A stretch of 44,603 nt of DNA from Thermoleophilaceae bacterium (lineage in GTDB: Bacteria; Actinomycetota; Thermoleophilia; Solirubrobacterales; Thermoleophilaceae). The DNA lies in assembly GCA_030447905.1 (NCBI GenBank), contig JAUJNZ010000008.1, forward strand, positions 1-44,603, given 5' to 3'. The position numbers were made by a program, and so were the translations under genes. The notes under the pieces are model-generated. The model did no database searches. It saw only the letters and a list, made by a program, of their open reading frames with translations, and was not told the DNA's origin. Positions 1 through 44,603 of this stretch are shown piece after piece. Numbering within the stretch: the stretch's first letter is position 1; the number at the start of each line of letters is the position of its first letter.

Positions 1-66
1 CGGTCTTCAAAACCGGCAGGGCGGAGCAGCCCTCCGCTTGGATGGTTCGATTCCATCGCCGCTCCG
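1..66 (+). tRNA. selC: tRNA-Sec (UCA), 3' part; gene truncated by the window edge
   Basis: The window opens in the anticodon stem. The loop CTTCAAA at 5-11 gives anticodon TCA (7-9), which reads UGA, flanked by a CGGT/ACCG stem. A long GC-rich variable arm follows (about 14-40), then a 5-bp T stem (41-45 with 53-57) around TTCGATT. An 8-nt acceptor 3' strand GCCGCTCC (58-65) and discriminator G66 complete it; no CCA is encoded. The long arm, UCA anticodon and 8-nt acceptor strand together are diagnostic of selenocysteine tRNA. The 5' half lies outside the window. No selA, selB or selD is visible here. Confidence 0.9.
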
Positions 67-329
67 TGGGGCGAAGTGCCTGCACAGTAGCTCTTTCTGC
101 GAGCTGGGTGGCACACGGACGATGTGCCGCCGTAGCGCCTTCTGATGACGAAATCGCCGTGTGCGGGCACTCCTGACGATCGCAAGCCGATCGCCGGGGC
201 GCGGTGCTGCGGCCCAGAGGCGCCCCCGGCCCCGGCGCCTAAGCAGGCCGCCGGCCTAGTAAGTAGACCGCGGCCGCTCCCCTCGAGGCGAGCCTCCTGT
301 ACGTAGCGATTCAGCACGCGCTGCTCGCC
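67..329. other. No gene seen; one perfect hairpin
   Basis: I see no convincing reading frame between the tRNA-Sec and the GH13 remnant. A perfect 6-bp hairpin (CGATCG at 177-182 and 188-193, 5-nt loop) lies here. It has no T-run after it, so it is not a clear intrinsic terminator. Confidence 0.4.
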
Positions 330-560
330 GCGCGGCTCGAGCTGCTCGCCGACCGCGCGCTCACGGCCGGGGTCGGGGTGGCCACGCTCGCCCGTGATTC
401 GTCCGCCCCTTCGCCAGACCCAGGCATGCGGCGGGGAGGGAACGGTCTCGTAGGCGCCAGCGCGCAGCTCGCCGACGCCGCGCCGCAGGGCGATGAGATC
501 GCGGCAGAGGTTGAGCACGGACGCGGGGTCGTCGTCGGAGAGGAGGGGTTGCGTGGTCGA
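330..560 (-). pseudogene. GH13 alpha-glucosidase C-terminal remnant
   Basis: One minus-strand frame reads SDDDPASVLNLCRDLIALRR and continues with GELRAGAYETV and PPHAWVWRRG. That is the pattern at the start of the C-terminal domain of GH13 alpha-glucosidases and trehalose synthase-like enzymes (established family pattern: DPxSVLxLYRxLIALRR, then a SYR-like strand and a VxAWxR strand). No catalytic barrel is present upstream and the frame loses similarity after about position 390. It is therefore a short relic of a sugar-cleaving enzyme. The assignment is from motif memory only. Confidence 0.45.
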
Positions 561-771
561 ACCGCTCCAGGGTATGCGGAGGGACCTCTTCCGCGAACAC
601 CGCGCGAATCTCGGGACGGCGCTCCAGCGCCCGGAGGCCCTCCTGGTTGGCCACCACGATGGCGAGCTTTGGTGGGAAGCGCTGAAGGATCTGGACGCCC
701 GGAGAAACAGCGTTCTCCACCGCCGCTCCCGGCTGCACCTCGACCAGCGCCTCTGAACGGAAGGGCGCCAC
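548..771 (-). CDS. Small protein of unknown function, possibly a broken fragment
   Basis: This frame starts at GTG and reads about 75 plausible residues (LVEVQPGAAVENA, VQILQRFPPKLAIVVA, LRALERRPEIRAVF). The alternating strand-helix look vaguely resembles peptidase-inhibitor I9 or subtilase-prodomain folds. After the LERF segment it turns into Arg-rich out-of-frame sequence where the neighbouring GH13 remnant begins in another frame. It may be a small real gene or a decayed domain fused to the remnant by deletion. No function is assigned. Confidence 0.3.
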
Positions 772-1005
772 CGGAACGCCAGAAGCGCGTCAAGCCCGAA
801 GGTGCCGGCGAGGCCCTGCGGGCTTCGGCTGCGTCCAGCGTCGCCCATACCGGCTCCATCGCCCTGCCGGGTCCTTGCTTGGCGGTGCGGCCTCGAAGAA
901 AGAGCGGACGGGGCTGGCGCTGAAACCCGCCGGCCTCTGACCGGGCCTGTGCAGATTTCGAACCTGGGACGGCGCTCGCAAGAGCCGTCGTGTGCGGGCC
1001 GGCTC

Positions 1006-1557
1006 CTAGGTAGGCGACGGATCCCTCGTCGGGAGGCTGTACCCAAGACGCCTGGCGATAGAGGCGCCTGCCCTCAGAACTGCCGCCTGTACCCGCGAAG
1101 GCGCGCGGATGTCCGCTGGATAGGAGGAGAAGAGCAGAGCCAGGTGCAAAACAGCCCGAGGGTGGACGAGCGAGTCGAGCTTGCCCGCGCGAGCAAGAAG
1201 GTGAAACTGCTCGAGGTGGTCGCCAAACGAATACGCGGGCAGGTGCCTATTCACGAACCGCACCGGTTCCTTACCGGGGTTGCGCAAAGTGTGGACGGTC
1301 CCGGCGGGAATAGTGAGTTTGTCGTCGGCACTGAGGTCGCGCCAGCGCCGTCCGTCGAAGACCCGCAAGTGTCCCTCGATCACGGTGAACTCGTCCGACT
1401 GGCGCGGATGGAGGTGCCGTGGCGGCCCTCTGCGCTTTCCCTCGAATACGAACTCGACGTCGAGGGGCTCAGAGGCTGGCTCGGCCGGTGCCTGCACGAC
1501 CCTTCCCACCACCCCGAGTCCCGGCCCCAGGTCCACCTGATCCCCCTCGCGCAGCAC
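1006..1557 (-). CDS. Cupin-domain protein
   Basis: A 183-residue protein with one conserved small-barrel cupin in its N-terminal half. Cupin motif 1 is visible as HLHPRQSDEFTVIEG (two His and a Glu, the usual metal ligands, then the closing Gly), and motif 2 as PAGTVHTLRN with the last His ligand. The C-terminal 70 residues (HLEQFHLLARAG onward) look helical, as in cupin proteins of unknown substrate. It stands alone in a decayed region, transcribed leftwards. Binding of a divalent metal is likely from the motifs; the substrate is unknown. Confidence 0.75.
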   Translation of the reverse strand: MLREGDQVDLGPGLGVVGRVVQAPAEPASEPLDVEFVFEGKRRGPPRHLHPRQSDEFTVIEGHLRVFDGRRWRDLSADDKLTIPAGTVHTLRNPGKEPVRFVNRHLPAYSFGDHLEQFHLLARAGKLDSLVHPRAVLHLALLFSSYPADIRAPSRVQAAVLRAGASIARRLGYSLPTRDPSPT

Positions 1558-2234
1558 CGCCTCAGTCCCGACCCTCTTCCGGACCCAAGCCAGGCCGGTG
1601 CGCGAGCTCGATCACGGCCACACGTCGCTTCCTCGGGACCGCTTCAGCAGCTCCTGCGCCTTCCTTTGTTGGCGATCGCCCGGGGTGGCGATTGCCAGAG
1701 GCCGCGTCGAGGGTGAACGTACGGGTGCCGGTCTGGCCGTCGCCCCATCGCTCCTCGGAGGGTGGCGTGCGCCACCTCGCCGAGGCGGGTGCCGCAGTCG
1801 ATTCATGCTTCGTCTTCGGCGTTTCGCCCCCACACACGGGAGCGTACGCAGCGAGTGTCGGCGCCTGCGTCGACCCGCGGGTCGCTCCAGCCGGCCGGCG
1901 TGCTGGAGCGCCTGCTCGAGCCCCTGCTTGCTCGCCCCCAATCTCCGCTCCCCTGAATCGGCTCGGCCGACAGTGGGTGGTGGCGCGCCGTAGGCGATCG
2001 ACTCGGTGAGTCCGTCCGCGTCGCCCTTTCCAATCACGTCGAGAAGCTCTCTAGGACCTGGAGGCATCGGGTGGTGGAGAAGGCCCGGTTGGATCTCCGC
2101 GTTACCTCCGTGGGTCGCCGAGGACTTCCTACTGCCTCGACCCACCGAGCTGAGTTCGACGCCGTAGAGGTGCTCCGACTTTCTGCGCTCGCTCTTGGGT
2201 CGTCCTGCACGGGTGTCGAGAGCCCCAGGCGCGC
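1558..2234. other. No convincing gene; degenerate sequence
   Basis: Several frames stay open because of the high GC content, but none shows a recognisable domain and all are rich in Arg, Pro and Ser, as expected of noncoding GC-rich DNA. A minus-strand stretch around 1900-2060 has weak protein-like character but no family I recognise. Confidence 0.4.
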
Positions 2235-2954
2235 CTACCCGCCCCGGAGCCGAGCGGCCTCGATCGCCGCGTGTAGGGCCCCGACCTCAGTCCCGGCCTC
2301 GGCGAGCGCCGAAGAGATAAGCCTCTCGGGCTGCTCGAGCAAGGCGATGATGAGGTCGCCGGCATCGAGGGGGCGATCGCCGGCCGCGGCCGCCGCCTGC
2401 TCGAGGGTCCGCGCCAAGACCCGGGCAAAGGAGGTGGGCGTCGGCGTCGATGCCTCGGCGGGCGGCGCGGGCTCGGCTTGTCGTACCGACAAGGCCTGGC
2501 GGACCGTCTCCTCATACTCGGGGCCGGACATGACCCGCATGACCCCGCTGCGGACCTTCTCAGAGTCGGCGTCGGAGTCGAGTAGGACCCGCGCCGCAAT
2601 CCCCTCGTTCTCGCCCACGAGGCCGAGCAGAAGGTGCTCGGTGCCGATGTAGGTGTGGCCACGCGAAAGCGCCTCGCGCAGGGCGCGCTCGAGGACCTTC
2701 TTGGCGCGCGGGGTGAAGGGGATTTGGCCCGAGGTGACCTCCTCGCCGGAGCCGGCGATGGCCACCACCTGGGTGCGTACGCTCGGGGCGGTGATGTAGA
2801 GGGACTCGAGCACGCGGGCGGCCACCGCATCCTCCTCGCGCAAGAGCCCGAGCAGGATGTGCTCGGTGCCGATGTAGTCGTGCTTGAGGATGCGGGCTTC
2901 CTCTTGAGCGAGAACCACAACCTGACGGGCCCGTTCGGTAAAGCGCTCAAACAC
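2235..2954 (-). CDS. Stand-alone Clp N-terminal domain protein (ClpC-N like)
   Basis: A 239-residue protein starting at GTG. It opens with MFERFTERARQVVVLAQEEA and DYIGTEHILLGLL, the hallmark of the ClpC N-terminal domain. The second repeat follows at about residues 80-115 (FTPRAKKVLERALREA, HTYIGTEHLLLGLV). A third, weaker repeat-like helix pair is in the C-terminal part (FARVLARTLEQAAAAAG, LIIALLEQPERL). No Walker A/B or AAA+ module follows, so it is not an unfoldase. In ClpC this domain binds adaptors and substrates; a free copy may act as an adaptor, decoy or stress-linked binding protein (inference). The gene looks intact among broken neighbours. Confidence 0.85.
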   Translation of the reverse strand: MFERFTERARQVVVLAQEEARILKHDYIGTEHILLGLLREEDAVAARVLESLYITAPSVRTQVVAIAGSGEEVTSGQIPFTPRAKKVLERALREALSRGHTYIGTEHLLLGLVGENEGIAARVLLDSDADSEKVRSGVMRVMSGPEYEETVRQALSVRQAEPAPPAEASTPTPTSFARVLARTLEQAAAAAGDRPLDAGDLIIALLEQPERLISSALAEAGTEVGALHAAIEAARLRGG

Positions 2955-3227
2955 CCCGCCGTCACCCTACAGGCGTCACCTCCCCCTTGTCGATCACCCT
3001 CCTCTCACACGGAGCGTGACGGTGGCGACGTCGCAACGGGTTGGGGGGACAAGGTGGTCGCCGAGGAGCGCCTCGACGGCAAGTTCTCTTTGGCCGAGCC
3101 GCGTGACTGGCTCGCGAGTTGTGGTCGACCATCGGGGCCGAAGACGGACAAGGTGTCTCCTGGTTATCTATCACCGCCGCTCGCCCGATCGGCCGCGAGT
3201 TTGTAGCGCGCCGCCCTGCGACCCCGG

Positions 3228-3687
3228 TTATTGCCGTAGGTCGCCTTCACGTCGTCGCCTCCCCCTTCGACGTGAGCGCTCGAGCAGGAAAGCCTCGGCG
3301 CGGTCGATCACCTCCGGGCGATCGAACCACGACCAGTGACCCGCCCCCTCGACCGGCTCGAGGGTGACGTCGCCGCCGAGCGCCTCCTCGTAGGCCTGCC
3401 CGAACTGCGCCTGCAGGTTAGATGTCCTGCTGCGCCCACAGGATGAGCGCCGGGCAGCGCAACTCGCCCAGCCGCCCTCCCGCGCGCTCGAGCTCGGACT
3501 CGGACCGAGAGACCTCGTCGGTGGCTGCCATCTCAGCTAGTCGGTCAAGGGTGGCCGCGAGCTCGGCGGGAGAGCCGAGCGCCTCGAAGAGGGCCACTCT
3601 CCTAGGATCTGCTTGCCGGCGCCCGTGGTCGTAGAGTACGAATGGCCGACGTGGGTCCCCTACTCCACGGATCTCCCGACGCGGCAA
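3228..3687 (-). pseudogene. Alpha/beta hydrolase, C-terminal half, frameshifted
   Basis: The minus-strand frame reads a cap region (LAATLDRLAEMAATDEVSR) and then LRCPALILWAQQDI, the strand that carries the acid residue in alpha/beta hydrolases. A stop (TAA) follows at once. A shift of one base restores NLQAQFGQAYEEALGG and then EGAGHWSWFDRPEVIDRAEA, the conserved strand with the catalytic His, ending at a natural stop. The nucleophile elbow (GxSxG) half is absent. Its place is taken by the upstream flank of the IS1595-type transposase, so insertion of that element may have cut the gene. Confidence 0.6.
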
Positions 3688-3716
3688 GCCGGCACGAAAC
3701 GGTGACTCCTGATCGG

Positions 3717-3728
3717 AAGTATATACTT
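3717..3728. promoter_or_regulatory. 12-bp perfect palindrome upstream of the transposase
   Basis: AAGTATATACTT is a perfect palindrome and an AT-rich island in GC-rich DNA. It overlaps the first bases of the predicted -35 box of the transposase. It could be an operator or part of the element's left end; there is no direct evidence for either. Confidence 0.4.
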
Positions 3729-3755
3729 GACAAACCCACGCTGATCCCTTAGAGT
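3727..3755 (+). promoter_or_regulatory. Sigma-70-type promoter for the transposase
   Basis: A consensus TTGACA (3727-3732) is followed after 17 bp by TAGAGT (3750-3755). Transcription would begin about at the ATG, so the mRNA may be leaderless; the AGGGG just before the ATG is too close to act as a normal ribosome binding site. Confidence 0.45.
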
Positions 3756-3761
3756 AGGGGA

Positions 3762-4697
3762 ATGGCGAAGGACGACGATCTCAAGCTCACTCTCGGCGAC
3801 CTCGATGAGCGCTTCACGGACCCGAACGCTGCCGCCGCCTACCTAGAGTCGATCCGCTGGGCGGACGGCGTCGTCTGCCCGAAGTGCGGCGAGTCCGAGC
3901 GCGAGCCCTACCGGCTCAAGAATCAGAAGCGCCGCCTCTGGAAGTGCCGGGCTTGCCGCAAGCAGTTCACGGTCACGGTCGGGACGATCTTCGAGTCGAG
4001 CCATATCCCGCTCAACAAGTGGCTGCTCGCCTTCTACCTGCTCTGCGCCTCCAAGAAGGGCATGAGCGCCCACCAGCTCCATCGGATGCTCGGGGTGACC
4101 TACAAGACCGCGTGGTTCATGTTCCACCGCGTGCGCGAGGCCATGAGCGATCCCGCCTTCTCGGCCAAGCTCTCGGGCGTGGTCGAAGTTGACGAGACCT
4201 ACGTGGGCGGCAAGCGCAAGGGCAAGGTAGGCCGGCCGGCGCAGGGGGACCCTAAGAAGGTGCCAGTCGTCGCCCTGGTCGAGCGCGGTGGACGCGTCCG
4301 ATCCTCGCACGTCGCCAACGTCACCGCTCCCGTCCTACAGAGCGCGATCCGGGAGAACGTGGATCGCAAGGCGCGGATCATGACCGACCAGCTCGGCTCC
4401 TATCGCGGGCTCGACCAGGACTTCGCGGCCCATGAGGTCGTCAATCACTCCGAGGGCGAGTACGTGCGGGGCGACGCGCATACGAACACCGCCGAGGGGT
4501 ACTTCGCCAACCTCAAGCGCGGGATCAACGGGAGCTATCACCACGTATCCCAGCGCCACCTTCACCGCTACCTGAGCGAGTTCGACTTCCGCTGGAACGC
4601 TCGGGAGGCGAGCGATAGCGCCCGGACGGTGGCGGCGCTCCGCGAGGCCGAGGGCAAGCGGCTCAAGTACCGCGAAAGGCCTACTAGGAGGGTCTAG
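3762..4697 (+). CDS. IS1595-family (ISXO2-like) DDE transposase
   Basis: A 311-residue protein with the full IS1595 layout. An N-terminal zinc ribbon has C39, C42, C62 and C65 (CPKC and CRAC). A helix-turn-helix-like segment follows (MSAHQLHRMLGVTYKTAW), then the catalytic core with D144 in VDETYVGGKRKGKVGR. D209 lies in IMTDQLGSYRGL, and N242/E245 in AHTNTAEGYFANLKRG. The C-terminal HRYLSEFDFRWN block is also family-typical. The frame is intact, so the element may still be active. The stop codon lies inside the stem of a structured repeat (4694-4710). I could not identify terminal inverted repeats or a target duplication. Confidence 0.93.
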   Translation: MAKDDDLKLTLGDLDERFTDPNAAAAYLESIRWADGVVCPKCGESEREPYRLKNQKRRLWKCRACRKQFTVTVGTIFESSHIPLNKWLLAFYLLCASKKGMSAHQLHRMLGVTYKTAWFMFHRVREAMSDPAFSAKLSGVVEVDETYVGGKRKGKVGRPAQGDPKKVPVVALVERGGRVRSSHVANVTAPVLQSAIRENVDRKARIMTDQLGSYRGLDQDFAAHEVVNHSEGEYVRGDAHTNTAEGYFANLKRGINGSYHHVSQRHLHRYLSEFDFRWNAREASDSARTVAALREAEGKRLKYRERPTRRV

Positions 4698-4787
4698 CGA
4701 AACTCGCTAGCCCAGTCGTGGTGCGGGATTGCGGGGACGGGTGCATGGCGGTTACCCCAATTCTCGGGTCGTTTTACCCCACGGCTG
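4685..4787 (+). repeat. Structured repeat, copy A
   Basis: Starts TAGGAGGG and contains the perfect 7-bp hairpin CTAGCGA/TCGCTAG (4694-4700 and 4704-4710) with loop AAC. It goes on to GCGGGATTGC and to a CGGGTCGTTTTACCCC tail. Copy B, about 320 bp downstream, matches it over most of its length with paired base changes in the first stem. Here the repeat overlaps the transposase stop codon. Confidence 0.75.
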
Positions 4788-4894
4788 TCGGGTAGAGGGG
4801 TCATCGGGTGGGCGCGGGGTTCGACCATGCCTGGGCCTCCGCTTGACTCCCTTCTCGCTATCATCCCGTCACGTTCGACTCACAAGGGAGGACC

Positions 4895-5008
4895 ATGGGT
4901 TTACTGGGCAAGGCTCTGGGCAAGGGCAAAAACAAGGCCAACGCGCTCTCCAGGAAGAAGGGCGGCAAGGCGACGAGCGGGCGCCAGAAGAGTAAGCCGA
5001 AGCGTTAG
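4895..5008 (+). CDS. 37-residue Lys/Arg-rich basic protein
   Basis: It starts at ATG after a very strong ribosome binding site (AAGGGAGG, 5 bp spacing). It reads MGLLGKALGKGKNKANALSR followed by KKGGKATSGRQKSKPKR. Lys and Arg make up about 40% of residues, so it would be strongly basic, possibly nucleic-acid binding (inference). It sits between the two copies of the structured repeat, directly after the IS1595-type transposase, and its stop codon is the first base triplet of copy B. IS1595-family elements are known to carry passenger genes, so this may be one. I do not recognise a family. Confidence 0.5.
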   Translation: MGLLGKALGKGKNKANALSRKKGGKATSGRQKSKPKR

Positions 5009-5108
5009 GAGGGATTGGCGAAACTCGCCAGCCCGCTCCTAGAGCGGGATTGCAGGGACGGTCAGTTCACGGCTACCCCAACTTTCGGGTCGTTTTATCC
5101 CTCGGCTG
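5006..5108 (+). repeat. Structured repeat, copy B
   Basis: Starts with the TAG stop of the basic mini-protein in TAGGAGGGATTGGCGAAAC. Stem 1 is TGGCGA/TCGCCA (5016-5021 and 5025-5030) with loop AAC. Stem 2 is CCCGCTC/GAGCGGG (5032-5038 and 5042-5048) with loop CTA. The tail TTTCGGGTCGTTTTATCCC matches copy A. Stem 1 differs from copy A by a compensated A-T to G-C change, which suggests that the folded RNA or DNA is what matters. Confidence 0.75.
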
Positions 5109-5179
5109 AGAGCGCCATCTGAACGAGATAAGGCTCCCGGATCGGGAAGGCGACATTGCCGTCCCACTTGAGCAGGTCT

Positions 5180-5359
5180 CCGTTCTACCGGGGCCGTGCC
5201 GCAGTCGAGCGCGAGTTCGGCAGGCTCAAGAATGAGTGGGCGCTACTGCCGCTCCGCGTACGCGGTATCGAGCGGGTCCGGCTCCACGCCGACTTGACGA
5301 TACTCGCCAAGCTGGCGTGCGCCCTTGCGAGGGCGCGAGCCGTCCCGCTGGCTGCGTAA
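5180..5359 (+). pseudogene. DDE transposase, C-terminal fragment
   Basis: Only about the last 60 residues are left: FYRGRAAVEREFGRLKNEWA then LLPLRVRGIERVRLHADLTI and a helical end. The R-x-x-VE-x-x-FGRLK motif is the region around the last catalytic Glu in IS4/IS5/IS1182-type transposases, and the rest is the usual C-terminal helix. The upstream domains are missing, so it is a relic of a second insertion sequence unrelated to the IS1595-type element. Confidence 0.7.
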
Positions 5360-5520
5360 CGCCGCATTCCTATAGCTGCGCCGGGAGCAATAGGCCCCTG
5401 CGCGCTTCTGCCCAACCTTCCACCGGGCCGCGCGTTTTACCTCATGAGGCGATAGGAAGGGCTTGCGCTACCGCACGAGCGCGCATGCCGCCGTCTCGCG
5501 GAACGGCCGGGTATGGAAGC

Positions 5521-5557
5521 TCGGCCGTTTCGCTAGCCGTTTCGCCGATCCCTCCTA
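5521..5557 (-). repeat. Third, shorter copy of the 3'-end repeat (copy C)
   Basis: On the minus strand, the stop codon of the next gene is the start of TAGGAGGGATCGGCGAAAC, which matches copy B at 18 of 19 positions. It is followed by a 12-nt near-tandem repeat (GGCGAAACGGCT, AGCGAAACGGCC). The later part of copies A and B is not obvious here. Confidence 0.6.
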
Positions 5558-6364
5558 GCCCCTAGCTAGCAGCTTGTGCATGTCGCGGGCAAGCTGCACG
5601 AACTGGTGGGTCTGCTCCGCGGACCACTCTTGACCCTCGTTTAGCAGCCGTAGCCACAGCTCAGGAAGTGGAACACCCGAGCCGTCAGTCGTTCCGGTCA
5701 CTAGCGGAGCGACAGCACCACGATCCTTCTGGCCGCGTTCAGGAGCAGGCGACTCGGGGGCGTCTGCCCCGTTCGCGGGCGGTTGCACGAGACGGTGTCG
5801 TCCGTGCTCAAAGAACCCAGCTTGCTCGGCTGACCGCTGGAACGCCTGGCGAGCCTTGTCGGTTTGCTTCGAACTCACGCCGAACTCGGCCATCTGCTGC
5901 TCGAGTCCCTCGTCGGGAGGCAAAGAATACCCCTTCCAACTCTCGAAGACCTTCGCGAAGAGAGGCACGGCGAGAAACGCATCCACGCGCGCAGCCGCGC
6001 GCGACTGAGGGTCGACGATCCGTCGTCCAAGGGGAGTCAGCGCGATGTTGCCGCGGCTGACGCTCACTAACCCGAACGTTCGGGCAGTAGCAACCTTCCC
6101 ACGGAACGCGCCGCTGCGAGGGTTGCTGTCGAGGCCACCCGCAAGCTGCTCCGGGCTGGTGGAGCCACCCCACGTCTCGTGAAGCTCCTGTGCGATTTGC
6201 TCGGCATCCTTGAGTGAGCCGTAGGGGAACGCGATGGTCGAGCGCTCGTAACGCCCCTTCTCTGGCGCTTGGTCAGTTGCTTCTACGGGGTCCGTCTCGG
6301 GCGGGGTGTCGTCGCCCTGGGCAGCCTCATCGGCGTACTCGTCCTCTAGGGCCGGTGTGCTCAT
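5555..6364 (-). CDS. Hypothetical protein with a winged-helix-like central region
   Basis: About 269 residues from the ATG that begins MSTPALEDEY. An acidic, disordered N-terminus (about 40 residues) leads to YERSTIAFPYGSLKDAEQIA and ELHETWGGSTSPEQLAG. It continues with GKVATARTFGLVSVSRGNIA and LTPLGRRIVDP. This looks like a winged helix in which a sequence-reading helix precedes a strand hairpin (inference). The C-terminus has a Pro-rich linker and a final helix ending HKLLARG. The gene ends in copy C of the structured repeat. The context is mobile DNA. No function is assigned. Confidence 0.7.
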   Translation of the reverse strand: MSTPALEDEYADEAAQGDDTPPETDPVEATDQAPEKGRYERSTIAFPYGSLKDAEQIAQELHETWGGSTSPEQLAGGLDSNPRSGAFRGKVATARTFGLVSVSRGNIALTPLGRRIVDPQSRAAARVDAFLAVPLFAKVFESWKGYSLPPDEGLEQQMAEFGVSSKQTDKARQAFQRSAEQAGFFEHGRHRLVQPPANGADAPESPAPERGQKDRGAVAPLVTGTTDGSGVPLPELWLRLLNEGQEWSAEQTHQFVQLARDMHKLLARG

Positions 6365-6721
6365 GGCGGGCAGTTTAGGGACGGTGGCCTGCGAAGTCAA
6401 GGCCATTTCGAGGCGAGGCAGAAATCCGCAGACATTCCGCGGGCCAAGTGCGGTATCATGTCTGCCGAAGGCAACCCAGGAGGTGATCCAGGATTAGGAG
6501 AGCAGCACCGAGCGCGCTCCGTAGCTAGACCCTGAGCGCGCTCGGCACTTGATGAGACACCCGTGGTGGCGGCCCGCTGGGGTCGCGGGTCGCCGCCACA
6601 CCGTTGGCCGGCGCCGCGAGTGGACGCGGCAGTCGGAGGGTGCTGCCTCCGGCTGAGGTTCGACCCCTTCGCCGGTCCCTAAGGATAGCCCTTGCTCCGG
6701 CGCTAGCGGTACCCTGAGAGG
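6365..6721. other. No gene seen; divergent upstream regions
   Basis: This gap lies between a leftward and a rightward gene and should hold both promoters. A possible pair before the rightward gene is TTGCTC with TACCCT at about 15 bp, close to its GAGAGG ribosome binding site. A 26-codon open frame begins at the ATG near 6459 but has no supporting features. Confidence 0.3.
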
Positions 6722-6886
6722 ATGCCTGCGCCGAAAAGCGAACCCCCGAGGCGCAATGGCAAGCTCGCCATCCCACTCCCCTTCGAGGACGCAATCCGCG
6801 CGGCCCTAGAGGTCAAGCCCCCGCCGAAGCCGCCGAAGAAGAAGCGGCAGGCGAAGAAGAAGGCGCATCCGCAGACCGATGGCTAA
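6722..6886 (+). CDS. 54-residue protein with Pro/Lys-rich tail
   Basis: It begins MPAPKSEPPRRNGKLAIPLP and continues with FEDAIRAALEVKPPPKPPKK and a KRQAKKKAH tail. A short strand (KLAIPLPFEDA) and helix precede a PPKPPKKKRQ tail. This strand-helix-basic-tail pattern recurs in tiny bacterial proteins of unknown role (recollection, not checked). A GAGAGG sits just before the ATG. Its end overlaps the next start by 8 bp (ATGGCTAA), so the two are probably co-translated. Confidence 0.6.
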   Translation: MPAPKSEPPRRNGKLAIPLPFEDAIRAALEVKPPPKPPKKKRQAKKKAHPQTDG

Positions 6887-7073
6887 GCGGTGCCCCAACT
6901 GCGCGACTGAGGAGCACCCTGGCACCTGCCCCTGGTGCCACGGGACCAACGACCGGGGCGACGGGTTCTCGAAGGCAGAGTGCGGGGCCTGCGGGCACAC
7001 TGGTAAGTGCCCGACATGCGGGGGCGAGGGCTGGTTTGCCGAGACCCCGTCTATGGGTTCGCAAAGTATATAG
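6879..7073 (+). CDS. Small zinc-ribbon protein
   Basis: A 64-residue protein with four Cys pairs: CPNC, CPWC, CGAC and CPTC. The repeats CPNCATEEHPGTCPWCHG and CGACGHTGKCPTCGGEGWF are like the DnaJ-type or rubredoxin-knuckle zinc-binding CxxC(xG) motif. It would bind two zinc ions in two treble-clef or ribbon modules. It overlaps the basic 54-residue protein upstream, so the pair may work together, perhaps on nucleic acid or protein folding (inference). Confidence 0.7.
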   Translation: MAKRCPNCATEEHPGTCPWCHGTNDRGDGFSKAECGACGHTGKCPTCGGEGWFAETPSMGSQSI

Positions 7074-7108
7074 TTCCGCTCCTGATTCAGATGGAGGTGA
7101 GCTTGACG

Positions 7109-7896
7109 ATGGCGGACAGGCACGGTGAGTTGAGCGGCAGGGTGGCGATCGTCACGGGGGGCGCAGCGGGCATCGGCGCCGCTGCGTGCGATGCGCTCGC
7201 CGAGCGGGGTGCGGCGGTGACGGTTGCGGATGTCGCGGAAGAGATCAACGAGGTGGCCGACCGGATCAAGAGCTCCGGCGGCGCGGCACAGGCGGTGACG
7301 ACGGACGTCTCCGACCAAGGGCAGGTCGAGGGAATGGTTCAGCGCACCGTCGACGAGTTCGGCCGGTTGGATTTCCTGCTGAACGTCGCTGCGGTGTCGG
7401 GACCGATCGTGAACGTGTGGCTAGCCGATCCGCAAGCATGGGGACAGGCGGCCAGCGTCGACCTGTTCGGCACGTTCATGCCCACCCGCGCGGCCCTGCC
7501 CCACATGCTGAAGCAGGGCTCCGGGCGTGTGCTCACTCTGACTTCCGGCCTTGGCTACATCCCCACCCCCAGACCAGCGCCTACGGCTCGTCGAAGGCCG
7601 GAGTGATCCACTTCACCCGGGTTCTCGCCACCGAGCTGCTCGGGACGGGCGTGACGGCGAACGCCGTGGATCCCAGGCTCGTGGGGACCCAACTGGCGCG
7701 GCAGTTCGGTGAGATGGGCGGCGGGGGAGCGGGCCCCCAATTCGCCCCGAGGCCTCAGGATCCGTGGGAGCCGGCGAGTCTCTTGGTATGGCTGTGCGGG
7801 CCGGTTGGCTCTTGGATCAACGGGCAAGTGGTGGACGTCTACAACCCGATCGTGCGAGGGCTCCTTCAACTCCCGGTGCCGGTGACCTTCTCCTAG
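7109..7896 (+). pseudogene. Short-chain dehydrogenase/reductase, frameshifted
   Basis: Begins at ATG after GGAGGTG. The Rossmann motif is intact (VAIVTGGAAGIGAAACDALA), as is the NVAA motif (usually NNAG). The catalytic Ser region LTLTSGLGYIPT is followed by a one-base loss in the run CCCCC at 7565-7569. In the other frame the gene continues with TSAYGSSKAGVIHFTRVLA, containing the YxxxK pair, and runs to a natural stop. Adding one C restores a full-length NAD(P)-dependent oxidoreductase of about 262 residues. The homopolymer site makes a sequencing error as likely as a real mutation. Confidence 0.75.
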
Positions 7897-7899
7897 GGT

Positions 7900-8484
7900 C
7901 ATGGTATGAGCCAGCCGAGGAGCCGAGGAGCCGAGGAGCCGAGGAGCGGGCCGCGGTCGCTTCACGTCCAGGCAACGCTCGAAGAGGATGGCGGCGCAGG
8001 TGTGCCGGAAGGTGTGGAAGCCCGCCCACGGAGCGCCGGCCTCCTCCGCAGCAGGCCGGAGCACTCGGCGGCGCAGGTTCTCCGGGTTGAGCGGCGTGCC
8101 CTCGAGAGACGGGAACACTAGGTCCTCGTCCCGGCCCCACTCGGCGCCTCGTCGACGTTCGCGCAGCTCCGATACGAGCGCGGGGTCGAGCGGCACGTCG
8201 CGGCGCCCATAGCGCGACTTTGGCGGCTCGATCCGACCACGCACGAGCGCGCGGCGCACCCTCACTGCCGGCTCTGAGCCGTCGAGGCGAAGGTGTCGCC
8301 ACTCGAGCGCGAGGAGCTCTGAGACGCGAAGCCCGGTCGCGGCGAGGACGCGGAACATCGTTCGGTGCCTCTCGTGGACGATGGCCAGGAACGCGGCGAG
8401 CTGCTCGCGCGTAAGCGCGCGCACTTCCTCATGGTCCTCGTCGCGGACCCGCTCGCGGTGAGGGAGGCTCGCGCTCGTCGTCAC
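7900..8484 (-). pseudogene. Tyrosine recombinase (phage-type integrase), broken
   Basis: The catalytic domain reads RTMFRVLAATGLRVSELLAL (first catalytic Arg), then VPLDPALVSELRERR. HTFRHTCAAILFERCLDVK follows with the HxxR motif. Where the LLGHxxxxxT box should follow, the DNA is four copies of an 8-bp repeat, the frame is lost and the catalytic Tyr is absent. The N-terminal arm and core-binding domains are also missing. Tyrosine integrases insert mobile DNA; this copy cannot be active. It resembles the second integrase at 13.5-14.5 kb in the RRDVPL and GAPWAG segments. Confidence 0.8.
7913..7947 (+). repeat. 8-bp tandem repeat AGCCGAGG x4 inside the integrase relic
   Basis: Four perfect head-to-tail copies of AGCCGAGG (7913-7944) and three more bases. 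In the minus-strand coding sense this is CCTCGGCT repeated, equal to the LLG(S) codons of the integrase. Replication slippage at this box would explain the frame loss. Confidence 0.85.
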
Positions 8485-8615
8485 GACCGGTGCACGCCGG
8501 GTGCGGACAGCGCCGCGCCGGCATCGCCCGAGCCGGTCAGGAGCGACGGATCCGCGGGAACGCCTCCCCGGGGAGCACCTCGACGAGCGAGCGTCGCTCG
8601 CGTCTCACGCGGCGG

Positions 8616-9773
8616 TCAGCGAGTATTGCCGGTGTGCCCGATCGAGTAGCGGCCCGGCTGCGGCCACACCGCCATCCCGTGCGGTCCGTTTCCGACCGGT
8701 ATCCGCGCGCGCAGCTTGCCGGTGTGCGTGTCGATCCCGTAGACCTCGCTGTTGTAGCGCCCGCTGAGCCATAGCCGCTTGCCGTCGGGCGATACCCCGC
8801 CCATGTCCGGGCTGCCGCCAGCCGGGAGCCGCCACTTCCTCTTGATCCGCCCGGTGGCGAAGTCGATCACCGTGATCGAGCCCTCGTCGCGGTTGGAGAC
8901 GAACAGCAGGTGGGCGTCGCGGCTCGGGTAGAGGCCGTGAGCGCCATTGCCCGTCCGCAGCAAGCGCTTGATCCGGAAATCGTCGGCTGACACGATCCAC
9001 ACGCCGTCGGCCTGCATGTCGGCGACGTAGAAGAGCTTGCCATCGGGCGAGAGCTTGACGTCCTGCGGCATGCCCATCCGCGGGAGGGAGCGACGGCCGA
9101 CCACCTTGCGCCGGCGAGTGTCGACCTCGATCAGGGCACTGTCGAACTCGCAGCTTGCGACGAAGGTGCGGCCGTCGGCCGAGAAGTCGAGGTGGTTCAG
9201 CCCCTTGCAGGGAACCTCGACCGACTTCTGAAGCTTCATGGTCTTCGCATCGCGAAAGTCGAGCCGTGCGAGGCGCTCGGCCATGACGATCGCCGTCTTG
9301 CCGTCGAGGGTGAAGTAGAGGTTGTAGGGATCCTCGACGGGGATCGGTTCGCCCGTCGGGCGCGCCGTCCTCGGGTCGACCCGCCTGAGCGAGTTGCCCT
9401 GGTTTGAGTTGACATACAGCGTCCGCATGTCCGGAGCGGGCGTGACGTGCTGGGGAAGGCCGCCGACCGAGAAGCTGCTGACGATCTCCTTCCTCTCCGG
9501 ATCGATGACGTCGACCGTGTCGCTCTCGCTGTTGGGCACGTAGAGGCGATAGGGCACGCCGCGGGCGGCGGCCGCCAGCATGCCGGCATGCGTCGCGGCG
9601 TAGACGTTCGCGTCCTTTCTGGCGGAGGCTTGAGGCGCATTGTCCGTCCGGTTTGGGTCCGCACTCTGAGGCAGCACACCCGAGTCGCCCCCGCAGCCGG
9701 CGAGGGCAGCGGGGAGGAGAGCGAGGCAGACGATGGTGAGGAGCTTGAGGAGGGCCTGCATGGCCGGGTACAT
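8616..9773 (-). CDS. Lipoprotein with YVTN-type beta-propeller
   Basis: 385 residues. A signal peptide ends in the lipobox LPAALAGC, so the protein is lipid-anchored on the outer face of the membrane. After a linker, about seven repeats of the YVTN/cytochrome D1-like propeller follow. They show motifs such as LYVPNSESDTVDVIDP, TLYVNSNQGNSLRRVDP, LSPDGKLFYVADM and LFVSNRDEGSITVIDFATG. These proteins act as extracellular binding or lactonase-like proteins; the role here is unknown. The frame is intact in a region of relics. An ATG at residue 5 is an alternative start. Confidence 0.8.
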   Translation of the reverse strand: MYPAMQALLKLLTIVCLALLPAALAGCGGDSGVLPQSADPNRTDNAPQASARKDANVYAATHAGMLAAAARGVPYRLYVPNSESDTVDVIDPERKEIVSSFSVGGLPQHVTPAPDMRTLYVNSNQGNSLRRVDPRTARPTGEPIPVEDPYNLYFTLDGKTAIVMAERLARLDFRDAKTMKLQKSVEVPCKGLNHLDFSADGRTFVASCEFDSALIEVDTRRRKVVGRRSLPRMGMPQDVKLSPDGKLFYVADMQADGVWIVSADDFRIKRLLRTGNGAHGLYPSRDAHLLFVSNRDEGSITVIDFATGRIKRKWRLPAGGSPDMGGVSPDGKRLWLSGRYNSEVYGIDTHTGKLRARIPVGNGPHGMAVWPQPGRYSIGHTGNTR

Positions 9774-9861
9774 CTAGCAGCCGGGGCGGCCGAACCATCG
9801 GCGTTGCTGGCTCTGTTGGCGCAGCGACCGCGACAGCGCGCAGACGACGCGCGAGCCGTCC

Positions 9862-10010
9862 GTCGACCTCCTGCTCGACGCGCGGACGCTCCGCGCCGCG
9901 ATTGCACTCACCCATCCCGATCGACAGCCGGCCGAGCGTGCGACGAGGCAACGCGCGTGACACAGGCGCTCACCGCCGCCCTGGCGCGCGAGCTCGAGGC
10001 CGCGGCATGA
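9862..10010 (+). pseudogene. J-domain-like small protein (HPD motif), frameshifted
   Basis: One frame reads VDLLLDARTLRAAIALTHPD then RQPAERATRQ. The helix plus HPDR motif is the centre of J-type co-chaperone domains and of small J-like proteins in phage and islands. The continuation (ATRVTQALTAALARELEAAA) lies in the next frame, so one base is probably missing near 9945. No start codon is clear. It is followed directly by the zinc-finger relic, as in a small island operon. Confidence 0.4.
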
Positions 10011-10016
10011 GATAAC

Positions 10017-10390
10017 GCCGCCTTACCTGGTCCGACGACGGCCGCACGCTCGCCAAGTGCCCGCGTTGCGAACAGGCCGTCCGCGTCGACCTTCACGGCG
10101 ACCGGCTGGGGGTTCGCTGCTTCGGTGGATGCGGGGAAGCCACAGTCCTCGAGGCGCTCGATGTCGAGCGCGTCAGGGAGGAGATACGGACGCGGAGTGC
10201 GAGCGTGAACGGCGCGAGCCGCCCAGCCGCGGCAGTCGAGGATGGCCTCCCGCTGTACCGGACCGACCTCCATGCAGGAGAAGGTCAGCATCACCGTCCC
10301 CGTGGAGCACACGGCCGCCGTTCGGGACTGTCCCCGTCGAGGATCTCAGCGTCCTCGCCGATTCCGTGCAAGGGAGGCTCGCGGCGATGA
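10017..10390 (+). pseudogene. Primase-type zinc-finger remnant
   Basis: The frame reads GRTLAKCPRCEQAVRVDLHG, then DRLGVRCFGGCGEATVLEAL. This Cys spacing (CxxC, about 15 residues, CxxxC), with the FGGC turn and a following helix, is like the CHC2-type zinc finger at the start of DnaG-like or plasmid/phage primases. The frame then decays and no TOPRIM or helicase domain follows in order. There is no good start codon. It is taken as the relic of a replication gene of the island. Confidence 0.4.
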
Positions 10391-11148
10391 ATCGCCTCTC
10401 CGACGCCCTCGCAACCTCGCACCGCGACGACGCGCCGTTCAGCTCAAGGCCTCGTCGCCTGGCGACCGTCTACATCTGCGCGAATGGGCCAAGGCGGCGA
10501 AGAGAGACGCCGAGAACACCCTCAGACCTCGACAACTATCCGGAGCGCGACTGGTGGGAGCGGCGCTCGCGCAGCCTGCTCGCGGTTTCGGGGCAGATCC
10601 TCGAGGCGGTGGCGCCCGGGCCCGGGGAGAAGGTGTCCCCGCCCGGGGACGACAAGACCATCATCAGGCTCACCCGCGAGCAGCGGGACGCCCTCCTGGA
10701 GCAGCTCGATTCCGAGGTCACCCATGCACTTGACGGATTCGAGTCCAACCTCAACACCATCGCCGCCGAACGCCAGATCGTCCAGGATGCCCTCGAACTC
10801 GAGGCGGACCTCGCAGGGGACGAGCAGGAGTACCCGCTTAGGACACGGCTCGCCTCAGGACTGGAGGTCGATTCGGGCTGGGATAGCGCCCCGCGAAGCG
10901 TGCGTCTCAAGCGGCTCACACGGAGGATGTCCGCCAGCGCCGAGGCTCATCTGCAGAAGTTCCCCGAGGGGCGCCCCCTGCCCCCGTGGGCGACCGGCCC
11001 CCTTCATCCCGAAGAGTCGGAGGAAGAACGAGCGGCCATGCTCGACGAGTACCGGCGGGACGTGCGGATCGAGCACGAGCACAAGCTCAAGGTCCGCGAG
11101 ACGTGCATCGCCGTCCTCGCGGCGCTCGGCCGAGAGGACGGCCGCTGA
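10387..11148 (+). CDS. Hypothetical island protein, mostly helical; start uncertain
   Basis: The convincing part begins near 10660 (DDKTIIRLTREQRDALLEQL) and runs to the stop as charged helices (SNLNTIAAERQIVQDALELE, RRDVRIEHEHKLKVRETCIA). The first 90 residues from the ATG at 10387 are Arg/Ser-rich and may belong to a decayed upstream gene. The end overlaps the next ATG by one base (TGATG), which argues that this frame is real and translated together with it. The family is unknown; phage or integrative-element origin is likely from context. Confidence 0.45.
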   Translation: MNRLSDALATSHRDDAPFSSRPRRLATVYICANGPRRRRETPRTPSDLDNYPERDWWERRSRSLLAVSGQILEAVAPGPGEKVSPPGDDKTIIRLTREQRDALLEQLDSEVTHALDGFESNLNTIAAERQIVQDALELEADLAGDEQEYPLRTRLASGLEVDSGWDSAPRSVRLKRLTRRMSASAEAHLQKFPEGRPLPPWATGPLHPEESEEERAAMLDEYRRDVRIEHEHKLKVRETCIAVLAALGREDGR

Positions 11149-11750
11149 TGATCGTCGACCTCGCCCCACTCGCCCGCATGTTCAGCACCCTCTCCGACCA
11201 GCTCGTCTCGATCCGTGAAGAGGGCGACATAGACGCCCGTCAAGCGAGCGCCTGCCGGTCTTTCTCGATGGTCGTCGGAGACCGCCGCTTCCCTTACCGT
11301 GCAACCGCACTCCAGGAACTGACTGAGACCGATGACGAGGAGGCTTGGTATCGCTCCTGGAGGGACCACGTCGGCGCGTTACCCAAGGTCTGGGGCGGGA
11401 TCCTCACTCCGTGGTGGGCCAGAGCCTTAGCCGCAAGGAGCCGGCTCGTGTGGCTCGACGAACTCGACGCGATGAGCGATCAGTCGCTCCGCGAGTTCCG
11501 CGGCCTCGGGCCGAAGTCCCTCGCGAATATCAGGGCGGTCCTCGACGCCTACTACTGGCGGGCTGATCGGGTGGCCAGCCGCGAGATGTGGGCTCACATC
11601 CTCGACAGGATGCGCAAGGTGGCGGAGTACGAGCACCTCTGCGAGGATCGGCGTGAGCGAGTTCTCCACGGGAGCGCGTTCGCTGAGCGCGTCCTCGCCG
11701 AGGACGGCGCGCCGCTGGCCGATCCGAAGGCGCCGAGGATGGTCCCCTGA
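11148..11750 (+). CDS. Hypothetical protein with an alpha-CTD-like helix-hairpin-helix
   Basis: 200 residues from the ATG that overlaps the preceding stop (ATGA). The centre holds LDAMSDQSLREFRGLGPKSL followed by ANIRAVLDAYYW. This matches the helix-hairpin-helix of the RNA polymerase alpha C-terminal domain (LxxxLxxxRxLGxKSLxxI), a DNA-binding fold also found in phage and island proteins. The N-terminal part has FPYRATALQELTE and W-rich helices of unknown fold. A DNA-binding role for the element is inferred. The next small gene follows closely. Confidence 0.6.
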   Translation: MIVDLAPLARMFSTLSDQLVSIREEGDIDARQASACRSFSMVVGDRRFPYRATALQELTETDDEEAWYRSWRDHVGALPKVWGGILTPWWARALAARSRLVWLDELDAMSDQSLREFRGLGPKSLANIRAVLDAYYWRADRVASREMWAHILDRMRKVAEYEHLCEDRRERVLHGSAFAERVLAEDGAPLADPKAPRMVP

Positions 11751-11802
11751 TGGCGGCCGCCCGCGAGCCGCTCACGTGGGAGCGAGACGCTCTCAGGCCG
11801 GC

Positions 11803-12063
11803 ATGGACCCCGCCGAGGTCGAGAGGCGGCGTGTGGCCGAAGAGCGCCTCCACGAGGCCGCTGAGGACGCGCAGGAGGCAATCGAGCGGGAGAGGGCCTT
11901 CGTGTCCCTCCTGCTCGAGAGCTCGCCCTCGAGCGAGGCTGAGTCGAAGGCCAAGCGCGGCGAGCACCCGCTCGACGCGAGGCTCGCCGCCTTCCGACTC
12001 GAGGTCAGCCGGGCGCTAAGGACAGCCGGGACAACGGCGACCCGAGCCACGGAGGTGCGCTGA
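11803..12063 (+). CDS. Small coiled-coil protein
   Basis: 86 residues, nearly all helical and charged: MDPAEVERRRVAEERLHEAA, then EDAQEAIERERAFVSLLLES and DARLAAFRLEVSRALRTAG. The heptad-like spacing suggests a coiled coil. The ATG at 11803 was chosen because the upstream frame is low in plausible residues. The stop overlaps a further ATG (TGATG at 12061-12065), in line with the coupled mini-genes around it. No family is recognised. Confidence 0.4.
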   Translation: MDPAEVERRRVAEERLHEAAEDAQEAIERERAFVSLLLESSPSSEAESKAKRGEHPLDARLAAFRLEVSRALRTAGTTATRATEVR

Positions 12064-12090
12064 TGGAGCAAATCAGCCGAGCGGCTGCTG

Positions 12091-12252
12091 GTGCCTGTGC
12101 TCGGTGATCACCCCGGGATGGGCGGCGTCTGCACCGGGCAGGTGGACACGCGTTTGACCTTCGATAGCCCGTCTGTGGGCAAGGTCGATGTCCCGATGTG
12201 CTCGGCCTGCGTGGCCGTAACGTTGGCGGCCACCGAACGAGGGGCGGCCTGA
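12091..12252 (+). CDS. Small Cys-containing protein, possible zinc binder
   Basis: 53 residues from a GTG start. The core reads GVCTGQVDTRLTFDSPSVGK and VDVPMCSACVAVTLA, with Cys before a strand and a CSAC pair at the end, like a small zinc finger. An upstream ATG at 12063 overlaps the previous stop but is in another frame, so one base may have been lost. The stop overlaps the next ATG (ATGA at 12252). Confidence 0.4.
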   Translation: MPVLGDHPGMGGVCTGQVDTRLTFDSPSVGKVDVPMCSACVAVTLAATERGAA

Positions 12253-12708
12253 TGGGCAAGCGCTCGAGGAGGAAGGGCGGTCACCCGGCGGACTCGCCCC
12301 GCGCGCGTGCCGATCGGGAGCGACGGGAGCCGCATGCTGAGTGGGACCAGCTCGCCCGTGCCCACGGTCTCGAGCCTGAGGAGATCGAAGAGCGTCGGGA
12401 GCAGCTCGTGCGTCTCTTGGAGGCGGAGGCGGAGATGTACGCCGAGGTCAAGCAGGAGGTCCGAGCACAGAGCACCATGCTCGCGGGCGTGGACGCTGGA
12501 ACGGCGGAGAAGGCCGGCCTGGATACCGGCGAGGCCTTCAGGCGCGAGCGAGAAGCTAAGCCGCGAGCTCATGCGGTCACTCGAGCTCTTGGAGGAAAGC
12601 GGAGCCCTGGAGGAATCATCGGGCGACAACGAAACGGCCGAGCGGCGCGCGAACGCCCTCGGCCACGACATCGGAGAAGGGGGTAACTCCGATGCAGGGC
12701 AAGAGTAG
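12252..12708 (+). pseudogene. Helical hypothetical protein, one frameshift
   Basis: It begins MGKRSRRKGGHPADSPRARA, a basic tail, then long charged helices (LARAHGLEPEEIEERREQLV, RLLEAEAEMYAEVKQEVRAQ). Near 12550 the frame changes: the sensible continuation is LSRELMRSLELLEESGALEE followed by GDNETAERRANALGHDIGEG, which ends at the stop at 12708. One indel therefore separates the halves. A coiled-coil island protein of unknown role. Confidence 0.4.
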
Positions 12709-12918
12709 AGCCCTCGCCGCTCGCCACGACGCCGGCGAGCTCGAGACGCTGGCCGACGAGATCAACGCCGAGCGCCGCAGGCGGAAGCACTCGAGAGCCT
12801 CGAGATCTGCTCGGCCGCGTCCTCGGCTTCGACCGCGAGGGAGGCGCTCGGCCGGCGAAGCCCTACTTGGCGACGCGCCCGGCAGCCGATCGAGCGCGCC
12901 GCGCATCGCGCTCCCTGA
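12692..12918 (+). pseudogene. Short helical remnant (DUF3102-like start)
   Basis: The ATG overlaps the end of the upstream gene and gives QGKSRALAARHDAGELETLA and DEINAERRR. The pattern LETLADEINAxxR resembles the start of phage DUF3102 proteins. The rest (AEALESLEICSAASSASTAR) is in a shifted frame and stops early. It overlaps the tail of a possible minus-strand ORF. This is a low-confidence relic. Confidence 0.25.
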
Positions 12919-13084
12919 GATGTGCGTCGAGGTGCCTTTCCGTTGCTTCAGCCCGCTGCTCAGGGGTCTGCTCGCGCGGATCGGACTCGCGGCGGCGCTG
13001 CTCTGCGGTCGGGGCGACGAGGGCGCGGACGACCATCCTCAAAGGGAGGGTGACCATGTCCCTCGCTGCCCCGAGCATGCCCAT
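12863..13084 (-). CDS. Possible small protein of unknown function
   Basis: 73 residues starting MGMLGAARDMVTLPLRMVVR, a possible membrane-facing amphipathic helix. A charged helical tail follows (SDPREQTPEQRAEATERHLD). The codon use looks plausible, but there is no clear ribosome binding site and the plus strand also has a weak candidate here. It lies behind another minus-strand ORF, so the two may form a small leftward pair. Confidence 0.3.
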   Translation of the reverse strand: MGMLGAARDMVTLPLRMVVRALVAPTAEQRRRESDPREQTPEQRAEATERHLDAHLRERDARRARSAAGRVAK

Positions 13085-13130
13085 CGGAAGGAGCGTAGAC
13101 CTTCGCCCTCTCTCGGCCAAGCAGCCTCGC

Positions 13131-13340
13131 TCAGGTGCGCCGTTCCGGGAAGGGAGCCCTCCCCGATCTCAGGACACCGAGCCACGGCCTATCCGACATG
13201 TCGCGCGATCGGGCGCGCCGCTCGAAGGCTTCCGCCACTCGGTCGAGCTTGCGCCTGCGGTCTGCGCGCTGATGATCGGATCGCTGGCGCTCGGTCTTGC
13301 GGCGGACGCCTCCCAGCGGGAAGTCGATCCTCTTCGGCAT
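13131..13340 (-). CDS. Possible small basic protein
   Basis: 69 residues, MPKRIDFPLGGVRRKTERQR and then Arg-rich helices. The ATG is preceded by GGAAGGTGAAGGAC, a good ribosome binding site, which is the main support. The high Arg content is also what noncoding GC-rich DNA gives, so it remains uncertain. No family is recognised. Confidence 0.3.
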   Translation of the reverse strand: MPKRIDFPLGGVRRKTERQRSDHQRADRRRKLDRVAEAFERRARSRDMSDRPWLGVLRSGRAPFPERRT

Positions 13341-13470
13341 GTCCTTCACCTTCCTGCCCCTCTGGAATGGTCGCGCGGGAGGAAGAGAGGGAGATCCAAG
13401 CGGGCGGTTCGGAGCACAGGACTCTACTCCTCCCCACTGCCCGACTTCTCGACCGCGCGGGCAAAGACTG

Positions 13471-14457
13471 ATGGCCGCCCCCATGGAGAAGCTCAATAAG
13501 CACCCCGGCATCTACAAGCGTGGGGGGCGCTACGTGTTCTCCTACCGCGTGAACGGAAGGCAGCGGTGGGAGTCGCGCGAACACTCGACGAGGGTCGCAA
13601 GCTCAAGGCGACCAAGACGGCGGACCTGGCGCGCGGTGAGTTCGCCGAACTCTCGACCCTGGCCCTGCACGAGTACCCGCGCGAGTGGATTGAGCGCTAC
13701 CAGGGAGGCTTCCGCGAGGAGACGCGGGGCGAGTACCGCGCCCTACTGGAGAAGTACGCGCTCACCTACTTCTCCGAGGGGACGGGCTTGTCGGAGCTCA
13801 CGCCGCGCGCCATCGCCGACTTCATAGGGTGGCTCGTGCGTCAACCGAACCGCTCCGGCGGCTCCCTGGCCGATTCGTCTGTCAGGACGCGCTCAAGCCT
13901 CTCTCCGCGTGTCTGGCGACCGCTCGACGCGAGGGCCTGATCCGCCACAACCCAGCCGCGGACGCGACCCTGCCGCATCGCCCCCGGCATCGAGGAGCAG
14001 GATGAGGACCGCCGGCCGCTCTCATGCGAACAGCTCGAGGCGTTCCTCGCGGACGTGCCGCTCGCCCCCGACCTGGTGGACCAGCTTCGCGCGGGGAGGA
14101 TTGCCGCCGACGCGCCGGTATTCTCATCGACCACGGGCGGGCGCCTCGACCGAGACAACGTGCTCGCTCGCGTCATCAAGCCCGCCGCCCAGGAGGCGGG
14201 GGCGCCGTGGGCCGGCTGGCACACCCTCCGCCATACCTGCGCCTCGGTCCTCTTCGCCGCGGGACGGAACGCCGTCCAGGTGCAGCGGTGGCTCGGACAC
14301 CACTCGCCGAGCTTCACGCTCGACACCTACGTTCACCTGCTCGAGGAGGACCCTCGGTGCTCCGCTCGGGCCTCTCGGTGTGAACGGAGTGCCAACATCG
14401 GCCGCGTTCCGGGCGTCTGAGCTTGAGGCAGCCGAGGCCCTCGAAACCGTCAGCTAG
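13471..14457 (+). pseudogene. Tyrosine recombinase next to the tRNA-Gly att site, multiply broken
   Basis: The arm-type domain starts MEKLNKHPGIYKRGGRYVFS. The frame then changes near 13570 (TLDEGRKLKATKTADLARGE), again near 13880 (DALKPLSACLATARREGLIR) and near 13980 (DEDRRPLSCEQLEAFLADVP). A last change near 14345 leads to the C-terminus. An in-frame deletion joins EAFLAD directly to VPLAPDLVDQL, removing about 80 residues with the first catalytic Arg. The rest of the active site survives: WHTLRHTCASVLFAAGRN, QRWLGHHSPSFTLDTYVHLL with HxxR, the LGHH box and Tyr. The enzyme is dead, but the gene marks an integrated element. Confidence 0.85.
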
Positions 14458-14503
14458 CAGGGAAACCTCATACCGCCCGAGTTGGCCCGAAACGCTTGAG
14501 GGT

Positions 14504-14546
14504 CTTCCCAAGCCGAAGGTCGCGGGTTCGAGACCCGTCGTCCGCT
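14504..14546 (+). other. tRNA-Gly(CCC) 3' fragment: attachment site of an integrated element
   Basis: CTTCCCAAGCCGA is an anticodon loop (CCC) and 3' stem. It is followed by a 5-nt variable loop, a 5-bp T stem (14522-14526 with 14534-14538) around TTCGAGA, acceptor strand CGTCCGC and discriminator T, as in bacterial tRNA-Gly. The 5' half of the tRNA is absent; the upstream bases cannot form the D arm or acceptor stem. A 3' tRNA piece starting in the anticodon arm, 46 bp after an integrase gene, is the classic att site left by tyrosine-recombinase integration. The matching intact tRNA-Gly is not in the window. Confidence 0.85.
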
Positions 14547-14923
14547 TGCAGACGCCCTGCTCAGCGGCCTAATTTCTTCGAGCCGGGTCTGAGCGAGTTG
14601 GGGAGGGGCACCGGGGCTGCGGACACCGTCAGAGCCGGCGCCGAGGGGCGAAAGTGGCGGGCGCAACTGCCGTGGTCCTTGTGGTCGCCGGAGCCATCGT
14701 TGAAGCAAGGCGAGCGCAATCTTCTTGCTCGCTCTCGGCCCCTTTTGGTGATGGCGTAGCCGCTTGACACCGACCGTAGCCGTAGCTGGCCCCACCACCA
14801 CCGCCGCCGCGGTCAAAACCGCCACTTAGCAAATCGCTCACTCCGAAGTCGCCATGTCGCCGGACAACAGCCCCTCCAACAGCTCGGCCACCAGGTCCCT
14901 GGTCATACGCATATCGACGCTCC
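14547..14923. other. No gene seen past the att site
   Basis: Probably the first chromosomal DNA to the right of the integrated element. Open frames are short and Ser/Arg/Pro-rich, and I see no domain. Confidence 0.35.
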
Positions 14924-15420
14924 CTAGCACGGAGACGCCCCACGTAATCGACGGCTGGTCCCCGTGAGCCGCGGGATGAGACTCGCTCTCTGATGAGACC
15001 GCACGAGCGTCCGCAGCTGACGCGCAGCGAGGGGCCGCTCGGAATAGGACAGCCCGTGAGCCAGCACCCCCGACCCTGCGAGCAGCAGTAACTCCACGCG
15101 GTCACGCGGGTCGGTGAGGTTGTCCTCCCGAACGCAGCGAATAAGCTCGAGAAAGCGCTCTAGCCGATTGATCGCCAAGTCGCAGGCGTCCGAATAGACG
15201 CCTCGGCTCCATAACACCGGCGCGCTCCAGCTCGCGGACTGCTTCCCGGCGAGCCCGTCCGGCGTCCCAGAGGGCCGCGCGTGCACCACCGCGGTCCGCC
15301 CGGTTGGCGAGTGCGAGCGCCTTGCGAAATCGGCGACGATGGCGTGGGAACAGCCCGCCTTCGGCGGGGTCGCTGGGCCAGCAAGAGCAGCTCAGCCGAG
15401 AGCGAAAGATCCTTCGCGCT
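14924..15420 (-). pseudogene. GPP34-family (Golgi phosphoprotein 3-like) protein, frameshifted
   Basis: Read leftwards in changing frames: DLSLSAELLLLA, then DPAEGGLFPRHRRRFRKALA, and REAVRELERAGVMEP. GRLRLGDQSA and INRLERFLELIRCVREDNLT follow, and finally DPRDRVELLLLAGSGVLAHG. Order and motifs match bacterial GPP34 proteins (LxAEELLLLxxDP at the start, LxDPRDxxLLxLLxxxG near the end), whose eukaryotic relatives bind PI4P. At least two frameshifts are needed, one near 15360 and one near 15200. No good start codon remains. Its own role is unknown. Confidence 0.5.
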
Positions 15421-15801
15421 GAGGCGCCGCCCGTAACCACCCCGCCCGTATTTAAGGTGGGAGCTGCCTATGTTCCCGCCGAACAGCAGGTCACTCTTAC
15501 CCGACGCTTTTCGATCGCCCCATCATCTCACTTTGGAACAGGCCCGGCGCTTCCCGCAGTCCCTCCGGCGATCTTGAGGGCCGCCGGACGCCCCGAGCGG
15601 CTCGATGGCCGCGGCACGGGCTCTCAAACGCGCCTTTCGCTTCCCCGCACTTCCACGCCGGAGCTTTCGTGCTACAACACTCCTAGCCGGGGAGAGCGGC
15701 CTGCCAAGCTGCCCGCCAAGGTCAAGCAGGAAGAGACGGACGTGACCGCCCGGCGGCCTCGGACGGCTCCTCGCAGTCCTCGATGACCAAGGAGCTCCCT
15801 C
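15421..15801. other. Intergenic region upstream of the sigma factor gene
   Basis: No supported gene. It should contain the promoter of the sigma factor, but I could not find a convincing -35/-10 pair or a SigB-type box. A good ribosome binding site (AAGGAG, 7 bp before the GTG) lies at its end. Confidence 0.4.
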
Positions 15802-16638
15802 GTGACCCTGGCCGTGGAAGCCGCCGCGATGCCGCAGCAGCCCGCCCCACCCAAGCCCGCCGCCCGGGAGGACCGCCGCCTGCTGCTGCGCTACCACCGG
15901 CAAGGGGACTCGCGCGCCCGCGATGAGCTGTGCGAGCGCTTCCTGCCGCTAGCGCGCCAGCTCGCCCGCCGTTACCAGCGCGGTACTGAATCCCTGGACG
16001 ACCTCGTCCAGGTGGCGAGCGTCGGCCTCGTCAAGGCCATCGACCGCTTCGACCCGGATCGCACGACCGCCTTCTCGAGCTACGCCGTCCCGACCATGGT
16101 CGGCGAGCTCAAGCGCTACTTTCGCGACTTCGGCTGGTCGGTGCACGTGCCCCGCGGGATGCAGGAGCGGACCGTGGCCGTCCAGGCCACGGTCACCCGC
16201 CTGGCCAAGGAGATCGGGCGCTCGCCCTCGCCGCGGGAGATCGGCTCAGAGCTCGACCTCGGCGAGGAGGAGGTGCTCGAGGCCATGGAGGCGGCCCTGG
16301 CCTACGACGCCCTGTCGCTCGAGGCTCCGCGGCCAGGCGGCGAGGAGCCTGGCGAGGCGGTCTTCGGCGACACGATCGGCGAGGAGGACGGCCGCTACGA
16401 GCTCGTCGAGCTAGCGGTCACCATCGCCCCCACGCTGCGCGCCCTTGACGCCCGCGACCGGCGCATCTTGCACATGCGCTTCCTCGAGGATAAGACCCAG
16501 TCGGAGATCGCCGGGCGGATCGGCGTCTCCCAGATGCATGTCTCGCGGCTGATCCGGCGGGCGCTCGGGCGCCTCGAGGCGGCGGCGACTGAGGCAGATA
16601 ACGAGGGTCAGCAGCCCGCGGCGACGAGAGCAGGCTGA
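15802..16638 (+). CDS. RNA polymerase sigma factor, SigB/SigF/SigG family
   Basis: 278 residues; the GTG start is supported by AAGGAG 7 bp upstream. Region 2 is clear: LCERFLPLARQLARRYQRGT, ESLDDLVQVASVGLVKAIDR, FDPDRTTAFSSYAVPTMVGE and LKRYFRDFGWSVHVPRGMQE. These are the core-binding and -10 recognition helices. Region 3 is REIGRSPSPREIGSELDLG-like. Region 4 is LDARDRRILHMRFLEDKTQS followed by QMHVSRLIRRALGRLE, the -35 helix-turn-helix. The whole matches the general-stress or sporulation-type SigB/SigF group. No anti-sigma factor (RsbW) or RsbV gene is adjacent, so its control is not visible here. Confidence 0.92.
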   Translation: MTLAVEAAAMPQQPAPPKPAAREDRRLLLRYHRQGDSRARDELCERFLPLARQLARRYQRGTESLDDLVQVASVGLVKAIDRFDPDRTTAFSSYAVPTMVGELKRYFRDFGWSVHVPRGMQERTVAVQATVTRLAKEIGRSPSPREIGSELDLGEEEVLEAMEAALAYDALSLEAPRPGGEEPGEAVFGDTIGEEDGRYELVELAVTIAPTLRALDARDRRILHMRFLEDKTQSEIAGRIGVSQMHVSRLIRRALGRLEAAATEADNEGQQPAATRAG

Positions 16639-16762
16639 TCCGGGGGCGCAAGCGCCGACAGCCTCGATAGGTCGGCCGCCAGCGTAGGAGTCAGCCGGCT
16701 CTGAACGCGGCTTCGCGCCAACGTCTTTGCGGTCCCCTGCCGCTCGACGTAGGGTGGGACCA

Positions 16763-17023
16763 ATGATCCGCACGCCCCAGGTGCTCGCACCGGCCGCCAC
16801 CGGCCTCACCGCTGCGGGCGGCCTCGCGCTTGCCACCGCTGGGCGACGCAGCGGGGGCTCGCCGCTTTTCCGAGCAGCCGGTTACTCTGGTGGGCACGCC
16901 ATGCGAGCGATGAGCCACCTTTCAAGCGGCCGGGAGTGCTCCCGAGACCCCACGTCCACGGTGCGGGCCCGCAGGCACAGGGTCGAGGAGCGCGCGGAGG
17001 CGGCCCAAAGGTCGCCCAGATGA
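16763..17023 (+). CDS. Possible small membrane-associated protein
   Basis: 86 residues, MIRTPQVLAPAATGLTAAGG at the start with one hydrophobic stretch, then Arg/Ser-rich sequence. GGGTGGGA lies before the ATG. The second half looks noncoding. It overlaps the start of the lipoprotein gene by 4 bp (ATGA). A weak call; it may be chance. Confidence 0.25.
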   Translation: MIRTPQVLAPAATGLTAAGGLALATAGRRSGGSPLFRAAGYSGGHAMRAMSHLSSGRECSRDPTSTVRARRHRVEERAEAAQRSPR

Positions 17024-17526
17024 CCGCGCCCGCCGGACCTGGCCGCCGGCTGGCCGCGCTCGCCGTCGCCGGCGTGCTCGCCGCCGCCGCCGGCTGCGGT
17101 GATGAGAGCTGGGGCCGCTCACCGGTGGTGCAGGAGCAGGCGCGCGGCGCCATCGAGACCTGGCTCGGCGCCTGCTCGGAGGAGGACGGCGAGGCGGCGG
17201 TCGAGGTCCTGACCCCCGAGACCGAGAAGCTCATCTTCTCGGCACCGAGCGTCCTCGCGGGGTGCCAGCGCATCGCCCGCCTCGGGCTCCCTCCAGACGC
17301 CGACCCCAAGCAGTTGAAGGGGCAGTTCGAGACCGCGATCGTCGAGCGCGTCGACGTCGACGCCGGCTTCGGGACGGCGGTGCTCCGCAGCGCCAACGGG
17401 ACGGCGTCCGAGCTACAGCTCGAGTTGGACACGGGCCGGTGGATCCTCTCGAACCCGCCGCTCGTCCCGCCCCCACCGCCCCCACCGCCCGAGCAGTCGC
17501 TTCTCCCGGGGCCGAACGGCACATGA
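17020..17526 (+). CDS. Lipoprotein of unknown function upstream of the cox genes
   Basis: 168 residues from the ATG at MTAPAGPGRRLAALAVAGVL. A signal peptide ends in the lipobox LAAAAGC, so it is anchored outside the membrane. The domain reads ARGAIETWLGACSEEDGEAA, then VLTPETEKLIFSAPSVLAGC and FGTAVLRSANGTASELQLEL, a small alpha/beta fold like NTF2/DUF4878-type lipoproteins (inference). A Pro-rich run (PPLVPPPPPPPPEQ) ends the protein. It lies 94 bp before ctaC and may be expressed with the respiratory genes. Confidence 0.65.
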   Translation: MTAPAGPGRRLAALAVAGVLAAAAGCGDESWGRSPVVQEQARGAIETWLGACSEEDGEAAVEVLTPETEKLIFSAPSVLAGCQRIARLGLPPDADPKQLKGQFETAIVERVDVDAGFGTAVLRSANGTASELQLELDTGRWILSNPPLVPPPPPPPPEQSLLPGPNGT

Positions 17527-17620
17527 CCCGGACCCCGCTGGCCGAAGCGGGTGGGGTGAGCCGGCTTTCCGGCATACTTTCCGTCCGGATGTCAGCGGAC
17601 GGAGGGCCAGCGGTGACCGA

Positions 17621-18664
17621 GTGCTGAAGCGGCTTTGTCGGCGTTCTGACGGGGGCCGCGTGCCGCTGTGGCGAGCCGCCTGGCTGAGCTTCACGCTCGT
17701 GGGCACGCTCGCTCTCTCCGGGTGCGGGCAGCAATCCACGCTCGATCCCCACAGCGAGCCCGCACGCCAGATCGAGACGCTGTGGTGGGTGATGCTCGTC
17801 GGCAGCGTCATCGCGTTCGGCGGGGCGTGCTACCTGCTCGTGATCGCCTGGCGGCGCCCGGAGCGCACGGGCCTGCCGGTGGTCGGCGACAGCCCCCGGG
17901 CCATCGAGGCGACGGTAGCCGTCTTCGGCATCGCCATACCGGTGGTCGCCCTCATCGCGCTCTTCGTGTATTCGAACGTCAGCGTGATCCAGGCGACCGA
18001 GCCGCCCGCCCCTGAGGAGACCGCCATGACGATCGAGGTGACGGGCAGCCAGTGGTGGTGGCAGGTCCGGTATCCGGGCACGCCCGCGATCACCGCCAAC
18101 GAGATCCACATCCCCGTGAACACGCGCGTGAACATCGTCACCGAGGCGGAGGACGTCATCCACTCCTTCTGGATCCCGCAGCTCAACCGCAAGGTGGACT
18201 CGCTGCCGGGTAAGCCGAACCGCGTCGAGATCTTCGCCGACGAGCCGGGACGCTACCTCGGGTCGTGCGCGGAGTTCTGCGGCGTACAGCACGCGCAGAT
18301 GGACGTCGCGGTATACGCCGACACCCCCGAGCGGTTCCGCGCGTGGCTCGACAACCAGGCGCGCCCGCGACCCACTCCGCCGACGCCACTCGCTCGCAAG
18401 GGCGAGCAGGTCTTCCTCTCCAAGCAGTGCGCAAGCTGCCACACAATCCGGGGCACTTCCGCGCGCGGAGAGGTCGGGCCGGACCTGACCCACCTCAAGA
18501 GCCGCGAGACGCTCGGGGCTCTGACCATCCCCAACCGCAAAGGCTATTTGGCGGGTTGGGTCATCGATCCCCAGACCATGAAGGAGGGTACGAAGATGCC
18601 CGCGCTCGACATCACGGGCCCTGAGCTCCAGGCCCTCGTGGAGTACCTGGAGAGGCTGCGCTAG
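17621..18664 (+). CDS. ctaC: Cytochrome c oxidase subunit II with fused cytochrome c (caa3 type)
   Basis: 347 residues from a GTG start. A signal peptide with lipobox (TLALSGC) and two membrane helices (LWWVMLVGSVIAFGGACYLL, VAVFGIAIPVVALIALFVYS) lead to the cupredoxin domain. CuA ligands are visible in DVIHSFWIP and CAEFCGVQHAQM; the aromatic path is GSQWWWQVRYP. The C-terminal cytochrome c has CASCHTI for heme and KMPAL for the Met ligand. The protein takes electrons through its own heme c to CuA and on to subunit I. It is the first gene of a chain of respiratory genes and is followed 3 bp later by ctaD. A GTG at 17659 is an alternative start. Confidence 0.95.
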   Translation: MLKRLCRRSDGGRVPLWRAAWLSFTLVGTLALSGCGQQSTLDPHSEPARQIETLWWVMLVGSVIAFGGACYLLVIAWRRPERTGLPVVGDSPRAIEATVAVFGIAIPVVALIALFVYSNVSVIQATEPPAPEETAMTIEVTGSQWWWQVRYPGTPAITANEIHIPVNTRVNIVTEAEDVIHSFWIPQLNRKVDSLPGKPNRVEIFADEPGRYLGSCAEFCGVQHAQMDVAVYADTPERFRAWLDNQARPRPTPPTPLARKGEQVFLSKQCASCHTIRGTSARGEVGPDLTHLKSRETLGALTIPNRKGYLAGWVIDPQTMKEGTKMPALDITGPELQALVEYLERLR

Positions 18665-18667
18665 CGC

Positions 18668-20575
18668 ATGGCCACCGTCGCCCCACCACCCGCCGCGCAG
18701 CGGCGCCTCGACCGGCTCGAGCGGATCTGGAAGGAGCCCTCGGGACTCGTCGGCTGGCTCACGACCCTCGATCACAAGCGGATCGGGATCCTCTACTTCT
18801 TCACGTCGCTCGCCTTCTTCGCGGCGGGCGGCATCGAGGCGCTCATAATCCGGACCCAGCTGATCGGGCCGAACGGGGGGCTCGTCTCTCCCGAGGCCTA
18901 CGACCAGATCATGACCATGCACGGGGTGACCATGGTCTTCCTGGCCGTCATCCCGATGCAGATCGGCGCCTTCGGGAACTACCTCCTGCCGCTCATGATC
19001 GGGGCGCGCGACATGGCGTTCCCGCGCCTGAACGCACTGTCCTACTGGATCTTCCTCGCCTCCGGGCTGTTCATCTACTCGAGCATGGTCGGTGGGACCG
19101 CCCCAAACGCCGGCTGGTTCAACTACGTCCCGCTCGCCTCCCGGCAATACGCGCCGGGCCCCAACATCGACTTCTACACGCTCGGCCTCATCTTCACCGG
19201 CATCGCGACCTCGGCGACGGCGATCAACTTCATCGTCACGATCTTCAAGCTGCGGGCGCCGGGGATGTCTCTGAACCGGATGCCGCTGTTCGCGTTCGCC
19301 ATCCTCGCGGTCTCTTTCGCGCTCGTGTTCGCCCTGCCGCCCCTCACGGTGGCGCTCACCTTCCTCGAGCTCGACCGGGCGCTCGGGCTGCACTTCTTCG
19401 ACGTGGCCCTCGGAGGCGACACGCTCCTGTGGCAACACCTGTTCTGGGTCTTCGGGCACCCGGAGGTCTACATCATCATCCTGCCCGCGTTCGGCATCGC
19501 GACCGCGATCATCCCGACGTTCTGCGAGAGGAAGATGGTCGCCTTCCCGCTCGTCGCGCTGGCCGAGATCCTCGTCGCGTTCATCGGGTTCGGCGTGTGG
19601 GCCCACCACATGCTGGCCGTCGGCCTAGCGACCGTGACGACGATCTACTTCACGGCGGCGAGCATGATCATCGTGATCCCGAGCTCGATCCAGCTCTTCG
19701 CCTGGACCACCACGATCGTCACGGGGAAGCCACGCTTCCAGACGCCGCTGCTGTGGATCATCGGCTTCATCGTCCTCTTCATGATCGGCGGGCTGACGGG
19801 GATCATGTTGGCCGCCATCCCGTTCGACCAGCAGGTCCACGACACCTACTTCATAGTCGGCCACTTCCACTACGTGATCTTCGGCGCGGCGGTCTTCCCG
19901 GTTATCGGGGGCATCTACTTCTGGTTTCCGAAGGTGACCGGCCGCATGTACGACGAGCGACTCGGGAAGCTGTCTTTCTGGGTCACCTTCGCGGGTATGA
20001 ACCTGACCTTCTTCCCGATGCACATCTTGGGGCTGATCGGGATGCCGCGACGTCAGTACACCTACCCGGCCGGTCTCGGGTGGGAGTTCAGCAACCTGCT
20101 CGAGACGCTCGGGGCCTACCTGCTCGCCGTGGGCCTCCTGATGGTGGTGGCGAACCTCATCCGCAGCTACCGCCGCGGCGCGCCCGCCGGCGACGACCCG
20201 TTCGGCGGCGACACGCTCGAGTGGTCGGTCAGCTCACCGCCGCCCTCCTACAACTTCCCGTCCATCCCGAAGGTCTCGAGCCCGTATCCGATGTGGGACC
20301 GCGAGGACCGCGACAGCGACGCGAAGCGGCTCGAGGAGGGAGAGGCCGTGCTCGAGGGCGGCCACGAGACGCCAGCCTCGACGGTCCTGGACGCCGACTG
20401 GGACGAGATCCTCGACATGCCCTCGCAGTCATGGACGCCGTTCCTGATCTCGGTCACTCTCCTCGGCATGTTCACCATGCTCCTCCTCCAGCACTACGTA
20501 GTCGCCCTCGGGTTCGCGGTTCTCACCGGGCTCGTCCTTGCCGCCTGGCACTGGAAGGAGCCACAGGTCGCGTGA
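18668..20575 (+). CDS. ctaD: Cytochrome c oxidase subunit I
   Basis: 635 residues, an A-type heme-copper oxidase subunit. Heme a ligands are H85 (MTMHGVTMV) and H401. CuB ligands are H264 (in FGHPEVY) and H313-H314 (WAHHML). Y268 is the residue cross-linked to H264, and H399 binds heme a3 (VGHFHYV). D115 in GARDMAFPR is the entry of the D proton channel. After the usual 12 helices there is an acidic loop and then two extra helices (TPFLISVTLLGMFTMLLLQH, VVALGFAVLTGLVLAAWHW), like a fused small subunit IV. It reduces O2 to water and pumps protons. Its stop overlaps the next start (GTGA). Confidence 0.97.
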   Translation: MATVAPPPAAQRRLDRLERIWKEPSGLVGWLTTLDHKRIGILYFFTSLAFFAAGGIEALIIRTQLIGPNGGLVSPEAYDQIMTMHGVTMVFLAVIPMQIGAFGNYLLPLMIGARDMAFPRLNALSYWIFLASGLFIYSSMVGGTAPNAGWFNYVPLASRQYAPGPNIDFYTLGLIFTGIATSATAINFIVTIFKLRAPGMSLNRMPLFAFAILAVSFALVFALPPLTVALTFLELDRALGLHFFDVALGGDTLLWQHLFWVFGHPEVYIIILPAFGIATAIIPTFCERKMVAFPLVALAEILVAFIGFGVWAHHMLAVGLATVTTIYFTAASMIIVIPSSIQLFAWTTTIVTGKPRFQTPLLWIIGFIVLFMIGGLTGIMLAAIPFDQQVHDTYFIVGHFHYVIFGAAVFPVIGGIYFWFPKVTGRMYDERLGKLSFWVTFAGMNLTFFPMHILGLIGMPRRQYTYPAGLGWEFSNLLETLGAYLLAVGLLMVVANLIRSYRRGAPAGDDPFGGDTLEWSVSSPPPSYNFPSIPKVSSPYPMWDREDRDSDAKRLEEGEAVLEGGHETPASTVLDADWDEILDMPSQSWTPFLISVTLLGMFTMLLLQHYVVALGFAVLTGLVLAAWHWKEPQVA

Positions 20576-21192
20576 ACGACGTAACCCGCAGCATGCAGGC
20601 GACGGACGCCGCGGCGGCGTCGGTCACCGCGCGGCAAAGGAGGTCGCGCCCGAGCGGATGGTGGGGGATGGTGGGCCTGCTCGCCACCGAGGCCGCGCTC
20701 TTCGGGACGCTGATCGCCTCCTATTACTACCTGCGTTTGCGGGTCGTCGAGTGGCCGCCCGCGGGGATCGAGCCCCCGCCTCCGGAGGGGCCGCTGCTCC
20801 TCACGGCGCTACTCGTGGCGACGAGCGTGCCGCTCTTCCTCGGCGCCCGCGCCGCTCGGCTCGGGCGCCCCCGGGCGGCATGGAGGTGGCTGGCCCTGGC
20901 CCTCCTCGTGCAGTGCGGGTACATGGCGGGCCAGGCCCTGCTCTTCGTCGAGGACTACAACAAGTTCGCCCCGACCATGAACGCCTACACCTCGATCTAC
21001 TTCACGCTCGTCGGCGCGCACGCGGCGCACGTGGTCGTGGGGATGCTCCTGATCGCCTTCATGGTCGTCCGCCTGGTCTCGGGGCTCACGAACTACCGGC
21101 TCACCGGCGTCCGGGTGGTGGCGTTGTACTGGCACTTCGTCAACGTGATCGCAATCCCGGTCGTGCTCACCCAGGTCTATCCGTCGCTGTGA
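20572..21192 (+). CDS. ctaE: Cytochrome c oxidase subunit III
   Basis: 206 residues from a GTG that overlaps the ctaD stop; GGAAGGAG lies upstream. Five membrane helices are visible, starting at GWWGMVGLLATEAALFGTLI. The family signatures are TEAALFG (E near the lipid-binding site), YTSIYFTLVGAHAAHVVVGM and VVALYWHFVNVIAIPVVLTQ, the C-terminal YWHFVD-like block (here HFVN). It stabilises subunit I and supports proton uptake. An ATG 7 codons in is an alternative start. Its end overlaps the next gene by 4 bp. Confidence 0.95.
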   Translation: MNDVTRSMQATDAAAASVTARQRRSRPSGWWGMVGLLATEAALFGTLIASYYYLRLRVVEWPPAGIEPPPPEGPLLLTALLVATSVPLFLGARAARLGRPRAAWRWLALALLVQCGYMAGQALLFVEDYNKFAPTMNAYTSIYFTLVGAHAAHVVVGMLLIAFMVVRLVSGLTNYRLTGVRVVALYWHFVNVIAIPVVLTQVYPSL

Positions 21193-21554
21193 GCCGGCGC
21201 CTGTCCTTGTTGATGTGGTTCGGGCTGTTCGGCGCGCCGTTCGCGTGGGCCGCCCAGCACGTGTTTGGCCTCAGCCTGATCGAGGCGGCTTGCAACCCCC
21301 CGAGTCCCCAGTGGGGCGTGCCGGTCGACGGCTTGACGGTCGCCGCGACCGCGGTGGCCGCCATCGTCGCGGCCCTCTCCGCCGCTGCGGCGTTCATGGT
21401 CTACAGGGCCACCAAGGACGCCGGCACACAGATCCCGGAGGCCAGAGTGCACTTCCTGGCGATCATCGGAATCGTGGTCGCGCCGCTCTTTCTCTCGATC
21501 GTCCTCATGAGCGGCATCACCGTCGTCGCCTTCCCGGAGTGCACCCAGTCATGA
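21189..21554 (+). CDS. Small three-helix membrane protein inside the cox-bc cluster
   Basis: 121 residues, GTG start overlapping the ctaE stop (GTGA), and its own stop overlapping the next ATG (ATGA). It has three hydrophobic helices (LLMWFGLFGAPFAWAAQHV, VAATAVAAIVAALSAAAAFM, FLAIIGIVVAPLFLSIVLMS). They connect through a short loop with Cys (EAACNPP); a second Cys is in the final FPECTQS. The paired Cys residues on one side could form a disulfide or bind a metal. The tight coupling argues for a role in oxidase assembly or as an accessory subunit (inference). No family name is recognised. Confidence 0.8.
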   Translation: MSRRLSLLMWFGLFGAPFAWAAQHVFGLSLIEAACNPPSPQWGVPVDGLTVAATAVAAIVAALSAAAAFMVYRATKDAGTQIPEARVHFLAIIGIVVAPLFLSIVLMSGITVVAFPECTQS

Positions 21555-21919
21555 GCGGGGCCGGACCGGCGGTGGCGGTCACGGCCTGTCTGGCGGCGGT
21601 CGGCCTCCTGGGGGGCTGTGGGGGCCAGTCCGATCCCCTGGCGAAGCGTGCTGAGCGCGGCCACGACCTCATCGTGACCAACGGGTGCGGCTCGTGTCAC
21701 CGGATCGGTGGAGTCGAGCGCGCGAACGGCGACGTGGGGCCCTCGCTGACCGAGTTCCAGTCGAAGCCCCAGATCGCCGGCCGGCTGCCCAACAATCCCG
21801 ACGAGGTCGTGCGCTGGCTCCTCAACCCGCAGGCGATCGACCCGCCGACCCTGATGCCGAACCTCGGCCTGACGCCCGAGCAGGCCCGCGACATCGCCAA
21901 CTACCTCTACACCCAGTAG
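21551..21919 (+). CDS. Lipoprotein cytochrome c
   Basis: 122 residues. The signal peptide ends in the lipobox GLLGGC, so it is a membrane-anchored c-type cytochrome. Heme binding is at NGCGSCHRIGG (CxxCH), with the Met ligand in PTLMPNLGLTPEQARDIANY. It looks like the mono-heme class I cytochrome that carries electrons between the bc complex and the oxidase. Its place between the oxidase subunits and qcrC fits that role. The ATG overlaps the previous stop. Confidence 0.92.
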   Translation: MSGAGPAVAVTACLAAVGLLGGCGGQSDPLAKRAERGHDLIVTNGCGSCHRIGGVERANGDVGPSLTEFQSKPQIAGRLPNNPDEVVRWLLNPQAIDPPTLMPNLGLTPEQARDIANYLYTQ

Positions 21920-21922
21920 CCG

Positions 21923-22717
21923 ATGGCGCCGCGCCGGATACTCCTCGCCACCGCCGTCACCGCGCTCGTGCTCGCCGGCGCGGCCTACGCCCAGCCGAGG
22001 AGCGGGGTCGTCCGCCCGCCCGACGAGGCCCGACTGCCCCTGCGCGAGCTCGGCTCGCAGCTCTACGCGGGCAACTGCTCGGCCTGTCACGGGATCGACG
22101 GGAGCGGCCAGCGAGTGCCTCGCCGGACGACCGAGGGCATCGAGGGCCAGGGGCCCTCGCTGCGCGGGGTCGGCGCGCGCTCGGTCGACTTCTACCTGCG
22201 CACGGGCTACATGCCGATCTCCGAGCCCGAGGAGCAGCCCACGCGCCGCCGGCCGCTCTTCAACGAGCGCGAGATCCGGGCGCTGGTCGACTATGTGTCC
22301 TCGCTTCCGCCTCCTGGTCCCCCGATACCCCAGCCGCACCCGGAGCGAGGCAACCTCGCGGAGGGGTACGAGCTCTTCGTCGAGCACTGCGCCGGCTGCC
22401 ACCAGGCGACGGCCCAGGGCGGGGTAACCACGGGCGCCCGGGTTCCCCCGCTCGAGGACGCTTCGGCCGTCCAGATCGCCCAGTCCGTTCGCATCGGGCC
22501 GTACCTCATGCCCAAGTTCTCGGAGCGCCAGATCAGCGACGAGGAGCTCGACTCGATCATCGCCTACGCCGAGCTCGTGTCCAAGAGGCCCCCCGACGAG
22601 GGCGGGTGGGGCATCGGTAACCTCGGTCCGGTCCCCGAGGGAATGGTCACCTGGTGGCTCGGCGCCGTAGTCTTGGTGCTGGTCTGCGTACTGATCGGAA
22701 GGAGGTTGCGCGCGTGA
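21923..22717 (+). CDS. qcrC: Di-heme cytochrome c subunit of the bc complex
   Basis: 264 residues with an N-terminal signal peptide (LLATAVTALVLAGAAYA), two cytochrome c domains and a C-terminal membrane helix (WWLGAVVLVLVCVLIGRRL). Hemes bind at YAGNCSACHGIDGSG and VEHCAGCHQA. Met ligands are likely in GYMPIS and YLMPKFS. This is the layout of actinobacterial QcrC, which replaces soluble cytochrome c in the bc-aa3 supercomplex. The stop overlaps the start of the Rieske gene. Confidence 0.93.
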   Translation: MAPRRILLATAVTALVLAGAAYAQPRSGVVRPPDEARLPLRELGSQLYAGNCSACHGIDGSGQRVPRRTTEGIEGQGPSLRGVGARSVDFYLRTGYMPISEPEEQPTRRRPLFNEREIRALVDYVSSLPPPGPPIPQPHPERGNLAEGYELFVEHCAGCHQATAQGGVTTGARVPPLEDASAVQIAQSVRIGPYLMPKFSERQISDEELDSIIAYAELVSKRPPDEGGWGIGNLGPVPEGMVTWWLGAVVLVLVCVLIGRRLRA

Positions 22718-23655
22718 CGACTAGCCCCGACGGCGAGCCCGAATCGCGCGACATCGTCGCGGCCGGGCCGGAGAGCCCCCGCTCGGAGGTCACCGTCGCT
22801 GCCCTCCTCGTCGGCGCGGCGGTCAGCGCCATCGCGTTCATCGGCGTCTACTCGGTCGAGAAGTTCTCGACCCAGCACGAGCTGATGGGGCTAACGCTCG
22901 CTGCCTCGTTTGCCTTCGTGGCGGCGGCGCTGATCCTCCTCGGGGAGCGCGTGCTGCCCTCCGAGGAGGTCGCCGAGGACTACCCCGAGGTCGCCGCTCC
23001 TCAGGAGGAGGAGGAGGTGGCGAAGGTCATGGAGGAGAGCGCGGCCGGGATAACGCGCAAGCGGCTGCTCGTGGGCGCCGGGGGGACCGCGGGCGGCGCG
23101 ATCGGCCTCGCCGCGCTGACGCCCGCGCTGTCGCTCGGACCCTGGTTCGAGGTCGCTCCCCTCTACCGCACGCCGTGGCGTGCGGGCCGCCGCCTCGTCG
23201 ACGACGAGGGCAAGCCCTACAAGGCCGAGGAGATCGAGCAGGAGACCTTCTACACGGCGTTCCCGGAAGGCTCCTCCCACCGCAACCTCGGTGCCTCGAT
23301 CGTCGTCGTCCGCGTCGACCCGGCGGCGCTCATGCTCCCTCCGGAGCGAGCGGGGTGGGCGCCCGAGGGCATCCTCGCCTTCTCGAAGATCTGCCCCCAC
23401 GCCGCCTGCGCGGTCGCGCTCTATCGCAAGCCGACCTACGGCCCCACCCAGCCCGGTCCGGCCCTCGTGTGCCCGTGCCACTACTCGACCTTCGACCCGG
23501 GGAAGGGCGGGGAGGTCCTGTTCGGCCCCGCCGGGCGACCGCTGCCTCAGCTCCCGCTGACCGTGGACGCGGCTGGCGAGATGCGCGCAGGCGGTAACTT
23601 CTCGGATGCGATCGGCCCCTCTTGGTGGGGCATCGACATGGAGCAGCCGCATTGA
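22714..23655 (+). CDS. qcrA: Rieske iron-sulfur subunit of the bc complex
   Basis: 313 residues from a GTG that overlaps the qcrC stop, with GGAAGGAGG 8 bp upstream. Two or three N-terminal membrane helices (VTVAALLVGAAVSAIAFIGV, LMGLTLAASFAFVAAALILL, and after residue 110 a twin-Arg-less GAGGTAGGAIGLAAL helix) match the long actinobacterial form. The [2Fe-2S] cluster ligands are in ICPHAACAVALY and PCHYSTFDPGKGG, with the GPAGRPLPQLPL proline loop after them. It moves electrons from quinol at the Qo site to QcrC. An acidic loop (PQEEEEVAKVMEES) lies between the helices. Confidence 0.95.
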   Translation: MTTSPDGEPESRDIVAAGPESPRSEVTVAALLVGAAVSAIAFIGVYSVEKFSTQHELMGLTLAASFAFVAAALILLGERVLPSEEVAEDYPEVAAPQEEEEVAKVMEESAAGITRKRLLVGAGGTAGGAIGLAALTPALSLGPWFEVAPLYRTPWRAGRRLVDDEGKPYKAEEIEQETFYTAFPEGSSHRNLGASIVVVRVDPAALMLPPERAGWAPEGILAFSKICPHAACAVALYRKPTYGPTQPGPALVCPCHYSTFDPGKGGEVLFGPAGRPLPQLPLTVDAAGEMRAGGNFSDAIGPSWWGIDMEQPH

Positions 23656-25046
23656 TTCGCCAAACGGTCCACTTCCTCGACTCGCGTACGGGCGCCGTGC
23701 CGTTCATGCGCAAGAGCCTGCGCTACATCTTTCCGGACCACTGGTCGTTCCTGCTCGGAGAGATCGCGCTCTATGCGTTCATCGTGCTCGTCGGGACCGG
23801 GGTCTACCTCACGCTCTTCTTCGAGCCCAGCTTCGCCGAGACGACCTACACCGGCAGCTACAAGCCCATGCAGGGTCTGACCATGAGCGAGGCCTACCGC
23901 TCCGCCCTCGACCTCTCCTTCGACGTCACCTCCGGCCTGCTCATGCGCCAGGCCCACCACTGGGCATCCAACATCTTCGTCGCCGCGATCGTGCTGCACC
24001 TCCTGCGCGTCTTCTTCACGGGCGGGTTCCGCAAGCCGCGCGAGCTGACCTGGGCGCTCGGGCTGATGATGCTCTTCGCGTCGCTTCTCGAGGGCTACCT
24101 CGGCTACTCGATGATCGATGACCTGCTTTCGGGCATCGGGCTCGCGATCGGCTACGGGGTGGTGCTCTCGGTCCCGGTCGTCGGAGCCGATCTCGCGCTC
24201 GGGCTCTGGGGAGGCCCGTTTCCGGGCGACGCCGCCTGGGAGTCGCGCATGTACGTCGCGCACGTCTTTCTGCTGCCGATCCTCATCGGGATTCTCATGG
24301 CCGCTCACCTCGCGCTCGTCGCGTCACGCCATCACGCCCAGTTCAAGTCCGCTAAGCGCGCGACCGAGCGCAAGCTCGTCGGGATGCCGGCCTACCCGGC
24401 CCAGGTGCCGCGCTCGATCGGGCTCCTCTTCGCCACGGCAGCGCTCATCTTCCTGCTCGGCGGGCTCGTCCAGATCAACCCGATCTGGCAGTGGGGGCCC
24501 TTCGAGGTGGCGCAGGGAACGAACGGGGCCCAGCCGGACTGGTACCTCGGCTGGCTGATCGGGTCGCTACGGCTCGTGCCCGGCTTTGACGTGACGATCG
24601 CCGACTACAACCTCATCCCCAATCCCTTCTGGGGCGGGGCTCTGTTCCCGATCATCGTGATGGCCGTGCTCGGCGCCTGGCCGTGGCTCGAGCGGCGCTT
24701 CGGCGGCGACAGCCACTCCCACAACATCCTCGACCGCCCGCGTGACGTCCCGGTCCGGACAGCCTTTGGCGTCGCCTTCTTCACCTGGGTCGCCCTCATC
24801 TTCATCGCCGGCTCGGCCGACCGCGCCACCGTCTTCTTCGGGCTCGACTACGAGGCGCAGGTCATCTTCTTCCGGGTGGCCGTGATCGTCATCCCCCTCG
24901 TCGCGTTCTTCACGACCCGACGGATCTGCCGTGAGCTCAAGCGAAGCGAGGAGATCGGGTTCGACCAGGAGCGTGCCGAGGAGGAGGCCGAGGAGGAGGA
25001 GGAGGCTCAGGAAGCCGAGCGGGAGAAGGAGGCCGCGCCGGCGTAG
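23652..25046 (+). CDS. qcrB: Cytochrome b subunit of the bc complex
   Basis: 464 residues. The TTG start overlaps the Rieske stop (TTGA) and has GGAG 8 bp upstream. Heme b ligands are the His pairs in MRQAHHWASNIFVAAIVLHL and YVAHVFLLPILIGILMAAHL. The Qo-site motif is PDWY (QPDWYLGWLIGSLRL) instead of PEWY; PDWY is common in menaquinol-using complexes. Eight or more helices are present in one chain, so cytochrome b is not split as in b6f. A long Glu-rich tail ends the protein. It oxidises quinol and moves protons, feeding QcrA/QcrC and then the caa3 oxidase. Confidence 0.95.
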   Translation: MIRQTVHFLDSRTGAVPFMRKSLRYIFPDHWSFLLGEIALYAFIVLVGTGVYLTLFFEPSFAETTYTGSYKPMQGLTMSEAYRSALDLSFDVTSGLLMRQAHHWASNIFVAAIVLHLLRVFFTGGFRKPRELTWALGLMMLFASLLEGYLGYSMIDDLLSGIGLAIGYGVVLSVPVVGADLALGLWGGPFPGDAAWESRMYVAHVFLLPILIGILMAAHLALVASRHHAQFKSAKRATERKLVGMPAYPAQVPRSIGLLFATAALIFLLGGLVQINPIWQWGPFEVAQGTNGAQPDWYLGWLIGSLRLVPGFDVTIADYNLIPNPFWGGALFPIIVMAVLGAWPWLERRFGGDSHSHNILDRPRDVPVRTAFGVAFFTWVALIFIAGSADRATVFFGLDYEAQVIFFRVAVIVIPLVAFFTTRRICRELKRSEEIGFDQERAEEEAEEEEEAQEAEREKEAAPA

Positions 25047-25093
25047 GGGCGGTGCATACGGGCAGCGAGCCGCGCGCGGCTGGGCTGGCTGGG

Positions 25094-25987
25094 CTAGGTT
25101 TGGTCTGGCGGTGGCGCTCCGGCCCGAGCGAGCGCCGAGCGTCCGTAGCGAGCCGCCCGCGCGGCCGTCTGGCGGTCGTGCCCTCTGTCCACGAGGGTTT
25201 GGCGCAGCTCGGCCTCCCGCAGCCAGCGCAGGAAGAGCCACCCAAAGGCGATCAGCGTCACGACGCCCCCCTCGACGAACATGATCAGGCCGCCGATCGT
25301 CTGATCGGTTACCGGGGCGATGCCGGAGCGCGCCTCGCCGGCGGCGTACCACGGGTAGAACGGGCGCGCGCCCCAGATGAACACGCTGGCGAGCGCGGCC
25401 CCGGCCGTCCGCACGACGACCACGTAGATCGCCTTGGGGCCCGTCCCGAACCAGGCCGGTCCCGGTAGCGGCTCGACCACCGCGGCCCACATGAGCGCGC
25501 CCGTGGCGAAGAACAGCCCGTGTTGAAGGGCATGCACGAATCCCTGCGCGAGCGCCGACTGGTAGAGGTCGGGAACATGCCAGAGGAAGAGGTTCGCGGT
25601 CCACAGGGGGAGCGCGACGAGCGGGTGGGCGAGCCCGCGCAGGTGGCGCAGGAGCGGAAGGGCGAGGATCGGGCGGAGCAGCGGTCCGCTGAGGCCGAGC
25701 ACGACCGCCAGCGCGGCGACGTCGCCGATCAGGAGGTGCTGGATCATGTGCGCGTAGAAGAGACGGTCCTGGCCCAGCGTGTGGAGTGGCGAGACGAGCG
25801 CGAGCAGGAGCAATACGATGCCGCCGTAGAACCACGCCTGCTTCTTGGCAGAGACGGGCCGCCCGCGGCGGGCGAGCGTCCGCGTTCGGACGACATAGGC
25901 GATGGTGACGAGAAAGAGGAGGAGGGCCTGAAGCGGCTCGACGGTTCAGCCCTCCGGAACGATGGGGGCGAGCACGCGCGCGATCAC
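25094..25987 (-). CDS. ctaG: CtaG-type oxidase assembly protein with in-frame TGA at codon 14
   Basis: The frame from TTG at 25813 gives a clear caa3_CtaG membrane protein (VSPLHTLGQDRLFYAHMIQH then LLIGDVAALAVVLGLSGPLL, LWHVPDLYQSALAQGFVHAL). It lacks the first helix. Upstream the same frame reads EPLQALLLFLVTIAYVVRTR, preceded by a TGA at 25946-25948, then IARVLAPIVPEG from a GTG at 25987 behind GAGGGG. Coding character on both sides of the TGA suggests one gene. No start codon lies between the TGA and 25813. The protein helps insert copper (CuB) into subunit I; it lies convergent to qcrB. Confidence 0.8.
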
Positions 25988-26073
25988 CCCCTCGTTTGTA
26001 CCACGCGCCGGCGAGCTCGCCAGCGGAGGGGACCGGCTCGCTACCGTGCATTGGGCGCCCGCGCGCGCGACCG

Positions 26074-27384
26074 ATGAGCTCGAGCGACCGCCCCGACTGG
26101 CCCCAGACCGCGGCGACCGCGCCATCCCTGAAGCAGGCGCCTGCGGTGTCGTCAGGCGCCTGCGCACGCGACCGCGCATTCCGGCCGGCAGGTCTTGCGC
26201 ACGTGTCCGCCCTCTCGTTCCTGGCCGCCCGGGCGAGCCCCGCCGGGGCCTTCGTGCTCGCGCTCGCCGGCGGGGTCTCGCTCGCCCGCGCGGGAGAGCG
26301 CTTCGGGGCGCGGATCGGCTACGGCGCGAGCCTCGCCGCGATGATCCAGACGGTCGCCTACCTGGGGCCGGCCCGGGTCAACGGACCGCTCACCCAGGCG
26401 TTGACGGCGCCGATGATGGGCGCGCTCGAGCGGCGGGGGGTCGGCCGGCTCGGCCAGTTCCTCGCGTGCGCGGCCGGCCGCATCGCCCACAACACCCTCG
26501 CGACGGCGTTCTTCGTGTTCGTCCTGCTCGGCGGCCTAGACGCCTACGCCGGCACCTACGACAAACTGCTCGGCTGGCTCTCGCTTCCGCCGCCGGGCGT
26601 GGGCGGTGCGCTCGCGCTCACCGCGATGATGATCATCGCCTGGGCGGCGCTCGCCAGCGCGATCCAAGTCCACTTCTACCGGCGCGGCTTGCGCCGATGG
26701 CCGACCACCGTGGGCCCCGATGACCACGAGGAGGCAGTCGGGGACGCCGGTTCGCGCCGCGAGCGACGGTTCGATCCGCGCGCGGTGGCGGTGGCGGCCG
26801 CGGTCGCCTTCGGCCTGCTCCTGGCCACCACCGACTGGCCGTTGCTCGCCGCGGTGGCGGCGTGGCTCGCTGTCGCCTGGGCGGTCTCTCGGCCTGACCG
26901 CGAGGCCGTTCCCACCGGAGTGGTCCTCGCCCTGCTCATCGGCGGTGCCTCTTTCGGCTTTTCGCTCATGGGCGGGCTGGGCGTCGAGGAGGGGCTGAGG
27001 CGTGCAACGCGCGCCATCCTGCTCGTGCTCGTCGCCACCTGGCTGCGCGCCGCCGCGGGCTCGACCGGCGTTCGCGAGGTCGCGCGCCGGTCGCTCGGGC
27101 GGTTGCGGCTCGTGCCGGCGGTGGCCGAGGCCGGGGATCTGCTCGACGAGCTCGGCACCGGCGGGAGGCTCGCACCGTCGGGGCGCGCTCTGCTCGGAGC
27201 GCTCGGTTCGGCGCGCAAGCGGCCGCTGGCGGTGATCGACGCCGTACTGGGGTGGGTGGCGACCGAGTCCGACCGCTTCAGGGCGAGTGCCGCGGCGCCG
27301 GTCGCGCGACTGCGCCTCCGCCCGAGCGACGGGGCGCTCGTGGCGCTCGCCGCCACACCGGGAGTCGCCCTCATGGTGGGATGA
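26074..27384 (+). CDS. Multi-helix membrane protein of unknown function
   Basis: 436 residues from the ATG at MSSSDRPDWPQTAATAPSLK. Several hydrophobic helices are present, in two groups. The first reads ALAGGVSLARAGERFGARIG, GASLAAMIQTVAYLGPARVN and RIAHNTLATAFFVFVLLGGL. It ends with TAMMIIAWAALASAIQVHFY; the second group is after a charged linker (LLATTDWPLLAAVAAWLAVA, VLALLIGGASFGFSLMGGLG). The tail has soluble amphipathic helices (LVPAVAEAGDLLDELGTGG). It lies divergent to ctaG (about 86 bp apart), so the two may share a control region. No known family is recognised; a transporter or assembly role is only a guess. Confidence 0.75.
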   Translation: MSSSDRPDWPQTAATAPSLKQAPAVSSGACARDRAFRPAGLAHVSALSFLAARASPAGAFVLALAGGVSLARAGERFGARIGYGASLAAMIQTVAYLGPARVNGPLTQALTAPMMGALERRGVGRLGQFLACAAGRIAHNTLATAFFVFVLLGGLDAYAGTYDKLLGWLSLPPPGVGGALALTAMMIIAWAALASAIQVHFYRRGLRRWPTTVGPDDHEEAVGDAGSRRERRFDPRAVAVAAAVAFGLLLATTDWPLLAAVAAWLAVAWAVSRPDREAVPTGVVLALLIGGASFGFSLMGGLGVEEGLRRATRAILLVLVATWLRAAAGSTGVREVARRSLGRLRLVPAVAEAGDLLDELGTGGRLAPSGRALLGALGSARKRPLAVIDAVLGWVATESDRFRASAAAPVARLRLRPSDGALVALAATPGVALMVG

Positions 27385-27449
27385 GCGACGTTGGCGCCGC
27401 TGGGCGGGGCGGCTCAGCAGGCGTTTTCGCCAAGCCGATGGATCGGCTG

Positions 27450-27455
27450 TATAGT
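27450..27455 (+). promoter_or_regulatory. Possible -10 box before the zinc-ribbon gene
   Basis: TATAGT stands out in GC-rich DNA. A weak -35 (TTCGCC) lies 18 bp upstream. Transcripts would carry about 70 bases of leader before the ATG at 27531. Confidence 0.25.
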
Positions 27456-27530
27456 GGATCTCAAACGCGAATCCAACACGGTTCCGTCCCGACGCTGACT
27501 GCGAAGGCGGGCGGACGACCACGGACGTAC

Positions 27531-27752
27531 ATGCCCTACCTCGCCTGTCCCAGCTGCAGCCTCATCGTCTACTCGGCGGCGAAGGTCTCGACCGTCGACG
27601 CTTGTCCGCGCTGCGGTACGCCCCTCGGGCGCACCGGCTCGATCTTCCGTCCGCCCCTGCCCTCCCGCCCGCCGTCTCGAGCCGATTCGGCCGCGAAAGG
27701 CTCACCTCCGGCCCCCCCGGTGTCCGGGCACGGGCCGCGCCCGGCACGGTGA
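27531..27752 (+). CDS. Small zinc-ribbon protein with disordered tail
   Basis: 73 residues. MPYLACPSCSLIVYSAAKVS then DACPRCGTPLGRTG gives two CxxC knuckles 18 residues apart, a classic zinc ribbon. The second half is Pro/Ser-rich and probably unstructured. Small ribbons like this often bind nucleic acid or partner proteins; the target is unknown. It stands between a membrane protein gene and a methyltransferase gene. Confidence 0.65.
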   Translation: MPYLACPSCSLIVYSAAKVSTVDACPRCGTPLGRTGSIFRPPLPSRPPSRADSAAKGSPPAPPVSGHGPRPAR

Positions 27753-27861
27753 ACCCCGTGCGGCCGACCGCCGCCTTCGTGGCCGGCTCGGTCCCGATCG
27801 GCGGTGGGCCGGTTCCCCGCGACACCGCCGGACACGAGTAAGCGGCGACCCGTCGCGCCGC

Positions 27862-28581
27862 ATGGCCCGCCCGACCGACACCCTGGGAGGTGCCCTGGCG
27901 CTGACCGCGGAGGCGCTGCGGCGTGAGGCCCGCCGGCTCGCGAGCGCTCCGGGGGCGCGGCGTTCGATCCGCGCCTACCTCGACTCGAACCCCCAGCCGA
28001 AACTCCAGCTCGGCTGCGGGGCCAACCTCCTCCCCCGTTGGCTCAACACCGACCGCGGCGCCCACGCGGCCGGGGCGACCTACCTCGACGCCGCCCGGCC
28101 CTTTCCGCTCCCTGCTGCGAGCTTCGAGCGCGTGTTCTGCGAGCACCTGATCGAGCACCTCGACCGCGAGACCGGCGCGGCCATGCTCGCGGAGTGCGCC
28201 CGGGTGCTGCGCCCCGGCGGGCGGATCCGGGTCTCCACGCCCGACCTGGCGGTGATAGCCAAGCTCGTCGAAGAACGGGACGGCGACGACACCGCGGCAC
28301 GGTACGTGCACTGGTGCACCGAGGGCTTCTTGCCCGGGGCCGATGGCGACCGCCCCGCCCTCGTGGTCAACCAGCTCTTTCACGGCTGGGGGCATCGCTT
28401 CCTCTACGACGAGGACACCTTGGCCGCGGCCCTGGGAGCGGCCGGCTTCGGGTCCGCCTCCCGGCATCCCTACGGGCGCAGCGACGACCCCGAGCTCCAC
28501 GGCGTCGACTCCCACGCCGACGAGGACAACCGCGAGATGGTCGCTTTCGAGACGCTCGTCCTCGAGGCCGAACGGCGCTGA
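27862..28581 (+). CDS. SAM-dependent methyltransferase (methyltransferase type 11)
   Basis: 239 residues. Motif I is LQLGCGANLLPRWLNTDRG (the GCG SAM loop and the acidic ribose contact). The post-I region is YLDAARPFPLPAASFERVFC; motif IV-like is EHLIEHLDRETGAAMLAECA, followed by RVLRPGGRIRVSTPDLAVIA. That is the class I Rossmann layout. The long insert with LVVNQLFHGWGHRFLYDEDT is found in methyltransferases linked to cell-envelope glycan or lipid genes. The substrate is not known. Confidence 0.85.
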   Translation: MARPTDTLGGALALTAEALRREARRLASAPGARRSIRAYLDSNPQPKLQLGCGANLLPRWLNTDRGAHAAGATYLDAARPFPLPAASFERVFCEHLIEHLDRETGAAMLAECARVLRPGGRIRVSTPDLAVIAKLVEERDGDDTAARYVHWCTEGFLPGADGDRPALVVNQLFHGWGHRFLYDEDTLAAALGAAGFGSASRHPYGRSDDPELHGVDSHADEDNREMVAFETLVLEAERR

Positions 28582-28816
28582 CCGCTCTTGCGACTGCCGA
28601 ACGCGCGAACCTGAGCGCCCCCGCGAGTCTCGCTCCGCTCGCGCGGAGACCGGTCTGGCGGGGTAGGCACGCGCCCCCGCCGGAGTGCCAACACGCCAGT
28701 CTGGTCCTCGCCGAGTTTCATCCTCGGGTTCGCGGTGAGTGGGGGCGACAGGCGCGGCGGGAGGTTCGGCTTCGGGTCGCGTCGGGCGGAACAGGCAACC
28801 GAGAGGAGCAAGAGAG

Positions 28817-29383
28817 ATGACGAGCGACAAGCTGGCCGAGGGCGCCCGGGCGGCGCACGACCTGGGCCTCGCGAGCTGGTTGGGCGGGAGCACGTTCGGC
28901 CAGGTCGCCCTCAATCCGGCGGTGCGGAAGGTCTCCGACAAGGGCGAGCGCGGGCAGGTCGTGAACGCCGCGTGGGGGGCGTACAACGTGATCAACATGC
29001 TTTCGCTGGCCGCGGTGGCGATCGGCTGGTTCGGCGCGCGCCTTACCGAGTCCGCGCCCCCTCAGCTCACCGACCGCGAGAAGCGGCTCGCCAAGGCCAA
29101 GGACGTCCTCACCATCGCGGCCGTCGCCACCGGGGTGGCGAGCGGCGTGCAGGGGGCGCGCCTCGCCTCGGAGGGTCCCGACGGAGCGGTGCCGGTCGAG
29201 GGCGGGACCAAGCCGGCCGACGAGACGCCGAGGAGCGCCGCGCGCGCGCAGCGCGGCCTGCGGGTGAGCGGTCCGCTCAACATCGTCTCGGGAGTCGGCC
29301 TGGTCGTCGTCAACGCCCTGCTCGCCCAGGCCGCTCACAGCCGTCCGCCGCTTCGGCGCGGGCTTCGCCGCAAGAGCCGATAG
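28817..29383 (+). CDS. Membrane protein of unknown function
   Basis: 188 residues, ATG behind GAGAGGAGCAAGAG. It has hydrophobic helices at VVNAAWGAYNVINMLSLAAV, DVLTIAAVATGVASGVQGAR and LNIVSGVGLVVVNALLAQAA. An amphipathic start comes before them (LAEGARAAHDLGLASWLGGS). The middle loop is acidic and Pro-rich. About four helices would span the membrane. No known domain is recognised. Confidence 0.7.
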   Translation: MTSDKLAEGARAAHDLGLASWLGGSTFGQVALNPAVRKVSDKGERGQVVNAAWGAYNVINMLSLAAVAIGWFGARLTESAPPQLTDREKRLAKAKDVLTIAAVATGVASGVQGARLASEGPDGAVPVEGGTKPADETPRSAARAQRGLRVSGPLNIVSGVGLVVVNALLAQAAHSRPPLRRGLRRKSR

Positions 29384-29510
29384 GCCGCTCGCCCATGGAC
29401 GGCGTGAACGCCGGTCGAGCCGCACGGCGTGAACTGCGAGCACGGCGGGCGCATGCCGCGGGTCAGGGCGGGTAGAGCCGCGAGACCCCGACGACGCTCC
29501 GTCGCCCGCC

Positions 29511-31157
29511 ATGCAGACGCCTCGCCCCTTTCCCAAGCGGTCGCCGTTCCGGCGCGACGTTGCCGCGCGGCCCGTGGGCACGATCCACGTCGTCGATCCG
29601 AGCCCGCTCAACTGGCTCTACATCACCTACAACACCGTCGAGGAGCTGGTCCGCGTCAACCCCGAGGGCAAGATCCGCCCGGCCGCGATGCGACGCTACC
29701 GGTGGGAGGACGACCGCACACTCAAGGTCGACGTGCGCCGGGGCGAGCGCTTCCCCGACGGCGAGCCGGTGACCGCCGCCACTGAAGCGGGCCTTCGACG
29801 AGCAGGGTCGCTGGGTCGCGCCGCACCCGCCGGGAACCCACTTCAACATCGACGAACGGGCGACCTGCGAGGTGGCGGGCGAGCACACCTTCCGGATCCG
29901 CCTGCCCGAGCCCGACGGGCTCGTGCTCGGCAAGCTGCGTGCCATGCACATCATGAGCACGCGCTTCTGGGAGGAGATCGGGTTCGGCTACGCCCGCGAC
30001 GGCAGCGGTGAGGGACACTGGTGAGTGATCGACGCCCCGGGCCCGTGGGGCACCGGTCCCTTCCGCCTCGCTGACGGGCGCTCCTCGCTCGACGTCGAGC
30101 GGGCGGTGATCAACCGCGATCCGTTCGCATGTACCTGCTGCCGACCGAGGACCGCACGCCGCGGGTGCGCCTCGTGGCCAACACCGGCTACTGGGACCGC
30201 CGGCGGGGACCGCGCCTTGAGCAGGTCGTCTTCCGCAACGACGTCTCGTCCCCTCGCGCGCTCGAGCTCGTGTGCGAGACCGAGGGCGAGGTCGACATGG
30301 TCACCGAGGTCCCGCCTGCGCAGGCCGCGCGGGTCGAGCGATCAGAGCACGCGCGGCTCGTGGCGGTCGACTCGGTCCAGGTCGTCGCGGGCGTGATAGA
30401 CCGCGCTGCCGGGGGACTGCCGCTCGCCGACCGCCGGGCGCGTCAGGCGCTCAACCTCGCCGTCGACCGCGATGCGCTCGTCCGTGACGCGGCATTCGGG
30501 CGCGCCCGTCCGCTCGCGGGGCTCACCCCGCCCACGCCGCTCACCTTCCTGCACAGGGCTCGGTCGCGACTGCGACCGTACCCGCACGACCCGCGCCTCG
30601 CGGCCGAGCTGTGGCGGGCGGCCGGAGGCGAGGGAGCCCGACCGCTGCGCGTGGCGGGCCCCGAGCACGTCGACCGGGTGGTCCAGAAGGTCGCCGCCGA
30701 TATCCGGGCCGCCCTCGGTATAGAGGTGGAGGCCGAGCTTCTCGCAGCCGACGAGCTCCCCGACGCCCGACGCCGCCTGATCGAAAAGGTCGTTCCCCAC
30801 GAGTGGGACGTCCTGATCCAGCACCAGGGCGTCCAGTCCGCGGACGCGCCGCCGCTCGAGCTGCACCGCGCCTTTGTCGGGCTGACCGGCGAGCATCGTG
30901 CCGGCCCCGCGGTGCCCGAGTTCGAGACCCTGTACGCCGACCTCCCCCGGCACACGTCTCAGCTCGGATTGGTGAAGGCCGCAAACCGCATCGACCGCTT
31001 CGTCCGGCGTGAGGCGCTCGCGCTGTTCCTCTACGCCCCGCAGGCTCTCTACGCGGTCAACCGGCACGTCGACTTCACGCCCTACCGCACCACCTTCGAG
31101 CTCGCCGAGTGCGAGGTGGGGGAGGGGCACTGGTCGCGGCGCCATGTCGGGGGCTGA
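29511..31157 (+). pseudogene. Family 5 solute-binding protein, two frameshifts and an in-frame TGA
   Basis: The order of blocks matches the SBP_bac_5 family (peptide/nickel-type ABC transporter binding protein). Block 1 is GTIHVVDPSPLNWLYITYNT, VEELVRVNPEGKIRP and RRGERFPDGEPVTAAT. After a one-base change near 29780 come LKRAFDEQGRWVAPHPPGTH and GLVLGKLRAMHIMSTRFWEE. At GSGEGHW a TGA follows (30022-30024), then VIDAPGPWGTGPFRLADG. After a second one-base change near 30128 come LLPTEDRTPRVRLVANTGYW and the rest to the stop. No signal peptide is visible. The gene could be a pseudogene, an error-rich read, or in part a selenoprotein. Confidence 0.7.
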
Positions 31158-31253
31158 CCGGACTTACATGCCCCCGACGAGGTCGGCGTAGCGGTCCGGC
31201 CCGTTTCGCGCCCGCCGCGAGCGTCGTCTGACCTCGCCGCCACAGTACAGCGC

Positions 31254-31738
31254 ATGAGCGCCGGGCGCCCTACTCCGGACCGCGAGTCGAGGTCGAGCGT
31301 CCTCCACGTCTACGCGGGCGAGGTGCGCGCCTCGCTTGGCACCAACGCCTCGGCCTTCGCATACTCGGTGATGATCACCGCCACCTACGGCGTGCTCACC
31401 ACCATCCTCGGAGCGAGCACCGTGCTCGAGACCTTCACGTTCCTGGTCGGTGCGGCGACGGGCTTCACGCTGACCGAGGCCGTGGCCTCGCGCGGCTTCC
31501 GCGTGCGAATGCGCGGGGAGCGGCCGGACGTCGTCGTCCTCGGCAGCGCCATCAGCTACCCCTCCACGCTCCTCGCCGTCGGCGTGGCTGCGCTGGCGGG
31601 CGAGGTGCTCGGCACCGGCGTGGCGTGGCCCGCCGGCTCGTTCCTCGCGACCACGTCTTCCTGCTGGTCGGCGCCGTCGAGCTCCTTCTGGGCAGGCGTG
31701 CGGCGAGGCTGAGAGGGGTCGAGGACCAGCCGGGCTAG
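31254..31738 (+). pseudogene. Small membrane protein, one-base frameshift near the C-terminus
   Basis: Starts at ATG and reads SSVLHVYAGEVRASLGTNAS, then helices SVMITATYGVLTTILGAST and TFLVGAATGFTLTEAVASRG. They are followed by VVLGSAISYPSTLLAVGVAA and AWPAGSFLATT. In the annotated frame the tail is SCWSAPSSSFWAGVRRG, but the adjacent frame gives FLLVGAVELLLGRRAARLRG and stops at 31738. Addition of one base near 31650 restores a final helix. About four membrane helices. The function is unknown. The stop overlaps the lipid kinase stop on the other strand. Confidence 0.6.
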
Positions 31739-32712
31739 ATGGCTGAGCGGGTGGTCCTCACCGCCTCCGGGCGCCGCTCGTCGCTCGTTCGGTCCGGCGC
31801 CGCGACCGTCAGCGCCCGCAGGGCGACTCCGTAGGTGATGGTCTCGTGCTCGCCGGCGTGCTCGCCGTCCACCTCGACCTCGAGCGGGCGCGCGTCGAGC
31901 GTCCGGACCCGCGCCTGGCGGATCTCCGGGACCGACTCGACGGCCTCGTGGCCGAGCACCGCACGGCCGCGCCCGAGCACGATCCGCGGCATGATCACGC
32001 TCGCGACGCGAAAGGAGGCTCGGCGCAGGATCGCGAGCGAGAGCGTCCCGGTCTCGAGCCCCGCGCCCGCGCACAGGGGGAGCGGCCGGCCACCGAGGTA
32101 GCTCAGCGGGTCGGCGTTCTGGGTCATGAGCGACACTCCCTCGATCGAACCCGGGCGTCCGTCGACCTCGACCGCGAGCCGCGGCGGGTCGCGCAGGTAG
32201 CCGGCGACGACGGCCATCAGCTCGGCCACGAACAGATGCCCGCCGAGCCGGCGGCCGGCTACGCCGCGTCCGCTCAGGCGCCGGTTGGCCACCGCGCTCA
32301 GCCCGATCCCCGAGGCGAAGGTAAAGCGGCGGCCGTTCATCGTCCCGAGGTCGATGCGCCGGGTCGACAAGCGCCCGCCCCCCTCGGCCAGCGAGGCGGC
32401 CGCCGCGCGCGGATCGCGCGGAAGACCGAGCATGCGGGCGAGGACGTTGGTCCGCCCGCCGGGCAGCACGGCCAGGGGAACCGCGGAGCCCGCCAGCGCG
32501 TTGGCGACCTCGTTGACGGCTCCGTCGCCCCCGAGCACGCCGACCGCGGCGAGGGCCTCCGTCCCCGCGGCAGCGCGGGCGACCGTGGTTGCCTGCCCCG
32601 GTTCCTCCGTGCGCACGAGGTCGACGGCGAAGGCGGCGCCGAGCTCCCGCGCCACCGCGGTCTCGAGGCGCTGGGAGTACCGGCTCGCCGCCGGATTGGT
32701 CACGAGCAGCAT
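31735..32712 (-). CDS. Diacylglycerol kinase-type lipid kinase (YegS/BmrU family)
   Basis: 325 residues from the ATG at MLLVTNPAASRYSQRLETA. The ATP-binding signature is VGVLGGDGAVNEVANALAGS, followed by LAVLPGGRTNVLARMLGLPR, the standard DAGK catalytic-domain motifs. The C-terminal beta-sandwich follows (RIDLGTMNGRRFTFASGIGL, SLMTQNADPLSYLGGRPLPL). It ends near VEVDGEHAGEHETITYGVAL, the conserved DGE motif. It would phosphorylate a lipid such as diacylglycerol, sphingosine or a ceramide-like lipid. It lies next to a PAP2-type protein and a CDP-alcohol transferase relic, so lipid or membrane metabolism is likely. Confidence 0.88.
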   Translation of the reverse strand: MLLVTNPAASRYSQRLETAVARELGAAFAVDLVRTEEPGQATTVARAAAGTEALAAVGVLGGDGAVNEVANALAGSAVPLAVLPGGRTNVLARMLGLPRDPRAAAASLAEGGGRLSTRRIDLGTMNGRRFTFASGIGLSAVANRRLSGRGVAGRRLGGHLFVAELMAVVAGYLRDPPRLAVEVDGRPGSIEGVSLMTQNADPLSYLGGRPLPLCAGAGLETGTLSLAILRRASFRVASVIMPRIVLGRGRAVLGHEAVESVPEIRQARVRTLDARPLEVEVDGEHAGEHETITYGVALRALTVAAPDRTSDERRPEAVRTTRSAI

Positions 32713-32771
32713 CGCCGGGCGGGCGGCCACGCCTGCCCGGCCGCGCTTCTCTCCCTCACCCGGCGAAGCGC

Positions 32772-32930
32772 TCAGGAAGGCGTCCGCTTCGCCGCGGGGA
32801 CGGTGCGCGCGGCGCGCGCCCGCAAGGGCTCGACCCGCCCGCGGCGCCGGACGGCCACGAGGATGACGAGCGCCCGCGCCAGGGTCAGGGCGTTCGGCAG
32901 GCCGGGACCATCCCGCCGAGTCGCGCAAGG
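32772..32930 (-). pseudogene. CDP-alcohol phosphatidyltransferase, N-terminal remnant
   Basis: Between the PAP2 and lipid kinase genes a short minus-strand frame reads GPGLPNALTLARALVILVAV and RRRGRVEPLRARAART before a stop. PNALTLxR(A/L)L is the typical start of CDP-alcohol phosphatidyltransferases (PgsA-like), but the DGxxAR catalytic motif and the rest are missing. About 30 residues remain, so it is a deletion relic. The call rests on one motif. Confidence 0.35.
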
Positions 32931-32941
32931 TAAGCGACGCC

Positions 32942-34042
32942 CTAGGTTCCGCCAACCGGGGCCGGGGCGCTGGCCGGGGGACTCGACCGCCCGCGCCAGC
33001 CGGTGGCCACTCCGGCCAGGTACACCGCAGCGCCGCCGATCGCGAACCCGGCGATGTCGTCGAGCACGTAGTGCCAGCCGAAGTAGATCGTGGCCACGAC
33101 GGTCAGCGCGAGCATGGTCCACAGCCCCCAGCGCAGACCCCGGCGTAGCCGCAACAGGTGGGCCATGAGCGCGGCCGTGAACAGCACCGAGACGTGCAGG
33201 GAGGCAAAGCCGGCGATGCTCTGGATCGCTCCGCTGCCCTCGGGGTCGGCCAGGAAGCGCACGCGATCGACGAGCAGGAGTTGCTGCAGGTTCCAGACAG
33301 CGGTGAGCGGCATCTGGTCGGCGAGCGGAGGGTCGACGAACACCGGCCCCAGCGACGGGACGAGGTAGTAGCTCAGCAGACCGAGCACCCAGTTGACGTT
33401 CACGGCGGTCACGTACCACACCCCCGCCGCCACCCGCCGGCTCCACACGACCGCGGCCACCACCGAGAGCGGAACGAACGTCAGGTAGAGCAGATAGACA
33501 CCCGAGAGCACCTGCCCGGCGACACCGGTGCCGAGCAGGTCCTGGAGGAGCGCCGCCGGCTCACGACCGCCGAGGAGGGCACGGTCGAAATGGAGCAGCA
33601 CGCCGTCGAAGGTCGCCTCGCGCAGGACGGGAAGGAAGCTCTTGAGGTTGCGGTAGGCGAAGTAGGTGGCGTAGAAGGAGAGGACGGTGATAAGGGCGAC
33701 GAGCAACCGCCTCCGCGTCCAGCGCTCGCGCCGGACCGCCACCATCCCGTCGCGCATCCGGTCACGGGACCAGCCCACCCGCGACCCGGCCCGAACCACG
33801 ACGTCGAGGACCAGGAACAGCGCGAGCCCCATCCCGATGATGAAAAAGCGCGACCGGTAGGCGACCACGGCATCGGGGTCGCGGACCGGTAACTCGGTGG
33901 CCGCGGCCACCGCGAAGGTGAGCAGCAGCATCCCGACCGCGAGCAGGACGCCGGAGGCATACGGCGCGCGCGCGAGCACGTTGAAGCGGGACGCGCGCGA
34001 TGCGCCGCCAGCGGAGGGAAGGACGGAGTTGGGGAGCCTCAT
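32942..34042 (-). CDS. PAP2-superfamily membrane phosphatase or transferase
   Basis: 366 residues with six or more helices. The PAP2 active site is visible as VPSLGPVFVDPP, GFASLHVSVLFTAALMAHLL (SxH-type motif) and YFGWHYVLDDIAGFAIGGAA (catalytic His, Asp). The N-terminal part has RRRLLVALITVLSFYATYFA and FDRALLGGREPAALLQDLLG, which resembles the Aur1/inositol phosphorylceramide synthase branch of PAP2. The enzyme would move or remove a phosphate-linked group on a membrane lipid, which fits the lipid kinase and transferase relic downstream. The frame is intact. Confidence 0.85.
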   Translation of the reverse strand: MRLPNSVLPSAGGASRASRFNVLARAPYASGVLLAVGMLLLTFAVAAATELPVRDPDAVVAYRSRFFIIGMGLALFLVLDVVVRAGSRVGWSRDRMRDGMVAVRRERWTRRRLLVALITVLSFYATYFAYRNLKSFLPVLREATFDGVLLHFDRALLGGREPAALLQDLLGTGVAGQVLSGVYLLYLTFVPLSVVAAVVWSRRVAAGVWYVTAVNVNWVLGLLSYYLVPSLGPVFVDPPLADQMPLTAVWNLQQLLLVDRVRFLADPEGSGAIQSIAGFASLHVSVLFTAALMAHLLRLRRGLRWGLWTMLALTVVATIYFGWHYVLDDIAGFAIGGAAVYLAGVATGWRGRSSPPASAPAPVGGT

Positions 34043-34127
34043 CGGATCGGGCGAGAGTAGCGTGGCGCGTGCGGAGCGTCGAACGCCCGTTGCGGGCGCG
34101 CGGCCGGCCGGTTGGCGACGGCGCGGG

Positions 34128-35441
34128 CTACGGCGTGAGCTGGATCACCCCCATCGCCGCGGTCAGGACCACCGCCGCTACCCGCAGCCGTGTGCTCTGC
34201 GAGAGCGCGGCCAGCGGCAGCAGGCCGACGATGTACCAGGCGTGCAGCCACGTGGTGGTGGCGAGCAGCGCGACCGTGACCCAGCCGGCGGCGTCGATCC
34301 AGCGGCGCGTTCGCGCGCCCCAGGCCAGCAGACCGATCGTCGATACCACGAAGATCGCCGTGCCGAGGTGGCGGATCAGCGGCAGCGGGTATTCGCTTCC
34401 CAGCAGCCGGCTGAGGTCGCGCGGCAGGCTCTGCCGCGAGGATCCCTGGCCCTGCTCGAGCAGGCTCGAGACGCTGCCCATGAGGTCGGGACCGAACACG
34501 GCAAAGGAGAGCGCTGCGACCAGGGCGGCGCCGGTGAGCGCGCCGACGAGCGCCCGCCCGCGGCGGGCCCCGCCGACGACGAGCGCGAGGAGAGCGATCC
34601 CCGCGGTGGCCTTGACCGCGACCGCGGCCGCGAGCACCCCCGCCCCGAGCCGCTCCCGCGACGCCACGGCCAAACACACGCCGCCGGTCATCATGAGCAC
34701 CATCGGCAGGTCGTTGTGAGCGCCTCCCACCGCCCAAGCGAGCCAGAGGGGATTGAGCCCCACGAGCGCCACTGCGGGACGCGGGTCGCGGCCCAGCAGC
34801 CGGGCGCCCTTCCAGACGAGCGCGACCGACCCGAGCGCGGCGACGACGGCCGCCGCCTTGAGCGTCCACATCGCTGCGGCGAGGCCCATGGCCACGAGCA
34901 CGGGGCTTCCGAGCAGGAGGAGCGGTCCGTAGGGGGCGGCGAGGGCCTTGGGCCACGTCTGGCCGAGGTACTGGTTGACCGGGTCGCGCGGGATCTCGGC
35001 AACGACGTGGGTGTAGGGATTGAGGTCGTGCACCGACCACAGCCGCGCGTGAGCTAGGTAGCCGAATATGTCGGTGGAGAGGAGGGGAGGGGCAATCAGG
35101 AAGACCACGTGGAGGGCGACGACGGCCGACGCGAGGCCGCGAGCCGAGACGGCGGTCACGTAGCGGACCGCGGCGACGTAGCAGGCGATCATCACCCCCA
35201 GGGCCACCCCGAAGGCGACGATGTTCATCTCCGGACTGAGACCGGCGAAGACGCCGGCCATCCAGTCGGGGAACATGAACCGCCCCGAGGGCACGAGCCG
35301 CGACGGGTAGGCGGCCGCTCCCGCGGCGACGACCAGGCTGGTCACGAGCAAACCCCCGATCCCCGCCGCGGCGAGGCGCTGGGCGGCGGTACGCGGTGCG
35401 CGCACGAGCCGAGGCCGGTGGGTGAGTGCGGTGGCTTCCAT
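34128..35441 (-). CDS. Polyprenol-dependent mannosyltransferase-like membrane protein
   Basis: 437 residues from the ATG at MEATALTHRPRLVRAPRTA. About 11 helices are present. It shows the MptB/DUF2029 (GT-C fold) pattern: STDIFGYLAHARLWSVHDLN plus PYTHVVAEIPRDPVNQYLGQ in the first large loop (D-I-F/Y motif). It continues with LNPLWLAWAVGGAHNDLPMV, which is the conserved GGHND motif of actinobacterial alpha-1,6-mannosyltransferases. The last helices include TTTWLHAWYIVGLLPLAALS. It would transfer a sugar from a polyprenol donor to an envelope glycolipid. Codon use is in line with neighbours. Confidence 0.8.
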   Translation of the reverse strand: MEATALTHRPRLVRAPRTAAQRLAAAGIGGLLVTSLVVAAGAAAYPSRLVPSGRFMFPDWMAGVFAGLSPEMNIVAFGVALGVMIACYVAAVRYVTAVSARGLASAVVALHVVFLIAPPLLSTDIFGYLAHARLWSVHDLNPYTHVVAEIPRDPVNQYLGQTWPKALAAPYGPLLLLGSPVLVAMGLAAAMWTLKAAAVVAALGSVALVWKGARLLGRDPRPAVALVGLNPLWLAWAVGGAHNDLPMVLMMTGGVCLAVASRERLGAGVLAAAVAVKATAGIALLALVVGGARRGRALVGALTGAALVAALSFAVFGPDLMGSVSSLLEQGQGSSRQSLPRDLSRLLGSEYPLPLIRHLGTAIFVVSTIGLLAWGARTRRWIDAAGWVTVALLATTTWLHAWYIVGLLPLAALSQSTRLRVAAVVLTAAMGVIQLTP

Positions 35442-35673
35442 CGTCGACTGGCTTGGACCGGCTGAGCAGGCGCCCCTGCACCGGCGGGCGGCTCCGCCCA
35501 AAAGCCCGCGACGCCCGGCCGCCTGGCTTGGCCGTCGCCGCGAGAAGCTCAGAGAGGGTAGCCGCCGGTGCGCGGACCGACCGTGCGGGCTCCCATCGCC
35601 GCGCTGCGCCATGATGCGCGCCGCGCGCCGAGCGCCAGCGAGCGACCCACGACCACCCGAGGAGAAGAGAGCG

Positions 35674-36000
35674 ATGGAGAGCTGGGACGTCAGTTCCCTC
35701 CAGGTAGAGCCCCACCACCCCCAGGTCCTGCGCTCCGACGAGCACAGCCGCGCGATCGCCATCGACCTCCCCGCGGGCGAGCAGCTGCAGGATCACCAGA
35801 CCCACGAGGCGGCCTGGCTGCTCGTGGCCGACGGCGAGGTCGAGATCGACGGGGGCGGGGAGACGCAGACCGCGGGCCCCGGCTTCCTCGCCCACTTCGA
35901 GACGGACGAGCGGCGAGAGGTTCGCGCCCGCGCGCACGCGCGCGTCGTGATGATCCTCGAGCCCTGGCCGGGTGCCGGGCATCCGAGACGGCGGGACTAG
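35674..36000 (+). CDS. Single-domain cupin protein
   Basis: 108 residues, ATG behind GAGGAGAAGAGAG. A compact cupin with DLPAGEQLQDHQTHEAAWLL, VADGEVEIDGGGETQTAGPG and a final strand. Metal ligands are probably His/His/Glu in DHQTHEAAW, but the usual second-motif His is replaced (LAHFETDERREV). Small cupins of this kind bind a metal or a small molecule; no substrate can be named. It is divergent from the mannosyltransferase-like gene and ends 9 bp before the convergent glyoxalase-family gene. Confidence 0.75.
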   Translation: MESWDVSSLQVEPHHPQVLRSDEHSRAIAIDLPAGEQLQDHQTHEAAWLLVADGEVEIDGGGETQTAGPGFLAHFETDERREVRARAHARVVMILEPWPGAGHPRRRD

Positions 36001-36009
36001 GGCGCTCGT

Positions 36010-36897
36010 TCAGGCTCGCGCGACGAGCCGCACGGCGATCTCCCATGGGTCGCGCACGGCGAGGCCGTGGTCGATGCCCTCGGCCTCGAAGCCGGCGTGG
36101 GCGAGCCGCTCGCCCGCCGCCGCGAGATCGGCTTCGCGCGGCAAGAGGATCGTCCAATGGCGAAGTCCCAGCGCGTCGGCCGGAGCCGGCGGGACGTCCC
36201 GCCCTCGCCAGACGTTGAACCCGAGATGATGGTGATAGCCGCCGGCGGCCACGAACGCCGCCCCGGGCAGCAACGCCATCGCCTCGAATCCGAGGGCGTC
36301 GCGGTAGAAGGCAAGGCCCCGATCGATGTCTCCGACGTGGAGGTGCACATGCCCGACGACGAGCCCTTCGTCGGCGTGGCGGCGCGGTTCCCCACCTGCC
36401 ACCGACTCGACCAGACCGCGCACGTCGAGCGGGCGGGTGAACATCCCGACACGCTCCCCCGGCCGCGGAGCGGGCCAGCGCTCGCGCGGGCGGTCGGCGT
36501 AGAGCTCGACCCCGTTGCCGTCGGGATCGGAGAGGTAGATCGCCTCGGATACGCCGTGGTCGGCGGTGCCGTCGATCGGGACCGCGGCGGCGCCAAGGCG
36601 GACGACGGCGCGGGCGAGCTCCTGCCGCGAGGGATGCAGCAGGGCGACGTGGAACAGACCGGCGTGGCGACCGACGGGCCTCGCGGCGGGCTCCTCGACG
36701 AGCACGACGGCGTCTTCTGCCCCCGTGCCCATCGCGGCGGCGGGATCGTGGCGGCGGTGCAGGCGCAGACCGAGCGCGTCGCCGTAGAAGGCGACCGAGC
36801 GATCGAGATCGGCCACGGTCAGGTGGACTGGACCGAGGCGGAGTGCGGCGGGCAGCGTGGCGCCTGGGGCGGTGTCGTCGGTGGCCGCCGTCGGCAT
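36010..36897 (-). CDS. Glyoxalase/dioxygenase-family protein (CatE-like, two VOC domains)
   Basis: 295 residues with two vicinal-oxygen-chelate modules. The first has LGPVHLTVADLDRSVAFYGD (His ligand) and LSDPDGNGVELYADRPRERW (Glu ligand). The second has VVGHVHLHVGDIDRGLAFYR, GGYHHHLGFNVWRGRDVPPA and PREADLAAAGERL near the end. The layout is that of catechol 2,3-dioxygenase-like CatE proteins, which use Fe(II) or another divalent metal. The substrate is unknown. The gene is intact. Confidence 0.88.
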   Translation of the reverse strand: MPTAATDDTAPGATLPAALRLGPVHLTVADLDRSVAFYGDALGLRLHRRHDPAAAMGTGAEDAVVLVEEPAARPVGRHAGLFHVALLHPSRQELARAVVRLGAAAVPIDGTADHGVSEAIYLSDPDGNGVELYADRPRERWPAPRPGERVGMFTRPLDVRGLVESVAGGEPRRHADEGLVVGHVHLHVGDIDRGLAFYRDALGFEAMALLPGAAFVAAGGYHHHLGFNVWRGRDVPPAPADALGLRHWTILLPREADLAAAGERLAHAGFEAEGIDHGLAVRDPWEIAVRLVARA

Positions 36898-36959
36898 CGG
36901 CTCCGACGGTAGCGGGCGACGCGAGCGCTCCGAGCGCGGATGCGCGGCTGCGATAATCG

Positions 36960-37373
36960 GTGTCCGTGGACCCCGCCCGCAAGCGAAAGACCCGCGCCGT
37001 CACCCTCCTCACCGTCGCCCTGCTGCTCGCGGGCGCGCTCGTGTACACGAGCTTCAGCGCGGCCACCGAGGCCGCCACTCCGTCGCAGCTCGTCGCCAGC
37101 GCCGACCCCGAGCGCTCCTACGAGCTCACCGGCAAGGTCGTCGACGGCTCCGTGCGGCGGGAGGGCGAGCGGCTGCGCTTCTCCGTGCGCGACCGCGGGG
37201 GGAGGACCGCCATCCCCGTCGCCTACGCGGGCGTCGTGCCGGACCCCTTCCGCGAGGGCCGCGAGGTGATCGTCAAGGGCCGCGTCGCCCACGGGACGCT
37301 CGTCGCCGAGCGCGACTCGCTCGTCACCAAGTGTCCCTCGAAGTTCACCGAGAAGGAGGCCGCCCGGGCGTGA
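36960..37373 (+). CDS. ccmE: CcmE heme chaperone, Cys-type variant
   Basis: 137 residues from a GTG; one N-terminal helix (AVTLLTVALLLAGALVYTSF) then the beta-barrel (ELTGKVVDGSVRREGERLRF, AIPVAYAGVVPDPFREGREV). In most CcmE the heme is held covalently by the His of HxxxY; here the site is TKCPSKF, with C125 in the His place and Phe in the Tyr place. CxxxY forms are known in Desulfovibrio and some actinobacteria, while CxxxF is uncommon. It carries heme to the CcmF ligase encoded 63 bp downstream for cytochrome c maturation, matching the c-type cytochromes of this window. Confidence 0.92.
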   Translation: MSVDPARKRKTRAVTLLTVALLLAGALVYTSFSAATEAATPSQLVASADPERSYELTGKVVDGSVRREGERLRFSVRDRGGRTAIPVAYAGVVPDPFREGREVIVKGRVAHGTLVAERDSLVTKCPSKFTEKEAARA

Positions 37374-37436
37374 GCGCGCGTCGCCCCTCGACCGTGCGAG
37401 CTGATCGCCCCTTCGTTGGCGGCCTCGTGTAGATAG

Positions 37437-39608
37437 ATGGCCGCCGTCGGCTCCGCCTGCCTGTTCGTAGCGCTGCTCAGCGCCCTCTTTGCCGTCGGCG
37501 CCTCGCTGTACGGCGTTCGCCCGGGGAGGCGACGCTGGATCGACTCGTCGCGACGGGCCATCTACGCCCTGGCCGCGCTCGTCCTCGTGGCCTTCGGCCT
37601 GCTCGAGGCGGCGTATGTGACCTCCGACCTGTCGTTCGAGATCGTCACCCAGAGCTCGTCGACCGACACGCCGACCTTCTACAAGCTCACCGGCCTGTGG
37701 TCGACCCAGGAGGGGTCGCTGCTGCTGTGGGTGATGCTGCTGTCGATCTTCTCGAGCGCCGTGCTGTTCGCGACGCGCCGACGACTGCGCGAGATCGTCC
37801 CCTACGCCACCGCCGTGCTCGGCGCAATCGCCGCCTTCTTCCTCACGCTGAGCGTCTTCGCCGAGAGCCCGTTCACCCTGCTCGCGGCGCCCCCCGCCGA
37901 GGGCAACGGACTGAACCCGCTGCTGCGCCACCCGGCGATGATGATCCACCCGCCGATGCTCTACTCGGGCTACGTCGGCTTTGCGATCCCGTTCGCGTTC
38001 GCGGTCGGGGCGCTCGTGACCGGCCGCACGGGTGCCGACTGGATCCGCGCCACGCGCCGCTTCGCCCTCGTGGCCTGGACCTTCCTGGGCCTCGGCGTCA
38101 TGCTCGGCGCGCTGTGGTCCTACTCCGAGCTCGGCTGGGGCGGCTACTGGGCCTGGGACCCCGTAGAGAACGCCTCGATCATGCCGTGGCTCACCGGCAC
38201 CGCCTTCCTGCACTCGGTGATGGTCCAGGAGAAGCGCGGCATGCTCAAGGTCTGGAACGTGTCGCTGATCGTCGCGACCTTCGTGCTGGCCCTGCTCGGG
38301 ACCTTCCTCGTCCGCTCGGGGATCCTGAGCTCGATCCACGCCTTCGGGGCCTCGACCCTCGGCCCTCCCTTCCTCGCGTTCATCGCCCTCGTCCTCGTCG
38401 GCTCGGTGGCGCTCGTCCTGGCGCGGCTGCCCGTCCTGCGCAGCGAGGCCCAGCTCGACTCGCTCGCCTCGCGCGAGGCCGTCTTCGTGCTCAACAACCT
38501 CGTGCTCGTGGGGCTGTGCTTCGTGGTCTTCTGGGGCACGTTCTTCCCGCTCATCTCCGAGGCGGTCACGGGGACGGAGTCGAGCGTCGGGCCGCCCTGG
38601 TTCAACGGGTACGTGACCCCGCTCGCGCTCGTGCTCGTCCTGCTCGCGGGCATCGGGCCGGTGGTCGCCTGGCGGCGTGCGACCCCCGCGAACCTGCGGC
38701 GTGCCTTCGCCGTCCCGACGGCGGTCGCCGCAGCGACGCTCGCGGCGCTGCTCCTGCTCACCCCCGCGGCCGAGAGCGCCCCGTCGCTGATCATGTTCAC
38801 GCTCGTCGGCTTCGTGCTCGCGGTCGTCGCGCAGGAGCTCTGGCGGGGGACCGCTGCGCGGCGTACGATGACCCGCGAGCCCGCTCCCCTCGCGCTCGCG
38901 CGGCTCGTCGCGCGCAACCGCCGCCGCTACGGCGGCTACATCGTCCACGCGGGGATGGCGCTGCTCTTCCTAGGCGTGGCGGCCTCGTCGGCGTTCGTCG
39001 ATCAGCGCGACACCCGCCTCGTCCCGGGCCAGACCGCGACCGTCGGCGACTACGCGGTCACCTACCGCGCACCGACCGCTCGCTTCCTCGACGACCGCTC
39101 GGGCACGGGCGCTCCGGTGACCTTCGGCGCCGTGCTCGACGTCCGCCGCCGCGACGGGGGGGAGAGCTTCAGGCTGCGGCCGTCGCGCAACTACTACGCG
39201 GCCTCCGAGGGTGGTGGACCGATGGGGACCTTCGGACGCTTCTTCCAGGGCGAGTCGACGACCGAGGTCGACGTACGCTGGGGTCTGCGCCGCGACCTGT
39301 GGACGGCAGTCCAGCCCGACCTGCGCGCGCTCATCGGACCGATCCGCGAGGCCAACCGCCGCTTTTCCGGAGTCCCCGTCGAGGCCCAGGCGTTGATCCT
39401 CGCCGCGATCGTCGAGCGCTACCGCCGCGAGGCTCCACCCGCCACCTTCCGCACGCTCGTCTCGCCGATGATCGCCTGGATCTGGATCGGCGGCTCGGTG
39501 GCGCTGCTGGGGGCGCTGCTCGCGCTGTGGCCGACCGCGGGCGCACGTTCCCAACGGGTCACGAGCCTGTATGCGGCGCGGCTCGGACGGGAGCTGTCGC
39601 GCGCGTAG
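37437..39608 (+). CDS. ccmF: CcmF heme lyase
   Basis: 723 residues, about 15 helices. The WWD heme-handling motif is WGGYWAWDPVENASIMPWLT, and other CcmF blocks are GLWSTQEGSLLLWVMLLS, RHPAMMIHPPMLYSGYVGFA and FGASTLGPPFLAFIALV. The last part has RYGGYIVHAGMALLFLGVAA and the periplasmic domain. In system I it attaches heme from CcmE to the CxxCH motifs of apocytochromes. It starts at ATG 37437 without a strong ribosome binding site, close after ccmE. CcmA-D and CcmH are not in the window. Confidence 0.95.
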   Translation: MAAVGSACLFVALLSALFAVGASLYGVRPGRRRWIDSSRRAIYALAALVLVAFGLLEAAYVTSDLSFEIVTQSSSTDTPTFYKLTGLWSTQEGSLLLWVMLLSIFSSAVLFATRRRLREIVPYATAVLGAIAAFFLTLSVFAESPFTLLAAPPAEGNGLNPLLRHPAMMIHPPMLYSGYVGFAIPFAFAVGALVTGRTGADWIRATRRFALVAWTFLGLGVMLGALWSYSELGWGGYWAWDPVENASIMPWLTGTAFLHSVMVQEKRGMLKVWNVSLIVATFVLALLGTFLVRSGILSSIHAFGASTLGPPFLAFIALVLVGSVALVLARLPVLRSEAQLDSLASREAVFVLNNLVLVGLCFVVFWGTFFPLISEAVTGTESSVGPPWFNGYVTPLALVLVLLAGIGPVVAWRRATPANLRRAFAVPTAVAAATLAALLLLTPAAESAPSLIMFTLVGFVLAVVAQELWRGTAARRTMTREPAPLALARLVARNRRRYGGYIVHAGMALLFLGVAASSAFVDQRDTRLVPGQTATVGDYAVTYRAPTARFLDDRSGTGAPVTFGAVLDVRRRDGGESFRLRPSRNYYAASEGGGPMGTFGRFFQGESTTEVDVRWGLRRDLWTAVQPDLRALIGPIREANRRFSGVPVEAQALILAAIVERYRREAPPATFRTLVSPMIAWIWIGGSVALLGALLALWPTAGARSQRVTSLYAARLGRELSRA

Positions 39609-39640
39609 GCGCACCCGACCGACCGGCTCGGATCGGACGT

Positions 39641-39871
39641 TCAGCCGACGAGGTTGACCGTCGAGACGGTCACGAAAATCGAGAGCACCAGCCACACGAG
39701 GAAGCGATGCCAGGGCAGGGTGAAGAATCGCTGGGCATAGAGCGTCGCCAGGGTGGCCAGGACGTCGATGATGAAGTGGCCGACGTACTTGCCCCAGTCG
39801 GTGCTGAGGGCGGCGAGCACCGTCTCGGCCGGGGCGAGCATCGGCGTGATGATACTGAGAATCGGAATCAT
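39641..39871 (-). CDS. Small two-helix membrane protein
   Basis: 76 residues starting MIPILSIITPMLAPAETVLA. Two helices are visible, one at TDWGKYVGHFIIDVLATLAT and one at HRFLVWLVLSIFVTVSTVNL, with YAQRFFTLPWHRF between. The short Trp/Phe-rich loop may lie at the membrane surface. It has no strong ribosome binding site, so the start is less sure. It lies between ccmF and the Fur-family gene, convergent with ccmF. The function is unknown. Confidence 0.6.
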   Translation of the reverse strand: MIPILSIITPMLAPAETVLAALSTDWGKYVGHFIIDVLATLATLYAQRFFTLPWHRFLVWLVLSIFVTVSTVNLVG

Positions 39872-39941
39872 TTGCCGCGAGGCGGCAAGGGAACGGCCGG
39901 GCGCCGCCTCCAGGCGGATCGATGGCTGGGCCGGGTGCCGC

Positions 39942-40424
39942 TCAGCAGCGGGTCGCTGCGCCGGCCGCGACGCAGGCGACGCACTTGCCACGAAGCACGA
40001 CGTCGTGGCCCTCGACGCGGAAGTCAAGCCGTCGAGCGAGCTTGCCGAGCGAGCGCTCGACGCCTTGGTCCTCGAATGGGCTCACCCGCCCGCACCGCTC
40101 GCAGACGAGGTGGTGGTGATGCTCTCCCGTGGGGTGAGCGGGCTCGTAGCGCGTCGGGCCCTCGCCCGTCTCGAGCCGGTGAAGGAGGCCGAGGCCCTCG
40201 AGCAGCTCGAGGGCCCGGTAGACGGTCGCGACGCCGACGTCACGGCCCTCCGACCGCAGGCGATCGGCGATCTCGCGGGCGGTGAGCACGCAGTCGTGGC
40301 GTCCGAGCGTCTCGACGACGGCCATCCGTGGGGCGCTCGATCGATGCCCCGCCCGCCGCAGGGCCTCGGCCGCGTGCTCGACCCAGCCTTCCATGTCCGT
40401 CGCGGCCGCTGCCTGGGTGACCAT
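39942..40424 (-). CDS. Fur-family metal-responsive repressor (Zur/PerR-like)
   Basis: 160 residues. The DNA-binding winged helix is at EALRRAGHRSSAPRMAVVET, DCVLTAREIADRLRSEGRDV and GVATVYRALELLEGLGLLHR. The dimer/metal part has HHHHLVCERCGRVSPFED and ends GKCVACVAAGA, giving two CxxC pairs for a structural zinc. His residues (HHHH, H in GHDVV) could form a sensing site. The protein would repress metal uptake or peroxide genes; the exact metal cannot be told. It lies next to ccm genes but on the other strand. Confidence 0.9.
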   Translation of the reverse strand: MVTQAAAATDMEGWVEHAAEALRRAGHRSSAPRMAVVETLGRHDCVLTAREIADRLRSEGRDVGVATVYRALELLEGLGLLHRLETGEGPTRYEPAHPTGEHHHHLVCERCGRVSPFEDQGVERSLGKLARRLDFRVEGHDVVLRGKCVACVAAGAATRC

Positions 40425-40568
40425 GATCCCAAGATACCGCGCGTTCGGGCGACCGCTCTGTTGACGGCGGGGCAGCGCCTCGCTCGCCGGCTCTCGGTGC
40501 CCCGTCCCCGCTCGGGTCGGGGCGTTCGGGGGAGGCGGCGCCGCCGCCCTGCGGTCACAATCGACCGC

Positions 40569-40874
40569 GTGGAGTACGCCCTCGCCCTGCTCGTGCTGCT
40601 CGCGCTCGTCGCGGTGTTCGTGAGCGCGCCGCTGCGCCGCGACGAGTGCGCCCTCGAGGCCGCCGAGGCCGACCGCCGCGGCGAGCTCGAGGCCGCCAAG
40701 GAGCTCAAGTACCGCGAGATCCGCGACGCCGAGCTCGACTTCCGCATGGGCAAGGTCTCGGAGGCCGACCACCGTGCCACCGATCGTGAGCTGCGCGCTC
40801 AGGCGATCGCCATCCTCGAGCAGCTCGACGCGCTCGAGGACGGCCGGGCGCCGTCCTCACGAGACGAGCCTTGA
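40569..40874 (+). CDS. CcmI-like membrane-anchored helical protein
   Basis: 101 residues from a GTG. One N-terminal helix (VEYALALLVLLALVAVFVSA) and then a charged coiled-coil with AAKELKYREIRDAELDFRMG and KVSEADHRATDRELRAQAIA. The KYREIRDAELDFRxGKxSExD pattern is the N-terminal part of CcmI-type cytochrome c maturation proteins, without the TPR domain. It would act in apocytochrome delivery near CcmF (inference). It is divergent from the Fur-family gene. Confidence 0.7.
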   Translation: MEYALALLVLLALVAVFVSAPLRRDECALEAAEADRRGELEAAKELKYREIRDAELDFRMGKVSEADHRATDRELRAQAIAILEQLDALEDGRAPSSRDEP

Positions 40875-40910
40875 GCCATCCGCGAGATCTTCCTCTAGGC
40901 TTGCCCCAGC

Positions 40911-41135
40911 ATGGAAGCTGTCCTTAGCGCCCTTCAGGTCCTGTTCTCGGTCGTCCTGATCGTGCTCATCCTGCTGCACTCGGGCAAGGACGCCGGGCTG
41001 TCCGGCGCGTTCGGCGTCGGTGCGGGAGGCGGTCGCTTCGGGGGTGGGGCGCTCATCGAGCGCAACCTCACCCGCTGGACCATCGCCTTTGGGATCCTGT
41101 TCGTCCTAAACGTGATCCTACTGCTGAAGATCTAG
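40911..41135 (+). CDS. secG: SecG, preprotein translocase subunit
   Basis: 74 residues with two membrane helices: LSALQVLFSVVLIVLILLHS and TIAFGILFVLNVILLLKI. Between them is the Gly-rich loop GKDAGLSGAFGVGAGGGRFG, the hallmark of SecG. It helps SecYE and SecA move proteins across the membrane. Its last 68 bp overlap the tail of the GNAT gene on the other strand. Confidence 0.93.
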   Translation: MEAVLSALQVLFSVVLIVLILLHSGKDAGLSGAFGVGAGGGRFGGGALIERNLTRWTIAFGILFVLNVILLLKI

Positions 41136-41655
41136 CGCTTTCGTCCGCCAGGGCGATCCGGTAGCGCACTTCGCGGATCCGCCAGCCGAGGAAGTCGCGG
41201 ACGCGGCTGGCGCCGTCGAGCCGCCAGCCGGCCGTCTGGTAGATCCGCCGGGGGCGCTCGTTGCGCTCCTCGGTCCAGAGGACGGCTTCGCGGCATCCGG
41301 TCGCCGAGAGGGTCTCGAGGGCGAGGGCCAGCAGGGCGCGACCGACTCCGCCACTCCAGCGCGCCGGATGAACGTAGAGGGCCCTTACCTCGCCGACATC
41401 TCCATCGCCCGAGCGCACCGACACGAACCCGACGACTTCCCCGGCCTCGGTCGCCACGTAGATTGCGCTGCCCGGGTCGGCGTCCCCGCCGAGCGTCTTC
41501 TCGTAGCGCCGGACCGGCGGCTCGAAGGTGGCAAGCCGCTCGCGGGGGAGGAAGGCGCCCCAGCCGGCCCGGCCGGCGGCGGCGTTGATCGCGGCGATCG
41601 CCGGGGCATCCTCAACAACCGCCGGGCGAAGCGTAAGCCCTCCTCGATTACCCAT
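41068..41655 (-). CDS. GNAT-family N-acetyltransferase
   Basis: 195 residues from the ATG at MGNRGGLTLRPAVVEDAPAI. The acetyl-CoA fold is clear: IYVATEAGEVVGFVSVRSGD, VGEVRALYVHPARWSGGVGR (the R/Q-x-x-G-x-G pyrophosphate loop) and RRIYQTAGWRLDGASR. The substrate amine is unknown. The last 25 residues (DESARSSAVGSRLGRTGSQR) run into the secG gene on the opposite strand and look like read-through into noncoding sequence, so the natural stop may have been lost. It follows the TldE gene by 2 bp. Confidence 0.8.
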   Translation of the reverse strand: MGNRGGLTLRPAVVEDAPAIAAINAAAGRAGWGAFLPRERLATFEPPVRRYEKTLGGDADPGSAIYVATEAGEVVGFVSVRSGDGDVGEVRALYVHPARWSGGVGRALLALALETLSATGCREAVLWTEERNERPRRIYQTAGWRLDGASRVRDFLGWRIREVRYRIALADESARSSAVGSRLGRTGSQRRWSSG

Positions 41656-41657
41656 CC

Positions 41658-43049
41658 TCACCCTGTGAAGCGCAGCGACCCGACGCGCATCGCCGGGCAC
41701 ACGACACCCGTCGCAAAGCGCCGTCCGTAGAACTCGCCCTCGCTGGTGAGCACGGGACGGGCCGAGAGCTCCTCGGCGCGCTCGAGCACGCCGAGCACCC
41801 GGTCGGTGAAGCGCAGGTCGGCGAGCGGGCGCGTGACCTCGCCGTCCTCGATCAGGAACGTGCCGTCCCGGGTCACCCCGGTGAGCAGGGTCTCCTTGGG
41901 CCGGACGGGGTTCGTGTACCAGAGCCGGGTCACGTACACGCCGCGCTCGATCGGCCGGCAGAGCTCGCGCTCGTCAGCCGCCGCCCCGCCGGCGAGGACG
42001 AGGTGGGTCGGGGCCGGGCCGTCCGGAGACCCACCGGGCGCCAGCGCGTGACCTGTCGACTCGGCACCACCACCCGCCAGCGCGGCGCTGCGGCGATCGT
42101 GGACGAGCCCGTGGGCGACGCCGTCCTGGATCAGGGCCAGCGGCGCCTTGGGTACGCCCTCCAGATCGAAGGCCCGCGGGAGCGTCCCGGGGTAGCGGGG
42201 CGAGTCCGAGAGGTTGATCCGCGGTGCCGCGACGCGCGCCCCGAGCCGGCCCTCGAGCGCGCTGGCCCCCTCAGCGAAGGCGAGCCCGTTCAAGGCCAGC
42301 AGGCCGAGCCAGGTGATGAGCTCCCCCACCGCGAGCGACTCGAGCACCACCGGGTACTCGCCTGGCTCGAGGTGCGGCGCTTCGGCCGCGACTCCGCCGA
42401 AGCCCGCCTTGACCGCCGCCCGCTCGGCCAGGCCGTGGGGATCGAGCGCCTTGGAGTCGGTGGCCGCGGCGGCGGCGTAGCCGCTGCGCCCGCTCGGCGC
42501 AAAGGCCGTGACCTTCATGAAGGCATCGGTCAGCCGGTCCGCCACGGCCACCCCGCTCGTCGAGGCGATCGCGGTCTCGGTCTCGGCCGCTGTCCAGACG
42601 CCGTGGGCTTCGGCGCCGTGGGCGGTGGCGGCCGCGAAGGCCGCCTCGAGGGCGGTGCCGCCGCGGGCCGGGTCGAGGAGGGCGGTCTCGGGGTCGTGGC
42701 CGGCGTGGCCCCGCAGGGGGCCCGGGGCGGGAAACCCCGGGTGGGGACCGGGAGAGCCGTCGGTGTCCCCGCGGCTCCGCGCCGTCGCCTCGGCCCCCTC
42801 CTGCGCCGTCCGCGCGCACGCGGCGAGGCCATCCGCGTCGGTGCGGTTGGTGGTCGCTCCGGCGGCGTGGCCGTCGCAGACGACGGTCAGCTCGACGGTT
42901 CGGTCGTCGATGGCGGTCGCCTGGCTCGGATGCGAGCGGGCAAAGCGAAGCAGCAGGGACCGCTCGGTCGTCACGGTCGCCTGGGCGCCGTCGCCCGAGC
43001 GGACGGCTGCGAGGGCGCGAGCGGCGAGATCGAGGGGAGATTCGGGCAT
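41658..43049 (-). CDS. pmbA: TldE/PmbA family protein, partner of TldD
   Basis: 463 residues. It has the PmbA layout: an N-terminal domain (ATVTTERSLLLRFARSHPSQ, DGHAAGATTNRTDADGLAAC) and a C-terminal beta-rich domain (EYPVVLESLAVGELITWLGL, INLSDSPRYPGTLPRAFDLE). The end has LWYTNPVRPKETLLTGVTRD and GTFLIEDGEVTRPLADLRFT. The HExxxH metal motif of TldD is absent, as in the non-catalytic TldE partner. Together TldD/TldE cleave peptides, for example in maturation of modified peptides and antitoxin turnover. It lies 57 bp after TldD on the same strand, an operon. Confidence 0.9.
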   Translation of the reverse strand: MPESPLDLAARALAAVRSGDGAQATVTTERSLLLRFARSHPSQATAIDDRTVELTVVCDGHAAGATTNRTDADGLAACARTAQEGAEATARSRGDTDGSPGPHPGFPAPGPLRGHAGHDPETALLDPARGGTALEAAFAAATAHGAEAHGVWTAAETETAIASTSGVAVADRLTDAFMKVTAFAPSGRSGYAAAAATDSKALDPHGLAERAAVKAGFGGVAAEAPHLEPGEYPVVLESLAVGELITWLGLLALNGLAFAEGASALEGRLGARVAAPRINLSDSPRYPGTLPRAFDLEGVPKAPLALIQDGVAHGLVHDRRSAALAGGGAESTGHALAPGGSPDGPAPTHLVLAGGAAADERELCRPIERGVYVTRLWYTNPVRPKETLLTGVTRDGTFLIEDGEVTRPLADLRFTDRVLGVLERAEELSARPVLTSEGEFYGRRFATGVVCPAMRVGSLRFTG

Positions 43050-43106
43050 GGCTCGAGGGTGGGTGGCGGTTCGCGCAGGTGACCCCGCGTGAACCGGCGG
43101 AGGGTG

Positions 43107-44543
43107 CTAGGCCACGCCGACCTGTACGTCGCGAAACCGCGCCGGAGCCGTTCCGTGCGAGACCCGCATGGTCTGGCCCGGCTCGCCCTTGCCGCAGTTG
43201 ATCACTCCCCATAGCCGCCACTCGTCCGCGGAGCAGACGGCGTCGAGGCCGGCCCAGAACTCGGGGGTCACCCCCGCGTAGCTCGGGTTTCGCAACAGGC
43301 GCCGCCGCTCGCCGGCCTCGATCTCCCAGGCGACCTCGGTGGCGAACTGGAAGTGCAGGCGCCGGGAGTCGATCGACCACGAGCGGTTGGTCTCCATGAG
43401 GACGCCGCGGTCGGTGGCGGCCACGAGATCGGCGAGCGAGCCCGCATCGCCCGGCTCCAGGTTGACGTTGGTCATCCGAACGACCGGCTGGCGGTCGAAG
43501 CCGCTCGCCCGCATGCACCCGCCCGAGCGCTCGAGCCCGATCCCCGCCGCCGATTCCCGGGACGAGAGGAAGCCGCGCAGTACCCCGTCGCGGATGAGGT
43601 CGACCCGCCGCGCGGCGACGCCCTCGTCGTCCCAGCCGAAGGTACCGAGCCCGCCCGCCACCGTCGCGTCTGCGGTCACGTGCATGCGCGGCGAGCCGTA
43701 GCGGCGATCGTCGAGGTCGCCGGGGGAGAGGAAGCTCGTTCCCGCATACGAGGCCTCGCCGCCGAGCACCCGGTCGAGCTCGGTCGCGTGTCCGACCGAC
43801 TCATGGATCTGGAGGGCGAGCTGGCCACCGTCGAGGAGGAGCGTCGTTCGCCCGTCCGGGCAGGCGGGAGCGGTCAGGAGGGCGAGCGCCTCGTCGGCGA
43901 CCCGCGGGGCGTGTTCGGCCAGCGCGAGCCCGGCGAAGTGCTCGTAACCGGCCCGAGCGACGTCTCCGCGGAAGGAGGCGGGATGGGAGCGGACGTGAGT
44001 CTCACCGTTCGCCACCGCGGTCGCCGAGACCCCCCCGCCACAGTCGACGGTGCGCTGCTCGTACAGCGCCCCCTCGGTCGAGGCGAAGACCGAGTCCTCG
44101 GAGAAGGCAAGGTGATGGGCGCGGATCACGGCGATGCGCGGATCGCCGCGCATCCCCTCGTCGGCGGCCAGCAGGACGCCGAGCTTCTCCTCGGTCGACA
44201 CCTCGAAGGGGTCGTGGTCGCAGGGGCTGTGGTAGCGCCCGCGCGCCGGCGGCTCGGGGGCGAGCTGGGTCGCGGGCGCTCCCGGCTGTGCCTCGGCGAC
44301 CTCGAGCGCGCGCTGGAGTGCGCCCTCGAGCCCGGCGCGGGTGAGCTCCCGCGTGGCCGCGAAGCCCCAGGCTCCGCCGCGGCGCACGCGAACCCCGACG
44401 CCCTCGCTCTCGTGGCGCTCGACCTCGTCGACCTCTCCGTTGCGCGTGGCGAGCGACTCCGCGCGCGAGCGCACGTAGCGCGCGTCGGCGTAGTCGCAGC
44501 GGTCGGCGGCCGCCTGGGTGAGGTTGGTGAGAAGGTCGCGCAT
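43107..44543 (-). CDS. tldD: TldD metalloprotease subunit
   Basis: 478 residues. The zinc site is LQIHESVGHATELDRVLGGE with H247, E248 and H252 (HExxxH), followed by SYAGTSFLSPGDLDDRRYGS. The N-terminal domain has RAESLATRNGEVDEVERHES and VRVRRGGAWGFAATRELTRA. The third metal ligand is expected as Cys in WGVINCGKGEPGQTMRVSHG. This is the catalytic half of the TldD/TldE protease; length and motifs fit the family. The ATG at MRDLLTNLTQ was chosen. It is encoded first, with TldE next. Confidence 0.94.
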   Translation of the reverse strand: MRDLLTNLTQAAADRCDYADARYVRSRAESLATRNGEVDEVERHESEGVGVRVRRGGAWGFAATRELTRAGLEGALQRALEVAEAQPGAPATQLAPEPPARGRYHSPCDHDPFEVSTEEKLGVLLAADEGMRGDPRIAVIRAHHLAFSEDSVFASTEGALYEQRTVDCGGGVSATAVANGETHVRSHPASFRGDVARAGYEHFAGLALAEHAPRVADEALALLTAPACPDGRTTLLLDGGQLALQIHESVGHATELDRVLGGEASYAGTSFLSPGDLDDRRYGSPRMHVTADATVAGGLGTFGWDDEGVAARRVDLIRDGVLRGFLSSRESAAGIGLERSGGCMRASGFDRQPVVRMTNVNLEPGDAGSLADLVAATDRGVLMETNRSWSIDSRRLHFQFATEVAWEIEAGERRRLLRNPSYAGVTPEFWAGLDAVCSADEWRLWGVINCGKGEPGQTMRVSHGTAPARFRDVQVGVA

Positions 44544-44603
44544 CGCCTGGGACGACAGCCTAGGGCCGACCCCGACGGGAAGGTGTTCCGTTCCGTCCGG
44601 TAA

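Follow-up and report, generated by a model that had tools for sequence, protein, structure and literature searches.

The window analyzed here is a 44,603-nucleotide stretch of DNA from a Thermoleophilaceae bacterium (contig JAUJNZ010000008.1). One of its genes has the family-5 (SBP_bac_5) solute-binding protein (SBP) fold and is interrupted by an in-frame TGA, which a preliminary description of the sequence had raised as a possible selenocysteine (Sec) codon. The features of this gene, the Sec machinery genes found elsewhere in the same genome and the two nearest relatives with a sense codon are listed in Table 1.

Table 1. Position of the putative selenoprotein gene, its elements and associated genes (positions refer to the window, unless a contig C or locus L is named)
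Feature	Position	Strand	Remark
SBP_bac_5-fold gene, predicted selenoprotein	29511..31157	+	terminal TGA 31155-31157; related to L034, L035 and others
Frame breaks in the window gene	near 29783-29789 and near 30126	+	reading-frame changes in the translation
In-frame UGA, predicted to be read as Sec	30022..30024	+	residue 169 in relative L034; stop at this site in 73/73 loci
Signature GSGEGHWUxIDAPGPWGTGPF around the Sec codon	30001..30060	+	typical of the SBP-like selenoprotein family
SECIS-like hairpin common to relatives (candidate)	30037..30056	+	30037-30044 pairs with 30048-30051 and 30053-30056; loop GUG 30045-30047; bulged A 30052
selA	C1:12204-13523		window's genome
selB	C1, from 12105 down		window's genome
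selD	C4:3601-4515		window's genome
Complete tRNA-Sec (L011)	C24:158581-158672		window's genome
L185 SBP_bac_5-type gene	4323-5891		beside a chemoreceptor gene
L186 SBP_bac_5-type gene	4483-6056	-	beside a chemoreceptor gene; split over two reading frames

The TGA is located in frame within the family-5 SBP gene, as had been described. The sequences upstream (GSGEGHW) and downstream (VIDAPGPWGTGPFRL) are both of the family-5 type, and the C-terminal part of the window gene alone scores 74.5 bits against PF00496, for a cut-off of 32.4. Intact relatives score 121.8 and 127.8 bits, and further relatives 128–145. Both frameshifts noted earlier in the same reading frame were found again. They look like assembly errors and not decay, because intact relatives are free of such breaks, because pN/pS is low (0.32 and 0.42 for the three in-frame pieces of the window gene compared with relatives L034 and L035), and because the following gene (31254-31735) likewise shifts frame. 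A single TGA is the only interruption in relatives L034 (546 aa) and L102 (537 aa, counted from the start adopted). The frame change in the following gene suggests a general indel error rate in the assembly. An unrelated SBP gene of the same genome has no stop within its match.

The stop codon is conserved among the relatives. A five-row alignment was used to scan the GTDB species genomes, together with the patterns [AV]IDAPGPW and FGY..G.GE, both of which can match whether or not a stop is present; 135 stretches matched, and 73 loci were confirmed. When these homologues are aligned, the site is a stop in all 73 loci (62 TGA and 11 TAG), with no Trp, Ser, Arg or other sense codon in any of them. 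Four of the loci are the relatives retrieved in a separate search of 151 related genomes, and some genomes contribute two loci. Isolate and finished genomes are among the sources. The copies placed on the tree belong to at least five phyla (Actinomycetota, Bacillota, Pseudomonadota, Thermomicrobiota and Dormibacterota), and further carriers are single metagenome-assembled genomes (MAGs) titled Isosphaera and Chloroflexia. Except for the one stop, 60 of the 73 loci are open across 480–590 codons; the remaining ones are frame-broken or truncated at contig ends, and L077 was excluded from this count. A second TGA occurs in the MAG copy L149, at a position where the others encode Trp.

The search of the 151 related genomes found the gene in five, including the window's own, and each best match contains one internal TGA; two extra stop-free rows are fragments, in another frame, of broken copies. 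When 396 Actinomycetota genomes were drawn separately, 24 of them, the window's own again included, contained the gene. Two of the 27 loci in this draw are the window itself, and 24 of the other 25 have TGA at the site; the 25th was missed by the motif search and is listed with one TGA and one TAA. Many of these loci are probably the same genes as among the 73. As a control, the other SBP matches were free of stops in the matched stretch in Bacillota (34/34) and Pseudomonadota (17/17), 51 of 51 altogether, although most of these matches start downstream of the Sec region.

No orthologue with Cys at the exact Sec column was found among the 73 loci from the GTDB scan, nor in 396 Actinomycetota genomes (E <= 1e-40), 299 Bacillota genomes or 398 Pseudomonadota genomes (both E <= 1e-25). 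The nearest relatives with a sense codon are L185 and L186, two secreted-type SBP_bac_5 proteins of Pseudomonadota (164 bits, E 4e-48, and 107 bits, respectively). In their motif ATCPNLAEPG, the residue aligned with Sec is a Pro and the one immediately preceding it a Cys, according to MAFFT for both proteins and to hhalign for L185. An alignment shift of one residue would make this Cys the counterpart of Sec.

The type of stop codon follows the tRNA. A tRNA-Sec (RF01852) was found in all 24 carrier genomes inspected, which were picked by hand, with one gene in each. In all 24 its ARAGORN-predicted anticodon matches the codon in the gene (nine CTA/TAG and 15 TCA/TGA pairs); ARAGORN labels the CTA tRNA-Sec as ‘Pyl’. 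The 11 TAG genes are all from Geodermatophilaceae (Blastococcus, Geodermatophilus and Modestobacter), and a MAG of this same family (L062) has a TGA gene together with a TCA anticodon. When 61 proteins were placed on a maximum-likelihood tree, the codon site being masked as X, TAG required two changes, and well-supported branches forced these two. Modestobacter sp. DSM 44400 has one TAG copy in each TAG group (L067 and L076), the long branch of L076 being due to its out-of-frame C-terminus. The terminal stop is visible in 48 TGA-type copies of more than 430 codons: it is TGA in 28, TAG in 13 and TAA in seven. Of the 11 TAG-type genes, 10 terminate at TGA and one at TAG. Neither TGA nor TAG is globally reassigned, in the case of TGA because it also terminates those 28 copies.

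A search of the window's genome for selA, selB and selD found all three, outside the window (Table 1). Among the carrier genomes, selA scores above the cut-off in 43 of 50 and is found in 44 of 50 at E <= 0.001, the six misses all being MAGs; above the same cut-off it is present in 45 of the 151 window-related genomes, carriers counted. Two carriers from the window's genus (G001 and G003, 74% and 87% complete) gave no selA match. Based on tblastn, selB or selA and selB together lie downstream of the gene in 23 of the 73 loci, with selB in 17 alphaproteobacterial loci and selA plus selB in six actinobacterial ones. The gap between the gene and the first sel gene is below 100 bases in 21 of these 23 loci, 364 bases in L099 and 1.2 kb in L063. 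Profiles confirmed the assignment for TIGR00475 in L067, L082 and L083, and for TIGR00474 in L067. This linkage suggests that in several lineages the protein is a main reason for keeping the Sec machinery. On a plasmid of Methylobacterium radiotolerans (L172; NZ_CP090580.1:274181-283611), selB as annotated by NCBI lies about 90 bases past the match. No CDS is listed there over the selenoprotein, and two locus tags are skipped between an OhrR-type regulator and selB. The gap looks as if the selenoprotein had been annotated as a broken gene; the PLSDB table omits pseudogenes.

A SECIS-like hairpin shared by the relatives follows the codon. Its sequence in the window is CCGGGCCC-GTG-GGGC(A)CCGG, with the loop 20 nt downstream of the TGA. 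The preliminary description had suggested another stem, GCCCC/GGGGC (30034-38/30047-51), and had remarked that its loop lies very near the TGA; it begins just 14–15 nt after it. This stem exists and is the favored fold of the window alone, with a pair probability of 0.96 in 54 window bases, versus 0.04 for the shared hairpin. It is not, however, the structure shared by the relatives, and of the 73 aligned rows only three (the window, L035 and L060) have the GCC codon that it requires. The energies in the window are -14.1 kcal/mol for the shared hairpin, -15.5 with its outer helix and -20.4 for the competing 54-base fold. The case for the hairpin depends on the relatives, since in the window alone the stem described earlier wins.

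Bacterial SECIS elements are defined by a loop of 3–9 nt, a stem of 4–16 bp, a G in loop position 1 or 2, a distance of 16–37 nt from the codon and an MFE <= -7.5 (PMC13188914, legend of Fig. 2A). Such an element was found in 60 of the 62 distinct sequences, with several sub-windows considered per sequence and the best one taken; in the other two, the first G is at the third loop position. With the outer helix included, 91.3% of the pair cells in the 62 sequences are standard pairs, compared with 58.6% for the best slid version. Double changes occur in 18 cells, versus 7.6 in shuffles, and none of 500 shuffles reached this number. No excess over the shuffles was seen in the number of pairs with double changes (289/500 shuffles) or in pair types (500/500), and sliding the partners by -3 columns resulted in 20 double-change cells, as many as in the true register.

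The compensation can be followed in individual pairs. At columns 18-33, A-U replaces G-C in five low-GC Bacillota rows; at columns 12-39, U-A replaces C-G in five Bacillota rows and L082; and at columns 21-29, G-C replaces C-G in seven Geodermatophilaceae rows. Columns 18-33 are unpaired in 29 of the 62 rows and columns 20-30 in 16, and the stem register of the Methylobacterium copies is shifted by one. The hairpin energy does not differ significantly from that of synonymous recodings in 24 genes (z from -2.7 to +0.8), and RNAalifold retained three pairs on the whole set. The hairpin is thus consistent with Sec insertion and partly covarying, and it is not the main proof of Sec.

These observations can be set against other explanations of the stop. 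If the gene were a decaying or misread one, the TGA would be accidental, as the two frame breaks of the window copy and its frame-shifted neighbor might suggest. An accidental TGA was rejected given that the stop occupies exactly the same codon in all 73 loci, isolates and finished genomes among them; the 60 otherwise open copies and the pN/pS of 0.32–0.42 likewise speak against a pseudogene or sequencing error, the probability of which is negligible. It is hardly more probable that translation ends at the stop and that the downstream part is made by reinitiation. A GTG directly follows the stop in 36 of the 73 loci, but in another 36 the next codon is GTC, GCG, GTA, ATA or GCC, and in one it is ATG. 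Reinitiation would also leave aside that the stop type follows the tRNA-Sec anticodon and that the predicted fold includes the sequence on either side of the stop. The commonest leak at UGA is readthrough by Trp-tRNA, and a near-invariant Trp codon precedes the stop in 72 of the 73 loci. Still, a reassignment of UGA to Trp, or readthrough with an ordinary amino acid, is just as improbable as reinitiation, given the TGA that terminates 28 of the 48 long TGA-type copies and the TAG of Geodermatophilaceae, which fits the CTA anticodon of their tRNA-Sec.

Selenocysteine at the TGA of the SBP-fold gene is very likely, and what had been put forward as a possibility gains from the stop in 73 of 73 loci, the codon–anticodon match in 24 of 24 genomes, and the presence of selA, selB, selD and tRNA-Sec in the genome. 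The recoding, the Sec machinery and the family-5 fold are all strongly supported by the sequence comparisons. SelB and Sec-tRNA would decode UGA, or UAG in Geodermatophilaceae, as Sec, and the hairpin about 20 nt downstream would guide this decoding.

The structure of relative L034 was predicted with AlphaFold2 from 42 sequences, with Sec entered as Cys (pLDDT 91.1, pTM 0.90). Comparison by Foldseek/VIA-align gives a family-5 SBP fold throughout, with 1uqw as the closest solved structure (Z 33.1, 2.9 Å, 461 residues). Structures of the NikA/NikZ type reach Z scores of about 29–31, within a family-5 range of about 28–33. Generic SBP matches mostly skip the Sec segment, at about profile positions 130–205. 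Invariant in the 42 proteins are Sec169, three His (103, 144 and 167) and five Trp (32, 62, 99, 168 and 177), and His449 is conserved in 41 of them. From its place directly before GTGPF, the Sec, in a family-specific loop, probably faces the ligand cleft together with the invariant His and Trp residues. The peak 12-residue hydropathy of the first 40 residues is at most 1.29 in the 42 proteins, compared with 2.5 and 2.3 in the two secreted relatives, in agreement with the earlier remark that a signal peptide is lacking. The protein is probably cytosolic, because no hydrophobic N-terminal stretch is present. A complete family-5 fold of the oligopeptide/nickel type would thus be made without a signal peptide and remain in the cytosol, where the Sec may act as a redox or peroxide-reducing nucleophile. 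Among the 42 proteins, no invariant Cys besides the Sec site was found that could resolve a selenenyl intermediate. Five of them (L059, L062, L063, L067 and L073) end in ...GNAC, and this Cys could be a partner of the Sec.

The neighboring genes differ between lineages. On the M. radiotolerans plasmid a regulator gene precedes the predicted selenoprotein gene, and among solved structures its product is closest to OhrR, an organic-hydroperoxide repressor (2pfb, E 3e-34). Five Methylobacterium loci have homologues of this regulator, 83–90% identical, no more than about 300 bases upstream of the gene. The QLCFALY region is visible in the homologues displayed, and its Cys is presumably the sensing residue. 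A Mn-catalase gene adjoins the gene in four loci: L034 and L078, both from the window's order, and two near-identical Bacillus loci. Copies from Rubrobacter are preceded by a LarA-like isomerase gene and followed by an HbpS-like gene, each profile-confirmed in one locus. DUF3231 genes adjoin three Bacillota copies (L069, L087 and L080). A permease gene (PF00528) is located about 2.2 kb upstream in L087, with another gene in between, and ABC ATPase genes are present in the flanks of L075, L091 and L098; no permease or ATPase gene directly adjoining the gene was found among the neighbors scanned. The permease and ATPase genes farther off make a connection to a transporter conceivable. The window itself contains no selA, selB, Mn-catalase or HbpS-like gene. 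Each of the OhrR, Mn-catalase, HbpS-like, LarA-like and DUF3231 genes is confined to some lineages, and therefore none of them fixes the function.

In some lineages, the nature of the neighbors (OhrR and Mn-catalase) suggests a hydroperoxide or redox chemistry. Such a role for the Sec is tentatively the most likely, ahead of metal or ligand binding. In the latter case the same selenoprotein would be a cytosolic carrier, buffer or sensor, in which the Sec is a soft anchor in the cleft for a metal or ligand (nickel, mercury, an organometal, or a seleno or thio compound); this role is possible, if somewhat doubtful. It would agree with the weak NCBIfam matches of the five long copies scanned, among which NikA-type models rank first in four copies and GsiB in the fifth, and with the invariant His 103, 144 and 167 and His 449 of 41 of the 42 proteins. 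The LarA-like gene of Rubrobacter encodes a nickel-pincer-nucleotide hydroxyacid isomerase (L047:4053-5759; NF052592), whose cluster extends over nine loci, and metal binding has been proposed for the Sec of certain Sao and UXX-star selenoproteins (PMC13188914). On the other hand, the OhrR and Mn-catalase neighbors indicate peroxide stress, and the published Sao models NF040727 and NF040735 are unmatched in the five long copies scanned. Returning to the redox reading, its widest form would be a widespread cytosolic SBP-fold selenoenzyme that acts on organic hydroperoxides under OhrR control, has no Cys form and maintains the Sec machinery in aerobic Methylobacterium, Rubrobacter, Geodermatophilaceae and Bacillaceae, with UGA and UAG switched at least twice in step with the tRNA-Sec. 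As a whole, this picture is speculative and rather unlikely.

The comparison with known systems points to a putative selenoprotein family that is missing from the published catalogue. Table 1 of a 2026 review (PMC13188914) comprises 119 prokaryotic selenoprotein families or subfamilies, with no entry for a family-5 SBP among them. No report of an SBP-like selenoprotein was recognized in the open literature searched; subscription papers could contain one. None is named in the available portions of PMC9312934 and PMC5029168, and the family is absent from the new-family table of the deep-Sep paper (PMC12013277), in the part available. In the five long copies scanned, no NCBIfam model reached its cut-off.

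Substrate-binding-type proteins with a predicted Sec are likewise found in SaoB and SaoX, the ABC substrate-binding subunits of the SAO system (NF040727 and NF040735). Their Sec motifs are CUxxT and UxP (PMC13188914, Table 1), whereas the family of the window has GHWUxxD, and its five long copies match neither model. The family-5 extracellular SBPs (NikA, GsiB/YliB, DppA and OppA) share the Pfam family PF00496 and the full fold; the window's family differs from them by the absence of a signal-like N-terminus, by the Sec loop before GTGPF and by the linkage to sel genes in 23 of 73 loci. The secreted SBPs L185 and L186 differ by a signal-like N-terminus and the absence of the stop, while L185 shares the C-terminal HWS. 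UAG-encoded selenoproteins have been described in Geodermatophilaceae, namely FDH, a UGSC-motif protein and AhpC (PMC5330540, citing Mukai 2016); the tRNA-Sec(CUA)/UAG recoding and the bacterial family are the same as here, and the proteins are different, no SBP being named among them in the available part of that paper. The UGSC motif is absent here, the Sec being followed by x[IVL]D.

Families like this SBP-fold selenoprotein may be passed over by catalogues, because no Cys orthologue exists among the 73 loci and the family is absent from the list. According to the accessible text of the deep-Sep paper, all known selenoproteins now appear to have Cys homologues, and its search relies on that (PMC12013277). 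If the reading as a hydroperoxide selenoenzyme is true, the dependence of catalogue methods on such homologues would explain why the family has gone unnoticed. Genes unlisted or apparently broken in soil actinobacteria, Bacillaceae and Methylobacterium become a testable selenoprotein, and the family is a possible reason for the retention of selA and selB by aerobes. UGA and UAG coding of Sec within one gene family also provides a natural paired comparison.

The window had further been said to carry tRNA-Sec. Only the 3' 65 bases are present, at the contig start, and neither ARAGORN nor Rfam detected a tRNA in the window; the complete gene lies on contig C24 (Table 1). Window positions 1-65 are identical to the 3' part of the complete tRNA-Sec, with weaker similarity to about base 287. 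A second tRNA-Sec-like gene (L015, C24:93827-93913) has the 3' part in common and a different 5' part. The duplicated 3' ends look like those left by elements integrating at the tRNA-Sec gene. An IS1595 (ISXO2-like) transposase gene is located at positions 3762-4697 of the window, a few kb from the tRNA-Sec fragment.
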